A DNA stretch of 64,000 nt from Natronospira sp. (GTDB lineage: Bacteria > Pseudomonadota > Gammaproteobacteria > Natronospirales > Natronospiraceae). The translations under genes were made by a program, and so were the position numbers. The stretch is taken from positions 1-64,000 of the forward strand of contig PWMQ01000072.1 of NCBI GenBank assembly GCA_003558125.1, read 5' to 3'. Positions within the stretch are counted from its first letter, which is position 1; each line of letters opens with the position of its first letter. The notes under the pieces were generated by a model that saw only the letters and a program-made list of their open reading frames with translations, did not search any database and was not told the origin of the DNA. Of the stretch, positions 1 through 64,000 are shown one piece after another.

Positions 1-9
1 AAGGTAAAT

Positions 10-43
10 GGGCAAGCGACCGGCTACCGGCCGGCCCTTGCCC
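10..43 (-). terminator. Possible hairpin terminator after the barrel gene
   Basis: A 7-bp inverted repeat (GGGCAAG/CTTGCCC) encloses a GC-rich inner palindrome just downstream of the minus-strand gene that ends at 72. The T tract on the minus strand is short, so terminator function is tentative. Confidence 0.35.
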
Positions 44-71
44 CTTCCTTTTTCCGGTCAGGCGGCGGGCA

Positions 72-653
72 TCACCAGGTTAGGCGTGCTCCCAGTCGCC
101 ACTGCCGGTCATCTCCGTGGTAATCATAACTGCCGGAGATGGCAACCTGATCCGAGAGCTCGAAAACGCCGTGGATCTGCATCAGTGCTTCGCCGGACTC
201 CGGGTCCAGGCGACTGACACCGCCGACCCGGGGACCGCCACCAAGCTCGAAGCGGGGGCTGATCCGGGTTCGAATGCCCGCCGCCATACTCACAGAGCGA
301 CGGGTGTCCTGCAGACTGACCCGGGCGGTTACCGGACCACCTTCCAGGTACCACATGCCCCGATCAGTGATCATGCCGCCCGCGCCGACCAGCAATGCGT
401 TGTATTCCACCGCCACTCGCCCGGGAAGATCCTGATTGTCCCGGCTCAGCATTTCCCGTTCGAGAATCAGCCAGCTGCCCGGGCTCACCGTCAGGCTGAG
501 ACGGCTGCTGGTGCCGGTGATGGCATCCGCGCTGTCCGGGTCAATACGGCTGTACTGGGCATCCAGGAAATCAGTGGAGAAGTCCAGATCGGAGCCAAGA
601 GCAGTGACAGGGGCTAGCAACAGGGTCAGCAGGCTGGCGCGGGCAGGGCTCAT
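72..653 (-). CDS. Putative outer-membrane beta-barrel protein
   Basis: The 193-residue product begins with a signal peptide (hydrophobic stretch of residues 5-18, likely cleaved near A18-L-G-S). The mature part consists of alternating polar/hydrophobic strands separated by Gly/Asp turns and ends in an aromatic residue (LTW), as outer-membrane barrels do. It resembles YfaZ-type small barrels in general pattern, but I do not recognise a family. The start has an AAAGGA ribosome site. It lies 11 bases after the stop of a small acidic protein and is probably co-transcribed with it. Function is unknown; a surface or porin-like role is inference only. Confidence 0.55.
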   Translation of the reverse strand: MSPARASLLTLLLAPVTALGSDLDFSTDFLDAQYSRIDPDSADAITGTSSRLSLTVSPGSWLILEREMLSRDNQDLPGRVAVEYNALLVGAGGMITDRGMWYLEGGPVTARVSLQDTRRSVSMAAGIRTRISPRFELGGGPRVGGVSRLDPESGEALMQIHGVFELSDQVAISGSYDYHGDDRQWRLGARLTW

Positions 654-664
654 TTAGCGGTCCT

Positions 665-898
665 TTATTCCTCTTCGTCATCCTGAAGGTAATCGTCTGC
701 CAGCTCGTCCTGCAAGCGACGCGCCTCCATGTATTCCTCGACGGATCGCCACTGGCTCTTTCGCTGACTGTGATTGGGGGCCGGCGGCCGATTGGCCGGT
801 GCCGTGGCGGCGAACAGCTTTTCCAGCTCGCCTGCCTCCTCCAGGTCCATTTCGTCATCGAAATCGTTGTCGTCCAGTTTCTTGTTCTTTCCGGCCAT
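665..898 (-). CDS. Small acidic protein, PA3496-like
   Basis: This is a 77-residue, strongly acidic protein starting MAGKNKKLDD and ending in DDEEE. The segment WRSVEEYMEARRLQDELADDY near the C-terminus recalls the R-x-I/V-E-x-Y-x-E-x-R-x-L pattern of the small PA3496 family annotated as putative envelope-integrity proteins; the match is from memory and tentative. An upstream ATG at 958 would add 20 residues. I prefer 898 because AGGAGG lies 11 bases before it. It is the first gene of a two-gene minus-strand unit with the barrel protein. Confidence 0.55.
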   Translation of the reverse strand: MAGKNKKLDDNDFDDEMDLEEAGELEKLFAATAPANRPPAPNHSQRKSQWRSVEEYMEARRLQDELADDYLQDDEEE

Positions 899-1080
899 GC
901 CGCAGCCTTCCTCCTGATTTGCAATGCCCTCGAATTCGGGCAAATCGGGGCGCAGCATTTATATAGCTTCGCGGCGCGGAAGGAAAGGCCCTTTAAAGAA
1001 AAAAATGACGCTATCAGGCAATGGGTCTCCGGTGGCCGGGCATATTATCATGGTGGGAAACCCGACCCGAGGAGACAGTC

Positions 1081-1506
1081 TTGCTTCAGAAGGAACTCAA
1101 TTTCCCCATGCCCGGGCGCGGCACCCGCGATATCACGGCCGACATTGCCGCGGTGGTATCAGACAGTGGAGTGGGCACTGGTCTGTGTCACGTCTTCTGT
1201 CGTCATACCAGCGCCTCTCTGGTGATCTGCGAGAATGCCGATCCGGAGGTGCGCGACGACATGGAGCGATTCCTTTCCCGTCTGGTTCCCGATGGCGATC
1301 CCATGTTTCGCCATGACGCCGAGGGTCCGGATGACATGCCGGCCCATGTTCGCAGCATGTTGACCCAGTCCGGTCTCAGTCTGCCGGTGACGGGCGGTCG
1401 TTTGCTGACCGGGACCTGGCAGGGGGTTTTCCTCTACGAGCACCGCAGCGGCAGCCATGACCGTCGGGTGGTGGTGACGGTCATGGGGGAGGCGGGGGGC
1501 GCATGA
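1081..1506 (+). CDS. yjbQ: YjbQ family protein (UPF0047)
   Basis: The 141-residue product matches the YjbQ/UPF0047 family in length (E. coli YjbQ about 138) and in its conserved core: GTGLCHVFCRHTSASLVICENADP and a C-terminal TGTWQGVFLYEHR segment with the conserved histidines. Family members have been reported to have thiamin-phosphate-synthase-type side activity; the physiological role is unsettled. The start is TTG at 1081, chosen because GAGGAG lies just upstream and the length then fits the family; ATG at 1051 and the codon at 1021 would add non-conserved residues. Its stop overlaps the start of the thioesterase (ATGA), so the two are translationally coupled. Confidence 0.85.
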   Translation: MLQKELNFPMPGRGTRDITADIAAVVSDSGVGTGLCHVFCRHTSASLVICENADPEVRDDMERFLSRLVPDGDPMFRHDAEGPDDMPAHVRSMLTQSGLSLPVTGGRLLTGTWQGVFLYEHRSGSHDRRVVVTVMGEAGGA

Positions 1507-2030
1507 ATCTCTGGTTTCGAATGATTCGGGTGATCATCCGGGCCCTGTTGGGGCGCAAACTGGATCCCCTGGGCCTGTCGGTGGTTCATTTCCGGGTCTG
1601 GCCCCACGATCTTGATGTGAACATGCACATGAACAACGGCCGCTATCTGACCCTGATGGATCTGGGGCGGCTCGACCTGATGATCCGGACCGGCATGGGG
1701 CGACTGCTCCTCCGGGAACGCTGGATGCCCATCGCCGCTTCCGCCATGATCCGTTTCCGTAAGCCGCTGCTGCCCTTTCAGCGCTTCCGGCTGGAGACAC
1801 GTGTTCTATGCTGGGATGAGAAATGGTTTTTCCTGGAGCAGAAACTGGTCCAGGGGGACCGAACCGTTTCCGTGGCCCTGCTCAAGGGCTGCATGCGCGT
1901 CTCGGGTGGTCATGTGCCACCATCTGATATCTTTGAGAAGGTGACGGGGTGGGCGCATCCGGCGCCTGAGATGCCGGAAACGGTGCAGCGGTGGGTGGAG
2001 GCAGAAGATGCCGTCAAGGAGCAGGTGTGA
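1503..2030 (+). CDS. Hot-dog fold thioesterase family protein
   Basis: A 175-residue protein of the 4-hydroxybenzoyl-CoA thioesterase-like superfamily (4HBT_2/THEM6-like). The segment VWPHDLDVNMHMNNGRYL carries the D-x-N-x-H-M-N-N-x-x-Y signature typical of these acyl-CoA thioesterases, and the C-terminal half has the expected central strand pattern. It presumably hydrolyses acyl-CoA or acyl-carrier thioesters in the cytoplasm; the substrate cannot be told. The ATG overlaps the yjbQ stop and its own TGA overlaps the next ATG, making a three-gene coupled unit. Confidence 0.8.
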   Translation: MNLWFRMIRVIIRALLGRKLDPLGLSVVHFRVWPHDLDVNMHMNNGRYLTLMDLGRLDLMIRTGMGRLLLRERWMPIAASAMIRFRKPLLPFQRFRLETRVLCWDEKWFFLEQKLVQGDRTVSVALLKGCMRVSGGHVPPSDIFEKVTGWAHPAPEMPETVQRWVEAEDAVKEQV

Positions 2031-2533
2031 TGTCCGATGATGCAATCCAGGTTCGTCGTGCCAAACCGGCTGATGAGGCCGTGATCGCCGAATTCAATCG
2101 TGCCCTGGCCATGGAATCGGAGGGGCTGGAGCTGGATGCCGCTCTGGTCCAGTCCGGGGTTCGCGCTGTGCTGGCTGACCCGGGCCGGGGCTGCTATTTC
2201 CTGGCCGGGCAGGCGGGGCAGGTGGTGGGCCAGATCGGGCTCACTTATGAGTGGAGTGATTGGCGGAACGGGTTTTTCTGGTGGATTCAGAGTGTCTACG
2301 TCAGGGAGAGCCATCGTCGCAGTGGCGTCTTTCGTGCCCTGTACCATCATGTGGAAGCCATGGCCCTGGAGGATCCGGGGTGCACCGGTCTGCGTCTTTA
2401 TGTGGAGCCGGAGAACCGCAAGGCCATTGAAACCTATCTCTCCCTGGGGCTTTCGGACGCACCCTATCGGATGCTGGAACTGGATTTCTCCGAGCCCGAC
2501 CGGGAAAGCCGTGCGGCTGAAAAGGATGACTGA
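2030..2533 (+). CDS. GNAT family N-acetyltransferase
   Basis: The 167-residue protein has GNAT fold signatures: an N-terminal QVRRAKPADEAVI segment, a central strand WIQSVYVRESHRRSGVF with the R/Q-x-x-G-x-x/F acetyl-CoA-binding turn, and a late LYVEPENRKAIETYLSLGL motif. It likely transfers an acetyl group to a small molecule or protein amine; the substrate is unknown. The start is ATG 2030, directly overlapping the thioesterase stop (TGATG), in preference to an in-frame upstream codon at 1991 lying inside that gene. Confidence 0.85.
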   Translation: MSDDAIQVRRAKPADEAVIAEFNRALAMESEGLELDAALVQSGVRAVLADPGRGCYFLAGQAGQVVGQIGLTYEWSDWRNGFFWWIQSVYVRESHRRSGVFRALYHHVEAMALEDPGCTGLRLYVEPENRKAIETYLSLGLSDAPYRMLELDFSEPDRESRAAEKDD

Positions 2534-2566
2534 GTGGGGCGCCGGTGATAGAATTCCGCGCAAATC

Positions 2567-2642
2567 GGGGCCGTAGCTCAGTTGGGAGAGCGCAGCAATC
2601 GCACTGCTGAGGTCAGGGGTTCGACTCCCCTCGGCTCCACCA
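2567..2642 (+). tRNA. tRNA-Ala (CGC anticodon)
   Basis: A complete cloverleaf of 76 nt with CCA encoded. The acceptor GGGGCCG pairs with CGGCTCC and contains the G3:U70 pair that identifies alanine tRNAs. The anticodon stem CAGCA/TGCTG encloses loop ATCGCAC, giving anticodon CGC, which reads GCG. A terminator follows directly. Confidence 0.95.
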
Positions 2643-2647
2643 ATATC

Positions 2648-2676
2648 TAAAAACCGGGCGATGCCCGGTTTTTTTG
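2648..2676 (+). terminator. Rho-independent terminator after tRNA-Ala
   Basis: The perfect stem AAACCGGGC/GCCCGGTTT with a 3-nt loop is followed by a seven-T run, six bases after the tRNA CCA end. Confidence 0.9.
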
Positions 2677-2760
2677 TGCCTGAAATGGGGGGGGCACCTG
2701 GGCCGTGCTTGCTGTTGGCGCATTCAAAGTGATGGGCAGATTGCCTTCGATTCAGGGGCT

Positions 2761-2791
2761 GAAATCGCGGATGAATCCGCTCCTACGGCGG
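2761..2791 (-). repeat. REP-like element, copy 1 (reverse)
   Basis: Read on the minus strand it gives CCGTAGGAGCGGATTCATCC followed by GCGATTTC. It is nearly identical to elements at 40281-40308 and 49051-49078. The core GCGGATTCATCCGC is an imperfect palindrome, as in REP sequences. Confidence 0.85.
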
Positions 2792-2810
2792 CTTCGGCAT
2801 ACGCTAGTGG

Positions 2811-2840
2811 CACCGTGGGAGTGAATTTATTCGCGATCAA
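2811..2840 (+). repeat. REP-like element, degenerate copy (forward)
   Basis: CACCGTGGGAGTGAATTTAT followed by TCGCGATCAA matches the consensus of the other copies with substitutions inside the palindrome. It lies opposite in orientation to the copy at 2761-2791 about 20 bases away, the arrangement of a REP doublet (REPIN). Confidence 0.7.
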
Positions 2841-3057
2841 AAGCCTCCGGATGGCACTAAGGTATAAGACTGAACCAAACACTCCCAGAGCACGGCCCAG
2901 GTGCCCCCCACTCCCTGAGCAAGCCCACCAGGCCCGAAGCCGGGACGTCCCTCGTCATCGAAGGGCACTATCCCCAATCGAGCCCGACAGATAACGAGCC
3001 AGTGGCCCAGACAAAGAGAAATCCGTAGAATGGTCCCGCCCCATCGCCAGACCGCAA

Positions 3058-3134
3058 GCCCCGGTAGCTCAGCAGGATAGAGCAGCCGCCTCCTAAGCGG
3101 CAGGTCGCAGGTTCGACTCCTGCCCGGGGCACCA
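3058..3134 (+). tRNA. tRNA-Arg (CCT anticodon)
   Basis: A 77-nt cloverleaf with encoded CCA. The acceptor GCCCCGG pairs with CCGGGGC, and the anticodon stem GCCGC/GCGGC encloses loop CTCCTAA, giving anticodon CCT for AGG codons. The 3' end of this gene is partly duplicated 183 bases downstream (3297-3321). Confidence 0.95.
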
Positions 3135-3663
3135 TTTTCCCAACGACCGGCCTTCAAACCGTCCCGGCTGCAACTGACGCTCTGGGACCGCAGGCGTGCG
3201 AACCTGCGCGCAGGAGGCACGACGCACTTCCCTGTGCGTCGCCCTCCGGGTTCACGGGCTCCGCCCGTGAATGTCAAATGGCTCCGGGCAATTTGTCGAC
3301 GCCTGCCCGGGGCGCCATTTTGTATTCTTTGAATGGCCCGCGCCTTCGGCGAAGGTTCCCGGCCTCAGCATTTGCTTTCTGGCCGTCTCCCTGCTCGAAA
3401 CCACCGCGCAAATACGGATTCCCGCTGACATTTTGCCCGCCCAGCGGTTTCTTCCCGGCGCCGAATCCGATACACTATACCGCCGTTGCGAATTCACTTG
3501 GAGCGGCACCCAGGATGCGGTCCACCACGCTTCCCGGCTACTTACCGGACGGGTCCTTATGGCCCGGTTGTCGCCCATGCCCGCAGCAATCCCCTTTCCG
3601 GCACGGATCCTCTATCCGTCGCCCGTTCTCAAGCCTCTCCAACCGAGTTGGTGACTGATACCG
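3135..3663. other. Intergenic stretch between tRNA-Arg and sucA
   Basis: This 529-base stretch contains two small hairpins (GACGCAC/GTGCGTC near 3220-3240 and TTCACGGGC/GCCCGTGAA near 3250-3271), the partial tRNA-Arg copy, and the leader of sucA. A TATAC-like hexamer near 3475-3481 could be a -10 element, but I cannot pair it with a clear -35. I see no convincing gene. Confidence 0.6.
3297..3321 (+). repeat. Partial copy of the tRNA-Arg 3' end
   Basis: Twenty-three of 25 bases match the tRNA-Arg 3' terminus plus flank at 3114-3138 (CGAC-x-CCTGCCCGGGGC-x-CCATTTT). Direct repeats of a tRNA 3' end are the usual footprint of site-specific integration, but the 158 bases between the copies contain no integrase. 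Confidence 0.75.
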
Positions 3664-6609
3664 ATGAGTGAAACTCTCGAGCAGAAGTACGCGACTTCGC
3701 ACCTTTTTGGTGCAAATGCACCCTTTATTCTCGAAATTTACGAAAAATACCTGGAAGATCCCGGCGAGGTGCCGGATGAATGGCGGAATTACTTCCGCGG
3801 CTTCCTGGATGGCCAGGGCGGCAGTGGCGCCGATGTCGCCCATGGGCCCATTGTCGATGAAATGGCCGAGCGGGCTCGTGCCCCGCGGATGGCGGCTGCC
3901 GGCAGTTCCGGGTTTGATCCCAGGCTGGCAGAAAAACAGGCAGGTGTCGCCAGGATGATCCAGGCCTATCGTGGGCGTGGGCACCGGGTGGCTGACATTG
4001 ATCCCCTGGGCCTGCGGGAGAAGCCGGAACTGGACGAATTGCAGCCGGCCTTCCACGGGCTGTCCGATTCGGACATGGACACTGAATTCTCCACCATGGG
4101 CCTGTTCGCCAAGGACTTCATGAAGCTGAGGGATATCATTGCCCAGCTTGAGCGCCTGTACACGGGGCCTATTGGTTTCGAGTACATGCACGTCACCGAT
4201 CCGGAAGAACGGCGTTGGCTGCAGGAGCAGTTTGAGCGCCGCCAAGTGGATGCCCTGCTGGATGATGACGAAAAGCGGCTGCTACTGCGCCAGCTCACCG
4301 GTGCCGAAGGCATCGAGCGCTACCTGCACAAGAAGTACGTCGGCCAGAAGCGATTCTCTCTGGAAGGCGGCGAGTCCATGATCCCGCTCCTGGATGACCT
4401 GATCCAGCAGGGGGGCAAGGATGGTCTGGATGAAATCGTCGTGGGCATGGCGCACCGTGGACGTATCAACGTGCTCATCAATGTCCTTGGCAAGAGCCCG
4501 GAGGAATTGTTTTCCGAGTTCGAGGGCATCTATGACGATGATATGGAAGACCGCTCCGGCGACGTGAAGTATCACATGGGCTTCTCCTCGGATCTGGAGA
4601 CACCCGGTGGCAATGTCCACGTGGCCCTGGCATTCAACCCTTCCCATCTGGAGTTCGTGAATCCGGTGGTCGAGGGCTCGGTTCGTGCCCGCCAGGACCG
4701 CCGTGGTGACAAGGACGGCAAGACTGTCATGCCGGTTCTGATCCACGGTGATGCTTCCTTTGCGGGTCAGGGTATCGTTCAGGAAACCCTGCAGATGTCC
4801 CAAACCCGGGGCTTCTACACTGGCGGCACCGTGCACATTACCGTCAACAACCAGGTGGGCTTTACCACCAGTAATCCCCGAGATGCCCGTTCCACGCCCT
4901 ATGCCACTGATGTGGCCAAGATGATCGAGACGCCGATTCTTCACGTCAACGCCGATCACCCGGAGGCGGTTATTTTTGCCACCCGCCTGGCCTTGGCTTA
5001 TCGGCAGCGCTTCCACAAGGACGTGATGATCGATCTGATCTGCTATCGCCGCCATGGTCATAACGAGGCAGATGAGCCGGCAGTGACCCAGCCTGGTATG
5101 TACTCGGTGATCCGCTCCCATCCCACGGCCCGGGAGATCTATGCCGAGAACCTGGTTGAGGCCGGTGTGGTGAGTGAAGAAGATCCTCAGAAACTGCTGG
5201 ATGAATATCGCGACGACCTGGATGCCGGCCGCATGGTGGCGCCCAAGAGCCAGGGCATGATCGGCAATGAGTACACCGTCGATTGGAGCGAGTTCAACCT
5301 GAAAGACTGGGATGAGCCGGTGGATACCACTATCGACGGGGATCGAGTTCAGCAACTGGTAGAGGGAATCACCACGGTTCCCGATGATTACAAGTTGCAC
5401 AGCCGGGTCCAGCGGATCATCGATGACCGCAAGAAAATGGGGCAGAGCAAGATACCCATGGATTGGGGTTTTGCCGAGACCATGGCCCATGCCAGCCTGC
5501 TCACCGAAGGTTATTCGGTTCGCATCGCCGGCCAGGACAGTGGCCGCGGCACTTTCTTCCACCGCCATGCGCGGGTCTACAACCAGGAAGACAATGCCGA
5601 GTTCATTCCGCTTCAGCACCTGAGTGACGATCAGCAACCCTTCTATGTTTATGACTCCCTGCTTTCCGAGCAGGGGGTGGTGGGTTTTGAGTACGGTTAT
5701 TCCACCACCAACCCGGACACGCTGGTCATTTGGGAAGCCCAATTCGGTGACTTTGCCAATGGTGCGCAGGTCATCATTGATCAGTTCCTCAGCTCCGGTG
5801 AAGCCAAGTGGGGCCGTTATTGCGGTCTGACCCTGTTCCTGCCTCATGGTTATGAAGGGCAGGGGCCTGAGCATTCCTCCGCCCGCCTTGAGCGTTATCT
5901 GCAGCTTTGTGGCCAGCACAACATGCAGGTCTGCGTCCCGTCCACGCCCGCACAGATGTTCCACATGCTGCGCCGGCAGATGGTGCGCAAGTTCCGTAAA
6001 CCGTTGATTGTGCTGACACCCAAGAGCCTGCTTCGACACAAGCTGTCCACCTCGCCGCTCAGCGACCTGGAGAAGGGCCGCTTCCACACCGTAATTCCGG
6101 AAGTGGATGAGCTGGATCGCGACAAGGTTCGGCGGATTGTCTTCTGCTCCGGCAAGGTCTACTACGATCTGCTTGAGGCCAGACGCCGCGACGAGATCGA
6201 TGATGTCGCCCTGATTCGTCTGGAACAGCTCTACCCCTTCCCGCAGAAAGCTTATCGGGAAGCAATCAAGACCTATCCCAACGCCCGTGAAATCGTCTGG
6301 TGTCAGGAAGAGCCGAAGAATCAGGGGGCCTGGTATAACATCCGTCATCGCTTGCAGGCGCCGCTCACCGAAGAGCATGGTCTGCGTTATGTGGGCCGTG
6401 CCACGGCGGCTTCCACTGCGGCCGGTTATTTCAAGCTGCACGTTAAGCAGCAGAAGGCCGTGATCGAGTCTGCTCTGTCTGCCGGTGGCACCACCGCTTC
6501 GGGCGGCGGCAAGAAGAAGGCCGGAAAGAAGAAGGCTGCCGGCAAGAAGACGGGCGCCAAGAACACGGGCAAGAAATCCAGTAATAAGAAAACCTCGGAG
6601 AAAGCATGA
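3664..6609 (+). CDS. sucA: 2-oxoglutarate dehydrogenase E1 component
   Basis: This is the thiamine-diphosphate-dependent decarboxylase of the 2-oxoglutarate dehydrogenase complex in the TCA cycle; it forms succinyl groups on the E2 lipoyl arm. The 981 residues include the N-terminal E2-contact region ([19 protein letters not shown]), the ThDP/Mg site [10 protein letters not shown] (D363) with VNNQVGF (N395-N396), and the C-terminal transketolase-like region ([17 protein letters not shown]). E. coli SucA is about 933 residues; here the last 40 or so residues are an added Lys/Gly/Ala tail with 14 lysines in the last 33 positions. The stop overlaps the sucB start (ATGA). No sdh genes precede it. 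Confidence 0.97.
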
Positions 6610-7850
6610 GCACTGAAGTAAAAGTACCCCAACTACCGGAATCCGTTTCCGACGCCACGCTGGTTGCCTGGCACAAGCAGGCAGGCGATGCCATCAAGCG
6701 TGACGAAAACCTGGCCGACCTGGAAACCGACAAGGTGGTGCTGGAAGTTCCCGCACCGGCCGACGGTGTGCTTAAGGAAATCAAGGTCGAGGAAGGCACT
6801 GTCACCAGTGGGGACGTGATTGCCATAGTAGAAGAAGGTGCCGAAGCCGCGGCGGGTGCCAGCAAGGAAGAGGCCAAGGATACGGGTGACGACAAGGCCG
6901 AGAAGGCCGCCAAGAGCGGGGGTGATGAGGATAAGTCCGCTGCTGATCGACTGTCTCCCTCCGTGCGCCGGTTGGTGGAAGAGCATGACCTGGAACCGTC
7001 TGATATTGAAGGCAGCGGCAAGGGTGGTCGCCTTACCAAGGCGGACGTCATGGCCTATATCGAACAGGGTGGCGACAAGAAGGCCGACAAGAAGCCCGCT
7101 GCTGAAGCCAGCGAGAAGCCTGCCGGTCCTCAAGGGGTGATCAGCGGCGCCCGGGAAGACCGGCGGGTTCCCATGAGCCGCATGCGTGCCCGTATTGCCG
7201 AGCGGATGGTGGAGTCACAGTCAAATGCCGCCATGCTCACCTCATTCAATGAGGTGGACCTGACCGAAGTCATGGCCCTTCGCAAGCGTTACAAGGAAAG
7301 CTTCGAGAAGGAGCATGGCGTACGCCTTGGTTTCATGTCCTTTTTCGTCAAGGCGGCTGTCGAGGCGCTCAAGAAGCACCCCATTATCAATGCTTCCGTG
7401 GAAGGCAAGGATGTCATCTACCATGACTACTGGGATATCGGTATTGCCGTATCCAGTGACAAGGGGCTGGTGGTTCCGGTGGTGCGTGACTGTGACCAGA
7501 AAGGCTTTGCGCAGATTGAAGGCGATATTGCCGCCTATGCCCAGAAGGCCCGCAAAGGCGGTCTGGGAATGGACGATTTGCAGGGCGGCACCTTCACCAT
7601 CACCAATGGTGGTGTATTCGGCTCGCTGATCTCCACGCCCATTATCAATCCGCCCCAGAGTGCCATCCTGGGCATGCACAAGATCCAGGAGCGGCCCATG
7701 GTGGTGGATGGTGAGATCAAGGCCCGTTCCATGATGTACATTGCCTTGACCTATGACCACCGCATCATTGATGGCAAGGATGCGGTCCAGTTCCTGGTGT
7801 CCATCAAGGAGAGCCTGGAAGATCCGGCTCGTCTGATGCTCCAGGTCTGA
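6606..7850 (+). CDS. sucB: Dihydrolipoyl succinyltransferase E2
   Basis: This is the core acyltransferase of the 2-oxoglutarate dehydrogenase complex, transferring succinyl to CoA. Of its 414 residues, 1-77 form one lipoyl domain with the modified lysine at K43 (LETDKVV). A charged Lys/Glu/Asp/Ala linker follows, then the E1/E3-binding domain at about 116-153 ([18 protein letters not shown]), a second linker, and the catalytic domain from about 185. The active-site motif [12 protein letters not shown] places H385 and D389. Translation is coupled to sucA by a 4-base overlap. Confidence 0.97.
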
Positions 7851-7862
7851 ATCAAGGATCAG

Positions 7863-7891
7863 GTCCCGGCCCGTCTGGGCCGGGGCTTTTC
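7863..7891 (+). terminator. Hairpin between sucB and lpd
   Basis: CCCGGCCC/GGGCCGGG with a 4-base loop is followed by a short T-rich tract (CTTTTCTT). It would terminate or attenuate transcription leaving sucB before lpd. Confidence 0.6.
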
Positions 7892-7934
7892 TTGCAGCCT
7901 TCGAATTCTTTAAAACTTTCTCAGGGGATTTTCA

Positions 7935-9365
7935 ATGAGCAAGTCCTATGATGTTGTGGTGATTGGTGGTGGCCCGGGTGGCTATGTGGCAGCGATTCGC
8001 GCCGCTCAGAACGGACTCAAGACTGCCTGCGTGGATAACTGGGAGAACCGGGATGGTTCCCACGCCTTCGGTGGGACCTGCCTCAATGCCGGTTGTATCC
8101 CCTCCAAGGCGGTGCTGGAGTCTTCAGAGCTGTATCACCGTGCGGGTCATGAGTTCTCCGAGCACGGGATCAAACTCTCCAAGCCGGAGTTGGACTTGGA
8201 TGCGATGCTGAAGCGCAAGGCTGGGATCGTGAAGCAGTTCACCGGCGGCATTGCTCAACTGTTCAAGGCGAACAAGGTGGATGGCATTGCCGGAACCGGC
8301 AAGCTCCTCAAGGGCAACAAGGTTGAGGTCACCGCCCATGGGGGAGGCAAGAAGGAAACCCTGGAAGCCAAGCATGTGATCCTGGCCACGGGGTCAACGC
8401 CTGTGGAGTTGCCTTTTGCCAAATTCGATGGCAAGCGCATCGTGGACTCCTGGGATGCCCTGGAGTTTGAACAGGTGCCCAAGCGCCTGGGTGTCATCGG
8501 TGCCGGCGTGATTGGTCTTGAGTTGGGCAGTGTCTGGAGCCGTCTGGGTTCGGAAGTCACCATGATCGAGGCTCAGGACAAGTTCCTGTTCATGGCTGAC
8601 CAGCAGATCGCCAAGGACGCCCAGCGCCAGTTCAAGAAGCAGGGCCTGGATATCAAGCTGGGTGCCAAGCTGGTCGAAGCCAAGGCTGGCAAGAATGACG
8701 TCAAGGTGGTTTACGAGGACAAGAGCGGCAAGCACGAAGCCACCTTCGATAAACTGCTGATTTCGGTGGGCCGCCGCCCCTACACCGACGGCTTGTTCGG
8801 TGACGACGTGAAGGTGGATACCGATGACCGGGGTTTCGTCAAGGTAGACAAGCAGAACCGGACCTCAGTGAAGAATGTCTGGGCCGTGGGCGACTGCGCG
8901 CCGGGGCCCATGCTGGCTCACAAGGCCTCCGAAGAAGGGGTGGTGGTGGCCGACCTGATCGCCGGCAAGACGGCCGAGATGAGCCACGAGTGTATCCCCT
9001 CGATCATCTACACCGCGCCGGAAGTGGCGTGGGTTGGAAAGACCGAAGAGGAGCTCAAGGCCGAGAAGGTGCCGTACAAGGTGGGCAGCTTCGGCTTTGC
9101 CGCCAATGGCCGTGCTCAGGCCATGAATCAGGCCGCCGGCATGGTCAAGATGCTTGCCCACAAGGACAGTGATGAGGTGCTGGGGGTTCACATCGTTGGT
9201 CCCATGGCTTCCGAGCTGATTGCCGAAGCTGTGCTGGCAATGGAGTTCCGAGCCAGTGCCGAGGATATCCAGCTCACCATTCACGCCCACCCGGCCCTGG
9301 GGGAAGTCATCCACGAAGCCGCCCTGGCGGTGGATGGAAAAGCGCTGCACGGCGTCAATCGCTGA
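7935..9365 (+). CDS. lpd: Dihydrolipoamide dehydrogenase E3
   Basis: This FAD disulfide oxidoreductase re-oxidises dihydrolipoyl groups with NAD+ and is shared by 2-oxoacid dehydrogenases. The 476 residues carry the FAD dinucleotide fold VVIGGGPGGY (residues 8-17), the redox disulfide C49-x4-C54 in GGTCLNAGCIPSK, the NAD-binding fold GVIGAGVIGLELG, a second FAD contact VWAVGDCAPGPMLAHKA, and the C-terminal catalytic HAHP motif (H452, E457). An 84-base gap with a hairpin separates it from sucB. An AGGGG ribosome site precedes the ATG. Confidence 0.97.
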   Translation: MSKSYDVVVIGGGPGGYVAAIRAAQNGLKTACVDNWENRDGSHAFGGTCLNAGCIPSKAVLESSELYHRAGHEFSEHGIKLSKPELDLDAMLKRKAGIVKQFTGGIAQLFKANKVDGIAGTGKLLKGNKVEVTAHGGGKKETLEAKHVILATGSTPVELPFAKFDGKRIVDSWDALEFEQVPKRLGVIGAGVIGLELGSVWSRLGSEVTMIEAQDKFLFMADQQIAKDAQRQFKKQGLDIKLGAKLVEAKAGKNDVKVVYEDKSGKHEATFDKLLISVGRRPYTDGLFGDDVKVDTDDRGFVKVDKQNRTSVKNVWAVGDCAPGPMLAHKASEEGVVVADLIAGKTAEMSHECIPSIIYTAPEVAWVGKTEEELKAEKVPYKVGSFGFAANGRAQAMNQAAGMVKMLAHKDSDEVLGVHIVGPMASELIAEAVLAMEFRASAEDIQLTIHAHPALGEVIHEAALAVDGKALHGVNR

Positions 9366-9385
9366 ATAGCGTATGCTTGACTGCA

Positions 9386-9416
9386 CAAAAAAGGGCGCTT
9401 CCGGCGCCCTTTTTTG
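9386..9416 (+). terminator. Rho-independent terminator after lpd
   Basis: AAAAAAGGGCGC/GGCGCCCTTTTTT with a short loop, 20 bases after the lpd stop. The A and T tracts on both sides make it a strong stem-loop terminator. Confidence 0.9.
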
Positions 9417-9512
9417 TGGGCAGCGGAACTTACTTGAGTGCCGTCGCTCTTGTAGAAGACAAGTGCTCGGGAATCCTGGCAAGACCACATTCGTATCCAT
9501 GGGGGTAGGTAA

Positions 9513-10655
9513 ATGTCATTGTTTCGCATGAGTTGGCTGGCTGTGCTTGTTGCCGCTTTGTCTGTAACTATTGCTTGTTCCGAGAGTGGAAGTGGCGCAG
9601 AGAAGCAGGAGCAGGAGGCGGTGGATCAGGCCGTAGAGCCCAGCGCAACAGACGCGTCAGGTGATGAAAGCGGTGCGGTTGTTCTGATGTATCACCGTTT
9701 CGGTGAGGACCGCTATCCCTCAACCAGTGTTCGGATGGAGCAATTCAAGCAGCACCTGGAATACCTGGAAGACGAGGAGTTCAATATTTGGCCAGTGGAG
9801 CGGGTTGTGCGCTATCTGCGTGACGGCAAGACATTCCCGCCGCGGACGGTGGCCATCACCATTGACGACGCCTATCGCTCGATTTACGAGGAAGCCTATC
9901 CCTTGTTCAAGGAAAGGGGATGGCCTTACACCGTGTTCGTTAACAGCGACGGTGCCGATTCTGGCGGCAGTTATATGAGTTGGGAACAGATGCGGGAGAT
10001 GGCCGAGAATAGTGAGGCCCGTTTCGCCAATCATTCCGCCACCCATGACTATCTGGTGGCACGCCGTGATGGAGAGAGCGAGGAAGATTGGCGGGCCCGA
10101 GTGAAAGCCGATATTGAGAAGGCGGAAAGACGGCTTCAGGAAGAGCTTTCAGGGCATGTGCCTGATGATCCCAATTTGCATGCCTATCCTTACGGCGAGT
10201 ACGACCGGGCACTGCAGGAGCTGGTGGAGGAAATGGGCTATGTGGCCTTTGGTCAGCATTCAGGGCCGGTGGGGCATTATTCAGACAAGCTGGCGCTGCC
10301 ACGATTCGCCATGGCCGAGAACTATGCCGACCCTAACGATTTCCGGCTGCGGGTGAATACCCGACCACTGCCGGTCGTCTCCATTACGCCGGATGACCCC
10401 ACCGCCATTGATGAGCAGAATCCACCACAACTGAGATTGGAGTTTGCGGAGACCGAGATTGCCCTGGACCGCATTAACTGCTTTGCCTCTGGTCGGGGCG
10501 TGGAGCTGGAATGGGTTTCCGACAGTCCTCGCATTCTCTCGGTGCAGGCGGATGCGCCCCTGGCTGAGGGGCGCAGTCGCTACAACTGCACCGCCCCGGC
10601 ACGTGAGGGGGGCTTCCATTGGTATAGCTTCCAATGGGTCCGCGGGCGGCGCTGA
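9513..10655 (+). CDS. Polysaccharide deacetylase family lipoprotein
   Basis: The 380-residue protein has a lipoprotein-type signal (VTIAC, C22), then an acidic Ser/Glu linker, then a NodB-homology domain at about 55-275. The metal-dependent deacetylase motifs are visible: TIDDAY (D118, D119) and NHSATH with the H174-x3-H178 pair, plus AYPYGEYD. It probably removes N-acetyl groups from an envelope or secreted polysaccharide. Residues after about 285 form a separate C-terminal, beta-rich extension (LRLEFAETEI through FHWYSFQW) that I do not recognise. A TTGTAG-type sequence near 9450 could be a promoter, but the call is weak. The gene is convergent with the bax-like gene. Confidence 0.8.
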   Translation: MSLFRMSWLAVLVAALSVTIACSESGSGAEKQEQEAVDQAVEPSATDASGDESGAVVLMYHRFGEDRYPSTSVRMEQFKQHLEYLEDEEFNIWPVERVVRYLRDGKTFPPRTVAITIDDAYRSIYEEAYPLFKERGWPYTVFVNSDGADSGGSYMSWEQMREMAENSEARFANHSATHDYLVARRDGESEEDWRARVKADIEKAERRLQEELSGHVPDDPNLHAYPYGEYDRALQELVEEMGYVAFGQHSGPVGHYSDKLALPRFAMAENYADPNDFRLRVNTRPLPVVSITPDDPTAIDEQNPPQLRLEFAETEIALDRINCFASGRGVELEWVSDSPRILSVQADAPLAEGRSRYNCTAPAREGGFHWYSFQWVRGRR

Positions 10656-10669
10656 AATTGGGACAGCCA

Positions 10670-10707
10670 GGCCCCGGGCAATGCCCTCGTGGACATTGCC
10701 CGGGGCC
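10670..10707. terminator. Long perfect hairpin between convergent genes
   Basis: The 14-bp perfect arms GGCCCCGGGCAATG and CATTGCCCGGGGCC enclose a 10-base loop between two converging genes. There is no T tract, but it could act as a bidirectional barrier or mRNA 3'-end stabiliser. Confidence 0.6.
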
Positions 10708-10713
10708 GCTTGA

Positions 10714-11634
10714 TCAGGGCTCACTGACCAGCTCAAGCTCTTCCGGCAATTCATGCAGGTCGTTCTGCAGGATCATGGACCTCACTTCACGTATGTAGTC
10801 CTGCCCTCGCTCGGAATAGCGCTCCAGTCCTTGAGCGAGTTCCATTCCGGTTGCCGTGCGTCCGGCTTGCCGTGCCTCCGCTCGCAGCTGGCGGAGCAGC
10901 GTATAGGCGTGTCCTATGTTGAGATTGTGGATATAGGAGCGAACCGAGGCGTGGAGGTCCGGGAACACCCGCACGAAATGAGTAGCCCCTTCCCGGCGCT
11001 GCTGGGGCACCAGGCCGACCTCTTCGTTCCAGGTCCATTCCCCGAACAGATTATTGGCCTCCCGGGTGAAGCGAGAGGTGCCCCAGCCACTTTCATTGGC
11101 CGCCTGTGACAGCGCCAGGGAGGGCGGAATGACATCAATGCGACGGAAGAGCTTGTCACGAACAGCGATGTCCCGGATATCGCCCTCGACGCGAAAGCGC
11201 TGCTGCAGGTGCTCAACCAATGTTCTTTCTTCGTCGCTTAGCTCGGCGTTCGAGTCTCGCTCCAGCTTCTCGTGTATGGATGTCAACTCTTCACGCTTGG
11301 CAAGAATTTTTTCGTTCTCCGCCAGAATCAGTGGCAGGAGGCTTCGGAAGAACAGAGACTTGCGAAGGTTAACCTCCTGCTCCGCCATGCCGGTCGGAAA
11401 GCTTTCCACTGCCACGGCCGGGACTCTTTGCTCCGGCGGCCATTGAAAGTCGTATTCCTGCAGTGCCTGATGCAGCGCCTGGGGTGAGTCCACGCTTATG
11501 CTGCGCAGCTCAGGTCTCTGCGGTACCGGATGATCGTCCGCTGCCCCATGCAGGCAAAGGACGATGGCCACTGCAGTGAGCAGTGGAATGGCCGGAATCA
11601 GAGTTCTGCTTGCAATATCCTTTCCTGAAAGCAT
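10714..11634 (-). CDS. Bax-like glucosaminidase-domain protein
   Basis: The 306-residue protein starts with an N-terminal hydrophobic export segment (about residues 11-30). It then has a helical region and, in residues about 165-290, a mannosyl-glycoprotein endo-beta-N-acetylglucosaminidase-like domain. PSLALSQAANESGWGTSRF contains the catalytic-type Glu (the same place as ALETGWG in FlgJ), followed by NNLFGEWTW and the YIHNLN and YSERGQDYI blocks typical of E. coli Bax. It is expected to cut peptidoglycan or a related glycan outside the inner membrane. The substrate is not established for this family. Confidence 0.85.
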   Translation of the reverse strand: MLSGKDIASRTLIPAIPLLTAVAIVLCLHGAADDHPVPQRPELRSISVDSPQALHQALQEYDFQWPPEQRVPAVAVESFPTGMAEQEVNLRKSLFFRSLLPLILAENEKILAKREELTSIHEKLERDSNAELSDEERTLVEHLQQRFRVEGDIRDIAVRDKLFRRIDVIPPSLALSQAANESGWGTSRFTREANNLFGEWTWNEEVGLVPQQRREGATHFVRVFPDLHASVRSYIHNLNIGHAYTLLRQLRAEARQAGRTATGMELAQGLERYSERGQDYIREVRSMILQNDLHELPEELELVSEP

Positions 11635-11654
11635 GGTATTACCTTTTCTGCGCT

Positions 11655-13838
11655 TTATCGGCTGATCCGTCTTGCCTCGGTGATGTTCGGTAACTGTACG
11701 AGGCGTTGTAGTGTCTGGCTCAGTTGATCCAGGTTGGCCAGTTCCACGGTGAGCTGAATCTGGGCAATGTTATTAGCCGGATCCGTGCGGGTGGAAACAT
11801 GGGTGATGTTGACCCCGTCATTGCCCAGTAGAGTGGTTATATCACGCAGAAGGCCCTGCCGATCCCAGGCTTCCACCAGCACTTCGGTGGCATATCCTTG
11901 GCCTTCGCCCTGATCCCAGTCGACCTCGATCAGTCGTTCCTGCTGATCATCAGCAAGGCGCAGCATATTGCCACAGTCCTGTCGGTGAATGCTCACGCCG
12001 CGTCCACGGGTAATGAAACCGACGATGGGGTCACCCGGCACCGGGCTGCAGCAGCGGGCCATGGTGGTGGCCAGGTCGCCGATACCGCGAACCCGCACGC
12101 CGCCCTGGGATGCCTTGCTCGGCCGCGTCTTGACCTGATCTTGCGTGGGTCGTTCACGCTCAAGGCGTCGCCCGAGACGCTGGCCAAGCTGATCGCCAGT
12201 AATGTCGCCGCGACCAACGGCCTTGAGGAACTCATCGCCCGTCTGAAGTTTGAACTCATTTGCCAGTTCGTCCCAGGCCGGTGTCGCCAGACCGAGCCTG
12301 GCGGCTTCCCGCTCCACCACCTGGCGCCCCTGTTCCAGATGGCTCTCCTGGTTCTGGGTCCGGAACCAGTGGCGTATCTTGGCCCGTGCCCGGTTGCTGG
12401 CCACAAAGCCCAGCTGGGGAACCAGCCAGTCCCGACTGGGCCGGGCATTCTTGCCGGTGAGGATCTCCACTCTGTCGCCGTTTTTCAGTTCGTGGTTGAG
12501 GCTGACGATGCGGCCATTGACCTTGGCACCTCGGCAACGATGTCCCACTTGGGTGTGGACCCGATAGGCAAAGTCCAGGGGCGTAGAGTGGGCGGGGAGA
12601 TCGATGATGTCGCCGTCCGGAGTGAGGGTGTAGATGCGGTCTTCGAACACCTCGGACTTGAAGCGATCCAGTAATTCGTCGTCGCCATCATCAGGCTCAC
12701 CCGGTTCCAGCAAATGGCGCAACCAGGCAATGCGCTCTTCCAGGGCCGGGTCCTTGCTCCCACCCCCTTCCTTGTAGCGCCAGTGGGCGGCTACACCCAA
12801 CTCTGCATGCCGATGCATCTCCCAGGTGCGGATCTGAACTTCGACCGGTTTTTCCTCCGGTCCGAATACCGCCGTATGCAAGGACTGATAGTTATTTTCC
12901 TTGGGATTGGCAATGTAATCGTCGAACTCATGGGGTATGTGGTGCCAGAGGCCATGGATCACACCCAGGGCGGCATAGCATTGGGGCACCGTGTCCACCA
13001 GGATGCGCACCGCCCGCACGTCAAAGAGGTTTTCGAAGGCAAGTCCCTTGCGCTGCATCTTCTTCCATATGCTGAAGATGTGCTTGGGGCGTCCGTAGAC
13101 ATCCGCTCGAATCCCGGCCGCCCGCATTTCCTCCTGAATGCGGGCGACAACACGGTCGATATAGGCTTCCCGGTCACGGCGGGTTTCCCGCAGAGCGCGG
13201 GCGATCCGGTGGTAGCTGTTGGGCTCGAGAAAACGCAGCGCCAGGTCTTCCAGCTCCCATTTCAGTTGCCAGATCCCAAGCCGGTTGGCGAGCGGCGCGT
13301 AAAGCTCGCGTGTGGCAATGGCTTCAGCCTTTTGTTCCTCGCGGCCGGCGTGGCGCAGGCTGCGCACGGTGTAAAGCTGATCGGCCAGGCGCAGCACCAC
13401 CACCCGAATATCCCGGGCCATGGCCAGCAGCATCTGGCGCAGGGCCTCGGACTGCGTGCGGGACAGTAGCTGGCCGGGTTCGGCCCGGCCCAGATCGCTG
13501 AAGCGGGGAATCCGCTGCATGTCCTCCACCAGTGTGATCACATCGGTGGAGAAGGACGCGCGAAGTTCTTCCAGAGACAGTTGCCCGGCTTCCAGGGCCG
13601 GGAAAAGGAGCGCCGCACCCTCCAGGGCCGGATCCATCCCCAGATCGGCGACAATGGCGGCAACGCCCCGGGAGCGGGCGGTCGCCGCCGGGTCCAGCGG
13701 GTCCAGCAGAGCTGCGGCCTGATCGCGCTCTGCTTCCCCGTGAGGGGACCTGGCCTGAAGCAGGGACGGCTGCTGTTCCGCCCGACTCGGGGCTTGCGGT
13801 TTCATGCCACGCTTTGCTCCTGGTGCTGTCGCTGCCAT
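11655..13838 (-). CDS. relA: GTP pyrophosphokinase (ppGpp synthetase I)
   Basis: The 727-residue protein makes (p)ppGpp from ATP and GTP/GDP in response to uncharged tRNA on ribosomes. The N-terminal HD region has lost the hydrolase HD/ED residues (ALLFPALEAG), which marks RelA rather than SpoT. The synthetase domain (YGRPKHIFSIWKKM, FDVRAVRILV, NYQSLHTAVFGPE, ELGVAAHWRYKEG) is intact. It is followed by TGS (about 390-450), the zinc-finger/helical region with the TTMARCCSPVPGDPIVGF segment, and a C-terminal ACT domain. The ATG at 13838 has an AAGGGAT ribosome site; ATG at 13805 is an alternative start. Confidence 0.95.
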   Translation of the reverse strand: MAATAPGAKRGMKPQAPSRAEQQPSLLQARSPHGEAERDQAAALLDPLDPAATARSRGVAAIVADLGMDPALEGAALLFPALEAGQLSLEELRASFSTDVITLVEDMQRIPRFSDLGRAEPGQLLSRTQSEALRQMLLAMARDIRVVVLRLADQLYTVRSLRHAGREEQKAEAIATRELYAPLANRLGIWQLKWELEDLALRFLEPNSYHRIARALRETRRDREAYIDRVVARIQEEMRAAGIRADVYGRPKHIFSIWKKMQRKGLAFENLFDVRAVRILVDTVPQCYAALGVIHGLWHHIPHEFDDYIANPKENNYQSLHTAVFGPEEKPVEVQIRTWEMHRHAELGVAAHWRYKEGGGSKDPALEERIAWLRHLLEPGEPDDGDDELLDRFKSEVFEDRIYTLTPDGDIIDLPAHSTPLDFAYRVHTQVGHRCRGAKVNGRIVSLNHELKNGDRVEILTGKNARPSRDWLVPQLGFVASNRARAKIRHWFRTQNQESHLEQGRQVVEREAARLGLATPAWDELANEFKLQTGDEFLKAVGRGDITGDQLGQRLGRRLERERPTQDQVKTRPSKASQGGVRVRGIGDLATTMARCCSPVPGDPIVGFITRGRGVSIHRQDCGNMLRLADDQQERLIEVDWDQGEGQGYATEVLVEAWDRQGLLRDITTLLGNDGVNITHVSTRTDPANNIAQIQLTVELANLDQLSQTLQRLVQLPNITEARRISR

Positions 13839-13971
13839 ATCCCTTCAAAACCGTTATCATACGCGCTTGGTGCCAGGCGGCGCCAAAGGCGGTCCAATCA
13901 GGAAACCTTCGGTCTGTGTTGGATCAATATAGCCAAGAAGGTTCCCAAGCCAAATCACGGAGAAAAACGGC

Positions 13972-14538
13972 ATGCCCAAGCGATTGAGCTACATCTTGTT
14001 CCTGGCTCTGGCCCTGGCGGCGGGGCAGGCCAGCGCCTTTACCCTTGATCTGAATCTGAGCGACGATGCCGCCGAATTCAAGCTGGCCTGGCACAAGCAG
14101 ACCGGGGGCGAGGCCCTGCTGGAGACCCAGGTCAGCTGGCTGCATGAACAGGATAACGGCGATCTGCTCGGTCTCGGCCTGCACCTGGTGGATAATGCCA
14201 ACCCGGCCGGCGGCCGCCTGGATACCGGCTTGGGTGGCCGTATTATCGCCATCGACACCCCCGGCCCTGACGGGGTTGCCCTGGCGGTGGGTGGCTATTT
14301 CCGCTGGACCATCCCCAACATGAATCGTCTGGGCCTGGGTGGCGAGCTTTATGTGGCGCCTTCCATCGTCTCCGGTGGTGACCTGGAGCGCCATAGCCAG
14401 TGGGCCCTGCGCGGCGAATACCAGGTGCTTCGCCAGGCCAATATCTACCTGGGCTATCGTCGTGTGCGCCCGGATTTCGGTGGTGGCTCGGCCACCTTTG
14501 AATCCGGCCTGCACTTGGGGATGCGCCTGAATTTCTGA
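13972..14538 (+). CDS. YfaZ-family outer membrane protein
   Basis: The 188-residue protein has a clear signal peptide (cleavage near GQASA/F) and a mature region of about 167 residues of alternating strands ending in F (GMRLNF), as in beta-barrels. Motifs such as GLGGELYVAPSIVSGGDLE and YLGYRRV recall the YfaZ precursor family. Its role in the outer membrane is not known. A GGAG ribosome site precedes the ATG. The gene sits just before yebC with an 18-base gap and may be transcribed with it. Confidence 0.75.
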   Translation: MPKRLSYILFLALALAAGQASAFTLDLNLSDDAAEFKLAWHKQTGGEALLETQVSWLHEQDNGDLLGLGLHLVDNANPAGGRLDTGLGGRIIAIDTPGPDGVALAVGGYFRWTIPNMNRLGLGGELYVAPSIVSGGDLERHSQWALRGEYQVLRQANIYLGYRRVRPDFGGGSATFESGLHLGMRLNF

Positions 14539-14556
14539 TCTTTTACGGGGAGTTTT

Positions 14557-15306
14557 ATGGCTGGTCACAGCAAATGGTCGAACATCAAGCACCGCAAGGG
14601 CGCCCAGGACGCCAAGCGGGCAAAGATCTTCACCCGCCTGATTCGTGAAATATCGGTTGCCGCCCGCGAGGGAGGCGAGCCGGCTGCCAATCCACGCCTG
14701 CGCCTGGCCATCGACAAGGCCCTGTCCAGCAATATGCCCAAGGACAAGATCGAGAAGGCCATCGCCAAGGGGACTGGCGAGGATGGTGGCGACGACCTGG
14801 AAGAAATCCGCTATGAAGGCTACGCCCCCGGCGGTGTGGCAATCATGGTTGATTGCATGACCGACAACCGCAACCGGACCGTCTCCGAGGTCCGCCACGC
14901 TTTCTCCAAGCATGGCGGCAATCTGGGCGAGGATGGCTCGGTGGCCTACCTGTTCAGTAAGCAGGGCGTACTGAGCTATCCGCCGGGCACGGGGGAAGAC
15001 CGGGTCATGGAAGCTGCATTGGAGGCCGGTGCCGAGGACATCATCAACAATGAGGATGGCAGCATCGAGCTGGTGACCACGCCCGAGGATTATGAGGCGG
15101 TCAGGGAAGCCATGGTTTCCCAGGAGCTGAAGCCGGAACAGGCCGAAGTGACCATGCGGCCGGCCACCACCATCAGCCTCTCGGTGGACGAGGGCGAGAA
15201 GGTGCTCAAGCTGCTGGACCGGCTTGAAGACCTGGATGACGTCCAGACGGTCTACTCCAATGCCGACTTCCCGGACGAGCTGTTCCGGGAAGAAGAAGCC
15301 GGCTGA
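14557..15306 (+). CDS. yebC: YebC/PmpR family regulator-translation factor
   Basis: A 249-residue protein of the TACO1/YebC family with the hallmark start [20 protein letters not shown], the DNA/RNA-contact helices, and the [17 protein letters not shown] and [10 protein letters not shown] core motifs. Members have been described as transcription regulators and, more recently, as factors that help ribosomes through difficult nascent sequences. Its position just upstream of ruvCAB is the usual gammaproteobacterial arrangement. A GGGGAG ribosome site precedes the ATG. Confidence 0.95.
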
Positions 15307-15317
15307 GCTGGCTCGTC

Positions 15318-15860
15318 TTGAGCAGGACCACAGAAAAACGACGCATTCTCGGAATCGACCCCGGCTCGGTGAGCACCGGCTACGGCATCGTTGATGCGGA
15401 AGGCAACCGCCTCGCCCACGTGCATAGTGGCCGAATTGATGCCCGTGGCGGGGCTTTCGCCGATCGTCTGCGGCGGATCTTCGAGGGGATCAGCGCGGTG
15501 GTCGAGGAGTATGAGCCCAGCGAGGTGGCGGTGGAAAAGGTCTTCGTGGCCCGCAACCCGGATGCCGCCGTCAAGCTGGGACAGGCCCGTGGGGCGGCCA
15601 TTTGTGGCGCCCTGCAGGCGGCCCTGCCGGTCCACGAGTACTCGCCCAGTGAAATCAAGCAGGCCGTGGTGGGTGGCGGTCGAGCGGCAAAGGAGCAGGT
15701 GCAGCACATGGTGGCTATGCTTTTGACGATTCGCGAGCCTCTGCAGTCCGATCAGGCCGACGCCCTGGCGGTGGCCATCTGTCACGCCCACACCGCCGCC
15801 TCGGCCGTGGCCATGGCCCGCCAGGCCGTGCCCAACCGGCGGAGGGGGTGGCGGCGATGA
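15318..15860 (+). CDS. ruvC: Crossover junction endodeoxyribonuclease RuvC
   Basis: This is the Holliday-junction resolvase that makes paired nicks in four-way junctions with RuvAB. The RNase-H-like catalytic tetrad is complete: D14 (LGIDPGS), E73 (VAVEKVF), D145 and D148 (SDQADAL), with spacing identical to E. coli. The 180-residue length assumes the TTG start at 15318. This codon has no strong ribosome site, and conserved sequence begins only at about residue 9, so the start is uncertain by a few codons. The stop overlaps the ruvA start. Confidence 0.95.
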   Translation: MSRTTEKRRILGIDPGSVSTGYGIVDAEGNRLAHVHSGRIDARGGAFADRLRRIFEGISAVVEEYEPSEVAVEKVFVARNPDAAVKLGQARGAAICGALQAALPVHEYSPSEIKQAVVGGGRAAKEQVQHMVAMLLTIREPLQSDQADALAVAICHAHTAASAVAMARQAVPNRRRGWRR

Positions 15861-16456
15861 TTGGCTTCCTGCGCGGCCGTCTGGCGATGAAGCAGCCACC
15901 TCAATTGCTGATCGATGTTGCTGGCGTCGGTTACGAGGTGGAAGCGCCCATGTCCACCTTCTACAACCTGCCGGAGACCGGCAGCGAGGTGCAGCTTCTC
16001 ACTCATCTTGTGGTCCGTGACGATGCCCATGTGCTCTACGGCTTTCTCACCGCCGGCGAGCGGCGGCTTTTTCGAAGCCTGATCAAGGTCACCGGTGTCG
16101 GGGCCAAGATGGCCCTGGGCGTGCTTTCCGGCATTTCAGCAGGGGAGTTCGCCGCCTGTGTTCGCGACCGGGACACGGCTCGACTGACCAAGCTGCCCGG
16201 GATCGGCAAGAAAACCGCCGAGCGCCTGGTGGTGGAAATGCGCGATCGCCTGGATATCCCCGAACAGGATGGTGCGCGATTGCCCGCCGGGGACAGTGCG
16301 CAGCCGGCCAGTCCGGCCGATGAGGCCTTTGACGCCCTGGTTGCCCTGGGGTACAAGCCCCGGGAGGCCTCCCGCATGGTCGCCGGCGTGGACCACAAGG
16401 ACCTCAACAGCGAGGAAATCATCCGCCAGGCCCTCAGAGGCCTGGGGAGAGGATAA
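15857..16456 (+). CDS. ruvA: Holliday junction DNA helicase subunit RuvA
   Basis: RuvA binds four-way junctions as a tetramer and loads RuvB rings for branch migration. The 199-residue product has the N-terminal OB domain (MIGFLRGRL, DVAGVGYEV), the HhH motifs (VTGVGAKMALGVLSG and LPGIGKKTAERLVVEM) and a C-terminal UBA-like RuvB-binding domain (DALVALGYKPREASRMV). ATG 15857 is chosen over GTG 15848 because MIG is the conserved family start and it overlaps the ruvC TGA. Confidence 0.97.
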   Translation: MIGFLRGRLAMKQPPQLLIDVAGVGYEVEAPMSTFYNLPETGSEVQLLTHLVVRDDAHVLYGFLTAGERRLFRSLIKVTGVGAKMALGVLSGISAGEFAACVRDRDTARLTKLPGIGKKTAERLVVEMRDRLDIPEQDGARLPAGDSAQPASPADEAFDALVALGYKPREASRMVAGVDHKDLNSEEIIRQALRGLGRG

Positions 16457-16459
16457 GCC

Positions 16460-17500
16460 ATGAGTGAGCAGGACCGCCTGATCAGTGCCGAGAACCGGGG
16501 CGAGGACGAGCGCTTTGATCGTGCCATTCGTCCCCGTCGGTTGGCCGACTATCGCGGCCAGCCGGAAGTCCGTGAGCAAATGGAAATCTTCATCGAGGCG
16601 GCGCGCAAGCGGGGCGAAGCCCTGGATCACACGCTGATATTCGGTCCCCCCGGCCTGGGCAAGACCACCCTGGCCCACATCATTGCCGAGGAACTGGAAG
16701 CCAATCTGCGCCAGACCTCGGGGCCGGTGCTGGAACGCCCCGGCGACCTGGCCGCCATTCTGACCAATCTCGAGCCGGGGGACGTGCTGTTCGTGGATGA
16801 GATCCACCGCCTGAGTCCGGTGGTGGAAGAAGTGCTGTATCCGGCCATGGAAGACTTTCAGCTGGATATCGTGATCGGTGAGGGGCCGGCGGCGCGTTCC
16901 ATCAAACTGGATCTGCCCCCCTTTACCCTGGTGGGAGCCACTACCCGTGCCGGCCTCTTGACCTCGCCCCTGCGGGCCCGGTTCGGGATTGTCCAGCGCC
17001 TGGAGTTCTATGACGAGGCGGATCTCGCCTTCATCGTCAATCGCTCGGCGGATATCCTCAATCTGCCGGTGGAGGAGGCCGGGGCCCGTCAGATCGCCCG
17101 GCGGTCTCGTGGTACGCCACGGGTTGCCAATCGATTGCTGCGGCGGGTCAGGGATTATGCCGAGGTGCGTGCCAGTGGCACGGTTACCGAGACGGTGGCA
17201 AACCAGGCCATGGACATGCTCAAGGTGGATCCCAATGGTTTTGATCTGATGGATCGCAAGTTGATGCTCGCCATCATTGAGAAGTTTGATGGCGGCCCCG
17301 TAGGGGTGGACAGCCTGGCAGCCGCCATCGGTGAGGAGCGCGGCACCATCGAGGATGTCATCGAGCCCTACCTGATCCAGCAGGGCTTCATGAAACGCAC
17401 TGCCCGTGGCCGCGTGGCCACTTCCTCGGCCTGGTTGCATTTCGGCATGAAACCGCCGGGGTACCGGCCTGGGGAAGGGGAACCGGGCCTGTTCGATTGA
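16460..17500 (+). CDS. ruvB: Holliday junction DNA helicase motor RuvB
   Basis: This AAA+ ATPase is the hexameric motor for branch migration of Holliday junctions. The 346 residues contain Walker [12 protein letters not shown] (about 62-72), Walker [10 protein letters not shown], sensor 1 LVGATTRAG, and the arginine-finger/sensor 2 region [19 protein letters not shown]-terminal winged-helix DNA-binding domain ends at RTARGRVAT. It starts three bases after the ruvA stop. Length and motifs are fully canonical. Confidence 0.98.
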
Positions 17501-17569
17501 GTCAGAGTGTCTGGGGGATGTCGGGCCTGGAGTCCATTCAGGTGCAATTCGTGATGTCGGGGAAGGACA

Positions 17570-17977
17570 TTGTCTGATCTATTCGAGTGGCCCGTGCGGG
17601 TCTATTACGAAGACACCGATGTGGGTGGCGTTGTCTATTACGCCAATTATCTGCGTTTCATGGAGCGCGCGCGCACCGAGTGGCTGCGTCAGCTTGGCTT
17701 CGAGCAGGACGAGCTGATCCGCGACGACGGCGTGCTCTTTGCGGTTGCCGCTGCCGAGGTGCGTTACCGTGCCCCGGCCCGTTTCAATGACCTGCTCCAC
17801 GTCACCGCGGCGGTGACCGAGCAGCGTCGCTCCCGAATCATTTTTGAGCAGAAAGTCTATCGTCCCGCCGATGGGGCCCATCTCACCGATGGCATCATTA
17901 CCGTGGCCTGTCTGGATGCCGAGCGTTTCCGGCCGCGCCCCCTTCCCGATTCCATGCAGAGGATTCTGTTCGCATGA
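17570..17977 (+). CDS. ybgC: Tol-Pal-associated acyl-CoA thioesterase YbgC
   Basis: A 135-residue hot-dog thioesterase with the signature YYEDTDVGGVVYYANYLRFMERAR; the Asp in D-T-D-x-G-G-V-V is the catalytic residue of the 4HBT family. YbgC hydrolyses short-chain acyl-CoA thioesters, and E. coli YbgC has been linked to phospholipid enzymes at the inner membrane. It is always first in tol-pal clusters, as here. The start is TTG at 17570, with GGGGAAGG upstream; the nearby ATG at 17553 reads into a stop. Its TGA overlaps the tolQ ATG. Confidence 0.93.
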   Translation: MSDLFEWPVRVYYEDTDVGGVVYYANYLRFMERARTEWLRQLGFEQDELIRDDGVLFAVAAAEVRYRAPARFNDLLHVTAAVTEQRRSRIIFEQKVYRPADGAHLTDGIITVACLDAERFRPRPLPDSMQRILFA

Positions 17978-18657
17978 CCGAACAAGACATGTCCATTTTG
18001 GCATTGATCGCCGAAGCCAGTCTGCTCGTCCAGCTCGTCATGCTGATTCTGGTTCTGGCCTCGGTGGCTTCCTGGGCAGTGATGTTTCGCAAGCATCGCA
18101 TGCTGAGAGAGGCGGAGGAGGCGGCCGAGCGCTTCGAACAGAATTTCTGGGCCGGTGGTGACGTCAGTGAGTTGTATCGGGAGCTGGCGGAGCAGCCGGA
18201 AGAATCCCAGGGTATGGAGGCCATTTTTGAATCGGGTTTTGCGGAATTCGTGGACGGTCAGAAGCGCAAGGGCAGAAGCGCCGACGATGTGGTGGAAAGC
18301 GCCCGCCGCAGCATGCGGATTGTCCACATCCGGGAAATCGACCGCCTGGAAGCCAATCTCGCCTTTCTGGCGACGGTGGGTTCCACCAGTCCCTATATCG
18401 GTCTGTTCGGGACCGTCTGGGGGATCATGAATTCCTTTCGGGCCCTTGGGACCGTGCAGCAGGCCACCCTGTCCATGGTCGCGCCGGGTATTGCCGAAGC
18501 CCTGATTGCCACCGCCATGGGGCTGTTTGCCGCCATTCCCGCGGTGATTGGCTATAACCGTTATGCCGACAAGGTGGAACGGTTGGAGGTGCGTTTCGAC
18601 ACCTTCGTCGAGGAATTCTGCAGCATCCTGGAACGCAACGCGCATTCGGAGCAGTAG
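17974..18657 (+). CDS. tolQ: Tol-Pal system proton-channel protein TolQ
   Basis: A 227-residue inner-membrane protein related to MotA/ExbB. With TolR it converts the proton gradient into force transmitted through TolA to the outer membrane during division. There are three membrane segments: about residues 12-35 (LLVQLVMLILVLASVASWAV), about 130-155 (TSPYIGLFGTVWGIMNSF) and about 165-190 (MVAPGIAEALIATAMGLFAA). A long cytoplasmic loop separates the first two. The TVWGIMNSF and GIAEALIATAMGL motifs are canonical. The ATG overlaps the ybgC stop. Confidence 0.96.
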   Translation: MTEQDMSILALIAEASLLVQLVMLILVLASVASWAVMFRKHRMLREAEEAAERFEQNFWAGGDVSELYRELAEQPEESQGMEAIFESGFAEFVDGQKRKGRSADDVVESARRSMRIVHIREIDRLEANLAFLATVGSTSPYIGLFGTVWGIMNSFRALGTVQQATLSMVAPGIAEALIATAMGLFAAIPAVIGYNRYADKVERLEVRFDTFVEEFCSILERNAHSEQ

Positions 18658-18660
18658 GCA

Positions 18661-19119
18661 ATGGTAGCGGGCAAGCGCAAGAAACGTCGCATGATGGGGG
18701 AGATCAATGTGGTCCCCTATATCGATGTGATGCTGGTGTTGCTGATCATCTTCATGGTCACCGCGCCCCTGCTGATTCAGGGGGTGGATGTGGACCTGCC
18801 CGCCCTGGATGCCGAGCCCATTGATGCGGATCAGCTGCAGGAAAGCCGGCCCATTACCCTGACCGTTGACCGGGACGGGCAGTATTTTCTCAGCATCGGC
18901 GATCAGGACGACCGGCAGGTCAGCGAGGACGAGCTTCAGGCGCTTGTGAGCGAGGCGCTGAACGAACGACCCGATAGTCCAGTCTATGTCCGAGGGGACC
19001 GCAATGTTGACTACGGGCGGGTGATGGAAGCCATGACGAGTTTGAGGGCCGCCGGAGCGCCGGGGGTGGGGCTGATTACCGAGCCGCCCGCGAGGCCTGC
19101 GGGAGCTGAAGGCGCGTGA
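18661..19119 (+). CDS. tolR: Tol-Pal system protein TolR
   Basis: A 152-residue ExbD/TolR-family inner-membrane protein. A basic cytoplasmic head (KRKKRR) precedes a single membrane helix containing the proton-carrying Asp D22 (VVPYIDVMLVLLIIFMVT). The periplasmic domain ends in the conserved VYVRGDRNVDYGRVMEAM block. It partners with TolQ as the stator of the force-generating complex. It starts three bases after tolQ; its stop overlaps the GTG of tolA. Confidence 0.96.
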   Translation: MVAGKRKKRRMMGEINVVPYIDVMLVLLIIFMVTAPLLIQGVDVDLPALDAEPIDADQLQESRPITLTVDRDGQYFLSIGDQDDRQVSEDELQALVSEALNERPDSPVYVRGDRNVDYGRVMEAMTSLRAAGAPGVGLITEPPARPAGAEGA

Positions 19120-20036
19120 ATCGCCGAAGGCAACAGGAAGACTGGAAGTGGCCTCTGGTGATCTCGGCCACCCTGCATGTCCTGCTGGGAAGCACCCTGC
19201 TGATCAGCCTCGAGCGTGATCGCCCCATCGAGGACGCGGCGGACGAGGCACCGGGGGAGATCATCCAGGCCACCAGTATCGATGCCGAAAGCCTGGATGC
19301 GGCGCGGCAGGAACTGATCGAGCGCGAACGCCAGCGCGAGGAGGCAGCGCGCCGCGCGGCAGAGGAAGCCGAGCGCCGGGCTCGCGAGGAAGAAGCGGCC
19401 CGTGCCGCCGCCGAGGAGCAGCGTCGACGCGAAGCGGCCGAGGCGGAACGGCGGCGTCAGGAAGAAGAGCGCCGTCAAGCCGAGGAGGCGGAAGCGCGAC
19501 GGCAGGCGGAAGCGGAGGAGCGTCGGCGGGCAGAGGAAGAGGCCCGCCGCCAGGCCGAAGAGGAGGAGCGCCGGCGGGCAGAGGAAGAAGCCCGTCGCCA
19601 GGCGGAAGAGGAAGAGCGCCGACGGGCTGAAGAAGAAGCTCGGCGTCAGGCGGAAGAGGAAGAGCGCCGCCGGCGGGAGGCTGAGGAGGCCATGCAGCGG
19701 GCAGCCGAGGAAGAGGCCCGGGCCCGTCGCGAGGCCGAGCGGCAGCGGCGGATCCAGAGCCTGCGGGCCCAATATACGGCCCAGATTCGTGCCCATGTGG
19801 AGCGCCACTGGATTCGGCCCGGCGAGGTGCCGGATGATCTGGCCTGCGAGGTCGTCGCCCAGCAGATTCCCGGTGGCGAGGTAGTGGAGGTTCAGGTGCG
19901 AGACTGCAATGCACCGGCCGCGGTGGTTCGGTCCATTGAATCGGCCGTGTTTCGCTCTTCGCCCTTGCCGCCGCCACCGGAAGAAGAGGCCTTCGCCAGG
20001 ACCATCGTATTTACCTTTAGAGGGGATGCACAGTGA
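19116..20036 (+). CDS. tolA: Tol-Pal system protein TolA
   Basis: The 306-residue periplasm-spanning protein links TolQR to TolB/Pal. It has one membrane helix (about 14-32), then a long charged coiled coil (about 65-215) dominated by Arg, Glu and Ala, then a C-terminal domain beginning YTAQIRAHVERHWIRP with a Cys pair (C245 and C271). It is shorter than E. coli TolA (421). Only one lysine (residue 11) is present; basic positions in the coil are all arginine. Four 48-bp repeats make part of the coil. The start is GTG overlapping the tolR TGA. Confidence 0.93.
   Translation: MNRRRQQEDWKWPLVISATLHVLLGSTLLISLERDRPIEDAADEAPGEIIQATSIDAESLDAARQELIERERQREEAARRAAEEAERRAREEEAARAAAEEQRRREAAEAERRRQEEERRQAEEAEARRQAEAEERRRAEEEARRQAEEEERRRAEEEARRQAEEEERRRAEEEARRQAEEEERRRREAEEAMQRAAEEEARARREAERQRRIQSLRAQYTAQIRAHVERHWIRPGEVPDDLACEVVAQQIPGGEVVEVQVRDCNAPAAVVRSIESAVFRSSPLPPPPEEEAFARTIVFTFRGDAQ
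19497..19688 (+). repeat. Four tandem 48-bp coding repeats in tolA
   Basis: Four consecutive 16-codon units starting RRQAE (residues 128, 144, 160, 176) encode RRQAEEEERRRAEEEA with few changes; the last unit diverges. The repeat gives a regular highly charged helix and is a site where copy number could vary by slippage or recombination. Confidence 0.9.
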
Positions 20037-21379
20037 AGCAAGCAAATCACTATCGGCGGGCAGGCTGGCTGATTCTGCTTCTGTGGCTGTTCGCCCCGGC
20101 CGTCTGGGCCGATGAGGTGCTGCGGGTGGATATCACCAGTGGTGTGGATGCTGCCGAGCCGGTGGCCGTGGTGCCCTTTGCCTGGGAAGCAGACGGCGAG
20201 GCGGGGCAGGATGTGGCCGCCATCATTGCCGCCAATCTGGAACGCAGTGGTCGCTTTCGCCCCCTGAGCCGGGACGAGCTGCCCGCCCGTCCCGGCATCG
20301 AAGGCCGCCCTTCCTTCAGTGAATGGCGTGAAGCGGAGGCCGATAATCTGATCGTGGGCGAGGTGCGCCAGTCCGGTGATCGCCTGGATATTCGTTTCCG
20401 CGTCTACGATGTCCACCGCGGCGAGCAGGTGCTGGGCTACAGTCTGCCGGCGAGGGCCGACCGCCTGCGACGGGCTGCCCACCAGATCAGCGATATGATC
20501 TACGAGCGGCTGACCGGTGACCCCGGTGCCTTCAATACCCGACTGGCCTATGTCCAGGTCGAGCGGCGCAATGGCCGGGAGCGCTTTCATCTGGTGGTGG
20601 CGGATTCCGACGGCGAGAACCCTCGCCAGATCATGAGTTCTTCCCATCCCATCATGTCACCGGCCTGGTCTCCCGATGGCGAGCGCCTGGCCTATGTCTC
20701 TTTCGAGAACCGCCGTTCCGAGATCTTCGTGCAGGAATTGCGGACCGGGCAGCGTCAGTCCGTCTCCGCCCGGGACGGCATCAATGGTGCGCCGGCCTTC
20801 TCCCCGGATGGCAAACGGCTGGCCATGACCCTGTCGGTGGGAGATGGCGGGCCGGATATCCATGTGCTCGACCTGGAAAGCGGTGAATTCACCCGTGTCA
20901 CCCGCAGCCGGGCGATTGATACCGAACCCGCCTGGTTCCCGGACGGTGACCGTCTTGCCTTTACCTCGGACCGTGGGGGTGCGCCCCAGATTTACAGCGT
21001 GGGGGTGGATGGTGGGCAGTTACGGCGTTTGACCTTTGATGGCAACTATAATGCCCGCCCCATGGTCTCACCCGATGGTCGACGGCTGGCCATGATCCAT
21101 CGCGGTGCGCAACCCGGGTTTCGGATTGCAGTCCAGGATATGGAACGTCGCGGTCTGACCGTGCTGGGAGAAGGCAACAGTGATGAATCTCCCAGTTTTG
21201 CCCCCAATGGCGCCATGATCATTTATGCCTCGCGCAGCAATGGGCAGGGCGTCCTGTCCGCCGTGTCCACGGACGGCCGGGTACGCCAGCGTCTGGGCAG
21301 CGGTGAAAGCAATGTCCGCGAGCCTGCCTGGTCGCCACGCCTGGATGCCGTCGACCGGGGTGCGCTGCGAGGAAACTGA
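20033..21379 (+). CDS. tolB: Tol-Pal system beta-propeller protein TolB
   Basis: The 448-residue periplasmic protein has a signal peptide ending AVWA and a cleaved mature start DEVLRVDI. An N-terminal domain (to about 180) precedes a six-bladed propeller with repeated W/FSPDG-x-R/KLA motifs (AWSPDGERLAYVS, AFSPDGKRLAMTL, AWFPDGDRLAFTS, MVSPDGRRLAMIH, SFAPNGAMIIYAS). It binds Pal and TolA. The mature protein has a single lysine, in SPDGKRL. The start is GTG overlapping the tolA stop. Confidence 0.96.
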   Translation: MKQANHYRRAGWLILLLWLFAPAVWADEVLRVDITSGVDAAEPVAVVPFAWEADGEAGQDVAAIIAANLERSGRFRPLSRDELPARPGIEGRPSFSEWREAEADNLIVGEVRQSGDRLDIRFRVYDVHRGEQVLGYSLPARADRLRRAAHQISDMIYERLTGDPGAFNTRLAYVQVERRNGRERFHLVVADSDGENPRQIMSSSHPIMSPAWSPDGERLAYVSFENRRSEIFVQELRTGQRQSVSARDGINGAPAFSPDGKRLAMTLSVGDGGPDIHVLDLESGEFTRVTRSRAIDTEPAWFPDGDRLAFTSDRGGAPQIYSVGVDGGQLRRLTFDGNYNARPMVSPDGRRLAMIHRGAQPGFRIAVQDMERRGLTVLGEGNSDESPSFAPNGAMIIYASRSNGQGVLSAVSTDGRVRQRLGSGESNVREPAWSPRLDAVDRGALRGN

Positions 21380-21421
21380 CAGCCTGGCTTTTCAAAAATT
21401 TGATTGCAGGGGAGTAGTTCC

Positions 21422-21970
21422 ATGAACGGGAATGAAGGTATCACCTTGAAGCTTGTCACTGCCTTGTCGGCGGCCCTGGTCCTGGCCGCCTGTGCCGGCA
21501 CTCAGGAGATCGTCGATGAGGAGGCCGCCGACGAGGCGGACCGCCGCGCTGCTCAGGAAAGAGAATCGGCGGAGATCGATGGTCTGCGGGATGATGAATT
21601 TGCCGAGTTCCAGGCCCTGGACGACCCGGATAGCCCGCTGTCCGAGCGGGTCATCTACTTCGATTTCGACCGTTACGAGGTCAAATCCGAGTACCGGGAA
21701 CTGGTTCGGGAACACGCCCGCTACCTGCGTGACAGGCCCGATCTGCGGGTCCGTCTGGAAGGTCATACGGACGAACGCGGCTCACGAGAGTACAATATCG
21801 GTTTGGGAGACCGACGGGCCCAGGCCGTCCGGCGCATGCTCGTGCTCCATGGGGTATCCGAGGACCAGATCCGGACCGTGAGTTACGGTGAGGAGCGGCC
21901 GGCCATCCCGGAGAGCAATGAGGATGCCTGGGCCGCCAACCGTCGGGTGGAAATCGACTATATCCGGTGA
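21422..21970 (+). CDS. pal: Peptidoglycan-associated lipoprotein Pal
   Basis: A 182-residue outer-membrane lipoprotein that anchors the outer membrane to peptidoglycan and is the terminal target of the Tol machine. The lipobox LAAC gives C24. An acidic linker is followed by an OmpA-like domain (YFDFDRYEVKSEY, LEGHTDERGSREYNIGLGDRRA, YGEERP, NRRVEI) with the diaminopimelate-contact D and R residues. ATG 21422 is preferred over an in-frame upstream codon at 21404 because AGGGGAG lies 7 bases before it and a lipoprotein signal follows. Confidence 0.96.
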   Translation: MNGNEGITLKLVTALSAALVLAACAGTQEIVDEEAADEADRRAAQERESAEIDGLRDDEFAEFQALDDPDSPLSERVIYFDFDRYEVKSEYRELVREHARYLRDRPDLRVRLEGHTDERGSREYNIGLGDRRAQAVRRMLVLHGVSEDQIRTVSYGEERPAIPESNEDAWAANRRVEIDYIR

Positions 21971-22755
21971 TGCCAATGTCTTTTCGAAACAGCCTGATTC
22001 CACTGGCCCTGGGCAGCATCCTACTGCTGCCGGGCTGTGCCGCCCTGGATGCCCAGGACGACGAAACCGCCGAGCGGCTTGATCAACTGGAAGACCGTCT
22101 CGCACAGATCGAGCGCCTGGTGGACAGTGACAGCCTTATTGATCTTGCCGCCAGCCTGGAGGAAATCCAGTCGGAACTTCGCGGCCTGCGTGGTGATGTG
22201 GAACTGCTTCAACACCAGCAGGAGGGCATCCAGGAGCGCCAGCGGGAAACCTACCTGGACCTGGACCGGCGGCTTCGGCGCCTGGAAGTCGGGGGTGCAC
22301 CGACGGGCACACCCGACCTTCAGGAAGACGAACTGGCAGGACTGGATGCCGGTGAGGAAAGGGGCGCGGCGGATCCAGCCGAGGCCTACCAGGCGGCCTT
22401 CGAGCTTCTCCGGGAGGGGCGCTACGACGCCGCCGGCGAGGCCTTTGACGCCTTCCTGGTAGACCACGCCGACAGCGATCTCGGCGCTAATGCCCGCTAT
22501 TGGCTGGGAGAGGTTCATTACGTCACCCGGGATTTCGAGCAGGCCAGCGAAGAATTTCGGCGTGTCCTGGATGATTATCCGGGCTCCAACAAGGAGGCGG
22601 ACGCCGCTCTGAAGCTGGGTTTTGCCTATTACGAGCTGGAGCAATGGGATCAGGCGCGGGACATGCTTGAAGAAGTCCGCCGCTCCCATCCGGATACCTC
22701 GGCCGCCCGTCTGGCGGGGAACCGCCTCAATCGCATGGCCGATGAAGGCCGCTGA
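21970..22755 (+). CDS. cpoB: Cell division coordinator CpoB (YbgF)
   Basis: The 261-residue periplasmic protein of the Tol-Pal cluster coordinates peptidoglycan synthesis and outer-membrane constriction in E. coli. After an export signal comes a trimeric coiled coil (about 28-105, RLDQLEDRLAQIERL), a linker, and three C-terminal TPR units from about 135 (AYQAAFELLREGRYDAAGEAF onward). The signal ends LLLPGC, which reads as a possible lipobox, whereas E. coli CpoB is soluble. ATG 21970 overlaps the pal TGA; GTG 21967 is an alternative. Confidence 0.93.
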   Translation: MPMSFRNSLIPLALGSILLLPGCAALDAQDDETAERLDQLEDRLAQIERLVDSDSLIDLAASLEEIQSELRGLRGDVELLQHQQEGIQERQRETYLDLDRRLRRLEVGGAPTGTPDLQEDELAGLDAGEERGAADPAEAYQAAFELLREGRYDAAGEAFDAFLVDHADSDLGANARYWLGEVHYVTRDFEQASEEFRRVLDDYPGSNKEADAALKLGFAYYELEQWDQARDMLEEVRRSHPDTSAARLAGNRLNRMADEGR

Positions 22756-22766
22756 GTGAGCGCTCC

Positions 22767-23465
22767 ATGACGGTAGAGGTTCCGCTCAAGCCGATGTCTT
22801 CCCGTGATTCTGCAGGGTCGCGGGTGAACCGGGTGCGCATTACCGAGATATTCCATTCTCTTCAGGGAGAATCGCGAACGGTGGGCTTGCCCACCGTTTT
22901 CGTGCGTCTGACCGGCTGCCCGCTGCGCTGCGTATACTGCGATACCGAATATGCCTTCCATGGCGGAGAGTGGCGAGAGATCGACGACATCTGCCGGGAG
23001 GTCGCCAGCTACCAGGCCCGCCATGTCACGGTGACCGGGGGCGAACCCCTGGCCCAGTTCAACGCCGATCGGCTGATCCACGCCCTTGCCGATGGCGGGC
23101 AGGAAGTCTCGGTGGAAACCAGTGGCGCAATGGACATCAGTGTCCTGGATGATCGCATTGTTCGGGTGATGGATATCAAGACTCCCGGCTCCGGTGAGGT
23201 GGATCGGAATCGTTGGGAGAATCTGGACCAGTTGCGCCCCACTGATCAGCTCAAGTTCGTGATTTGCAACCGGGCCGACTATGAGTGGAGCCGGGACCTG
23301 TTGCGGCGAGAGTCACTGCAGGATCGCTGCGAAGTCCTTTTCTCGCCGGAGCACCAGGGTCTCAAGCCCGCCCAGCTGGCGGAATGGATACTGGAAGACC
23401 GCCTCCCGGTGCGGTTTCAGCTGCAATTGCACAAGTACCTCTGGGGCGACGTCCCCGGTCGCTGA
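22767..23465 (+). CDS. queE: 7-carboxy-7-deazaguanine synthase QueE
   Basis: This radical-SAM enzyme converts 6-carboxytetrahydropterin to 7-carboxy-7-deazaguanine on the queuosine tRNA-modification pathway. The 232 residues have FHSLQGES near the start, the iron-sulfur cluster motif C-x3-C-x2-C in [11 protein letters not shown], the SAM-binding [11 protein letters not shown], and [11 protein letters not shown]. The gene follows cpoB by 11 bases, as in many gammaproteobacteria, and precedes queC. Confidence 0.95.
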
Positions 23466-23482
23466 CAGAGCCTAGCCAGATT

Positions 23483-24175
23483 ATGCCGATTTCAAATGAC
23501 GACACGCCGAAGGCCGTCGTGCTCCTCTCGGGCGGCCTGGATTCAGCCACCGTGCTGGCCATGGCCAGGGACGAGGGCTACGAGTGTCATGCAATCAGTT
23601 TCCGCTATGGCCAGCGCCATGATGCAGAATTGCAGGCGGCCGAGCGTGTAGCCGAGTCCCTGGGGGCCGCCAGCCATCGGACTGTGGGGCTGGACCTGGG
23701 TAGCCTGGGTGGCTCCGCGTTGACCGATGCCAGTCTGGCGGTGCCCGAGACCCCGGGTGAGGGGATCCCGGTGACCTATGTACCGGCCCGCAACACGGTC
23801 TTCCTCTCCATTGCCATGGGCCTGGCCGAAGTCATTGAAGCCGCTGCCATTTATATCGGTGTCAATGCGGTGGATTACAGTGGTTATCCTGATTGTCGGC
23901 CGGCATTCATCGAGCGGTTCCAGGCATTATCCGATGTGGCGACACGCCAGGGTCTGGAAGGTCGGGGACCGAGTATTCGCACCCCGCTGATCGATTTGCC
24001 CAAGTCCGAGATTATTCGGCGTGGTCTGGCGCTCGGTGTGGACTATGGCCTGACCGTGAGTTGCTATCAGGCCGATGAGGCGGGCAGGGCCTGTGGCCGC
24101 TGCGACGCCTGCCGTTTCCGCCGCCAGGGCTTTGAAGAAGCCGGGGTCGGGGATCCCACCCACTACCGACAGTGA
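23483..24175 (+). CDS. queC: 7-cyano-7-deazaguanine synthase QueC
   Basis: This ATP-dependent enzyme converts 7-carboxy-7-deazaguanine to preQ0, the step after QueE. The 230-residue product has the PP-loop [11 protein letters not shown] (residues 13-23), [13 protein letters not shown] and [15 protein letters not shown]-terminal zinc site has four cysteines in the spacing C194-x9-C204-x2-C207-x2-C210. ATG 23483 is chosen because conserved sequence starts there; the open frame extends upstream into queE without conservation. Confidence 0.96.
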
Positions 24176-24246
24176 GTGGCAGGGAAGTTTTCTCTCTCTC
24201 AGAGCTTCCAACATGTGTGCAATGCCGCTATAATGGCGGGCTTTCC

Positions 24247-24322
24247 GGGTCGTTAGCTCAGTTGGTAGAGCATCGGACTTTTAATCCGCTGGTCGCTGGT
24301 TCGAATCCAGCACGACCCACCA
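24247..24322 (+). tRNA. tRNA-Lys (TTT anticodon)
   Basis: A 76-nt cloverleaf with encoded CCA. The acceptor GGGTCGT pairs with ACGACCC, and the anticodon stem CGGAC/GTCCG-type pairing encloses CTTTTAA, giving anticodon TTT. It is followed at once by a strong stem-loop. Confidence 0.96.
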
Positions 24323-24326
24323 AATT

Positions 24327-24363
24327 AAAAAAGGCGCTTCTCCTTGGAGAAGCGCCTTTTTTA
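24327..24363. terminator. Strong bidirectional terminator
   Basis: The stem AAAGGCGCTTCTCC/GGAGAAGCGCCTTT has a 2-base loop and is bordered by A and T tracts. It ends the tRNA-Lys transcript and could also stop transcription arriving from the minus-strand gene at 24394-24783. Confidence 0.92.
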
Positions 24364-24393
24364 ATTTGCGGGTATTGTCCCGGTACTGGTGAT

Positions 24394-24783
24394 TTACCAG
24401 GTGCGGGTCTCGATGATGGAAACCGAGAAATCGGACATATTGCGCTCGAACTCCATCATGGCAGTGAAATCAAATTCCGCCGATTCACCGGGGCCCAGGT
24501 TTTCGGTCCGGGCCGGCCAGCCGTCAACGCTGTCCACGGGGTTGCCGTTGCCGGCTCTTGCTTCGATTTCCACTCGGGCACCGGCGGGCTCGCTGCAGTT
24601 ATTCACTAGCTGCCCGCGCATCACCAGCCGGGGGCAGTTGCGTCCGGAACAGTTCTCAACCGAGATATCCAGATCCTGGACGTCGAAGTCCGAAGAAGTG
24701 CAGGCCGCCCAGGCCATGTTTCCGAAACCAAGGAAAAGCATTGTCGTGGCCGCCAGGGCCAGGTACTTGAGGGAGTGATTCAT
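24394..24783 (-). CDS. Small secreted protein, FxLYD-like, paralog A
   Basis: The 129-residue protein has a signal peptide (cleavage after MAWA). The mature part of about 103 residues has four cysteines (C28, C45, C50, C63). The strand pattern VMRGQLVNNCSEPAGARVEIEA then NLGPGESAEFDF resembles the FxLYD immunoglobulin-like fold (G-x-V/L-x-N-N ... L-x-P-G-E ... F). It is about 65% identical by hand count to the neighbour at 24966-25343, with identical cysteine spacing. Mature lysines are absent. An AAGGA ribosome site precedes the ATG. Function is unknown; two disulfides and a periplasmic or extracellular location are inferred. Confidence 0.75.
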   Translation of the reverse strand: MNHSLKYLALAATTMLFLGFGNMAWAACTSSDFDVQDLDISVENCSGRNCPRLVMRGQLVNNCSEPAGARVEIEARAGNGNPVDSVDGWPARTENLGPGESAEFDFTAMMEFERNMSDFSVSIIETRTW

Positions 24784-24965
24784 GTGGACTCGTCCTTAAT
24801 CGCTTGTTCGCAAAATCCAATTACTTTCAGAACTCAGGGAAACGGCTGTCCTGCCGCTATGCCCGGCTCACCTGTCCCCTTAATTTTGTGGCCTGCTGTC
24901 GCACGCCTTGTGCAGCGTCCAATCAGGCAGGCCAACGGTGTGCGGGCTTGACGCCCGTCTGTGCA

Positions 24966-25343
24966 TTACCATTCGCGGACTTCGACAATGCTGACCGAGA
25001 AGTCCACCATGTTGCGTTCGAAGGTCATCATGCCGGTGAAATCGAAGGAGACCCGGTCACCTGGGTCCAGATTGCTGGTTCGCGCCGGCCAGCCATCCAC
25101 GGAATTGACCACGTTGCCGTTACCGGCGAGGGCCTCAATCTCGATTCGGGCCGCCGCGGGGGCGTCACAGTTATTGATCAGGTCGCCCTTGATGATCACC
25201 CTTGGGCAGTTACGGCCACGACACTGGTCGATGCCGATTTCAAAATTCTCCACCCCAAAATCTCCGGAGGAGCAGGCCGCCCAGGCCGGGGCCGCCAGTG
25301 GCAAAACAAACAGCAGACTGCAGAGCAGGACCATCTTTCGCAT
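24966..25343 (-). CDS. Small secreted protein, FxLYD-like, paralog B
   Basis: The 125-residue protein has a signal peptide (cleavage after PAWA). It is a tandem paralog of the gene at 24394-24783, sharing ENxxIxxxxCxGRNCPR, NNC, SVDGWPART, FDFT, FERNM and DFSVSI blocks. The four cysteines (C24, C41, C46, C59) keep the exact spacing 17-5-13. An AGGGG ribosome site precedes the ATG. The two genes are 182 bases apart on the same strand, with no obvious terminator between them. The partner or ligand is unknown. Confidence 0.75.
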   Translation of the reverse strand: MRKMVLLCSLLFVLPLAAPAWAACSSGDFGVENFEIGIDQCRGRNCPRVIIKGDLINNCDAPAAARIEIEALAGNGNVVNSVDGWPARTSNLDPGDRVSFDFTGMMTFERNMVDFSVSIVEVREW

Positions 25344-25538
25344 TTCGGGAACCCCTCTTCCGACGAAGGCCTAGCGACATTTGACATATACAGTGTGGTC
25401 AAGGGAGGGGGCAGGGGGCAATCCCGTGATTAACGGGCGGTAATTCTCAGGGGATGGGCGGTTCAGAGCGGGTACTGTCGGTATCGTGCGCCTGATCGCC
25501 GGGCCTGCCCGACGAGAGGGAATTTCGCCGCGCGCGCT

Positions 25539-26765
25539 TCAGGTGATCATATTGCCGGCAGCGTCCAGTGCATCGATATAGGCTTGCTTGACGGCGTCAG
25601 CGGGGTAGGGGCCATCCTCGATACTGTCCCAATTGCCCTGTTCATAATCCTTCACGAAACCAAGCAGGACACCGTAGGGTCCTTTCCCCTGCAGTAGCGC
25701 TCGGTCAATCTCCTCGGATAGTGGTACCGATTCCAGAATGGTTTCCAGTGGCGCGTTCAGGAGTGCATCCAGGACGGAAAACAGACCCACGGTGAAGGCA
25801 ACCTCCCGGCTCAGATTGGGCGCATGCTCCGACAGGATTTCGCACATCTTGCCGCGGGTCAGGGCAATGGTAATCAGTTCGGGGGGGCGATCGGTCAGAC
25901 CGGCCAGGACCAGCAGACGTACCCAGTTGCGCACCGCCGGCAGGCCAAGGTAGACAATCGCATGCTGAATGGACTTGATCTCGAGGGAGACGCCGTAATA
26001 GGCGGAATTGACGCAGCGAAGCAGCTTGTAGGAAAGGGCCACGTCCTGCTTGATGATGGCTTCCAGTTCCTTGGGCCCCACATCAGGGTCCTGTAGCTTG
26101 GCCAGAACCCGGAGAATGCTGAGTTTGTTGTCCGGCAGGCGCTTGCGCTCCAGCAGCTCGGGTTCGCACAGGAAATAGCCCTGGAAATAGTCAAAGCCCA
26201 GTTCCACGGCCATGTCAAAGGCCTCTTGGGTCTCGACCCGCTCTGCCACGAGCCGGGCGGGGTACTGGCGGACCTTGCTCACTTCCTCGGCCAGCTGTTC
26301 CCGGCTGCGATCGAGTATGTCGATCTTGACCAGATGCGCGAGCGGCAGAAGCGGAACCACTTCTTCACGGTATTCGAAGTCATCCAGGGCAATCTTGAAG
26401 CCCTGGTCCACCAGCCGCTCCACCGATTTCACCAGCTTGTCATCCACTTCCACGGTTTCCAGGATCTCAAGCCCCACATGGGCGCTGGATAGCGGGAAAT
26501 CCGTGTCGTTGATGAGAAAGTTGCGGGTCAGGTTGAAAAAGGCATATTTGGAGCCCACCAGTTTGTCCAGACCGATTTCCAGAAAGGTATCGGTGATTAC
26601 CTGAGAGGTAGCCCGGTCGCCGTCGAATACCGAGGCAATGTTGCGGCGGCTGTCCCGAAACAGGATCTCATAGCCATAGACCCGCTGCTTCTGGTCGAAG
26701 ATGGGTTGCCGAGCAATGAAGAGCTGCGGAGCCGGTCCCTTGCTTGCTGCGCTTGTTTCTGCCAT
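25539..26765 (-). CDS. EAL-HDOD domain signalling protein (YuxH-like)
   Basis: The 408-residue protein has an N-terminal EAL-type domain (about 15-210) and a C-terminal HDOD domain (about 215-400). The EAL signature is degenerate: GYEILFRD in place of EAL, LEILE where an Asn is usual, and LDDFEY instead of DDFG. Phosphodiesterase activity is therefore unlikely; it may be a c-di-GMP sensor or scaffold. The HDOD part has QDVALSYKLLRCVNSAYYG and IQHAIVYLGLPAVRNWV. Vibrio CdgJ has this architecture and affects motility. ATG 26765 is chosen; an upstream frame to 26846 lacks support. It is the last gene of the flgA-flgM-flgN-ycgR unit. Confidence 0.82.
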   Translation of the reverse strand: MAETSAASKGPAPQLFIARQPIFDQKQRVYGYEILFRDSRRNIASVFDGDRATSQVITDTFLEIGLDKLVGSKYAFFNLTRNFLINDTDFPLSSAHVGLEILETVEVDDKLVKSVERLVDQGFKIALDDFEYREEVVPLLPLAHLVKIDILDRSREQLAEEVSKVRQYPARLVAERVETQEAFDMAVELGFDYFQGYFLCEPELLERKRLPDNKLSILRVLAKLQDPDVGPKELEAIIKQDVALSYKLLRCVNSAYYGVSLEIKSIQHAIVYLGLPAVRNWVRLLVLAGLTDRPPELITIALTRGKMCEILSEHAPNLSREVAFTVGLFSVLDALLNAPLETILESVPLSEEIDRALLQGKGPYGVLLGFVKDYEQGNWDSIEDGPYPADAVKQAYIDALDAAGNMIT

Positions 26766-26869
26766 GAAATCAACCTGTGTCGGCGGGGTGGGGCTCACCG
26801 GGTGGTATTGACGCCAATTATGGCGGGAGGGCCATTGCAGTCTCAAGCCCCTCTGGACAAAACATCGGC

Positions 26870-27607
26870 TTATAGTTCGTTTTTTAGCTGCCTGCGTTGC
26901 AACTGGAAGACAAATCGCTCGATCTGACGGCGGTCACTGGCCTCCAGGCGAAGGAATCGAGCCCCCAGGCGATTGAAGGGTTTGTCACGCACTGGCTCGT
27001 TGAAACGGATTTCGACCCGGGTTTCAACCGTGGCGTCAGGAAAATCAATATGGCAGTCACAACGGCTACCGCGCTCCAGTCCATCGGCGAGCTGTTTGTT
27101 GACACGGAAACCGATGCCGGAAATCGACACGTCGACCAACACGCCCTCGAACCAGTCCCCGTCCGAATTACTCATTACCACCGGGCATTCGGGGCGAGCA
27201 GGAACTTCCACCCGGAAGGCCCGGCGCCGTTGAAGGTAGCGCAGACTATCCGGGATCGGCGCAATATAGGTGATGAAGCCATCCTGTTCCTCGCGACGAC
27301 GTACCTGGACCGGAAAACGCACTTCCGCGCCATCCAGCTGCCCCGTGACCTGAAAACTCTGCTGGAGACGAACCAGTCGATCGCCATCAGTGGGGGTGAG
27401 CTCGTCGAAACTGAGTTCGCCACGCTCTATGTCCACGCCCAGCAGCATGCTGCCGAACTGATCGGAGCGGCCGCGGAAGCTGACGGTCAGCAAGGGGCGC
27501 TGGTCCCTCAACCGCAGCAGTAACTGTCGGATGCGGGCAGGGCGCTTCTCCAGCGTTTCTTCCGCCGGGGCATTATGGTCGGATCCCACTGTCACTGTAG
27601 CTTTCAA
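26870..27607 (-). CDS. ycgR: Flagellar brake protein YcgR
   Basis: The 245-residue protein has an N-terminal YcgR/PilZN domain (about 25-125) and a C-terminal PilZ domain (about 127-235). The c-di-GMP-binding motifs are intact: R-x3-R in LQRRRAFRVE and D-x-S-x-x-G in VDVSISGIGFR. When loaded with c-di-GMP, YcgR slows the motor by contacting FliG/MotA in enteric bacteria. The start is probably TTG 27607 (no in-frame ATG near the N-terminus and no clear ribosome site), so the first residues are uncertain. It lies downstream of flgN. Confidence 0.88.
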   Translation of the reverse strand: MKATVTVGSDHNAPAEETLEKRPARIRQLLLRLRDQRPLLTVSFRGRSDQFGSMLLGVDIERGELSFDELTPTDGDRLVRLQQSFQVTGQLDGAEVRFPVQVRRREEQDGFITYIAPIPDSLRYLQRRRAFRVEVPARPECPVVMSNSDGDWFEGVLVDVSISGIGFRVNKQLADGLERGSRCDCHIDFPDATVETRVEIRFNEPVRDKPFNRLGARFLRLEASDRRQIERFVFQLQRRQLKNEL

Positions 27608-27729
27608 TTTATGTCAAAAGGTTTTATCTATTGGGCAAAGTGTAGTCGACTCATGCTGCTATCCGTGCGCAGGGAGCCGTGCTGAGCGAAATAAGCGAGG
27701 AGCGGCATCAATACGCCGACCAGGGGCGA

Positions 27730-28251
27730 TCAAACCCAAACATGGCGCTGACTGTTCTCGCCATCCCGGGTACGACCATCCGATCCATAGGTGGTGCTGA
27801 CTTTTGTCCCCAAATCCTGCCCGCTGAGGATAGCGAGAGCCTGTTCAATCTGTCTACCCTGCAATCCGACCCGCTGACCATTATTCTGATTGTCGTGGCG
27901 TAGTTTGCCCAATTCGGCCAGCAGCTCGGTCCATTGAGTCGCGAGGCTGGATTCGCCGGCCAACTCAAGGGCCCTGGCAATCTGCTCGCCACGCCTCTCC
28001 CGGGCATCGCTTGAGGCCTGGATGTTGAATCCCTTTTCCAATGCCCCGAGCAGATATTTAAAACCCCGGTCCATGTCTTCGGCAAGCGGGATCTTTCTTG
28101 CCGCCAGATCATGGACGGCCTCGGTGTCGCGTTGGCTGAGTGCCGCGGCTTCCTGTTCCAGGAGCTGCTCAAACTGGCGCGCCAGCGCCCGAAGGGATTG
28201 CAGCCGCTGGCTGGCGAGCTGGCGGGGGTCGTGCTGGGCTTGGTCATTCAC
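27730..28251 (-). CDS. flgN: Flagellar export chaperone FlgN
   Basis: The 173-residue helical protein escorts the hook-filament junction proteins FlgK and FlgL to the export gate. The family pattern is visible: an N-terminal helix LRALARQFEQLLEQEAAAL, the LLAELGKLRHDNQNNGQRVG segment, and a short C-terminal YGSDGRT tail as in polar-flagellum FlgN. The start is GTG with GGAGG eight bases upstream. It follows flgM by 78 bases. Confidence 0.88.
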   Translation of the reverse strand: MNDQAQHDPRQLASQRLQSLRALARQFEQLLEQEAAALSQRDTEAVHDLAARKIPLAEDMDRGFKYLLGALEKGFNIQASSDARERRGEQIARALELAGESSLATQWTELLAELGKLRHDNQNNGQRVGLQGRQIEQALAILSGQDLGTKVSTTYGSDGRTRDGENSQRHVWV

Positions 28252-28329
28252 AGCGAATTCCTCCGGACGATCCAGATGGATTGGGGAGGACAGGACGAAG
28301 GAGGGCGCTCGAACGGCTTCAGCCGGGGT

Positions 28330-28632
28330 CTAGATTTCCCGGCTGTCGCGGATCAACGCGTCAGCGATGCGATCAGAGTCAAGCTCGTAGTCGCCACGTT
28401 CAATCGCATCACGCAGCTCGGCGACCCGTGCCTGGTCGACGCCGTCGCTTTCCGCGACGCGCTGCTCGATGGCCTGCATCTGGCGACCGGAGGCCGACAG
28501 GCTGACCCGGTCCTCTTCAGGGCGATTGCCGCTCTCGCCGCCGCCTTCACGGGTATTTTCCACCCGCTCATTGCGCCGATCGTTCTGGAGCTGGTTCTGC
28601 CCCTGGACCAGATTGTTGATGCGATCGATCAT
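28330..28632 (-). CDS. flgM: Anti-sigma-28 factor FlgM
   Basis: The 100-residue protein binds and silences sigma-28 (FliA) until it is exported through the finished hook-basal body. It is polar and disordered in the N-terminal half (QNQLQNDRRNERVENTREGG). It has the conserved C-terminal sigma-binding helices: VAELRDAIERGDYELDSDRIADALI. A GAGGAAG ribosome site precedes the ATG. A sigma-28 promoter with an exact -10 lies 40-66 bases upstream, so FlgM is likely in its own feedback loop. Confidence 0.93.
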   Translation of the reverse strand: MIDRINNLVQGQNQLQNDRRNERVENTREGGGESGNRPEEDRVSLSASGRQMQAIEQRVAESDGVDQARVAELRDAIERGDYELDSDRIADALIRDSREI

Positions 28633-28671
28633 GACTTCCTCGCTCCCCCGGAAAACCCGCTTTCACCCTCC

Positions 28672-28698
28672 TTATCGGCCGCTTCCCGCCGGACTTGA
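28672..28698 (-). promoter_or_regulatory. Sigma-28 promoter of flgM
   Basis: On the minus strand TCAA is followed after 15 bases by GCCGATAA, an exact -10 match to the sigma-28 consensus (TAAA-N15-GCCGATAA) with one mismatch in the -35. Confidence 0.8.
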
Positions 28699-28785
28699 GG
28701 GATTTTTTCGGATTTTCCGTCGCGACCTGTCCTCTATTGTACCGTCCCGGCCGCTTCCCAGGCCAGGGTCGGTCTAACTCTCGGT

Positions 28786-29487
28786 TCAGAAACGGATTTT
28801 TACCGTCCCTTCGCCGCTCACAACACCTTCCAGCTCCTTACCGGAACTCAGATTGCGGACCCGAATCCTTTGTCCTCGAGCCCCGTTCTGCAGGGCCTCA
28901 CCGGCCATGCTCACTTCCACGGACTCACCCCGTGCCAGCAGTCGCACCCGCTGGCCGCGCTCTACCAGGCGCTGGATATCCAGGTGATTGGCCTGGATCA
29001 CGCTGCCGGGCGAAAGATTGCGGCGCAGGCGCATACCAACGACTTCATCCGGGCTAGTGAAGAATTCCCGACGCAGAGAGCCTGTGTTTCTCTCCTGCAG
29101 GCTGATGTCCTCCGGCCCAAGGACCTGGCCCCGTTGCAGAACGCCGTTGGCAACCACCACAGGGGCCAGAACCTCGGTCTCGACAGAGACGAAAAGCCGC
29201 CATTGCACCGGCCCCGGGCAGCGCACGCCGACCGTGGTGTTGCTTCCGCCCAGTTCTCGGCCACTGGGAAGAAAAGTCTCCAGGCCCTGCTCACAGCGCC
29301 GCAGCCGCAATCGTTGATCCACGTTTCCAGCCCGGGCACGAACCTGGCCGTTGTCACCCATTTGCGCCTGGACGAAGCCTTCGGCGGCGTCACGGATGCT
29401 GTCCGGGTCTTGCCAGTCACTTGCCGCGGCCGGCAGGGCCCAGAGGGCCAGGAGCAAAGTGCTCAGCAGAAAAAAGTGTCGGTTCAT
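28786..29487 (-). CDS. flgA: P-ring assembly chaperone FlgA
   Basis: The 233-residue periplasmic protein helps FlgI assemble into the P ring. It has a signal peptide (cleavage near PAAAS), a mature N-terminal region with two cysteines (RRCEQGLETF, VGVRCPGPVQW), then a SAF-type domain (VVVANGVLQRGQVLGPEDI) and the C-terminal block GQRVRLLARGESVEVSMAGEAL with IRVRNLSSGKELEGVV. It is the first gene of the minus-strand flagellar unit and diverges from flgB. Confidence 0.94.
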   Translation of the reverse strand: MNRHFFLLSTLLLALWALPAAASDWQDPDSIRDAAEGFVQAQMGDNGQVRARAGNVDQRLRLRRCEQGLETFLPSGRELGGSNTTVGVRCPGPVQWRLFVSVETEVLAPVVVANGVLQRGQVLGPEDISLQERNTGSLRREFFTSPDEVVGMRLRRNLSPGSVIQANHLDIQRLVERGQRVRLLARGESVEVSMAGEALQNGARGQRIRVRNLSSGKELEGVVSGEGTVKIRF

Positions 29488-29525
29488 CGTCGCTTTACCA
29501 CTTGAACAGGCTCGGCGGAATAACG

Positions 29526-29545
29526 TTGCAATTTATATGCCAGTG
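29526..29545 (-). promoter_or_regulatory. Sigma-54 promoter of flgA
   Basis: On the minus strand CTGGCATATAAATTGCAA carries the invariant GG and GC dinucleotides separated by 10 bases (-24/-12 type), 39-58 bases upstream of the flgA ATG. Confidence 0.82.
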
Positions 29546-29684
29546 AATAGTTCGCCCGAGACCCGCCTTCTTGCCCTCTTGGCGGCAGGCAATGGTCCCC
29601 GAGGCGGCAAGAACGGCGGCAATGGCCTGCCGCCCGCTCCCCGGGTTAATGGGTAACTAATTGAAATTGTTGATTAAAAAATAG

Positions 29685-29702
29685 TTGGCATGCCGATTGC
29701 GA
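29685..29702 (+). promoter_or_regulatory. Sigma-54 promoter of flgB
   Basis: TTGGCATGCCGATTGCGA has GG-N10-GC spacing and a good match to TGGCACG-N4-TTGC. It lies about 50 bases before the flgB ATG and drives the rod-hook operon divergently from flgA. Confidence 0.85.
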
Positions 29703-29751
29703 TAGACGGGCTGTGAGAGAGCGGATTTTGCACCACAGGAGGAATGCCGCC

Positions 29752-30156
29752 ATGCCCATTGGATTCGAGACCGCAGTCGGCAAGCAGCAGGAGGCACTGC
29801 GGGTTTACCAGCGCCGCCACCAGATACTGGCTTCCAATCTGGCCAATGCCGACACCCCGCATTTCAAGGCGCGTGATCTGGATTTTCGGGCTGCACTTCA
29901 GGAGCAGATGGGACCGGGCAGCCCGGCCATGCAGACCACCAACGCCCGCCACATCCAGTCCAGCGGCATGGGTGCTGGTGGCGAGGTGCAGTACCGGGTG
30001 CCCAACCAGCCGTCGCTGGATGGCAACACCGTGGACCCTGACCTGGAAATGAGTAACTGGGCCGAGAACGTGATGCGCTACCAGGCGGCCCTGCAGTTCA
30101 CCAGCGGTCGCATTTCATCGCTGAAGAACGCCATCACTGGCCAAACGATGAGGTAA
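29752..30156 (+). CDS. flgB: Flagellar basal body rod protein FlgB
   Basis: This 134-residue proximal rod subunit is exported by the flagellar type III system. The conserved rod N-terminus appears at QILASNLANADTPHFKARDLDF, and the C-terminal amphipathic helix ends in ALQFTSGRISSLKNAI. ATG 29752 has AGGAGG upstream at good spacing; an in-frame extension to 29713 is outside the conserved region. It is the first gene of flgBCDEFGHIJKL. Confidence 0.96.
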   Translation: MPIGFETAVGKQQEALRVYQRRHQILASNLANADTPHFKARDLDFRAALQEQMGPGSPAMQTTNARHIQSSGMGAGGEVQYRVPNQPSLDGNTVDPDLEMSNWAENVMRYQAALQFTSGRISSLKNAITGQTMR

Positions 30157-30162
30157 TCAATC

Positions 30163-30567
30163 ATGTTCAACGTCTTTGATGTCGCCGGCTCCGGCATGAG
30201 CGCTCAGTCTCTGCGCCTGAATACCACCGCCAGCAATCTGGCCAATGCGGACAGCGTCACGGGTGATCCCGAGACGGCTTATCGCGCCCGTCATCCTCAC
30301 TTCCAGGCCTGGATGGATCGTTTCGACAATCCTGACTCGGTTGGTGTGGGCGTTGAGAACATCGTGCGCAGCGGGGCCCCGGTGGAAGCGCGTTATCAGC
30401 CGGAACACCCCGAAGCCAATGAAGAAGGCTATGTCTTTGGCAGCAACGTTAACCCTATCGAGGAGATGGTGAACATGCTGTCAGCCTCCCGGGCTTACCA
30501 GAACAACATTGAGGTAGTCAGCACTACCCGGGACCTGATGCAGAGAACCCTGCAGATGGGGCAGTGA
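30163..30567 (+). CDS. flgC: Flagellar basal body rod protein FlgC
   Basis: A 134-residue rod subunit. The rod signature SGMSAQSLRLNTTASNLANADSV is near the start, EANEEGYVFGSNVNPIEEMVNM is the FlgC-specific block, and the C-terminal helix SRAYQNNIEVVSTTRDLMQRTL is canonical. It starts six bases after the flgB stop. Confidence 0.97.
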   Translation: MFNVFDVAGSGMSAQSLRLNTTASNLANADSVTGDPETAYRARHPHFQAWMDRFDNPDSVGVGVENIVRSGAPVEARYQPEHPEANEEGYVFGSNVNPIEEMVNMLSASRAYQNNIEVVSTTRDLMQRTLQMGQ

Positions 30568-30595
30568 TGCCCCTGACGAGAAGAGGTGATTGGTG

Positions 30596-31279
30596 ATGAT
30601 TTCTTCCATGAACGGCAATCCATTTGAAGAGCTGGGCCTGCGCACTCGCGAAGACCAGCAAGGCAGCAAGGGCAAGGGGAACGATGAGCTGGGCCAGGAG
30701 CAATTCCTGAAGCTGATGATCGCCCAGTTCCAGAATCAGGACCCCTTTGATCCCATGGAAAACGGGGAGTTTCTGGGGCAGTTGGCGCAGTTCAGCACCG
30801 TTTCCGGTATTAACGAGCTCAAGAACGGCTTCTCTGATCTTGCTGGAGCCATGCAGTCGAGCCAGGCACTGCAGGCATCCAGTCTGGTGGGAAGCACTGT
30901 GCTGGTGGAGGCAGACGGTGGCTTCATGCACGAGGAAATAGGGATGTCGGGTGCAGTGAAGCTTGATGGCAGTGCCAATGATGTTGTGGTGGACATCCTC
31001 GACCAGAACGGGGAGCGCATTCGACGAATGCATCTTGGTTCCCATGGCGAAGGCATGGCCCGTTTTCACTGGGACGGACTGGACGACCAGGGCCAACCGG
31101 TGCAGGCAGGTCCTTATCGCGTGGATGCCAGTGTGATCCGTGGTGATTCCACCGAATCAGGCCAGGCCCTGATCAATCACATGGTTGACAGTGTGACCCT
31201 GGACCGCAGTGGTCGGGGGGTGAGTCTGAATACGGCGGCTGGTGAGTATCGGCTTTCCGACGTTCACGAGTTTCTTTGA
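30596..31279 (+). CDS. flgD: Flagellar hook capping protein FlgD
   Basis: The 227-residue scaffold sits at the tip of the growing hook. The N-terminal export/cap motif LGQEQFLKLMIAQFQNQDP is followed by an Ig-like FlgD domain with FHWDGLDDQGQPVQAGPYRV. ATG 30596 has AGAGGTG at good spacing and is preferred over TTG 30590. A hairpin (31287-31307) follows before flgE. Confidence 0.96.
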   Translation: MISSMNGNPFEELGLRTREDQQGSKGKGNDELGQEQFLKLMIAQFQNQDPFDPMENGEFLGQLAQFSTVSGINELKNGFSDLAGAMQSSQALQASSLVGSTVLVEADGGFMHEEIGMSGAVKLDGSANDVVVDILDQNGERIRRMHLGSHGEGMARFHWDGLDDQGQPVQAGPYRVDASVIRGDSTESGQALINHMVDSVTLDRSGRGVSLNTAAGEYRLSDVHEFL

Positions 31280-31286
31280 TGGGAGT

Positions 31287-31307
31287 GCCGGCCATTGATT
31301 GGCCGGC
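31287..31307 (+). other. Hairpin between flgD and flgE
   Basis: Inverted repeat GCCGGCCA/TGGCCGGC with a 5-base loop, 8 bases after the flgD stop and without a T tract. It could shape mRNA stability or partial termination inside the operon. Confidence 0.5.
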
Positions 31308-31357
31308 GGGGCAGGACTGAATGCCGAATTTTCGGCGGGTATTGAGGAGAGAGAATC

Positions 31358-32575
31358 ATGCCATTTCGTATTGCATTGAGCGGACTGAATGCCGCATCCA
31401 GTCACTTGAACGTGACCTCCAACAACATTGCCAATGTGAATACCACTGGCTTCAAGGGTTCCCGGGCCGAATTCGCCGATCTCTTTGCGGTGAGCACCGG
31501 GGATATTTCCGACACGTCCACGGGTAACGGGGTCCGTCTGCAACGGGTCTCCCAGCAATTTACCCAGGGCAATATCGATTTCACCGAGAACAATCTGGAT
31601 CTGGCCATCAGTGGCGAGGGTTTCTTCACCCTGGAGGGTGCCGATGGGCGGGTATTCACCCGTGCCGGTAATTTCTCGCTGAACAATGACGGTTTTGTTC
31701 AGAACAATCTGGGGGAGCGCCTTCAGGTCTATCCCCCCGCCGGTGATGGGAGCTTCAACACAGGGCAACTTCAGGATCTGCGACTGGTGACCGGTGAGAA
31801 TCCGCCCCAGGCCACTTCCGGGATTCGGGCCGAGCTTAACCTCCCGGCCGATGCCGAACCGCCCGAAGTGACGGATTTCGATCCGGATGATCCCCTGAGC
31901 TTCAATAACAGCCGCTCGATCACGGTTTATGACTCCCTTGGCAACCGCCATGACGCCACTACCTATTTCGTCAAGTCAGAGGACACCAATGAGTGGGAAA
32001 CCTATCTCTACATTGGCGACGAGGAGATCGGTGGCCCGGATACCCTGACCTTCAATGCCGATGGCAGTCTGGCGACGCCGGATCCTGCAACCATCGATTA
32101 CACGCCCTTTGATCCGGGCAACGGTGCCGAGCCGCTGGAAATTTCCATCGATTATCGGGGTTCCACCCAGTTTGGCGGCAGCTTCGGCGTGACCGAGCTG
32201 TCTCAGGATGGTTTCGCGGTGGGCCGCTTGACGGGGTTTGATGTGGACGGTGACGGCGTTGCCTCTGCACGCTTCTCAAACGGCCAGACCGAACAGTTGG
32301 GCAAAGTGGCCATGGCCAAGTTCGACAACCCCCAGGGTTTGCAGAAGGTGGGTGATACCCGCTGGGCAGAGAGCTTTGCTGCCGGCGAGGCCCAGTTGGG
32401 TGAAGCGGGTGCCTCCGGTTTCGGTGAAATTCAGGCCGGTGCCCTGGAAGGGGCCAATATAGACCTGACCCAAGAGCTGGTGGAGATGATCACGGCCCAG
32501 CGTAACTTCCAGGCCAATGCTCAGATGATCTCCACTTCGGACGCAATTACCCAGACCATTATCAATATCCGATAA
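31358..32575 (+). CDS. flgE: Flagellar hook protein FlgE
   Basis: The 405-residue structural subunit forms the universal joint. The N-terminal rod/hook motif SGLNAASSHLNVTSNNIANVNTTGFK and the hook-basal-body D1 region (DLAISGEGFFTLEG, VFTRAGNFSLNNDGFV) flank a central FlgE D2 domain (SRSITVYDSLGNRHDATTYFVK). The C-terminal helix VEMITAQRNFQANAQMI is canonical. A GAGGAGAG ribosome site precedes the ATG. Its size is typical. Confidence 0.97.
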   Translation: MPFRIALSGLNAASSHLNVTSNNIANVNTTGFKGSRAEFADLFAVSTGDISDTSTGNGVRLQRVSQQFTQGNIDFTENNLDLAISGEGFFTLEGADGRVFTRAGNFSLNNDGFVQNNLGERLQVYPPAGDGSFNTGQLQDLRLVTGENPPQATSGIRAELNLPADAEPPEVTDFDPDDPLSFNNSRSITVYDSLGNRHDATTYFVKSEDTNEWETYLYIGDEEIGGPDTLTFNADGSLATPDPATIDYTPFDPGNGAEPLEISIDYRGSTQFGGSFGVTELSQDGFAVGRLTGFDVDGDGVASARFSNGQTEQLGKVAMAKFDNPQGLQKVGDTRWAESFAAGEAQLGEAGASGFGEIQAGALEGANIDLTQELVEMITAQRNFQANAQMISTSDAITQTIINIR

Positions 32576-32602
32576 GGGTTGGATTGAAACGGGAGTGATG
32601 AC

Positions 32603-33346
32603 ATGGATCGCAGCATCTACATCGGCATGACCGGCGCCAAACAGACCATGCAGGCTCAGGCGGCCAACAGTCATAACCTGGCCAATGCCAATACCGCCGG
32701 GTTTCGCGCCGATCTGCATGCTTTTGCACCGGAAGAAGTCAGGGGCCCTGGTTATGCCAGTCGGGTCAATGCGGTGAACCGGGGGCTGGGTGTGGATTTT
32801 ACCCCCGGCACCATGCAGACCACCGGTCGGGAAATGGATGTAGCGATCCAGGGTGAAGGCTGGATTGCCGTACAGGCGCCGGACGGCAGTGAAGCCTATA
32901 CCCGCGCCGGCGATCTGCAACTGACCGCCAACGGCAATCTGGTCACCGGTACCGGCCATCCCGTTCTGGGAGACGCCGGCCCGGTGGCGGTCCCGCCGCA
33001 TGATGAATTGTCCATTGGCAATGACGGCACCATCAGCATCGTGCCCCAGGGCCAGGGCTCCGAAGCCATGGCCCTGGTGGACCGGATCAAGCTGGTCAAT
33101 CCGCCATTGGAAGAGCTGGAAAAGGGCCCTGATGGCCTGGTGCGACTGGCCGATGGTCTGGAGGCCGAGGCCGATGCGGAGGTGAGCCTGGCCAGTGGCG
33201 TACTGGAGGGCAGCAACGTCAATGTCACCACGGCGATGGTGAACATGATTCAGCTGGCCCGTCAGTATGAGACCCAGGTCAAGATGATCCAGAGTGCGGA
33301 TGACAATGCCCGTGCCGCATCCGAGCTGATCCGCGGTCAGGGTTGA
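32603..33346 (+). CDS. flgF: Flagellar basal body rod protein FlgF
   Basis: This is a 247-residue proximal rod subunit. MDRSIYIGMTGAKQTMQAQA at the start and HNLANANTAGFRADL are FlgF-type. The MDVAIQGEGWIAVQAPDGSEAYTRAGDLQL region and the C-terminal SNVNVTTAMVNMIQLARQYE helix complete the rod fold. A sigma-54 promoter for flgG lies in the gap just after it. Confidence 0.96.
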   Translation: MDRSIYIGMTGAKQTMQAQAANSHNLANANTAGFRADLHAFAPEEVRGPGYASRVNAVNRGLGVDFTPGTMQTTGREMDVAIQGEGWIAVQAPDGSEAYTRAGDLQLTANGNLVTGTGHPVLGDAGPVAVPPHDELSIGNDGTISIVPQGQGSEAMALVDRIKLVNPPLEELEKGPDGLVRLADGLEAEADAEVSLASGVLEGSNVNVTTAMVNMIQLARQYETQVKMIQSADDNARAASELIRGQG

Positions 33347-33357
33347 TCCAGCCGGAA

Positions 33358-33374
33358 TTGGCACTGAATTTGCA
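33358..33374 (+). promoter_or_regulatory. Sigma-54 promoter before flgG
   Basis: TTGGCACTGAATTTGCA matches the -24/-12 consensus closely, with GG and GC 10 bases apart. It lies in the 90-base gap between flgF and flgG and would give distal rod and ring genes their own start. Confidence 0.85.
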
Positions 33375-33436
33375 GCGTAACCAATGATCAAGAGGGAAGT
33401 GACGGCAATGCGTCAGCTTTCCGAGGAGCGAGAGAG

Positions 33437-34222
33437 ATGAACTCAGCACTATGGGTGGCGAAAACGGGGTTGGATGCGCAGCAGACGCGCATGAACATGG
33501 TGTCCAACAACCTGGCCAACGCCAACACCACGGCCTTCAAGCGGGGGCGGGCGGCGTTCGAGGACCTGATGTATCAGAACGTCCGCCAGGTAGGGGGCCA
33601 AACCACGCAGGAAACCCTCAATCCCTCCGGGCTGAGCAAGGGCACCGGTGTAAGGGTGGTTTCCACCGAGAAGTTGTTCAACCAGGGCAACATGATCCAG
33701 ACCGAGAATCCCCTCGACCTGGCCATCGAGGGCGATGGCTTCTTCGAGATTCGGCTGCCTGATGGTTCCCAGGCCTATACCCGGGACGGTTCCTTTCAGC
33801 TCAATGCCGAGGGCGAAGTGGTGACTTCCAGTGGTTATTCCCTGGAACCCGGTATTCAGATTCCCCCGGATGCCGAGAGCGTTTCCATCGGTTCGGATGG
33901 CACGGTGAGCGCCAAGCTGGCGGGACAGGCCGAGCCGGTTCAGTTGGGTGAAATTCAGCTCACCCGCTTCATCAACCCCGGCGGTCTGCAGGCCAGGGGC
34001 GAGAACCTGTTCATGGAGTCCGCCTCCAGTGGTCCGCCCCAGCCGGGCACGCCGGGTTTCGACGGTCTCGGCATGCTTCAGCAGGGCTCACTGGAGAGTT
34101 CCAACGTCAATGTGGTGGAAGAGCTGGTGAACATGATTGAGACCCAGCGGGCCTATGAGATCAATTCCAAGGCCATCTCCTCCGCCGACCAGATGCTGCA
34201 GTTCACCAACCAGCAGCTTTAA
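33437..34222 (+). CDS. flgG: Flagellar distal rod protein FlgG
   Basis: The 261-residue subunit of the distal rod. LWVAKTGLDAQQTRMNMVSNNLANANTTAFKR is the FlgG N-terminus, followed by the FlgG-specific VRQVGGQTTQETLNPSGLSKGTGV loop, which rules out FlgF. The C-terminus is LESSNVNVVEELVNMIETQRAYEINSKAI. GAGGAGCGAGAG precedes the ATG. It probably heads its own sigma-54 transcript. Confidence 0.97.
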   Translation: MNSALWVAKTGLDAQQTRMNMVSNNLANANTTAFKRGRAAFEDLMYQNVRQVGGQTTQETLNPSGLSKGTGVRVVSTEKLFNQGNMIQTENPLDLAIEGDGFFEIRLPDGSQAYTRDGSFQLNAEGEVVTSSGYSLEPGIQIPPDAESVSIGSDGTVSAKLAGQAEPVQLGEIQLTRFINPGGLQARGENLFMESASSGPPQPGTPGFDGLGMLQQGSLESSNVNVVEELVNMIETQRAYEINSKAISSADQMLQFTNQQL

Positions 34223-34251
34223 TCGCTCACATTGATGGGAGTGGATGAATC

Positions 34252-34974
34252 ATGACTGGAGTGTCTCGACAACATCGTCAGGTATCGTTGGGGCGGCAAG
34301 GGCTTGCCGCTCTCATGCTGCTGATCATTGCCGCTTTTCTCGCAGGCTGTGCCGGTCAGGCGCCTCGGGACGACGAGCGCAGCTACGAGCCGGTCATGCC
34401 CGAGGAGCCCGCCGAGTCCGAGCGGGTCAGCGGCTCCATCTTCCAGGCGGCCTATGCCAGTTCCCTGGTGGAGGATCGCCGGGCCCGGCGGGTGGGTGAC
34501 ATTCTCACCATCCGCCTGGTGGAACGGACCGATGCCAGCAAGAGCATGAATACCAATACCAGCCGGGATAGCAGCACCAGTATGCAGCCGCCCACGCTGT
34601 TTGGCCGCGGGGTGACCCACCGTGGGCGGCCCATCCTGGAAACGGAAATGGGTAGCAGCCGTTCTTTCGAAGGCGGCGGTGAGAGCAGCCAGAGCAATCG
34701 CCTCGAGGGCGAGATCACGGTGACCGTCGCCCGCCGCCTGCCCAACGGCAACCTGATGGTGCAGGGGGAGAAATGGCTGACCCTCAACCAGGGCGAGGAA
34801 ATGGTGCGTATTGCCGGCATCATCCGCCCCCAGGATATTGCCTCGGATAACTCCGTGCCTTCCAATCGGGTCGCCGATGCCCGTATTACCTACAGCGGCA
34901 CCGGCAGCCTGGCCAATGCCAATCAGCCTGGCTGGCTGACCCGCTTTTTCCAGTCACCCTTGAGCCCCTTGTGA
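34252..34974 (+). CDS. flgH: Flagellar L-ring lipoprotein FlgH
   Basis: The 240-residue outer-membrane lipoprotein forms the L ring. The signal peptide ends in the lipobox LAGC (C33). Conserved blocks include [29 protein letters not shown], the low-complexity Ser/Asn/Thr stretch, and [28 protein letters not shown]. The gene precedes flgI by 13 bases. Confidence 0.96.
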
Positions 34975-34987
34975 GGGAGGATCGGTC

Positions 34988-36142
34988 ATGAAAGCACAAG
35001 CTGCCACTGCCTGGTTCGCGGGTTTCTTGCTGAGCTTGAGTCTGCTGCCCGCCACGGCGCAACAGATGCTTGGCGAGGTGATGGCCGATCAGCAGGGTGA
35101 CCGGGTCAAGGACCTGGCTACTGTCGGCGGTGTGCGGGCCAACCAGCTCACCGGCTACGGCCTGGTAGTGGGCCTGGATGGGACCGGTGACCAGACCTCC
35201 CAGACGCCTTTCACGGTGCAGAGCGTGAAGAACATGCTCTCCACCTACGGCATCGAGGTGCCGGCCAACGTCAACCCGCAGCTTCGCAATGTGGCCGCCG
35301 TCTCCCTCACCGCCGAGCTGCCACCCTTTGCCAAGCCCGGCCAGGAAATCGATGTCACGGTGTCTTCTCTTGGCAATGCCACCAGTCTTCGCGGTGGCAC
35401 CCTGGTAATGGCGCCCTTGCTGGGTGCCGACGGACAGGTCTACGGCATGGCCCAGGGCAATGTGGTGGTGTCGGGTTTTGGTATTGATGGCCAGGACGGT
35501 TCACGGGTGACGGTGAATGTGCCCAGTGCCGGTCGCGTACCCAACGGTGCCACGGTGGAGAGGGAAGTGCCCAATAACTTTCAGGAGCAGGAGTTCATCA
35601 CCCTGCACCTGAATGATTCGGATTTCACCACCGCCCACCGTCTCACCGAAACCATCAACGACAACTTTGGTGCCAATACCGCCCTGCCTCTGGATGCCAC
35701 TTCCGTCCGGGTTGAGGCCCCCAATGATCCCACTCAGCGTATTGCCTTCGTTTCGGTGCTGGAAAACCTCCGGGTGGAACCCGGCGAAGGGCCGGCCAGG
35801 GTAATCGTCAATTCCCGTACCGGCACCGTGGTCATCGGTTCCAATGTCCGCGTCGGCCCCGCCGCGGTGAGCCACGGGGCGCTGACCGTGCGCATTCGTG
35901 AGCGGCCTTTCGTGGTGCAGCCCTCGCCCTTTGCGCCGGGGGAAACCATCGTCGTGCCACGTACCGAGATTGAGGTCGAGGAGCCGGAAGATGCCAGCAT
36001 GTTCCTGTTCGACCCGGGCGTGGGGCTGGACCAGATCGTCGAGGCGGTCAACGAGGTCGGCGCCGCCCCCGGTGATCTGGTGGCCATCCTCGAGGCCCTG
36101 GACCGCGCGGGTGCCTTGCGCGCCCAGTTGGTGGTGATCTGA
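34988..36142 (+). CDS. flgI: Flagellar P-ring protein FlgI
   Basis: The 384-residue periplasmic ring subunit has a signal peptide (cleavage near LPATA). [61 protein letters not shown] and the late [21 protein letters not shown] are FlgI landmarks. FlgA, encoded on the opposite strand about 5 kb away, is its assembly chaperone. Length is typical (about 365-385). Confidence 0.97.
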
Positions 36143-36154
36143 GGAGGCCCGGCC

Positions 36155-37126
36155 ATGATTTCCGGTGACAAGCCCGTCTTTACCGACCTCCAGGGTCTTG
36201 AACGCCTGCGCGGCAAGGCTCGTCGGGATGATCCGGAAGCCCTGCGGGAAGTTGCGCGGCATTTCGAGTCTCTGTTCACCCACATGATGCTGCAGAGCAT
36301 GCGGGCGGCCAGCTTCGGTGACGATCTCACCGGCGGCAATGAAATGAACTTCTACCGGGATATGTTCGATCAGCAGATCGCGGTGGAGATGTCTCAAGGC
36401 CAGGGCATCGGTCTGGCCGACATGATTGTTCGTGAACTGGGTGGTGAGCCTGCTTCAGCGTCGCCCGGCAAGGGCGCCCGGGACACCATTGAAGCCATGC
36501 GCCAGCGAGCCATTCCCGTACGCACCGAAGAGAACGATTCAGCCGGAGCGGCAACCGACAGCGCTGAAGACTTCCGGCCCGATGGCCCCCGGGATTTCCT
36601 GGAACGGCTGATGCCGGCGGCTCGCCCTGCGGCGCGGCGTCTGGGCGTAGAACCGCAACTGGTTCTGGCACAGGCCGCCCTGGAGACCGGGTGGGGGCAG
36701 CACATGATCCGGGACGGCCAGGGCCGCAACAGCTTTAATCTGTTCGGCATCAAGGCCAGTCAGGACTGGCAAGGGCCCGAGGTGACGGTTCCCACCCTGG
36801 AGTTCGAGGCGGGGGTGCCTGTTCGTCGCCATGACCAGTTTCGCGCCTACCGCTCGCCCGAGGAGTCCCTGGAGGACTACGTTCGCCTGCTGGAGCAATC
36901 GCCCCGGTATCGCAATGCGCTCGACCAGGGCGATGATGCCGCCGCCTTTGGTCGGGCCCTGCAGGCGGGCGGTTATGCCACTGACCCCGAATATGCCGAG
37001 AAGATCGAGCGGGTGGCTCGTAGCCGTCCCATGCAGGAAGTGCTGAATGACGCCGCCTCAGGCAATGGCAGTGGGGCGGAATGGGCGTCGGGACTAAAGA
37101 ACTTGGCCGACCGGCCGTTTGAATAA
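36155..37126 (+). CDS. flgJ: Rod-binding/muramidase protein FlgJ
   Basis: The 323-residue bifunctional protein has an N-terminal rod-capping domain (about 20-95, LREVARHFESLFTHMMLQSMR) and a C-terminal peptidoglycan hydrolase domain (about 145-300) of the glucosaminidase family. The catalytic Glu is E177 in LAQAALETGWGQ, with NSFNLFGIKAS downstream. It opens the cell wall for the rod. The middle linker is acidic and variable. Confidence 0.96.
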   Translation: MISGDKPVFTDLQGLERLRGKARRDDPEALREVARHFESLFTHMMLQSMRAASFGDDLTGGNEMNFYRDMFDQQIAVEMSQGQGIGLADMIVRELGGEPASASPGKGARDTIEAMRQRAIPVRTEENDSAGAATDSAEDFRPDGPRDFLERLMPAARPAARRLGVEPQLVLAQAALETGWGQHMIRDGQGRNSFNLFGIKASQDWQGPEVTVPTLEFEAGVPVRRHDQFRAYRSPEESLEDYVRLLEQSPRYRNALDQGDDAAAFGRALQAGGYATDPEYAEKIERVARSRPMQEVLNDAASGNGSGAEWASGLKNLADRPFE

Positions 37127-37161
37127 ACAGGATCGCGCGATCCGCGCCGAGGTGGTCGCTA

Positions 37162-39045
37162 ATGAGTTTGCTCAGTAACAGTGTATCCGGCCTGCTGGCC
37201 GCACAGCGCCAGTTGTCCACGACTGGCCACAACATTAGCAATGTGAACACCGAGGGCTACAGTCGCCAGCGGGTGGATCAGAGCACCCGCCAGGCACAGG
37301 GATTCGGTGACGGTTTCGTGGGCCAGGGTACCCAGGTCTCGGGCATCAATCGGGTTTTTGATCAGTTTCTGAGCGATCAGCTCCAAAATGCCACCTCGGC
37401 CTTCGAGGAGCTGGATACCTTCACCAATCTCGCCCAGCGAGTGGACAATCTGCTGGCGGATTCAGACGCTGGCCTCACCCCGAGTCTGCAGGCGTTCTTC
37501 AATGCGGTGCAGGAGGTGGCCGATGACCCGGCTTCCATCTCCGCCCGTCAGGTCCTGTTGAGCGAAGCCGAGGCGCTGGTGAACCGCTTTGACACCATCG
37601 ACCAGCGAATGCAGGACCTGGAAAGTGAAATCAACACCCAGGTTCGGAACTCGGTTCAGGAGATCAATGGTATTACCGAAGCGATCGCAGACCTGAACTT
37701 TGAGATCGTCAATGCCAAGGGGCAGGGGCGTGGGCAGCCCAATGATCTGCTGGACAAACGTGATCAGAAACTGCAGGAGCTGAGCGAATTCGTCAGTTTC
37801 GAGAAAATCCAGGAAGACAGCGGCGCGGTGAATGTCTTCGTGGGCAATGGCACGCCCCTCGTGATTGGCAATTCGGCCAGTGAACTGGAAGCCCGGCGCA
37901 GCGATTTTGACCCCTCACGTCGGGAAGTGGCCGTTGCCAGTCAGCCCGAGCCGGGCAACATCAGCAGCACCCTGTCCGGCGGCTCGCTGGGGGGGGTGCT
38001 GGATTTTCGCGGCGAAGTACTGGATCCGACCCAGAATCAGTTGGGCAAGATTGCCTATGGATTGACCCAGTCTTTCAACGAAATCCATGCAGAAGGGATT
38101 GATCTGAATGGTGAACTGGGCGAGGCATTTTTCTCCGTCCCCGACCCCACCGTGCTTACTCGCCGTGGCAATGAGGGGGATGCGGAACTGGAGGCAGTGG
38201 TCACCGACGCCCAGGATCTGACCGGGGGCGATTACCGCCTGCGATTCGTGAATGGGGACTGGCAGATCAATCGGGCCGATACCGGCGAGTTGGTGAATTT
38301 TACCGGGGACGGCAGTGCCGCCGACCCCTTCGTCTTTGACGGCATGGAAGTGGTGGTGGATGGCACCGTGGAAGAGGGCGACGCCTTCCAGATTCAACCC
38401 ACCCGCAGTGCCGGTGGAGGCCTGGCCCGGGAGATCAATGATCCCCGGGCCGTTGCCGCGGCGGCCCCCATCGTTGCCGGCCCCGGCGATGACAACCTGG
38501 GCACTGGCAGCATCAGTCTCGGCGAAGTGGTGGATATCGATGATCCCGATCTGCTGGACACCGTGGAGATCGAATTCATCGATGAGGACACCTTTGAGAT
38601 CGATGGTACGGCCTTCACCTTCGAGCCTGGGGAGCCCATTGAATTCAATGGCTGGCGGGTGACCATCGATGGCCAGCCCGAGGCCGGCGATACCTTCACC
38701 GTGGAAGCCAATAGCGGTGCCACGGGGGATAACCGTAACGCCAACCGTCTCGCGGCCCTGGTGGATGAAGGGGTTCTCGACGGCGGCCAGACCTCCCTGC
38801 AGGACGCGGTGGGCGAACTGGTCGCCGATGTGGCGACCAAGACCTCCCAGTCCCAGTCCAACCGGGATGCCCAGCAAACCCTCAGGGATCAGGCTCGGGA
38901 GTCGCTGGAATCGGTTTCCGGGGTGAATCTCGATGAAGAGGCGGCGAATCTCATGCGTTTCCAGCAGGCATATCAGGCTTCGGCGCAATCCATCCGGGTG
39001 GCTGATACGGTGTTTCAGTCCCTGCTTAGCGCGGTAGGGAGGTAA
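37162..39045 (+). CDS. flgK: Flagellar hook-associated protein 1 FlgK
   Basis: The 627-residue junction protein lies between hook and filament. The N-terminus SLLSNSVSGLLAAQRQLSTTGHNISNVNTEGYSR and the C-terminus VNLDEEAANLMRFQQAYQASAQSIRVADTVFQSLL are canonical. The central region (about 300-560) is acidic and holds two related domains each with an E/DGDAFQIQPT or EAGDTFTVEAN strand. FlgN is its chaperone. It precedes flgL by 6 bases. Confidence 0.97.
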   Translation: MSLLSNSVSGLLAAQRQLSTTGHNISNVNTEGYSRQRVDQSTRQAQGFGDGFVGQGTQVSGINRVFDQFLSDQLQNATSAFEELDTFTNLAQRVDNLLADSDAGLTPSLQAFFNAVQEVADDPASISARQVLLSEAEALVNRFDTIDQRMQDLESEINTQVRNSVQEINGITEAIADLNFEIVNAKGQGRGQPNDLLDKRDQKLQELSEFVSFEKIQEDSGAVNVFVGNGTPLVIGNSASELEARRSDFDPSRREVAVASQPEPGNISSTLSGGSLGGVLDFRGEVLDPTQNQLGKIAYGLTQSFNEIHAEGIDLNGELGEAFFSVPDPTVLTRRGNEGDAELEAVVTDAQDLTGGDYRLRFVNGDWQINRADTGELVNFTGDGSAADPFVFDGMEVVVDGTVEEGDAFQIQPTRSAGGGLAREINDPRAVAAAAPIVAGPGDDNLGTGSISLGEVVDIDDPDLLDTVEIEFIDEDTFEIDGTAFTFEPGEPIEFNGWRVTIDGQPEAGDTFTVEANSGATGDNRNANRLAALVDEGVLDGGQTSLQDAVGELVADVATKTSQSQSNRDAQQTLRDQARESLESVSGVNLDEEAANLMRFQQAYQASAQSIRVADTVFQSLLSAVGR

Positions 39046-39051
39046 ACACTG

Positions 39052-40245
39052 ATGAGAGTGTCAACGAGCTGGTTTAATCTGAATGCGACTCTGCAAATGC
39101 AGAATCAGCAGTCGCAACTGGCTAAAACCCAGGAGCAGGTGGCCAGCGGCAAACGTATTGTCCGACCCTCCGATGACCCCATCGGCTCGGTCCAGGCCCT
39201 GGAGCTGGGGCGTGCCCTGCAGAAGAACGAGCAGTTTGACCGCAATGCGACCATCGCCCAGAACCGCCTCCAGACTCAGGAGAGCACCCTGACGGAGGTA
39301 GGGGACATTCTTCAGCGGGCCCGTGAGCTCACCGTGCAGGGGGGCAATGGCAGCCAGGGCAACGACAGCCGCCAGTTCATCGCCAATGAGCTGCGGGAGC
39401 TGCGCCAGTCCCTGATTGATTTGGCCAATACCAAGGATTCCAGCGACAATTTCATTTTCGCCGGCTATCGCGGCGGCACCCAGCCTTTTTCCCCGACCCC
39501 GGATGGCGTGACTTATAACGGCGATGAGGGCCAGCGCACGCTGCAGATTGGGCCCAATCGTTTTGTCACCGATGGCAACCCGGGCTCGGAAGTCTTCATG
39601 CGTATTCGCGAGGGCAATGGGACTTTCAAGGTCGAGGCGGGTGAAGATAATCAGGGCACCGGTGTCATCAAGAACAGCAGTATCCGCGACCTCCAGGACT
39701 GGACGGGGGACAGTTACGAAATCGAGATCCTCGCCGATGGCGAGTACGAGGTCCGTGATTCGGTCGGTGACGTGGTGGAGACGGGCGTGTTCGCCTCCGG
39801 CGAGACCATTGGCTTTTCCGGTATCGAGTTCATCATCGATGGCAATCCGGAAGAGGGCGATCTCTTTGAAGTCACCCCCAGCCGGAATAGCAGTATTTTC
39901 AATACCTTTGATCGCCTGATCGATGCCTTTGAAACGCCGGTTAGTAACTCCCGCGACCGGACGCGGCAGCTCAACGAGATCAACCGCTCCCTGGATGATA
40001 CCGATCAGGCCATTTCGCGGATGCTGGAGGTTCGTTCGGAAACCGGCGCCCGCCTGAAGGCCGTGGAAGACCAGATGTCGGTCAATGACGGGGCTCGCCT
40101 GGACCTGGAAACCACCAAATCCGGCATAGAAGATCTCGACTATGCCGAAGCCATCACCCGCCTCAACCAGCAGCAGGTGGGGCTCCAGGCTGCCCAGCAG
40201 GCCTATGTACGGGTCCAGGGCCTGAGCCTGTTCAACTTCATGTGA
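39052..40245 (+). CDS. flgL: Flagellar hook-associated protein 3 FlgL
   Basis: The 397-residue junction protein is next to flagellin. It has the flagellin-like N-terminus MRVSTSWFNLNATLQMQNQQ and SGKRIVRPSDDP. The helical core QESTLTEVGDILQRARELTVQGGNGS and NELRELRQSLIDLANTKDSSDNFIFAGYRGG follow. The C-terminal helix ends YVRVQGLSLFNFM. An internal domain carries a GDLFEVTPSR strand similar to ones in FlgK. It closes the flgBCDEFGHIJKL run. Confidence 0.96.
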   Translation: MRVSTSWFNLNATLQMQNQQSQLAKTQEQVASGKRIVRPSDDPIGSVQALELGRALQKNEQFDRNATIAQNRLQTQESTLTEVGDILQRARELTVQGGNGSQGNDSRQFIANELRELRQSLIDLANTKDSSDNFIFAGYRGGTQPFSPTPDGVTYNGDEGQRTLQIGPNRFVTDGNPGSEVFMRIREGNGTFKVEAGEDNQGTGVIKNSSIRDLQDWTGDSYEIEILADGEYEVRDSVGDVVETGVFASGETIGFSGIEFIIDGNPEEGDLFEVTPSRNSSIFNTFDRLIDAFETPVSNSRDRTRQLNEINRSLDDTDQAISRMLEVRSETGARLKAVEDQMSVNDGARLDLETTKSGIEDLDYAEAITRLNQQQVGLQAAQQAYVRVQGLSLFNFM

Positions 40246-40280
40246 TCCAAGGAGCAGAACCCGGGCCTCAGGAATGGCAC

Positions 40281-40308
40281 CGTGGGAGCGGATTCATCCG
40301 CGATTTCA
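40281..40308 (+). repeat. REP-like element, copy 2
   Basis: CGTGGGAGCGGATTCATCCG followed by CGATTTCA. It is identical through the palindromic core to the copies at 2761-2791 (reverse) and 49051-49078, and lies just after flgL. Confidence 0.88.
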
Positions 40309-40428
40309 ATCCCAAACCTGTCACACCGCTGTATCGCGCCCCCCAGGGCCCAGAAAACCGCCCCCGCAGCCGCCCATCCCGCTCCCTGCACCGTTCGTCG
40401 CCCGTTATGGAAAATTCCCCCCGGGCCC

Positions 40429-40455
40429 TAAAGTCTCCTCCCCTCCCGCCGTTAA
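40429..40455 (+). promoter_or_regulatory. Sigma-28 promoter of fliC
   Basis: TAAA followed after exactly 15 bases by GCCGTTAA, a one-mismatch fit to TAAA-N15-GCCGATAA. It lies 113-139 bases upstream of the fliC ATG, giving a leader of about 100 bases. Confidence 0.85.
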
Positions 40456-40567
40456 GCCCACTGACAGCGCCGCAATTGTCCCATCGACCCAGAGGACCCG
40501 GCGTTGGGCATGAAGCCCGAGGTCTCACTCGGACAACTTCAGAAACGGCAAATTAGGAGTATGACTT

Positions 40568-42478
40568 ATGAGCATGGGTTCGGTTATTAACACCAACATC
40601 ATGTCGCTCAACGCCCAGCGGAACCTGTCTTCCTCCCAGGGCGCTCTGGCGACTTCCCTTGAGCGGCTCTCGTCCGGTCTGCGCATCAACAGCGCCAAGG
40701 ACGATGCGGCCGGCCTGGCCATTTCCGAGCGTTTCACCGCTCAGATCAACGGTCAGAACCAGGCCATCCGGAATTCCAACGATGGCATTTCCTTCGCCCA
40801 GACCGCCGAGGGTGCGCTGGAAGAGGTCTCCAACCTCATGCAGCGTGTCCGCGAACTGGCTGTGCAGTCCGCCAATGACACCAACTCCGCCTCCGATCGG
40901 GAAGCCCTGAACCAGGAGGTTGAACAGGCTGTGGCCGAGATTCAGCGGATTGCCGAATCCACCCAGTTCAATGATCAGAACGTCCTGGACGGCACCCTCT
41001 CCGACCTGGTCTTCCAGGTGGGCGCCAACCGCGGTCAGACCATTTCCGTGGATGGTGTGGATTCCCGCACCGATCAGCTTGGTCTGCAGGTCTTCGGTGA
41101 TCAGGAGGGCGTCAACACCAGCGACCTGGCCGATGTGGCTGGTGGTGATCGCACCATCACGATTGGTGACGATTCCATCGATCTTTCCGGGGCCGGTGAC
41201 GACCTCTCTGCCATCGTTGACGCCATTAATGCCGAGGGCCTGTCCGGTGTTTCGGCTGAACAGGCTGAGTTCACCGAGACGGCCGAGATGACGGTGGGCT
41301 CGATTGAAGCCGCTTCGGATGGCGCTGGCGGATTAGAGGAAGTTTCCTTCGAATTCGATATTGGTAGCGCAACGATTTCGGTGGAAGCCGGCACTACCGG
41401 TGATTTCGGTGGAACGGCCTTGGCTATCGCGGTCGAAGAGGCCGTCAATGATGCCGACATTGGTGTGACCGTCGAGCGCGACGGGGACAGCCTGGTCTTC
41501 CGCAATGAAGACGGCGAGAATATCGAATTCTCCAACATGAGCATCACCAATGCGGCCACCGGCGTCAATACCGATGACCTGAGCGTGGTCTTCGGCGATG
41601 TCATGGGCGTGGGCGATGCCATCTCCAGCGTCACCACCGTTGCCACCACCGGCACCCTGGCTGTTAGCTCCCAGATTTCGGCGACCTCTGACAGCCAAGA
41701 CCTGGTGTTCGAGCTGGAAGTGGCCGGGTTCAGCAACGTGGAAGTCACTGTATCATCCAGTGATATCTCTGCTACGGGCAACGCAGTGGATCAGGATGCC
41801 CTCGGTAATGCCATCGCAGCGGGACTGGATGGTCTGGCTGGCATTACCGCCGCTTACAGCGCCACAAGTAACGAGATTTCGGTGACCCGCGCTGATGGTG
41901 ATGACTTCACGATCGAGGGAGTCACCAATGCTACCAACATCGCCAGTCTTGATCTCAATGATCTGTTTGGTCAGCCGGGGCCCATCGAGTTTGATAACGG
42001 TACTGTGGGTCAAGCATCCGGCGTAGAGGCCATCACCTCTGCCACCTTCCAGGCTGGCTTCGAGATTGAAGTTCGGGATCTGGATGCTGAAATCTCTGGT
42101 GATGCCGAGTTCCTGCAAGCCATTGGTCTTCAGGACTCTGACGGCGACAACATCAGCCAGAGCCTGGATGTGGCCAACCTCAGCGTGCTGAGCCGGGCTG
42201 AAGCCTCGGATGCCATTCGCACCGCGGATGCGGCTCTGCAGCAGGTTTCTGGCTTGCGCTCCGAGCTGGGTGCGGTCCAGAACCGCTTCGAGGCGACCAT
42301 TGCCAACCTGAGCATCGGCTCAGAAAACCTGACCGCCGCCCGTTCGCGGATTCAGGACACGGACTTCGCCGCCGAAACGGCCGAACTGACCCGTGCCCAG
42401 ATTCTGCAGCAGGCCGGTACCTCCATCCTGTCGCAGGCCAATGCCGTCCCGCAGACGGTCCTGGGTCTGCTGCAGTAA
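40568..42478 (+). CDS. fliC: Flagellin FliC
   Basis: The 636-residue filament subunit. Conserved D0/D1 ends flank the protein: VINTNIMSLNAQRNLSSSQG and LSSGLRINSAKDDAAGLAIS at the start, IQDTDFAAETAELTRAQIL and QANAVPQTVLGLLQ at the end. The central region (about 180-520) is a variable, acidic, surface-exposed segment with two related halves (about 257-330 and 377-457). By hand count there are about 101 Asp+Glu against 24 Arg+Lys, only one Lys (K44), one Tyr (Y430), and no His, Cys or Trp. A sigma-28 promoter precedes it, and AGGAG sits 6-11 bases before the ATG. Confidence 0.97.
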   Translation: MSMGSVINTNIMSLNAQRNLSSSQGALATSLERLSSGLRINSAKDDAAGLAISERFTAQINGQNQAIRNSNDGISFAQTAEGALEEVSNLMQRVRELAVQSANDTNSASDREALNQEVEQAVAEIQRIAESTQFNDQNVLDGTLSDLVFQVGANRGQTISVDGVDSRTDQLGLQVFGDQEGVNTSDLADVAGGDRTITIGDDSIDLSGAGDDLSAIVDAINAEGLSGVSAEQAEFTETAEMTVGSIEAASDGAGGLEEVSFEFDIGSATISVEAGTTGDFGGTALAIAVEEAVNDADIGVTVERDGDSLVFRNEDGENIEFSNMSITNAATGVNTDDLSVVFGDVMGVGDAISSVTTVATTGTLAVSSQISATSDSQDLVFELEVAGFSNVEVTVSSSDISATGNAVDQDALGNAIAAGLDGLAGITAAYSATSNEISVTRADGDDFTIEGVTNATNIASLDLNDLFGQPGPIEFDNGTVGQASGVEAITSATFQAGFEIEVRDLDAEISGDAEFLQAIGLQDSDGDNISQSLDVANLSVLSRAEASDAIRTADAALQQVSGLRSELGAVQNRFEATIANLSIGSENLTAARSRIQDTDFAAETAELTRAQILQQAGTSILSQANAVPQTVLGLLQ

Positions 42479-42525
42479 TGGCGGCATAGAGGTACAGTCC
42501 AATGACCTTCAATGGTCATCAGGAG

Positions 42526-42559
42526 GAGCGGGCAGGGTCGCAAGACCCTGTCCGCTTTG
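42526..42559 (+). terminator. Hairpin after fliC
   Basis: AGCGGGCAGGGTC/GACCCTGTCCGCT (one G-T style mismatch) with a GCAA tetraloop, about 50 bases after the fliC stop. The T tract is short (TTTGG). Probably ends or stabilises the flagellin mRNA. Confidence 0.65.
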
Positions 42560-42625
42560 GCCGTTGCAGCCCGTTAACATGGCCGGCTGCAATGGCGGGG
42601 CTGCGGCCCAAGGGAGGAGGACACC

Positions 42626-43033
42626 ATGTCTTACGAGATTGATGGTGCTCGCCTGAGCCAGGCTCTCGGTTCTCGAGGCGGCAATGCCTTGCCGTCCCTG
42701 TCTCGAAACGGCAATCAGGCCGGCAATACTATGCGCGACCTGAAGTCGGATGATCTGGAACGAGGCCGGGAACTGGATGGTCAGGATAGACAGGCCCTGG
42801 CTGATCGGGCGGCAAAGGAGCTACAGAATATTCAGACCCTGTTTCGCCCGGAACTGGAGTTCAAGGTGGATGATGTCTCGGGCAGAACCGTGATAACCGT
42901 CTACAATCCGGAGACGGAGGAAGTGATTCGCCAGATTCCGCCCGAGGAGGCAGTGCGTCTGGCACATCTCTTGCAGGAACTGGGATCGAACGGTGACCTG
43001 TCTGAGATCAGCCTGATTAGGACACGCGCCTGA
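42626..43033 (+). CDS. flaG: FlaG family protein
   Basis: The 135-residue protein has the FlaG C-terminal domain: LEFKVDDVSGRTVITVYNPETEEVIRQIPPEEAVRLAHLL. The N-terminal half is polar and poorly conserved. FlaG affects filament length and swimming or adhesion in several polar-flagellated bacteria, although its mechanism is not clear. It has a GGGAGGAGG ribosome site and precedes fliD by 16 bases. Confidence 0.92.
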   Translation: MSYEIDGARLSQALGSRGGNALPSLSRNGNQAGNTMRDLKSDDLERGRELDGQDRQALADRAAKELQNIQTLFRPELEFKVDDVSGRTVITVYNPETEEVIRQIPPEEAVRLAHLLQELGSNGDLSEISLIRTRA

Positions 43034-43049
43034 GGTGCTAGGAGGTATT

Positions 43050-44441
43050 ATGCCCGCCATTACCAGCATGGGCATCGGTTCCGGTCTGGATATTCGCGGA
43101 CTCGTGGATGATCTGGTGGAGGCTGAGCGGGCCCCCACACAGAACCGTATCGACCGCAATGCCGAGCGGGCCCAGGATCAGCTCTCGGCCATGGGCACCC
43201 TGAAAGGGCTCATCAGCCAGATGCAGGACGGGCTGAGTGATCTCAGAAGTCGGTCCGCCTTCCAGAGCCGCACGGCGGAGAGCAGTGCCGAGGACGTGTT
43301 CACCGTTTCGGCAACCCGCCAGGCTGTGGAAGGCGCCTTTACGGTGCAGGTAGAGGAACTGGCTCAGTCGCATCGGATCGCTTCGCGTGAATTTGCAGAT
43401 GGCGCCGGGACGGAGATGGGCAGTGGCACGCTCACTCTGAGTCTGGGCAATGACAGCTTCCAGTTGGCGGTGCCGGAGGGTGCTGACAGCCTCGCCCAGA
43501 TTCGGGATGCCATCAACGTGGCGCCGGACAATCCCGGCATCACCGCGTCCATCATCAATACGGCAGAAGGGGCCCGACTGACCCTGACATCTCAGGAAAC
43601 GGGCGCCGACAATGTCATTTCCGTCAGTGTCGATGCCGATCAGGGCGGCAGCCCGCTGGAAGATCTGGCCTTTGATCCTAGCCTGGATCCGGAAGATAAC
43701 CCCATGAGCCAGGTAAGGGAAGCCCAGGATGCCCTGGTCTTCATCGATGACTTCGCGGTAACCAGCAGCAACAACACCCTGGACGGCGTCATCGACGGCG
43801 TGACTTTGAATCTGAGGGACTCAGATCCCGGTGAGGTGCATAACCTGGTGATTGCCGAGGACCGGGCCCAGGGGCGGGAGTCTGTCGAGCAGTTCGTGGC
43901 AAGTTATAATGAACTGATCAGCCAGATCCGGGCATTGGCCGATGCCGACCCGGAGGAGGGCACCAGCGGGCCCCTGACCGGGGATTCCACGGCGAGAACC
44001 CTGGTCAGCCAGATGCGCAATGCCATCAACAGTTCGGTGGATACCGGGGCGGATTTTTCCTCGCTGGCCGGCCTGGGCATTGTCACCCGGGATGACGGCA
44101 CGCTGGAGATCAATGACGAGCGCCTGGATGAAGCCATCAGCAATAACTACGATGCGGTGGGCAATCTCTTTGCGGGCGAGGGTGGCCTGGCCAATGCGGT
44201 GGATACCGTCGCCAGAAGCTACACCCAATCCGGCGGGATTCTGGATAGCCGCTCCCGCTCCCTGGAAAACCGTTTGCAGGATCTGGGTAACCAGCAGGAA
44301 AGGCTGGATCGACGGATGGCCCGGGTGGAGTCCCGCTACATCAGTCAGTTCACGGCCATGGATCAGCTTGTGGCCCAACTCCAGGAAACCTCCAGCTTTC
44401 TCGATCAGCAGTTGGGTAATTTGCCCTTCAATAACCGATAA
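43050..44441 (+). CDS. fliD: Flagellar filament cap protein FliD
   Basis: The 463-residue cap folds flagellin at the filament tip. The N-terminus ITSMGIGSGLDIRGLVDDLVEAERAP, a flagellin-IN motif (LAQIRDAINVAPDNPGITASII) and the C-terminal coiled coil (ESRYISQFTAMDQLVAQLQETSSFLDQQL) are canonical. Only one lysine (K52) is present. ATG 43050 has AGGAGG four bases upstream, better than the in-frame codon at 43035. Confidence 0.96.
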   Translation: MPAITSMGIGSGLDIRGLVDDLVEAERAPTQNRIDRNAERAQDQLSAMGTLKGLISQMQDGLSDLRSRSAFQSRTAESSAEDVFTVSATRQAVEGAFTVQVEELAQSHRIASREFADGAGTEMGSGTLTLSLGNDSFQLAVPEGADSLAQIRDAINVAPDNPGITASIINTAEGARLTLTSQETGADNVISVSVDADQGGSPLEDLAFDPSLDPEDNPMSQVREAQDALVFIDDFAVTSSNNTLDGVIDGVTLNLRDSDPGEVHNLVIAEDRAQGRESVEQFVASYNELISQIRALADADPEEGTSGPLTGDSTARTLVSQMRNAINSSVDTGADFSSLAGLGIVTRDDGTLEINDERLDEAISNNYDAVGNLFAGEGGLANAVDTVARSYTQSGGILDSRSRSLENRLQDLGNQQERLDRRMARVESRYISQFTAMDQLVAQLQETSSFLDQQLGNLPFNNR

Positions 44442-44456
44442 CCCTTGAGGTGAACG

Positions 44457-44897
44457 ATGTATAACGTCTCTCGAAATGCTGCATTGACTGCCTACCGTGA
44501 GATGAGTGTCCAGGGCGGGGTGGATGAAGCCAATCCCTATCGCCTGATCCAGATGCTGATGGAAGGGGCCCTGGATCGCATCTATCAGGCTCAGGGCTGT
44601 CTGGAGCGTGGTGAAGTGGGTCCCAAGGGTGAGCAGATCGGTCGGGCCGTGAATATCATTGACAGCCTGCGCGCCATGCTGGACCACAGCCATAATCCGG
44701 AACTGTCCGAGCGCCTGGAACAGCTCTACGACTACATGTGCCGTCGCCTCACCGAAGCCAATCTGTACAATGATATGGAAAAGCTGGATGAAGTGGCGGG
44801 CCTGATGCGCGAGGTCAAGGCCGGCTGGGATGCCATCCCTGATGAGGCCGTCCAGGAGGCCGCCAGTCACAAGCAGGCACCCGCCGCGGTGGAATGA
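44457..44897 (+). CDS. fliS: Flagellin export chaperone FliS
   Basis: The 146-residue four-helix protein keeps flagellin unpolymerised before export. YNVSRNAALTAYREMSVQGGVDEANPYRLIQMLMEGALDRI is the FliS signature, with LIQMLMEGA holding the flagellin-contact helix. It also has LYDYMCRRLTEANLYNDMEKLDEV. The stop overlaps the next start. Confidence 0.95.
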   Translation: MYNVSRNAALTAYREMSVQGGVDEANPYRLIQMLMEGALDRIYQAQGCLERGEVGPKGEQIGRAVNIIDSLRAMLDHSHNPELSERLEQLYDYMCRRLTEANLYNDMEKLDEVAGLMREVKAGWDAIPDEAVQEAASHKQAPAAVE

Positions 44898-45244
44898 TGG
44901 ATCGTACGCTAATCGACAAATTGCCCCGTGAACGCCGCGAATGCCTGGAGCAGGTGCTTGAGCTCCAGGCGGCAATGACGGCCGCCGTGGAACAAGGGGA
45001 TTGGGACAAGACCCGCGATCTGGAGAGCCGCAGGGCGCAGGAATTGCGGACGCTTTACGTAGAACCCGGAGACCTGGATGCCGAGTCGGGCGAAGCGCTG
45101 GCCGGCATTACCCGTGAGCTGATTGCCGCGGACAAGGCCCTGGTCAACCAGGTGATGGCCATGCGTAGCAAGCTTGACGCGGAACTGTCGGCGGTGCGAA
45201 GGGGGCAGAAGGCCGTTGGCGCCTATGCGGATAACCGGCCATGA
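44894..45244 (+). CDS. fliT: FliT-type flagellar export chaperone
   Basis: The 116-residue all-helical protein matches the FliT position and pattern: an N-terminal helix LEQVLELQAAMTAAVEQGDWDKTRDLESRRAQELR, a central acidic stretch and a last helix LVNQVMAMRSKLDAELSAVRRG. FliT escorts FliD and can modulate class II gene expression in enterics. Sequence conservation in this family is low, so the call rests on both pattern and synteny. Its ATG overlaps the fliS stop, and its stop overlaps the following ATG. Confidence 0.82.
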   Translation: MMDRTLIDKLPRERRECLEQVLELQAAMTAAVEQGDWDKTRDLESRRAQELRTLYVEPGDLDAESGEALAGITRELIAADKALVNQVMAMRSKLDAELSAVRRGQKAVGAYADNRP

Positions 45245-45816
45245 GCGGCTCCGAGCAGTTCGCAGCGTTTTTTGATGGCCGGGTCAGCTTTCGGTCCCGG
45301 ATGCCCCTGAAGTGGGTGAGGTTCGAAACGGCCCTTGATGATGGCCAATTGGCTGCCCTGAATGAGCAGAATCTGGCCCTTCTCAGGGCGGTGGCTGCCC
45401 TGGAAGAGCGTCATACCGACACCAGTGACACGCAGCAGGTTGCCTTCAGTCCCGAACTTCAACGTCTTGAGGCGAAAGTGGATCTGCTCCTCACCCTGGT
45501 GGGCCAGATCCGTTCAGCCGATGGCTTGATACCCCCCAGCCACAGCATTGAGCTGGCCGCCGAAGGGGCGGCCTGGTGGCCGAAAGATGGAGAACAGGAC
45601 CCAAAGGATGCGGAAGGCATGCTCGAACTGTCCCTGGCCGCCTACGCCACCCAGCCCTTGATTCTGCCTGCCCGTATCCAGGCTCACGGTGAGTGGGAAG
45701 GCCGTCCGGCCGTGCTGGGCCAATTCTTCGGCTTGAATGAAACCTGCCTGGATGCCTTGGGAAAATTCGTTTTTCGCCATCACCGGCGGGCCATTGCAGG
45801 GGCAAGGCAAGGCTGA
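45241..45816 (+). CDS. PilZ-like protein linked to fliST
   Basis: The 191-residue protein shows a divergent PilZ pattern. A possible R-x3-R (RVSFR, about residues 14-18) is followed by a helical insertion of about 65 residues with leucine heptads (ALNEQNLALLRAVAALEE, LQRLEAKVDLLLTLVGQI). Then come a degenerate ELAAEG where D/N-x-S-x-x-G is expected, two strands and a terminal FRHHRRAI. A helical insertion into a PilZ fold recalls the tetrameric PilZ type described in Xanthomonas. It is translationally coupled to fliT, so a motility-related c-di-GMP role is inferred. Binding may be lost, given the altered second motif. Confidence 0.6.
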   Translation: MSGSEQFAAFFDGRVSFRSRMPLKWVRFETALDDGQLAALNEQNLALLRAVAALEERHTDTSDTQQVAFSPELQRLEAKVDLLLTLVGQIRSADGLIPPSHSIELAAEGAAWWPKDGEQDPKDAEGMLELSLAAYATQPLILPARIQAHGEWEGRPAVLGQFFGLNETCLDALGKFVFRHHRRAIAGARQG

Positions 45817-45822
45817 TTGAGT

Positions 45823-47373
45823 TCAATTCTGTCGGTAGCGCTCGCCGTATTCTCCCAAGCCCTCAATCATGGGCTCCAGCCACTTTCGGTAGGGGGCGGC
45901 CAGGCCGACAAACTGCTCATCCGGGGCTGCTCTTTCCCGGCTATCCACATTGTTGCTGGCCACAACACGCTTTTTCTCAGCAGGCCGGCAAGAATCGTCC
46001 CAGGGCAAATCCAGCAATTCGAGTACACGCCGCGTATGCACTTCGGGTTCGCGCACAAAAGATTCATACTCAACGACAAGGCATCGGTCTCCCAAGTTTT
46101 CAGCCCAGAAGTCAATCAAAGAGAGCATCATCCGGGTTCTGTGTCCGGTTTCAAACAAGGGGAGTTGGCCATGGGGAAAGCGCGGCATGAATTTTGCGAA
46201 ATTGGCGAAGGCGAGATCCAGCGGATCCCGCTTGATCAATACAATACGGGATCCAGGCACCGTTGCCCAAAGAAAGCCAGCCCCTCTCAGATTGATGGGG
46301 TTCGTGTCTGTTGACCAGGGCTCAGTAACCTCCGAGCTTTGGATGGCCTTCAGATAACGAGCGCCGATAGTGGCTCTTTGCTTGGCGTCGAGCAGCCCCA
46401 GGACCTGGCTCATGGTTTTTCCGGTTTTTCTTTCCAATGATAAACCCAGGACTGTAAAGGGAGGTAATTCTCTCTTTGCAGAGACTCGGGGGTGAGCACC
46501 GATTGCATACTCGACTAGAGACTTGCCGGATCGTGGCATGCCTAGGATGAAGACCGGGCGGGTAATATTGTCTGAAACAGAGGCAGTTGGCTCATTGTTC
46601 AATTTCTCCGCCGGGAAGTTTTTCGTAATACTTGCCACGGACTTTTCTTCTTGTTCGGCGCGATAAGGTCGATTGAATTTTCGGGCAAGTAGGGGCCTTG
46701 CTTTTTCGTTGGCGTCAATATAGGCGGTCAGGGCTTTTTCGTGCTCACCTCGCTGGTGGTAGTAGTCTGCCAGCAGGAAATAGCCTTCTGCCAGTTTTTC
46801 ACCCTCCCAAGTACCATCTCCTGAAAGGTGTTTTTCGAGCCATCGTCCGAAACGCTCGTCGTGGGACGTAAGGCCATAGCCCAGAAGGTGCCTGTAAACG
46901 GACAGACTTTGTGGCGCAGAGCTCAGTATTTGTTTGGCAACCAATTCTGCTTCCGATCGCCGACCCAGTTCGCATAATGCTGCCGCCCGGACGGCTCCCA
47001 TATCCTGGGCGACTTTGGGCAGTGACGACCAGTTATCAGATTGATCGAGCAGCTTCTCGAATTCGGCTGTTTCAAGCATGGCCTGACAAACAGCCAACCT
47101 CAGGCCATGATTCTTGGGTGCTAGTTCCAGGGATCGTTCAAGGCATTTCTGACCGGCTTCAAATCTCTGAAAATCCGTCAGTGTCAAACCAAGAAGAAAG
47201 TGGCATTCCGGGTCATTAGGGTATTCCTTGGCTAGTTCAGCCGCTGTATTCAAAGCGCGCCGTGTATCCCCGCGGGAACGAAGATCCCGAACTCGTTGTT
47301 GTTTCTTCTTGAGCTCGGGGCGTTTTGTTCCATTGACCTGCTTGCGCTGGGCCGAAGCCTGGTCTCGACTCAT
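45823..47373 (-). CDS. TPR-domain sulfotransferase family protein
   Basis: The 516-residue protein is encoded against the flanking flagellar genes. Residues about 20-225 are TPR-like helical repeats (AAELAKEYPNDPECHFLLGLTL; YYHQRGEHEKALTAYIDANE). Residues about 270-510 form a sulfotransferase domain with the PAPS phosphosulfate loop FILGMPRSGKSL (275-286) and the 3'-phosphate motif VLIKRDPLDLAFANF. ATG 47373 has GGAG upstream; TTG 47388 is an alternative. The DNA is visibly more AT-rich than its neighbours (25 of 60 GC in one sampled line), suggesting transfer. The target is unknown; flagellin or a surface glycan is plausible from location only. Confidence 0.8.
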   Translation of the reverse strand: MSRDQASAQRKQVNGTKRPELKKKQQRVRDLRSRGDTRRALNTAAELAKEYPNDPECHFLLGLTLTDFQRFEAGQKCLERSLELAPKNHGLRLAVCQAMLETAEFEKLLDQSDNWSSLPKVAQDMGAVRAAALCELGRRSEAELVAKQILSSAPQSLSVYRHLLGYGLTSHDERFGRWLEKHLSGDGTWEGEKLAEGYFLLADYYHQRGEHEKALTAYIDANEKARPLLARKFNRPYRAEQEEKSVASITKNFPAEKLNNEPTASVSDNITRPVFILGMPRSGKSLVEYAIGAHPRVSAKRELPPFTVLGLSLERKTGKTMSQVLGLLDAKQRATIGARYLKAIQSSEVTEPWSTDTNPINLRGAGFLWATVPGSRIVLIKRDPLDLAFANFAKFMPRFPHGQLPLFETGHRTRMMLSLIDFWAENLGDRCLVVEYESFVREPEVHTRRVLELLDLPWDDSCRPAEKKRVVASNNVDSRERAAPDEQFVGLAAPYRKWLEPMIEGLGEYGERYRQN

Positions 47374-47614
47374 GCTGGTTGGCTCCAAGGTCGGTTTGCT
47401 GTCCTTACAGACTGGACAGGCTTACAAGTTATCCTGCGGATAGTATCTCCTGCAAGCAAATCTAGTGCCAAGCCAGGGTGGCAATATTCGGGCACCGCCT
47501 GCCGGTAAATCGACACCATCTGTTCTCAAAACTGGCAAAAAAACATCACCTGACATATTCTCGACATATCGACAATTCAAAGCAAAGCTAAGCCGTTCTT
47601 AGGGAGCCCGCCGG

Positions 47615-49009
47615 ATGATTGAGTCGCAGATTCTGGTGCTCGAAAAAGACGAACACCGTGCCCGCGCCCTGGAGGCCGTTCTGGGGGCGGTAGACATGCC
47701 CCCGGCGGTGGTTACGGATGGCAAGGAGCCTGACCTGAGCCCGGATGGGGGCTGGCAGGCCGTGGTGGTGGGGGAGTTGCCGGCGGCTACCGAGTTGGAT
47801 GCCCTGAAGAAACTGGGTAAGCGGGTGCCGCTGGTGGCACTGGTCCAGGAGGATGGCGGGCTGATTAGCGATGAAATGGCGGACCACGCCTGTTGCCATC
47901 TCAATTATCCGGTCAAGCATGCCGAGCTTACCGAAGCCCTGCGGCGGGTGGAGGAATTCCAGGATGCCCTCAGTCGAAGCAAGGCCCGCCGCCCGGCCGG
48001 CCATTCCGAGCCCATTCGCCGGGTTCGCTCCCTGATCGAGCAGGTGGCCCCCTTTGACACCAATGTGTTGATTACCGGGGAGTCGGGCACGGGCAAGGAA
48101 GTGGTCGCCCGGGAGGTGCATGGGGCCTCGAGCCGCGCCAATGCGCCTTTCGTGCCGGTCAACTGTGGTGCCATTCCGGGTGAGCTGCTGGAGTCTGAGC
48201 TGTTCGGCCATGAGAAAGGGGCGTTCACGGGGGCGATTACTGCCCGCAAGGGGCGTTTCGAGATTGCCGAGGGTGGCACCCTGTTTCTGGACGAAATCGG
48301 TGACATGCCCCAGCCCATGCAGGTCAAGCTGCTTCGGGTCCTTCAGGAACGGACCTTCGAGCGGGTGGGCAGCAATCGACCCATTGAGTGCAATGTGCGC
48401 ATCATTGCCGCCACCCACCAGAAGCTGGAATCGATGATCGCGGAGGGGGATTTCCGCGAGGATCTCTATTACCGGCTCAACGTGTTCCCCATCGAAATGC
48501 CGCCGCTGCGGGAGCGCAATGAAGACCTCCCCGAGCTGGTACGGTTGATGAGCGCCAATATTCGGGATCAGGGCCGCCCCGGGCTACGGCTTAGCCGTAG
48601 GGCCATGGCCGCCCTCTGTGCCTATGACTGGCCCGGCAATGTCCGTGAGTTGGCCAATCTGCTTGAGCGTCTGGCAATCATCAAGCCCGGTGGCATCATC
48701 GATCTGGAGGACCTGCCCGGTCGCTATGGGGCGGATCCCGGTGATCCGGACAATCTCCCCGAGTGGGAGGAGCCGCAAGAGCAGACGGAAGACGCCACCG
48801 TCAATGGCGCCTCGGCAGCAGATCCCATGCAACTGCCGGAAGAGGGGCTGGACCTCAGAGAACACATCGCCGAGATGGAACAGAGCCTGATCCGCCAGGC
48901 CCTGGAGCGCACCGACGGAGTGGTGGCCCGGGCCGCCCGCCTGCTGAAAATGCGACGAACCACCCTGGTTGAGAAGCTGCGCAAATACGGTCTGCAGCCG
49001 GAATCCTGA
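47615..49009 (+). CDS. flrA: Flagellar master regulator FleQ/FlrA
   Basis: The 464-residue sigma-54 activator controls early flagellar genes. An N-terminal FleQ/receiver-like domain (1-115) lacks a clear phospho-acceptor Asp. An AAA+ domain follows with Walker A GESGTGKE, the sigma-54 contact loop [15 protein letters not shown], Walker [13 protein letters not shown] and [13 protein letters not shown]-terminal Fis-type helix-turn-helix ends the protein ([26 protein letters not shown]). Several residues recalled as the FleQ c-di-GMP site differ. AGGGAG precedes the ATG. The start of the transcript is not obvious. Confidence 0.93.
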
Positions 49010-49050
49010 AATAAAGGAGCAAGGAGCAAAACCGGTACCTGTCCTTGGCG

Positions 49051-49078
49051 CCGTGGGAGCGGATTCATCCGCGATGAC
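49051..49078 (+). repeat. REP-like element, copy 3
   Basis: CCGTGGGAGCGGATTCATCC followed by GCGATGAC, in the gap after flrA. It is identical in the core to the copies near 2.8 kb and 40.3 kb. Confidence 0.88.
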
Positions 49079-49192
49079 AATCCTCCGCCTGGCACGCTGA
49101 CATTCAATACCCACCCCGTCGGGAAACCGACATACCCCGCGCAGATTGGTCGAAAGACATCCCAAGTCTCGGTTTTAGCGAAAAATAAAAAG

Positions 49193-49210
49193 TCGGCACG
49201 GCAATTGCAA
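49193..49210 (+). promoter_or_regulatory. Sigma-54 promoter of flrB
   Basis: TCGGCACGGCAATTGCAA has GG-N10-GC spacing with a full TTGCA -12 box, about 50 bases before the flrB GTG. This fits FlrA/FleQ-dependent expression of flrBC. Confidence 0.85.
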
Positions 49211-49257
49211 AAGCCTCCCTCGGAGCGAACTGTCAATTCCCCGACGGAGCCGATGTC

Positions 49258-50460
49258 GTGAGTCGATCGTCCCTGAAGCAGCACGATTCAGAGCGGATGG
49301 AGGAGCTGGAGCAGGCCTTCGAGGGGTTTACCCGCACCTCGCGGCAGCTCTCCGAGTCCTATGCAGAACTGGAAACCCAGGTCAGTTCCCTCAGTCAGGA
49401 ACTGGCGGCGGCCCGTGATGCCCGTTTGCGGGAGCTGGCGGAGAAGGAGCGAATCGGGCGGCGCCTGGAGCAGCTCCTTGAAGCATTGCCCGGCGGTGTG
49501 ATCGTGATCGATGGGGAAGGCCGGGTCCGTGACGCCAATCCCGCCGCCGAGTCCCTGCTGGGCCGTCCGCTGGAAGGAGAGCGCTGGGAAACGGTTCGTG
49601 ACCGATCCTTCACCGGCGAGTTGCGCAGCACCGGCGAGGTCCAGTTGAGAACGGGGCGGCGTGTTTCCATCTCCCAGCGCAGTCTGGAGGCGGAGCAGGG
49701 GCGGATCGTGCTGTTCACCGATGTCTCGGAGACACGGGCCCTGCAGGAGTTGGTGGACCGCCATCAGCGTCTGTCGGCCATGGGCGAAATGGCCGCCCGT
49801 CTGGCTCATCAGATCCGTACGCCGCTATCGGCCGCCCTGCTCTATGCCGGGCAACTGGAAACTGGCCGGCTCGGCGATGAGGCCCTGCCGCGGATCGGCG
49901 GTCGCCTGGCCGGGCGTCTGCGCCAGATCGAGGGCATGATTGGCGATATGTTGATGTTTGCCGGCGGTGGACGGCGCGATGACGAGGTCCTGGGTGTGGA
50001 CGAGCTGTTTGCCGAGGCCTCGGGGCAGATCATGGCACGCTGGCGCGGCCGAATTCAGTTGGCCGTGGAAGGCGGTCGGGGTCTGAACATCGAAGGCAGC
50101 CGGGCTGCCTTGCTCGGGGCATTGACCAATCTGCTCAATAACGCGGCGGAGGCGGTGCAGCCTCAGGCACAGTCGGATCGCCAGGTGCGACTGAAGGCGG
50201 AGCGGCAACAGGAACGCATTCTCATCCGGGTAAGGGACAACGGCCCGGGCATTCCCACCGAGATCAGAGAACAGATTTTCGAGCCCTTTTTTACCACCCG
50301 CCCCCAGGGGACGGGCCTGGGTCTGGCGGTGGTTCGCTCGGTGGTGGAGGCCCATCGAGGTGAATTGATGGTCGGCACGCCCCGCAAGGGGGGCGTCGAA
50401 TTTCTGCTCAGTCTGCCGGAGGCGGCCGATGGCCGGCGGCGAGCCAATCCCAGACACTGA
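49258..50460 (+). CDS. flrB: Flagellar sensor histidine kinase FlrB/FleS
   Basis: The 400-residue soluble kinase has no membrane segments. An N-terminal coiled coil (about 10-75) precedes a PAS domain (about 78-165, LEALPGGVIVIDGEGRVRDANPAAESLLG). The H box is MGEMAARLAHQIRTPLSAALLYAG, followed by an HATPase domain (NLLNNAAEAV, RVRDNGPGIP, FEPFFTTRPQGTGLGLAVV). It phosphorylates FlrC. The start is GTG at 49258; a nearby ATG in another frame ends at once. Confidence 0.94.
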   Translation: MSRSSLKQHDSERMEELEQAFEGFTRTSRQLSESYAELETQVSSLSQELAAARDARLRELAEKERIGRRLEQLLEALPGGVIVIDGEGRVRDANPAAESLLGRPLEGERWETVRDRSFTGELRSTGEVQLRTGRRVSISQRSLEAEQGRIVLFTDVSETRALQELVDRHQRLSAMGEMAARLAHQIRTPLSAALLYAGQLETGRLGDEALPRIGGRLAGRLRQIEGMIGDMLMFAGGGRRDDEVLGVDELFAEASGQIMARWRGRIQLAVEGGRGLNIEGSRAALLGALTNLLNNAAEAVQPQAQSDRQVRLKAERQQERILIRVRDNGPGIPTEIREQIFEPFFTTRPQGTGLGLAVVRSVVEAHRGELMVGTPRKGGVEFLLSLPEAADGRRRANPRH

Positions 50461-50480
50461 CAACTACGGGAGAGCAGCCA

Positions 50481-51875
50481 ATGAGCGAGCTTCCGATTCT
50501 GGTAGTGGAAGATGACGCCGATCTGCGCGAGGCCATTGTCGAGACACTGATGGCTCACGGGCTGACCGTGATTGAGGCGGCGGACGGCGAAACGGCCATC
50601 GAGGCCATGGGGCGACAGCCGGTGGGCATGGTGGTTACCGATGTGCAGATGGCACCCATGGACGGTCGCGCCCTGTTGGCCCATGTACGCAGCCACCATC
50701 CGGAACTGCCGGTGGTGATGATGACGGCCTACGGCACGGTCGAGCAGGCCGTCGATGCCATGCGTGGCGGCGCCACGGACTATCTGATGAAGCCCTTCGA
50801 GGCCGAGGGACTGGTGGAGATGGTTGAGCGCCATCGACTCCAGCCTGAAGCGGACGGCGGCCCGGTGGCCGAAGACCCTGCCAGCCTTCGGGTGCTGGAG
50901 CTGGCCCGGCGGGTGGCGGACAGTGAGGCCACGGTCCTGCTCTGTGGTGAGAGCGGTACCGGCAAGGAAGTCTATGCCCGATATGTCCACGACTGCTCGC
51001 CCCGCCGCGACCAGGCCTTTGTCGCCATCAACTGCGCGGCCATCCCGGAAAACATGCTGGAGGCCGTGCTGTTTGGCTACGAGAAGGGGGCCTTTACCGG
51101 TGCCCAGGCCGCCCACCCCGGCAAGTTCGAGCAGGCTCAGGGTGGCACCCTGCTGCTTGACGAGATTTCCGAAATGGACCTGTCCCTGCAGGCAAAACTG
51201 CTGCGCGTGCTTCAGGAGCGGGAAGTGGAACGCCTCGGCGGTCGGCGGACCATTGAACTGGACGTCAGGGTCATTGCCACCACCAACCGGGATCTCGCCG
51301 CGGCAGTCCGCGAGGGACAGTTCCGGGAAGATCTCTACTACCGCCTGAATGTCTTCCCGGTGCGTCTGCCGCCGCTGCGGGAGCGGCTGGATGACATTCC
51401 GGCGCTGGCCAGGCATCTGCTCCAGCGTCACTGTCGCGGCGAACGGCCCGCGCCGGCTCTGAGCGGAACCGCGGAGGCCCGTCTTCTGGCCCATGCCTGG
51501 CCCGGCAACATCCAGGAGCTGGATAACGTCATGCAGCGTGCCCTGATTCTGGCGGACGGGGACACCATCGGCGCGGAGGCCCTGCATTTCGAGCCCGGGG
51601 CCGATATGCCGGTGAGCGCTGGCAGTGGCGAAATGTCGCCCCCTGTTTCCGGCGAGCCTGCACCTTCAGCTGCCGCCGGATCAAATGGTCTGGATGATGC
51701 CCTCAAACAAAGGGAGTATCGTCTGATCGTCGATGCCTTGCGTTCCGAGGGCGGTTCCCGCAAGCAGGCCGCCGCCCGTCTGGGCATCAGTCCGCGGACC
51801 CTACGCTACAAAATGGCCCGATTGCGGGAAGCCGGCATTGAGCTGCCGAGGGATCTTGGCGCGAAACTTGCTTAG
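50481..51875 (+). CDS. flrC: Flagellar response regulator FlrC/FleR
   Basis: The 464-residue sigma-54 activator drives later basal-body and hook genes. The receiver domain has the acidic pair EDD, phospho-acceptor Asp in VVTDVQMAPMDG (D54) and the K in YLMKPF. The AAA+ domain has [20 protein letters not shown] and LLLDEISEM. The C-terminal Fis-type helix-turn-helix is GGSRKQAAARLGISPRTLRYKMARL. It follows flrB by 20 bases and precedes fliE. Confidence 0.95.
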   Translation: MSELPILVVEDDADLREAIVETLMAHGLTVIEAADGETAIEAMGRQPVGMVVTDVQMAPMDGRALLAHVRSHHPELPVVMMTAYGTVEQAVDAMRGGATDYLMKPFEAEGLVEMVERHRLQPEADGGPVAEDPASLRVLELARRVADSEATVLLCGESGTGKEVYARYVHDCSPRRDQAFVAINCAAIPENMLEAVLFGYEKGAFTGAQAAHPGKFEQAQGGTLLLDEISEMDLSLQAKLLRVLQEREVERLGGRRTIELDVRVIATTNRDLAAAVREGQFREDLYYRLNVFPVRLPPLRERLDDIPALARHLLQRHCRGERPAPALSGTAEARLLAHAWPGNIQELDNVMQRALILADGDTIGAEALHFEPGADMPVSAGSGEMSPPVSGEPAPSAAAGSNGLDDALKQREYRLIVDALRSEGGSRKQAAARLGISPRTLRYKMARLREAGIELPRDLGAKLA

Positions 51876-51938
51876 CTATTGATCGAGTAGTCGATTGGTG
51901 TCGATTTGTCGGCGCCGGTGGAAGAGGCGAGGTGGATA

Positions 51939-52262
51939 ATGAACGATCCGCATATCGAAAGTGTGTTGCAGCAGATGCGCCAGCTCTCGACCGAGGCGGG
52001 CGGCCCCCATGGTCCCCAGCGGGAGGCGAGCAGCGAGGGGCCCAATTTCGGTGAAATGCTCAAGGCCTCCATTGATCAGGTCAACGAGACCCAACAGGCG
52101 GCGGGCAAGCTGGCGGACGCCTTTTCCAGCGGCGACAAGGAAGTGGAGCTCACCGAGGTGATGCTGGCCCTGCAGAAGGCGGATGTGAGCTTCCAGGCCA
52201 TGTCGGAGGTCCGCAATCGTCTGGTAGAGGCCTACCAGGAAATCATGCGGATGCAGATCTGA
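51939..52262 (+). CDS. fliE: Flagellar MS-ring/rod junction protein FliE
   Basis: The 107-residue protein joins the MS ring to the rod and is an early export substrate. NFGEMLKASIDQVNETQQAAGKLADAFSSGD and VELTEVMLALQKADVSFQAMSEVRNRLVEAYQEIMRMQI are the FliE blocks. ATG 51939 (GAGGCGAGG upstream) is preferred over TTG 51906, which would add non-conserved residues. Confidence 0.95.
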   Translation: MNDPHIESVLQQMRQLSTEAGGPHGPQREASSEGPNFGEMLKASIDQVNETQQAAGKLADAFSSGDKEVELTEVMLALQKADVSFQAMSEVRNRLVEAYQEIMRMQI

Positions 52263-52268
52263 TCCGAC

Positions 52269-52284
52269 TGGGCTCGAAATAGCA
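52269..52284 (+). promoter_or_regulatory. Weak sigma-54-like element before fliF
   Basis: TGGGCTCGAAATAGCA keeps GG-N10-GC spacing and a partial -12 (AGCA), 29 bases before the fliF ATG. The -24 box deviates, so this is only a candidate. Confidence 0.3.
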
Positions 52285-52312
52285 GTAGACACTGATTCAG
52301 GGGACGGAGCAA

Positions 52313-54004
52313 ATGGCGGCACAGGCACCGGAAGGCGCTAGCAATCTCCCGGCGGAACAGGCACCCCGCGAAGAGCGGCGTGAGGAATCCCGGAGCACGG
52401 CTCTGCAGATTCAGAATATGCTGAATAGCGATGCCGGGCGCCAGATGGGCATGGTCATCGGCCTGGCGGCGGCGGTGGCCATTGCCGTGGTGGTGTTCCT
52501 CTGGTCCCAGTCACCCGGTCATCGAACGCTTTACGGCGATCTGGATCAGCAGGATGCCTCCCAGGTCGTGCAGTCGCTGGAAGAGGCGGGTATTCCCTAT
52601 CGATTGAACCGGACTACCGGCGCGGTGGAGGTTCCCGAGGGTGAGCTGCATCGGGCCCGTTTGCATCTGGCCGCCGAAGGACTGCCGCGCGGGGCGGGCA
52701 CCGGGTTCGAGATGATGGACGAAGAGACCGGCTTCGGGGTCAGTCAGTTCATGGAGCGGGCCCGCTATCACAGCGCCCTGCAGACCGAGCTGGCCCGGAC
52801 CATCAACAGCCTGGATGCGGTGAGAAGTGCCCGGGTTCATCTGGCCATTCCCGAGGACACGGTGTTCGTGCGCAATCGCCGTCAGCCTTCGGCTTCGGTC
52901 TTCATCAATCTCTATCGCGGTCGCAGCCTGAGCGAGTCACAGGTCTCGTCCATCGTTCACATGGTGTCTTCCAGTATCACCGACATGCCCGCCGAGCAGG
53001 TGACCGTGGTGGATCAGCGTGGTCGTCTACTCTCCGACCAGGGGCGGGATCAGCTCGGCGCCGACACCCGTGAGCAATTCGACCATGCGCGTCGTCTGGA
53101 GCGGGCCTATGTCGAGCGCATTGAGGATATCCTCACCCCCATTCTCGGCCCCAACCGGGTTCGTGCCCAGGTGGCGGCGGATCTTGACTTTACCCGATTC
53201 GAGGAGAGCCGCGAGACCTTTGACCCGGACACCACGGCCGTTCGCAGCGAGCAGGAAAGCGAAGATCCACAGCCGGGTGCCCGAGGCCGTGGCGTGCCCG
53301 GGGCGCTGACCAATCAGCCGCCGGGGCTGATCGACGAGGAGGATCTCGAGGTCGAAGCCGAACAAGCCGGCATCCCCACCCCGGTGGCGCGCCGAATTAT
53401 CCGCAACTATGAGGTGGATCGCAGTGTCTCACACAGTGTTCAGGCCCTGGGTACGATCCAGCGCTTGTCCGTGGCCGTGGTGGTCGATGAGCGTGAGGCC
53501 GTGGACGACGCCGGCGAGCCGGTGAAGGAGCCGCTGAGCGAGGAGGAGCTTGCCCGCATCGAGAATCTGGTGCGAGAGGCGGTCGGTTTTACCGAGGCGC
53601 GTGGCGACACCGTCAGTGTGGTGAATCAGGCCTTCATCGAGCAGGAGGTGGATGAGCCGGAGACGCTGTCCTTCTGGGACCGAAGCTGGTTCCGGGATCT
53701 CATGCGTCAGTTGGTGGGCGCCCTGCTGGTGCTGGTGGTGATTTTCGGGGTGCTGCGGCCGGGGATTCGCAGCCTGGCTGCCGGTCGCGGCCAGCAGCGG
53801 CAACCGGTGCCAGCCGGCCCCGGGCCTGAGTCGCCTGCGCAAGCGCCCGCTGCCCGCCAGGGAGCCATGGAGTCTGGAGCGGAAACGCCATTCCAATTGT
53901 CGAAGCCGGAAGACTATGATGCGAAAGTGAAGGCGGCCAAGGGCCTGGTTGAAGAGGATCCCAAGCGGGTGGCCCAGGTTGTGCGCAACTGGGTTAAGGA
54001 ATAG
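52313..54004 (+). CDS. fliF: Flagellar MS-ring protein FliF
   Basis: The 563-residue inner-membrane ring subunit has two membrane helices (about 45-63, MVIGLAAAVAIAVVVFLW; about 462-482, LMRQLVGALLVLVVIFGVLRP). Between them lie the ring-building motifs LYGDLDQQDASQVVQSLEEAGIPY and ERARYHSALQTELARTI. The C-terminal cytoplasmic tail (YDAKVKAAKGLVEEDPKRVAQVVRNW) binds FliG. GGGACGGAG precedes the ATG. Confidence 0.97.
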   Translation: MAAQAPEGASNLPAEQAPREERREESRSTALQIQNMLNSDAGRQMGMVIGLAAAVAIAVVVFLWSQSPGHRTLYGDLDQQDASQVVQSLEEAGIPYRLNRTTGAVEVPEGELHRARLHLAAEGLPRGAGTGFEMMDEETGFGVSQFMERARYHSALQTELARTINSLDAVRSARVHLAIPEDTVFVRNRRQPSASVFINLYRGRSLSESQVSSIVHMVSSSITDMPAEQVTVVDQRGRLLSDQGRDQLGADTREQFDHARRLERAYVERIEDILTPILGPNRVRAQVAADLDFTRFEESRETFDPDTTAVRSEQESEDPQPGARGRGVPGALTNQPPGLIDEEDLEVEAEQAGIPTPVARRIIRNYEVDRSVSHSVQALGTIQRLSVAVVVDEREAVDDAGEPVKEPLSEEELARIENLVREAVGFTEARGDTVSVVNQAFIEQEVDEPETLSFWDRSWFRDLMRQLVGALLVLVVIFGVLRPGIRSLAAGRGQQRQPVPAGPGPESPAQAPAARQGAMESGAETPFQLSKPEDYDAKVKAAKGLVEEDPKRVAQVVRNWVKE

Positions 54005-54015
54005 GGGTGGAAGCA

Positions 54016-55017
54016 ATGGCGGTGGGAAGAATGGACGGACCAGAGCGGGCAGCAGTGTTGCTCATGAGTCTTGGCGAAGATGAGGCGGCCAAGGTCATGA
54101 AGCATATGAATGCGCGCGAGGTACAGAAGGTGGGGGCGGCGATGGCTTCCCTCAGCAACATCACCACCGAACAGGCCAGCGGCGTTCTGGATGATTTCAT
54201 CAGTGAAGCCGGAGAGCAGACCTCTCTCGGAGTGGGTGCGGACGAGTATCTGCGCAAGACTCTGATCAATGCATTGGGCGAGGACAAGGCCAATAGCCTG
54301 ATGGACCGAATTGTCGTGGGCGGCAGCACTCAGGGATTGGATGCCCTCAAGTGGATGGATGCCCGGGCGGTGGCGGAGATTATTCGCCTTGAACATCCCC
54401 AGATCATTGCGATTGTGCTGTCCCATCTCGACAGTGACCAGGCGGCGGAAGTCCTGGGTCAGCTATCGGATCGCATTCGTCCTGATGTGATTATGCGGAT
54501 TGCCAGCCTGGATGGTATTCAGCCCTCGGCCATTCGTGAGCTCGACAACATCATGGAAAAACAGTTTTCCGGTAACTCGAATATCAAGTCCTCGGAAGTC
54601 GGTGGTGCCAAGGTGGCCGCCGACATGCTCAATTTCCTGGATAGCTCCGACGAAGAGGCAATCATGGAAATCGTTCGCGAGCATGATGAAGTGCTCGGCG
54701 ACAAGATTCAGGAACTGATGTTTGTCTTCGATAATCTGGTGGATGTGGACGACCGGGGTATGCAGCAGTTGCTGCGTGAGGTGGCTTCCGATCAGTTGAG
54801 TACCGCCATGAAGGGCGCTTCACCGGATGTGCAGGACAAGATTTTCCGAAATATGTCACGGCGTGCCGCTGAAATGCTCAAGGAAGATATTGAGGCCATG
54901 GGCCCGGTCAAGCTGAGTGACGTTGAGTCGGCGCAGAAGGAGATTCTGGCGACGGCCAGGGCCCTGGCCGATTCCGGTCGCATCAGTCTGGGTGGCAAGG
55001 GGGATGAGTATGTCTGA
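54016..55017 (+). CDS. fliG: Flagellar motor switch protein FliG
   Basis: The 333-residue rotor protein generates torque against the stator. GPERAAVLLMSLGEDEAAKVMKHM is the FliF-binding N-terminus. The middle EHPQIIAIVLSHLDSDQAAEVLGQL is the FliM-binding EHPQ region. The C-terminal domain has the charged torque helix (VASDQLSTAMKGASPDVQDKIFRNMSRRAAEML). ATG 54016 has AGGGG at good spacing; GTG 54007 is an in-frame alternative. Confidence 0.97.
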   Translation: MAVGRMDGPERAAVLLMSLGEDEAAKVMKHMNAREVQKVGAAMASLSNITTEQASGVLDDFISEAGEQTSLGVGADEYLRKTLINALGEDKANSLMDRIVVGGSTQGLDALKWMDARAVAEIIRLEHPQIIAIVLSHLDSDQAAEVLGQLSDRIRPDVIMRIASLDGIQPSAIRELDNIMEKQFSGNSNIKSSEVGGAKVAADMLNFLDSSDEEAIMEIVREHDEVLGDKIQELMFVFDNLVDVDDRGMQQLLREVASDQLSTAMKGASPDVQDKIFRNMSRRAAEMLKEDIEAMGPVKLSDVESAQKEILATARALADSGRISLGGKGDEYV

Positions 55018-55831
55018 GGCCCCGGATGGACCGGCTGACTGGCGCCGCTGGGAGGCGCCCACCGTTGGTGCCCGGCGGGAGCCGAAACCCGCACCCACCA
55101 AGTCCGCCCGTGCCCAGAGCCGTCCCGAGAAGCCTGGCAAGGCTCGCAGATCCAGAAGTGAAAAAAGCGCGGGGCCGGTTACTGCGGCCGAAATTGAATC
55201 CATTCAGGAGGCCGCTTATCAGGAAGCCTGGGAGAAAGGACACGAGGAAGGCCTGAAGGCTGGTCGCTCGGCCGCCAGAGACAAGGCTAATCACCTGGAG
55301 AAGGTGCTTGATGCCCTGGCGGAGCCACTGGCGGCCGTGGATGAACAGGTGGAGCAGGAGCTCTCAGACCTTGCCTGCCTTATCGCCAGACAGATTATCC
55401 GAAGGGAATTGAAGACCGATCCCGGTCAGATCGTGGCCGTGGTTCGAGAAGCGGTCCAGGCCCTGCCCAGTAGCGAAAGGCAGGTACGGGTACAACTCCA
55501 CCCCGAGGATGCCCGGCTGCTGCGGGAGTTGATCGGCAGTGGTCGCGGTGATTCCCGCTGGGAGTTGGTTGAGGACCCGAGCATCAGCCGTGGTGGTTGC
55601 CTTGTGTCCGACCGAAACAGTCGCGTGGATTTGCGTCTGGAGCAGCAAGTTGGGCGGGTCCTGGCGGGGATGCTGGGAGAGGAAAGAACACTGCCCGACA
55701 TGGGGGAATTCGATTCGGTCGAAATGACCGAGGAGCAGCCGGAGCAGGCCGAGAAACCCGACATGCAGTCGTCCTCGGGCGAGGATGATGGCGATGACGC
55801 CGGGGAGTCAGCTGATGACCGAAGCGACTGA
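55010..55831 (+). CDS. fliH: Flagellar export ATPase regulator FliH
   Basis: The 273-residue stalk protein delivers FliI and export substrates. The first 60 residues are disordered and proline/arginine-rich. The GxxxG-like helix [25 protein letters not shown] and the C-terminal V-ATPase E-like domain ([46 protein letters not shown]) are FliH landmarks. ATG 55010 has GGGGG at about 5 bases; ATG 55004 and an upstream extension are alternatives. It overlaps fliG at the front and fliI at the end. Confidence 0.92.
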
Positions 55832-57284
55832 ATCCATCCAACTGCGAAGGCGCGAGCAGTGGCTTGAGCGATTTGCGCACTACCGTGAACGGCTGACTCG
55901 GCAGGACTGGAACCCCCTAGTTGAAGGCGTTCTGCGTCGTGTTGTGGGGCTGACCATCGAGGCGGTGGGCTGTCGCGCCCCGGTGGGATCCCATTGCCGG
56001 GTGGAGACCGCCGACGGTGGCTTCATTGATGCGGAAGTGGTCGGTTTTTCCGAGGACTCGGTCTTTCTGATGCCCACGGGAGAACTGGCCGGACTGGTCC
56101 CCAATGCCCGTGTGATCCCCACCGGCAAGACCTCCCGGGTCCCCGTGGGTGATGGCTTGCTGGGCCGTGTCCTCGATGGCACCGGTCGTCCCCTGGATGG
56201 AAATGGCCCCCTGGAGACCTCGGAAGAAGTCTCCATGACCGGCCGCATGATCAACCCGCTGGCAAGACAGCCCATTGATGAGCCCCTGGATGTGGGGATC
56301 CGCAGCATCAATTCCCTGCTGACGGTGGGCCGTGGCCAGCGCATGGGCCTGTTTGCCGGCAGCGGCGTGGGCAAGAGTGTGTTGCTGGGCATGATGACCC
56401 GATTCACCGAAGCGGATGTCATTGTGGTTGGCCTGATCGGCGAGCGTGGCAGGGAAGTTAATGAATTCGTTCAGGAAACCCTTGGCGAGGAAGGGATGCG
56501 TCGAGCGGTTGTGGTGGCGACCCCGGCGGACAATCCCCCATTGATGCGCCTGCAGGGTGCCTGGCTGTCGACCCGGATTGCAGAGCATTTCCGGGATCGT
56601 GGTCGCAAGGTCCTGTTGTTGATGGATTCCCTCACCCGCTTTGCCCAGGCACAGCGGGAAGTGGCCCTGTCCATTGGTGAGCCGCCGGCAACCAAGGGCT
56701 ACCCCCCGTCGGTCTTTGCCAAGCTGCCCCAATTGGTGGAGCGGGCAGGTAACGGCGATCAGGGAGAAGGCTCCATCACGGCCTTTTATACCGTCTTGGT
56801 TGAAGGCGATGATCAGACCGATCCGGTGGCGGACTCGGCCCGAGCTATACTTGATGGGCATGTGGTGTTGTCTCGGGCGGTGGCTGAGTCCGGACTCTAT
56901 CCGGCGATCGATGTTGAGGCCTCGGTATCCCGCGCCATGACCGCGATTACCGATGAAGCGCAGCAGGAGCAGGTCAAACGCTTTCGTCAGTATTACAGCC
57001 TGTATCGCCAGAACCAGGATCTGATCAGTGTCGGGGCATACAAGCGGGGCAGTGACCCCAGGCTGGATGAAGCCGTTGGCTATTGGCCTCGTATCCAGGA
57101 GTTTCTCCGACAGGGGATGAATGAAAGGGTTTCCTTCGAGGGCAGTCTGGCCGCCCTCAAGCAATTGCACTCCCAGCCATCCGAGCCCAAGACGGGGCAG
57201 CAGAGCGTTCGGCGAGAGGCGGAATCAGGTGCACGGCCTCAGCCCCGGCAGGCGGCAAAGGCCTACTCAGGTGCGGCTGAATGA
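55815..57284 (+). CDS. fliI: Flagellum-specific ATPase FliI
   Basis: The 489-residue F1-beta-like ATPase energises flagellar export. Walker [25 protein letters not shown], Walker [22 protein letters not shown] and [21 protein letters not shown] are canonical. A C-terminal Ala/Arg-rich tail of about 35 residues extends beyond the family core. ATG 55815 has GGGGAG seven bases upstream; ATG 55785 is an in-frame alternative further inside fliH. Confidence 0.97.
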
Positions 57285-57327
57285 GCCTTCTCACGGTGCC
57301 GGATAAGCGATTGGAGCGAAGCGCATC

Positions 57328-57768
57328 ATGACCAGGAAGAAGCGGTCTCAACGGTTGAAACCGGTACAGAAGCTGGCGGGGCAGGGTGAGAAAGATGCTT
57401 CCCGCGCCCTGGGGCAAAGTCAGCAAGCCCTGGCGGAACAGGAAGCCCGCCTGGAACAGCTTCGCAGTTATCGGGAAGAGTACCGACAGATGTTCGAGGG
57501 AAAGGACCGCGCGGTGGATCCACGGCGGCTTCGGGATGAGCGGGCCTTTCTTGCCCGCCTTGATGAAGTCATCCGCCAGCAGGAGGGCGTTGTCCAGTCC
57601 AATATGGCGGAATTTGAGGACAAGCGGGAAGGTTGGATTGAAGCCCGATCTCGGGTCAATGCCCTAGACCGGGCTGCGGAGCGGTATCGCTCAGGTGAGC
57701 AGCGTGAACAGGACAAGCGAGAGCAACGGGACCAGGATGAGCTCGCCGGACGTCGTTCGCAGGATTGA
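57328..57768 (+). CDS. fliJ: Flagellar export protein FliJ
   Basis: The 146-residue two-helix coiled-coil protein sits in the FliI ring and contacts FlhA. RLKPVQKLAGQGEKDASRALGQSQQALAEQEARLEQLRSYREEY is the FliJ N-terminal helix. The C-terminal helix is RSRVNALDRAAERYRSGEQREQDKREQRDQDE, ending charged. The gene lies between fliI and fliK, as usual. Confidence 0.93.
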   Translation: MTRKKRSQRLKPVQKLAGQGEKDASRALGQSQQALAEQEARLEQLRSYREEYRQMFEGKDRAVDPRRLRDERAFLARLDEVIRQQEGVVQSNMAEFEDKREGWIEARSRVNALDRAAERYRSGEQREQDKREQRDQDELAGRRSQD

Positions 57769-57828
57769 ACTGGCACGGATTCTGCTGCATCTGCTTCAAC
57801 ATGGGGCCAACTTTCAGGAGAGCGTTTC

Positions 57829-58902
57829 GTGGAGCAGATGCTGCTAAACCTGTTTTCCGGTGGTGCAAGTGAAGCGAGTGATAAATCCAAGCGCCTGATT
57901 TCCTTGCTTTCCGAGGGGTTGCCCTCTGAGCTGGATGAAGACGGACTGCTGGAATTCGCAGACTTGCTGGATTCCAGGCTGCGCCAGGGCGAGGGACAGG
58001 GCGGCAAGCTTGTCTCCTTGTTTGCCGGGACGACCGGAAAAAGCGGCAATGAGCTGCCGGAACAGGGGCGAGGCGCGGGTGCCGAAAGGCAGGCCCTTCA
58101 GCTGGCCTTCCTGTTGAGACTGGGGGCCGCTTCCGGCGTCGGCGGGGCAGGTCCGGGTGGCGAGGTCGATAGTCTGACTGTATCCACCCGTGATCGTCTC
58201 ATGGCAGGGATCAGTGAATTCGAGCGCTTGCTTGGTGACGCTCGGGGGAGCGGTGACCGCAGCCCGGGGAGTCTGGTGCTGCCAGAAGGACTTCGCATGC
58301 GGTTGTCAAACCTTGCCGCCCAACTGGAAGGGGGGCAGACAGAATCTCGATTGGCCGCCAGCAGAGACAATCGTGAGGCTGCCGCCCAGCCACGACTGAC
58401 TCAGGCAGCGACACCGCAGCAATTGGCCGCCCTGGCGTCAACCGCCTCCCAGAGTGGTGATGTCTCCAGCCTGAACCGCATGCCTCCCATTCAGGCGCCG
58501 CTTGGCAGCCAGGCTTGGGGCGATGCGCTTCAGCAGCGCATCGTGATGATGGCCGGGCAGGGCATGGACCGGGCCGAAATCAAGCTTCATCCGCCCCATC
58601 TTGGGCCATTGGATATACGAATCGCCGTCACTCAGGAGCAGACCTCACTGATCCTGTCCAGCCATAACGCCTCGACCCGGGATGCCCTGGAGCAGGCCCT
58701 GCCTCGATTGCGGGACATGCTGCAGGAGCAAGGTCTTGAGATGGGAGAGGCGGAAGTTCGCGATGGCCGGGCCGAGGATGGCGATGAGCGCTCTCAGGGT
58801 GAGGCCAGGGGTCGTACCCCCCAGGGCCGGGAGGAGGGGCATCCCGATGAGCATGCTGCCGCCGTTGAGGTCGAGATGCGACTGCTGGACGAATACGTTT
58901 AG
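57829..58902 (+). CDS. fliK: Flagellar hook-length control protein FliK
   Basis: The 357-residue exported ruler and substrate-specificity switch. The N-terminal ruler (1-220) is poorly conserved and Gly/Ser/Gln-rich. The C-terminal switch domain is clear: ALQQRIVMMAGQGMDRAEIKLHPPHLGPLDIRIAVTQEQTSL and LPRLRDMLQEQGLEMGEAEV. The start is GTG 57829 with AGGAGAG upstream. The acidic tail (about 300-357) is unusual but in line with this genome. Confidence 0.93.
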   Translation: MEQMLLNLFSGGASEASDKSKRLISLLSEGLPSELDEDGLLEFADLLDSRLRQGEGQGGKLVSLFAGTTGKSGNELPEQGRGAGAERQALQLAFLLRLGAASGVGGAGPGGEVDSLTVSTRDRLMAGISEFERLLGDARGSGDRSPGSLVLPEGLRMRLSNLAAQLEGGQTESRLAASRDNREAAAQPRLTQAATPQQLAALASTASQSGDVSSLNRMPPIQAPLGSQAWGDALQQRIVMMAGQGMDRAEIKLHPPHLGPLDIRIAVTQEQTSLILSSHNASTRDALEQALPRLRDMLQEQGLEMGEAEVRDGRAEDGDERSQGEARGRTPQGREEGHPDEHAAAVEVEMRLLDEYV

Positions 58903-59285
58903 CAGCCGCTGGTCAGTGCCGCTCGGAGATTGGATGGATTGATCCCCCCGGTTTTCCGTAGCCTGATTTCCAACGTGACACCGATTTCCTTCCGCTACTC
59001 AGTCGAATTCGTCGGTGAGTCCGGCCATCTCTTTGGTGATGACGGCTGTCCCCTTCCCGCCTGCCTGCGCTTCCCACCGTCCATTCTGAGTGCCAAAATC
59101 CCGTCAGTCGGCCTTGGCGGCTTTCCGTGGGGCTGGTTGAATTGTTCTCAAGTCGTTTAAGTTATTGATTTATATTGCTTTGATATTGTTTGGTCCGGCC
59201 TGGCACGGCGCTTGCGTATTCTTGACTCGGGCGAGTGTACGGCCAGCCGGAGCGGATCACAGTCGGATGATGGAGAGAGACGATT
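58903..59285. other. Intergenic stretch between fliK and fliL
   Basis: This 383-base gap holds the sigma-54 promoter of the fliL unit (59200-59217) and an AT-rich tract just upstream of it (about 59155-59190), suitable for bending or activator binding. I see no gene; a short open frame at 58930-59160 lacks conserved features. Confidence 0.75.
59200..59217 (+). promoter_or_regulatory. Sigma-54 promoter of fliLMNOPQR-flhB
   Basis: CTGGCACGGCGCTTGCGT matches TGGCACG-N4-TTGC exactly, with GG and GC 10 bases apart, about 70 bases before the fliL ATG. It is the best sigma-54 match in the window. Confidence 0.92.
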
Positions 59286-59750
59286 ATGAAGGCATGGCTT
59301 CTGGGCGGAATAGGGATTGTCTTTGTGCTCTTGGTCGGCCTTGGCACGGGGCTTTTCATTGCCGGCGCCCTGGATACCGGCAGCGCTGAGCCGACCAATG
59401 CGGAAGAGGTAGTCGAAGAGGAAGAGCTCGGCGAGCCTATCTACTACGAGATCGAACCGGCCTTCGTGGTGAATCTGGATGGGGCCGGCCGTGTGCGCTT
59501 CCTGCAGATCAAGGTAGACCTGATGGCCAGGGATCAGGAAGTGCTCGACGCGGTGGAACGGCATATGCCGCGCGTGCGTAACCGACTCCTGATGCTGTTT
59601 GGCGATGTGGAACAGGAAAAAATACGCACGCGTCAAGGCCGGGAAGCGCTGCAGGAAGCGGCCCGGGAACAAATTCTGGAGCTGCTGGAAGAAGAGGGTG
59701 AGCCTGACGATCTGGAAGCGCTCTTCTTTACAAGCTTTGTCATGCAGTAG
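59286..59750 (+). CDS. fliL: Flagellar basal body protein FliL
   Basis: The 154-residue single-pass membrane protein forms a ring around the stator in several species and supports torque. The membrane helix is LLGGIGIVFVLLVGLGTGLF (about 5-25), followed by an acidic linker. The periplasmic stomatin-like domain contains YYEIEPAFVVNLDGAGRVRFLQIKVDLMARDQEVLDAVERHMPRVRN. It is the first gene of the second fli operon. Confidence 0.95.
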   Translation: MKAWLLGGIGIVFVLLVGLGTGLFIAGALDTGSAEPTNAEEVVEEEELGEPIYYEIEPAFVVNLDGAGRVRFLQIKVDLMARDQEVLDAVERHMPRVRNRLLMLFGDVEQEKIRTRQGREALQEAAREQILELLEEEGEPDDLEALFFTSFVMQ

Positions 59751-59775
59751 AGATGATTAAGTACTGGGGATTGCC

Positions 59776-60849
59776 GTGAGCGACGTTCTCTCACAGGAAG
59801 AAATTGATGCCCTCATGCACGGCGTGGAGGGGGGCGATGTTGACACCGAGGAAGAGAAAAAGGACCCCGGTGAACTTCGTCCCTATGACTTTACCCGTGA
59901 AGATCGCATCGTCCGGGGTCGTCTTCCGACTCTGGAGATGATCAATGAACGATTTGCCCGATACCTCCGAATAAGTCTGTTCAATATGTTGCGCCGTTCA
60001 GCCGAAATCTCCGTTGGCGGCGTGGATATGCTCAAATTTTCCGAGTATGTGCATTCCCTCTATGTGCCCACCAGTCTCAACCTGGTAAGAGCAGATCCCC
60101 TGCGGGGAACCGCGCTTTTTATCATCGATCCAAAACTGGTTTTCGTGGTGGTGGACAACTTTTTTGGAGGGGATGGGCGTTTCTACACAAAGATCGAAGG
60201 TCGTGAGTTTACGCCGGCAGAGAATCGCATTATCCAGATGCTTTTGCACGATGCCTTCAATGACCTGAAAGAGGCCTGGTCACCGGTGATGGACATTGAT
60301 TTCACTTTCCTGGAGTCCGAGGTCAACCCCCAGTTTGCCAATATCGTCAGTCCGAGCGAGGTGGTTGTTGTCAGTACCTTCACGATAGAGCTTGAAGGGG
60401 GAAGTGGCGAGATGCACATCACGATGCCCTATTCCATGATCGAGCCGATCAAGGAGTTGCTGGATACCGGTGTGCAGAGTGATCGAGTCGAGAAGGATGA
60501 GCGATGGACTGAGGCCCTCAAGGAAGAGGTCAAGGATGCCAAGGTGGAGTTGTCCGCGACTTTGGCGGAATCCGAGATCTCAATGCGGGAACTCATGAAG
60601 TTGAAGGTGGGAGATATCCTCCCGATTAGCCTTCCTGAAGAGGTTGTAGTCATGGCGGAGGGTGATTTGCCCCTTTTTCGGGGCCGATTTGGGATTTCTG
60701 AAGGACAGAATGCAGTCCAGATGATCCAGTGGATTCGCAATGAAAAGTCACCCATCCGTGCCAATTTGGGATCAGATAAGAAAGAAGCCAAGACCCGTCG
60801 TAAAGGTCAACCCAGGACTGCTGGCAGTGGCGAGAGGAAAGAGAAATGA
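59776..60849 (+). CDS. fliM: Flagellar motor switch protein FliM
   Basis: The 357-residue C-ring protein. The CheY-P-binding peptide LSQEEIDALMHGV is at the start. The middle domain has RPYDFTREDRIVRGRLPTLEMINERFARYLRISLFNMLRRSAEI and the GGDGR loop. The C-terminal SpoA domain (AEISMRELMKLKVGDILPISLPE) pairs with FliN. The start is GTG 59776. The stop overlaps fliN (ATGA). Confidence 0.97.
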   Translation: MSDVLSQEEIDALMHGVEGGDVDTEEEKKDPGELRPYDFTREDRIVRGRLPTLEMINERFARYLRISLFNMLRRSAEISVGGVDMLKFSEYVHSLYVPTSLNLVRADPLRGTALFIIDPKLVFVVVDNFFGGDGRFYTKIEGREFTPAENRIIQMLLHDAFNDLKEAWSPVMDIDFTFLESEVNPQFANIVSPSEVVVVSTFTIELEGGSGEMHITMPYSMIEPIKELLDTGVQSDRVEKDERWTEALKEEVKDAKVELSATLAESEISMRELMKLKVGDILPISLPEEVVVMAEGDLPLFRGRFGISEGQNAVQMIQWIRNEKSPIRANLGSDKKEAKTRRKGQPRTAGSGERKEK

Positions 60850-61265
60850 GTGACGACAAGAAAGACATGACAGAGGACGAACGTCGGCAGCTCGAAGAAA
60901 TGGAGGCCGCCCAGCAGGAAGGAGAGGCGGCGGACAGTGAGCAGGACGTGGAGAAAGCCAGCTTCGATGAGTTGGGCGAGAACGCTGCCGACAAGGGTTC
61001 CGAGGAAGTGAATCTGGATATGATCCTGGATCTCAACGTCAATCTCGCAATGGAGGTTGGGAGAACCAAGATCAGTATTCGAAACCTTCTCCAGCTGAGC
61101 CAGGGCTCTGTGGTGGAGCTCGACCGTTTTGCCGGGGAGCCATTGGACGTGTTGATCAACGGCACGCTGGTCGCCCATGGCGAAGTCGTGGTGGTTAATG
61201 AGAAGTTCGGGATTCGACTGACTGACGTTATCAGCCCGTCGGAACGTATCAAAAAGTTGCGTTGA
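60846..61265 (+). CDS. fliN: Flagellar motor switch protein FliN
   Basis: A 139-residue C-ring protein. The N-terminal half is very acidic. The SpoA domain (about 55-139) is canonical: LDMILDLNVNLAMEVGRTKISIRNLLQLSQGSVVELDRFAGEPLDVLINGTLVAHGEVVVVNEKFGIRLTDVIS. It overlaps fliM by 4 bases. Confidence 0.97.
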   Translation: MSDDKKDMTEDERRQLEEMEAAQQEGEAADSEQDVEKASFDELGENAADKGSEEVNLDMILDLNVNLAMEVGRTKISIRNLLQLSQGSVVELDRFAGEPLDVLINGTLVAHGEVVVVNEKFGIRLTDVISPSERIKKLR

Positions 61266-61273
61266 GGCCAGTC

Positions 61274-61687
61274 ATGCGTCTGATCGCCCTTATGTTCCTG
61301 TTTCTTCTGCTTCCAGTCACGGGGCTGGCCGAGTCCAGTGTGGGAGACGAAATTGGTGGGGTGCAGGGGCTGGCGAATGTGGTCTTTTCGCTGATCGTCG
61401 TGCTGGCCGTGGTATTGGGTGTGGCCTGGTTCATGCGCCGCATGCCGGGCATGGGTGGTAGTGGCAGTGCTCACATGAAAGTGATTGGCCAGATGCCCCT
61501 GTCCACCCGGGAACGCCTGATGCTGGTGGAGGTGGGGAATGAGCAGATTCTGCTGGGTGTCAGCCCGGCAGGGATTCGGACCCTGCATGTACTGGGGAAG
61601 CCGCTGGAAAGTCCGCAGGAGCAAAATGAGCCGAGCTTCAAAAAGCGATTGATGGAAACGCTTGGGCGGGGAGGGGCCCAGCAATGA
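61274..61687 (+). CDS. fliO: Flagellar biosynthesis protein FliO
   Basis: The 137-residue membrane protein helps assemble the FliPQR export gate. It has a signal-like N-terminal helix and a second helix (VVFSLIVVLAVVLGVAWFM). The cytoplasmic domain contains MKVIGQMPLSTRERLMLVEVGNEQILLGVSPAGIRTLHVL. ATG 61274 has GAGG at good spacing and is preferred over TTG 61262. The stop overlaps fliP. Confidence 0.93.
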   Translation: MRLIALMFLFLLLPVTGLAESSVGDEIGGVQGLANVVFSLIVVLAVVLGVAWFMRRMPGMGGSGSAHMKVIGQMPLSTRERLMLVEVGNEQILLGVSPAGIRTLHVLGKPLESPQEQNEPSFKKRLMETLGRGGAQQ

Positions 61688-62421
61688 TGCGTCTTGCAGT
61701 CATGCTGGTGCTGCTTCTGTTTCCCGGTGCCGTCATGGGAACGCCAGGCTTGCCGGCAGTGACCGTGGAAACGGGGGAGGATGGCAGCCAGACTTATTCT
61801 GTGACCTTGCAGATTCTGGTGCTGATGACCGCTCTGACGGTCTTGCCGGCGCTGGTTCTGATGATGACCTCCTTTACGCGCATCGTTATTGTTCTTGCCA
61901 TTCTTCGCCAGGCCATGGGCACGCCACAGACACCGCCAAACCAGGTTTTGATTGGGTTGGCCCTCTTTTTGACTTTCTTTATCATGGCGCCTGTTATCGA
62001 TCAGGCCTATTCGGATGGGGTGCGGCCGTATCTGGATGGCGAGCTAGCGGCCGAGGCAGCTGTCGAGGCAACCGTTGAACCGGTCCGTGAATTCATGATG
62101 GGGCAGGTTCGTGAAAACGATATTGCTACCTTTGCCCGCATGGGGGGGCATGAGAGCTTCAATGGGCCAGAAGATGTTCCCCTTTCGGTTCTGATTCCTG
62201 CATTTATTACCAGCGAATTAAAGACTGCCTTCATTATCGGTTTTCTTCTGTATATTCCGTTTGTGATCATTGATTTGGTAGTGGCCAGCACCCTGATGTC
62301 CATGGGTATGCTGATGTTATCACCCATGCTCGTTTCCCTGCCATTCAAGATCATGTTGTTTGTGCTGGTTGATGGATGGTCCCTTGTCGTGGGGACCCTC
62401 GCCTCCAGCTTCTTTGTTTAG
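61684..62421 (+). CDS. fliP: Flagellar export gate protein FliP
   Basis: The 245-residue core of the type III export gate. A cleavable signal (MMRLAVMLVLLLFPGAVMG) is followed by four membrane segments. Landmarks are MMTSFTRIVIVLAILRQAMGTPQTPPNQVLIGLALFLTFF, VLIPAFITSELKTAFIIGFLLYIPFVIIDLVVAS and SMGMLMLSPMLVSLPFKIMLFVLVDGW. The sequence is strongly conserved. Confidence 0.98.
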   Translation: MMRLAVMLVLLLFPGAVMGTPGLPAVTVETGEDGSQTYSVTLQILVLMTALTVLPALVLMMTSFTRIVIVLAILRQAMGTPQTPPNQVLIGLALFLTFFIMAPVIDQAYSDGVRPYLDGELAAEAAVEATVEPVREFMMGQVRENDIATFARMGGHESFNGPEDVPLSVLIPAFITSELKTAFIIGFLLYIPFVIIDLVVASTLMSMGMLMLSPMLVSLPFKIMLFVLVDGWSLVVGTLASSFFV

Positions 62422-62445
62422 CACCGAAAGACGAGGGGCGCTGTC

Positions 62446-62721
62446 ATGAGTCCAGAATTAGCAGTCACCATTGGTCAGGAAGCTTTGAAAGTGACCGCTA
62501 TGATCGCGGCGCCCATGTTGGTTTCTGCCTTGGCGATGGGCCTGTTGGTCGGTATGTTCCAGGCTGCTACCCAGATCAATGAGATGACTCTCAGCTTTAT
62601 CCCCAAGCTGCTCGTGCTGGTTCTGTCTCTCGGTGTGTTCAGTTCCTGGATGCTGTCCACCATCATGGATTTTACGATCCGCCTGATTCGCAGTATTCCC
62701 CTGATTCTGGGCGGCGGTTGA
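62446..62721 (+). CDS. fliQ: Flagellar export gate protein FliQ
   Basis: A 91-residue two-helix membrane protein of the FliPQR gate. AMIAAPMLVSALAMGLLVGMFQAATQINEMTLSFIPKLLVLVL is the FliQ signature, including the QATQINE/MTLSFIPK loop. Length is standard (about 89). It starts 24 bases after fliP. Confidence 0.97.
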   Translation: MSPELAVTIGQEALKVTAMIAAPMLVSALAMGLLVGMFQAATQINEMTLSFIPKLLVLVLSLGVFSSWMLSTIMDFTIRLIRSIPLILGGG

Positions 62722-62731
62722 GGACGCGCTC

Positions 62732-63511
62732 ATGCTGAGCTTCACCGCGGCAGAGATCGGTGGGCTGTTGGGGCAATACTTCTGGCCCTTCTGTCGCGTG
62801 GCGGGAATGATCATGGTGGCGCCGGTTTTTGCCACTGCCTTTATTCCCGTACAGATAAGGGTTCTGCTTGCCGTCGCTCTGACTGCAGCCATTGTTCCCA
62901 TTTTAGAGCCTGCCCCGGCTGTGGAGGTGCTGAGTTTTCAGGGGCTGGTGATAACCCTGCAGCAGGTTCTGATCGGGGTGACCATCGGGTTTCTCGTGCA
63001 AATGGTCTTCGACGCGGTTGTTATATCGGGTCAGATCATCGCCATGAGCATGGGTTTGGGTTTCGCCTTCATGGTGGATGCCCAGCGAGGCGTTTCCGTT
63101 CCCATCGTCGGTCAGTTTCTTCTGATCATGGCAACTTTGCTTTATCTGACCATGGATGGACACCTCATTCTGATCGAAGTCCTGGTCAATAGCTTCAATA
63201 GCATGCCGGTGGGTCAGGCTGGGTTGGTCAGGGATGATATGTGGTCGGTGGTGATGTTTGGGGCAGAGATGTTCAAGGGGGCGGTTCAGATTGCATTGCC
63301 GGCTGTTGTCGCCCTTCAGACAGTGTTGATTGCCTTCGGTGTCATGAGTCGGGTTGCACCGACAATGAACCTGTTCGCGGTTGGTTTTCCCGCCGCAATG
63401 ACGCTGGGCTTCCTGATCCTGATGGTCACGCTTCCCCATATGCAGCCCGCCCTGTTCGGGCTGCTCCAGTCGGCTTTTACCACTGGGCGGGACATCGTCG
63501 GGATAAGTTGA
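62732..63511 (+). CDS. fliR: Flagellar export gate protein FliR
   Basis: The 259-residue membrane protein completes the FliPQR gate. There are about six membrane segments; FCRVAGMIMVAPVFATAFIPVQIRVLLAVALTAAIVP, the GFLVQMVFDAVVISGQIIAMSMGLGFAFMVDAQRGVSVPIV stretch and a late GVMSRVAPTMNLFAVGFPAAMTLGF are characteristic. It precedes flhB by 26 bases. Confidence 0.97.
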   Translation: MLSFTAAEIGGLLGQYFWPFCRVAGMIMVAPVFATAFIPVQIRVLLAVALTAAIVPILEPAPAVEVLSFQGLVITLQQVLIGVTIGFLVQMVFDAVVISGQIIAMSMGLGFAFMVDAQRGVSVPIVGQFLLIMATLLYLTMDGHLILIEVLVNSFNSMPVGQAGLVRDDMWSVVMFGAEMFKGAVQIALPAVVALQTVLIAFGVMSRVAPTMNLFAVGFPAAMTLGFLILMVTLPHMQPALFGLLQSAFTTGRDIVGIS

Positions 63512-63537
63512 TTCCCTGGACGTGATGAGGTGTAGAT

Positions 63538-64000
63538 ATGGCAGACCAGGGTGAATCCAGTCAGGAAAAAACAGAACAGCCCACACCCAAACGGTTGCAG
63601 GACGCCAAGAAGAAGGGCCAGGTTCCTCGGTCACGGGAACTGAGCGCCATGCTGGTGATGATCACCGGCGCTGTTTTCCTGCTCGCCTATGGCGGCACCA
63701 TGATCAGTGGTGTCGTGGATATTCTTCGTGGCAGTCTTCAAGTGGATCGGGAGGTGATCCTGAACCCGGGGGATATATCCAATTATTTCCGTCTGGCTGT
63801 GGTGGAGGGTGTGCAGGTGGTGCTCCCCATCATGGTGGTTCTGTTTGTGGCTGCAGCCGCGGCCCCCACCCTGATTGGTGGTTGGTCCTTCAGTCTTCAG
63901 GCGATCCAGCCCAAGTTGAGCAAGCTCAACCCTGTCAGTGGTTTTAAAAGGATCTTTGGTGCCAAGGCGGTTATTGAGCTCCTCAAGGCCATCGGCAAGT
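63538..64000 (+). CDS. flhB: Flagellar export switch protein FlhB (partial)
   Basis: The N-terminal 154 codons are present; the gene runs off the window end. The start ADQGESSQEKTEQPTPKRL with QDAKKKGQVPRSRELSAM is the FlhB landmark. Two membrane segments follow (MLVMITGAVFLLAYGGTM; VLPIMVVLFVAAAAAPTLIGG), with the FSLQAIQPKLSKLNPVSGFKRIFG region before the cut. The autocleaving NPTH motif would lie outside the window. Confidence 0.97.
   Translation, partial: MADQGESSQEKTEQPTPKRLQDAKKKGQVPRSRELSAMLVMITGAVFLLAYGGTMISGVVDILRGSLQVDREVILNPGDISNYFRLAVVEGVQVVLPIMVVLFVAAAAAPTLIGGWSFSLQAIQPKLSKLNPVSGFKRIFGAKAVIELLKAIGK

Follow-up and report, generated by a model that had tools for sequence, protein, structure and literature searches.

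The flagellar gene cluster of Natronospira sp. contains a gene for a TPR-sulfotransferase, set antisense between the filament chaperone genes and the regulator gene flrA. Our best explanation, to which we give an even chance, is that the product is a cytoplasmic PAPS-dependent TPR-sulfotransferase of the flagellar sigma-54 (FlrA/FlrC) regulon that modifies a filament-related protein before export. The fold of the protein, the conservation of the gene slot in one congener, the promoter sequence and the recurrent linkage to filament genes elsewhere were all obtained by computation. In the window, by which we mean the whole 64-kb stretch of DNA that was analysed, the gene has the following setting.

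40568..42478 (+) fliC, flagellin gene, candidate substrate; 1 Tyr and 116 Ser+Thr
44457..44897 (+) fliS
44894..45244 (+) fliT
45241..45816 (+) tPilZ-domain gene, found at this position in each of the three congeners
45823..47373 (-) TPR-sulfotransferase gene, 516 aa, complete open ORF
47533..47569 (+) box upstream of flrA, TGGCAAAA..CATCA..TGACATATTCTCGACA, common to all three congeners
47615..49009 (+) flrA, gene of a FleQ/FlrA-type sigma-54 activator

Gene names other than fliS, fliT, tPilZ, flrA and fliC are taken from translations. The sulfotransferase gene begins with an ATG at 47373 (an alternative TTG lies at 47388) and is oriented tail-to-tail with fliS-fliT-PilZ and divergently from flrA. 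Its end lies 6 bp past the PilZ gene (45241-45816) and its start 241 bp from flrA (47615). Its GC content is about 7-8 points below that of its neighbours, and its codon-adaptation-like index of 0.44 was the lowest among the ten genes compared. An earlier note, written from the sequence alone, had described a 516-residue TPR and sulfotransferase protein with PRSGKS and RDPLD motifs, encoded antisense between fliT/PilZ and flrA in AT-richer DNA. The ORF and Pfam analyses bear out the protein, the identities of FliS, FliT, tPilZ and the FleQ/FlrA-type regulator were confirmed, and the composition agrees, with a GC of 0.533 and a GC3 of 0.545 in the gene compared to a GC of about 0.57-0.66 in the surrounding genes.

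Some features of the neighbourhood are recorded in their own right. The box at 47533-47569 upstream of flrA resembles a regulator or promoter site of a master gene. The tPilZ-domain gene, which follows fliT and stands next to flrA in all three congeners, may tie c-di-GMP to the filament chaperones. The genes fliM to fliR (59776-63511; named by position and translation) have a GC of mostly 0.52-0.60, below the rest of the flagellar cluster.

The Pfam model Sulfotransfer_3 (PF13469) matches residues 273-460 of the protein with an E-value of 2.7e-26 and 93.6 bits, compared to a curated cut-off of 27, and the ortholog in the congener G002 scores 92.6 bits against the same model. Pfam TPR models match residues 26-88 and 195-218. 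An AlphaFold2 model built with 30 homologs has a mean pLDDT of 86.3 and consists of an all-helical superhelix to residue ~255 followed by an alpha/beta domain. When the whole model was submitted to Foldseek, the best match was TPST2 (3ap3, E 1.7e-7), and the OGT TPR domain was also retrieved (1w3b, E 5e-5); we assign the 3ap3 match to the C-terminal part and the 1w3b match to the N-terminal part. The nearest solved sequences are those of animal tyrosylprotein sulfotransferases. The FlmG-type architecture, an N-terminal TPR domain fused to a C-terminal transferase, is present. The domains and the donor-site motifs are placed as follows.

46609..47328 (-) N-terminal TPR superhelix, OGT-TPR-like fold, residues about 16-255
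45994..46557 (-) Sulfotransfer_3 domain, TPST-like fold, residues 273-460
46519..46542 (-) 5'-phosphosulfate loop GMPRSGKS (278-285), with Lys284 in place of the family Thr/Ser
46297..46311 (-) TDTNP (355-359), with Thr357 in place of the family catalytic-site Lys (DKxP)
46216..46230 (-) RDPLD (382-386), 3'-phosphate motif; Arg382 kept, the usual Ser at +8 being Ala390

The donor site departs from that of its relatives. Homologs have PRSG[TS] and DKxP, which is a consensus of the sampled TPR-sulfotransferases and not a curated Sulfotransfer_3 requirement; the window protein has PRSGKS and DTNP, and the G002 ortholog PRSGKT and DTNP. Among ~60 homologs, the full-coverage ones of which were compared, the combination PRSGK[ST] and DTNP is confined to these two orthologs, and PRSG itself is kept. 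In the 3'-phosphate motif R-x7-S, Arg382 is present; the Ser position is occupied by Ala390 in the window protein and by Ser in G002. The C-terminal RQPxYxxSxxRWR motif is gone from both orthologs, and a different motif, common to both, is found instead. The catalytic residues of TPST2 are R78, E99, K158 and S285 (PMC5562738). The equivalents of R78 and E99, Arg281 and Glu302, are kept, the K158 equivalent is Thr357, and the region corresponding to S285 (residues 468-483, low pLDDT) could not be aligned. The retention of Arg281, Glu302, Arg382 and the alternative C-terminal motif in two orthologs at 33% identity suggests that the site is active and constrained. To judge by these residues, the lysine appears to have been relocated from DKxP to the phosphosulfate loop in a site that is constrained and probably active.

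The species' own genome encodes a CysH that ends in ECGLH and is without the Fe-S cysteine pair. We take these features to mark the PAPS-reductase type, and therefore regard this CysH as PAPS-type. A strong match to APS kinase was detected in both congeners and none was found in the species' own assembly, which is 90.7% complete. With regard to the acceptor, the flagellin has 1 Tyr and the G002 flagellin 0, and there are 4 in FlgK, 6 in FlgL and 4 in FliD. Tyrosine sulfation of flagellin is therefore an unlikely product and was rejected as the main reading. The acceptor candidates that remain are Ser/Thr, a glycan, or FlgK/FlgL/FliD. A GT41 partner enzyme was sought and none was found in the window species or its congeners, nor was any other flagellin glycosylation gene seen in the flagellar locus of the window.

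The earlier note had held that the lack of a conserved flagellar gene neighbourhood in relatives would count against a flagellar role. Synteny was found both within the genus, where G002 has the gene in the same slot, and in unrelated lineages, where TPR-sulfotransferases stand beside filament genes. The order in G002, fliS-fliT-PilZ, antisense TPR-sulfotransferase and flrA, is identical to that in the window. The two sulfotransferases share 33% identity, compared to 49-80% for the neighbouring proteins (FlrA 79%, FliS 64%, PilZ 59%, FliD 53%, FliT 49%). A tree of 61 sulfotransferase domains places the two orthologs together as a clade (100/100), whose stem branch is very long at 2.51 changes per site. 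The GC of the G002 ortholog is ordinary at 0.603, so the reduced GC of the window gene is particular to its species. In the other congener, G001, the slot is empty: PilZ and flrA are about 222 bp apart, and a search of that genome at E<=1e-3 gave no relative of the protein. The absence of the gene from G001 shows that a flagellum does not require it. A gain in the ancestor of the window species and G002, or a loss in G001, possibly with later exchange, would all fit this distribution. The overall pattern is island-like: a variable insert at the flagellin locus, with lowered GC, that is empty in a relative.

Of the 369 genomes sampled from the class, 85 carried TPR-sulfotransferases at E<=1e-15, mostly at a distance from flagellar genes; fliS was present in 48 of 79 genomes tested, nearly all of which came from the 85-genome set. 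A TPR-sulfotransferase gene lies antisense directly after fliT in G069, antisense between fliT and flrA, alongside a gene for a TPR-GT41 (OGT/FlmG-like) protein, in G311, antisense between flgL and fliC in G218, and upstream of fliC in G138. A phylum-wide search revealed a further gene in G391, from another class, which is codirectional with and 250 bp upstream of that for flagellin. The gene adjoining fliC in G221 (L102:13193-19807 (-)) encodes a 2204-aa GT2-sulfotransferase-TPR-GT2 fusion; it was rejected as a plain TPR-sulfotransferase and, being a multi-domain glycosyltransferase fusion, is listed apart.

Linkage to filament genes was observed four times compared to 0.44 expected (P 0.001) for TPR-sulfotransferases, a count that is a lower bound because at most four candidates were scored per genome; with the expectation doubled, P is 0.013. 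When every PF13469 gene within 10 kb was counted, five cases were observed compared to 1.18 expected (P 0.007), and when G069 and G311, both of family f55, were counted once, P was about 0.03. These statistics were run post hoc, after the pattern had been noticed, and are supportive only; they indicate an excess of linkage that is moderate overall and modest when counted most conservatively. The sulfotransferase gene of G376, flanked by genes that by appearance resemble queA and tgt, was rejected from the linkage count as it lies 16.5 kb from fliS. The window/G002 pair, the G218/G138 genes and the f55 genes fall into more than one clade, which suggests several recruitments, with the deep forks of the tree poorly resolved.

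Several related genes are noted here as separate observations. The G221 fusion may be a single enzyme able to build a sulfated flagellar glycan on its own. In G311 (L089:9144-12515 (-)) the TPR-GT41 and TPR-sulfotransferase genes are adjacent, and a further 199-aa ORF lies before flrA. G072, G100 and G229 have GT41-like genes (L097, L106, L116), recognised by their similarity to the G311 TPR-GT41 protein, no more than 10 kb from fliS, suggesting that FlmG-like enzymes may recur in the class. The window species has a second TPR-sulfotransferase, with ordinary PRSGTT and NKxP motifs, on another contig (G000:C90:37382-37972, L034).

The region upstream of the sulfotransferase gene carries a sigma-54 promoter sequence, a feature that the earlier note did not mention.

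47456..47470 (-) perfect sigma-54 promoter TGGCACTAGATTTGC, with its 5' end 97 bp upstream of the ATG

This -24/-12 element, TGGCAC-N5-TTGC with GG-N10-GC spacing, lies on the sulfotransferase-coding strand. Four perfect sigma-54 sites were observed in the window compared to 0.18 expected from shuffles. The other three are directly upstream of flgG (33437), fliD (43035) and fliL (59286), and several one-mismatch sites occur before flgB, flrB, fliE and the gene at 57829. The flagellar hierarchy of Vibrio is headed by flrA as the class I master gene, with sigma-54 needed for class II/III genes such as fliD and fliS (PMC6504787). Since the perfect site is of the same kind as those at the flagellar genes, the most economical reading of the sequence is that the sulfotransferase gene would belong to the flagellar regulon. 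The G002 ortholog has only a weaker, degenerate sigma-54 site, TGGTCCAGAAATTGC, and the G391 gene has a one-mismatch site, TGGCGCGCCCTTTGC. Among 54 sulfotransferase genes compared, a site with at most one mismatch was found for 2 of the 8 flagellum-linked genes (G376 included among them) versus 1 of the 46 others, and that sole site was without the essential GC. A sigma-28 promoter was also sought upstream of the sulfotransferase gene, with no good site found.

In the mechanism that we propose, the flagellar sigma-54 (FlrA/FlrC) regulon would switch on the sulfotransferase gene, the TPR superhelix would bind an unexported filament protein in the cytoplasm, much as FlmG does, and the C-terminal domain would transfer the sulfuryl group from PAPS onto the bound filament protein or its glycan. 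Catalysis, substrate, regulation in vivo, timing and effect on the filament are what we infer from the computed features. The most likely acceptor would be flagellin, modified on Ser/Thr or on a glycan. The possible link to the flagellum raised in the earlier note is strengthened by the G002 slot ortholog, the sigma-54 promoter and the recurrence in other lineages, and flagellin, one of the acceptors named there, stays a conditional target. A tentative extension, which we consider less likely than not, is that TPR-sulfotransferases have been recruited repeatedly into flagellin-modification loci and sulfate flagella in several proteobacterial lineages, the enzymes of this genus having a relocated donor-site lysine.

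An active sulfotransferase might instead act on an envelope or extracellular polysaccharide, a lipid or a secreted peptide, with its gene placed in the flagellar locus through joint regulation with motility, as part of a surface-state switch for instance. Such co-regulation alone would account for the sigma-54 site, TPR-sulfotransferases are widespread and mostly not linked to flagella, and the locus holds no other filament-modification gene, GT41 being absent. However, the repeated direct adjacency to flagellin genes or fliT in unrelated lineages and the glycosyltransferases fused or adjacent to a sulfotransferase next to fliC elsewhere point to the filament, and we consider a non-filament acceptor unlikely. 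It is quite unlikely, in our judgement, that the ortholog pair has lost PAPS chemistry and serves as a TPR adaptor or pseudoenzyme, or draws on a different phospho-donor, its target being flagellar export or the control of flrA. The loop now reads GxxxxGK[ST] and is Walker A-like, the reciprocal change of T/S to K in the loop and K to T in DKxP is unique, Ser390 is lost (in the window protein only) together with RQPxYxxSxxRWR, and the stem branch is long. Against this stand the conserved Arg281, Glu302, Arg382 and alternative C-terminal motif, and the loop lysine could stand in for the lost one.

The remaining alternative, also raised in the earlier note, is that of an unrelated cargo gene acquired recently in a tolerated intergenic slot. 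The low GC, the atypical codon usage in the window and the empty slot in G001 fit acquisition or loss. The idea is weakened by the G002 ortholog of normal GC in the same slot, by the flagellar-type promoter and by the recurrence elsewhere, including comparable genes that family f55 carries between fliT and flrA, and we regard it as very improbable.

The flagellin decorations known so far consist mostly of sugars and methyl groups. Sulfation of the bacterial flagellum is not an established process, and no report of bacterial flagellin sulfation was found in the literature searched. If the wider reading, with sulfated flagella in several lineages, is true, sulfation would be a third flagellin ornamentation beside glycosylation and methylation. 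Sulfate would put a strong negative charge on the filament and could alter filament interactions, adhesion, phage binding and immune recognition. Given a locus that recurs and a promoter, flagellar sulfation can be tested directly, with a defined mass shift of +80 Da, and the relocated lysine is a naturally occurring variant in which the activation of PAPS by sulfotransferases can be examined.

The closest parallel in architecture is FlmG of Caulobacter crescentus, whose TPR arm binds flagellins and whose GT-B domain O-glycosylates them in the cytoplasm (PMC7591256). The protein described here likewise combines an N-terminal TPR arm, predicted to bind protein, with a C-terminal transferase and would be cytoplasmic and act beside flagellin export. 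It has a sulfotransferase domain in place of the GT-B glycosyltransferase, and no GT41 was found in the genus; with this domain it cannot be classed as a FlmG, though its mode of action may be similar. The closest solved catalytic fold is that of the human and tick tyrosylprotein sulfotransferases (PDB 3ap3, 5wri, 8w5z), with the R78/E99 equivalents kept. In contrast to these enzymes, it has Thr357 for K158 and an added TPR arm, and the flagellin is nearly Tyr-free.

The Agl30 and Agl31 sulfotransferases of Halobacterium salinarum belong to an archaeal N-glycan pathway, in a cell whose filament is unrelated to the bacterial flagellum, and they are not known to carry a TPR arm. They provide a similar case of a motile cell with sulfotransferases for the sugars of glycoproteins, and deletion of one of the two (VNG1056C) lowered motility slightly (PMC11980604). 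Bacterial protein sulfation exists in the form of RaxST of Xanthomonas, a peptide-tyrosine sulfotransferase (PMC6637879). RaxST acts on the RaxX peptide and is set apart by substrate and gene context. Flagellin glycosylation and methylation islands are found in Enterobacteriaceae, the glycosylation islands averaging 5.2% lower GC (PMC4875605), and 'sulf' is absent from the main text of that survey. Like those islands and the ones in Pseudomonas, the gene described here is a variable insert of lowered GC at a flagellin locus that is patchy among close relatives. Unlike them, it encodes a sulfotransferase rather than a glycosyltransferase or methyltransferase and occupies the slot between fliT-PilZ and flrA. 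Among flagellin modification cassettes, it would be set apart by a putative sulfotransferase chemistry.
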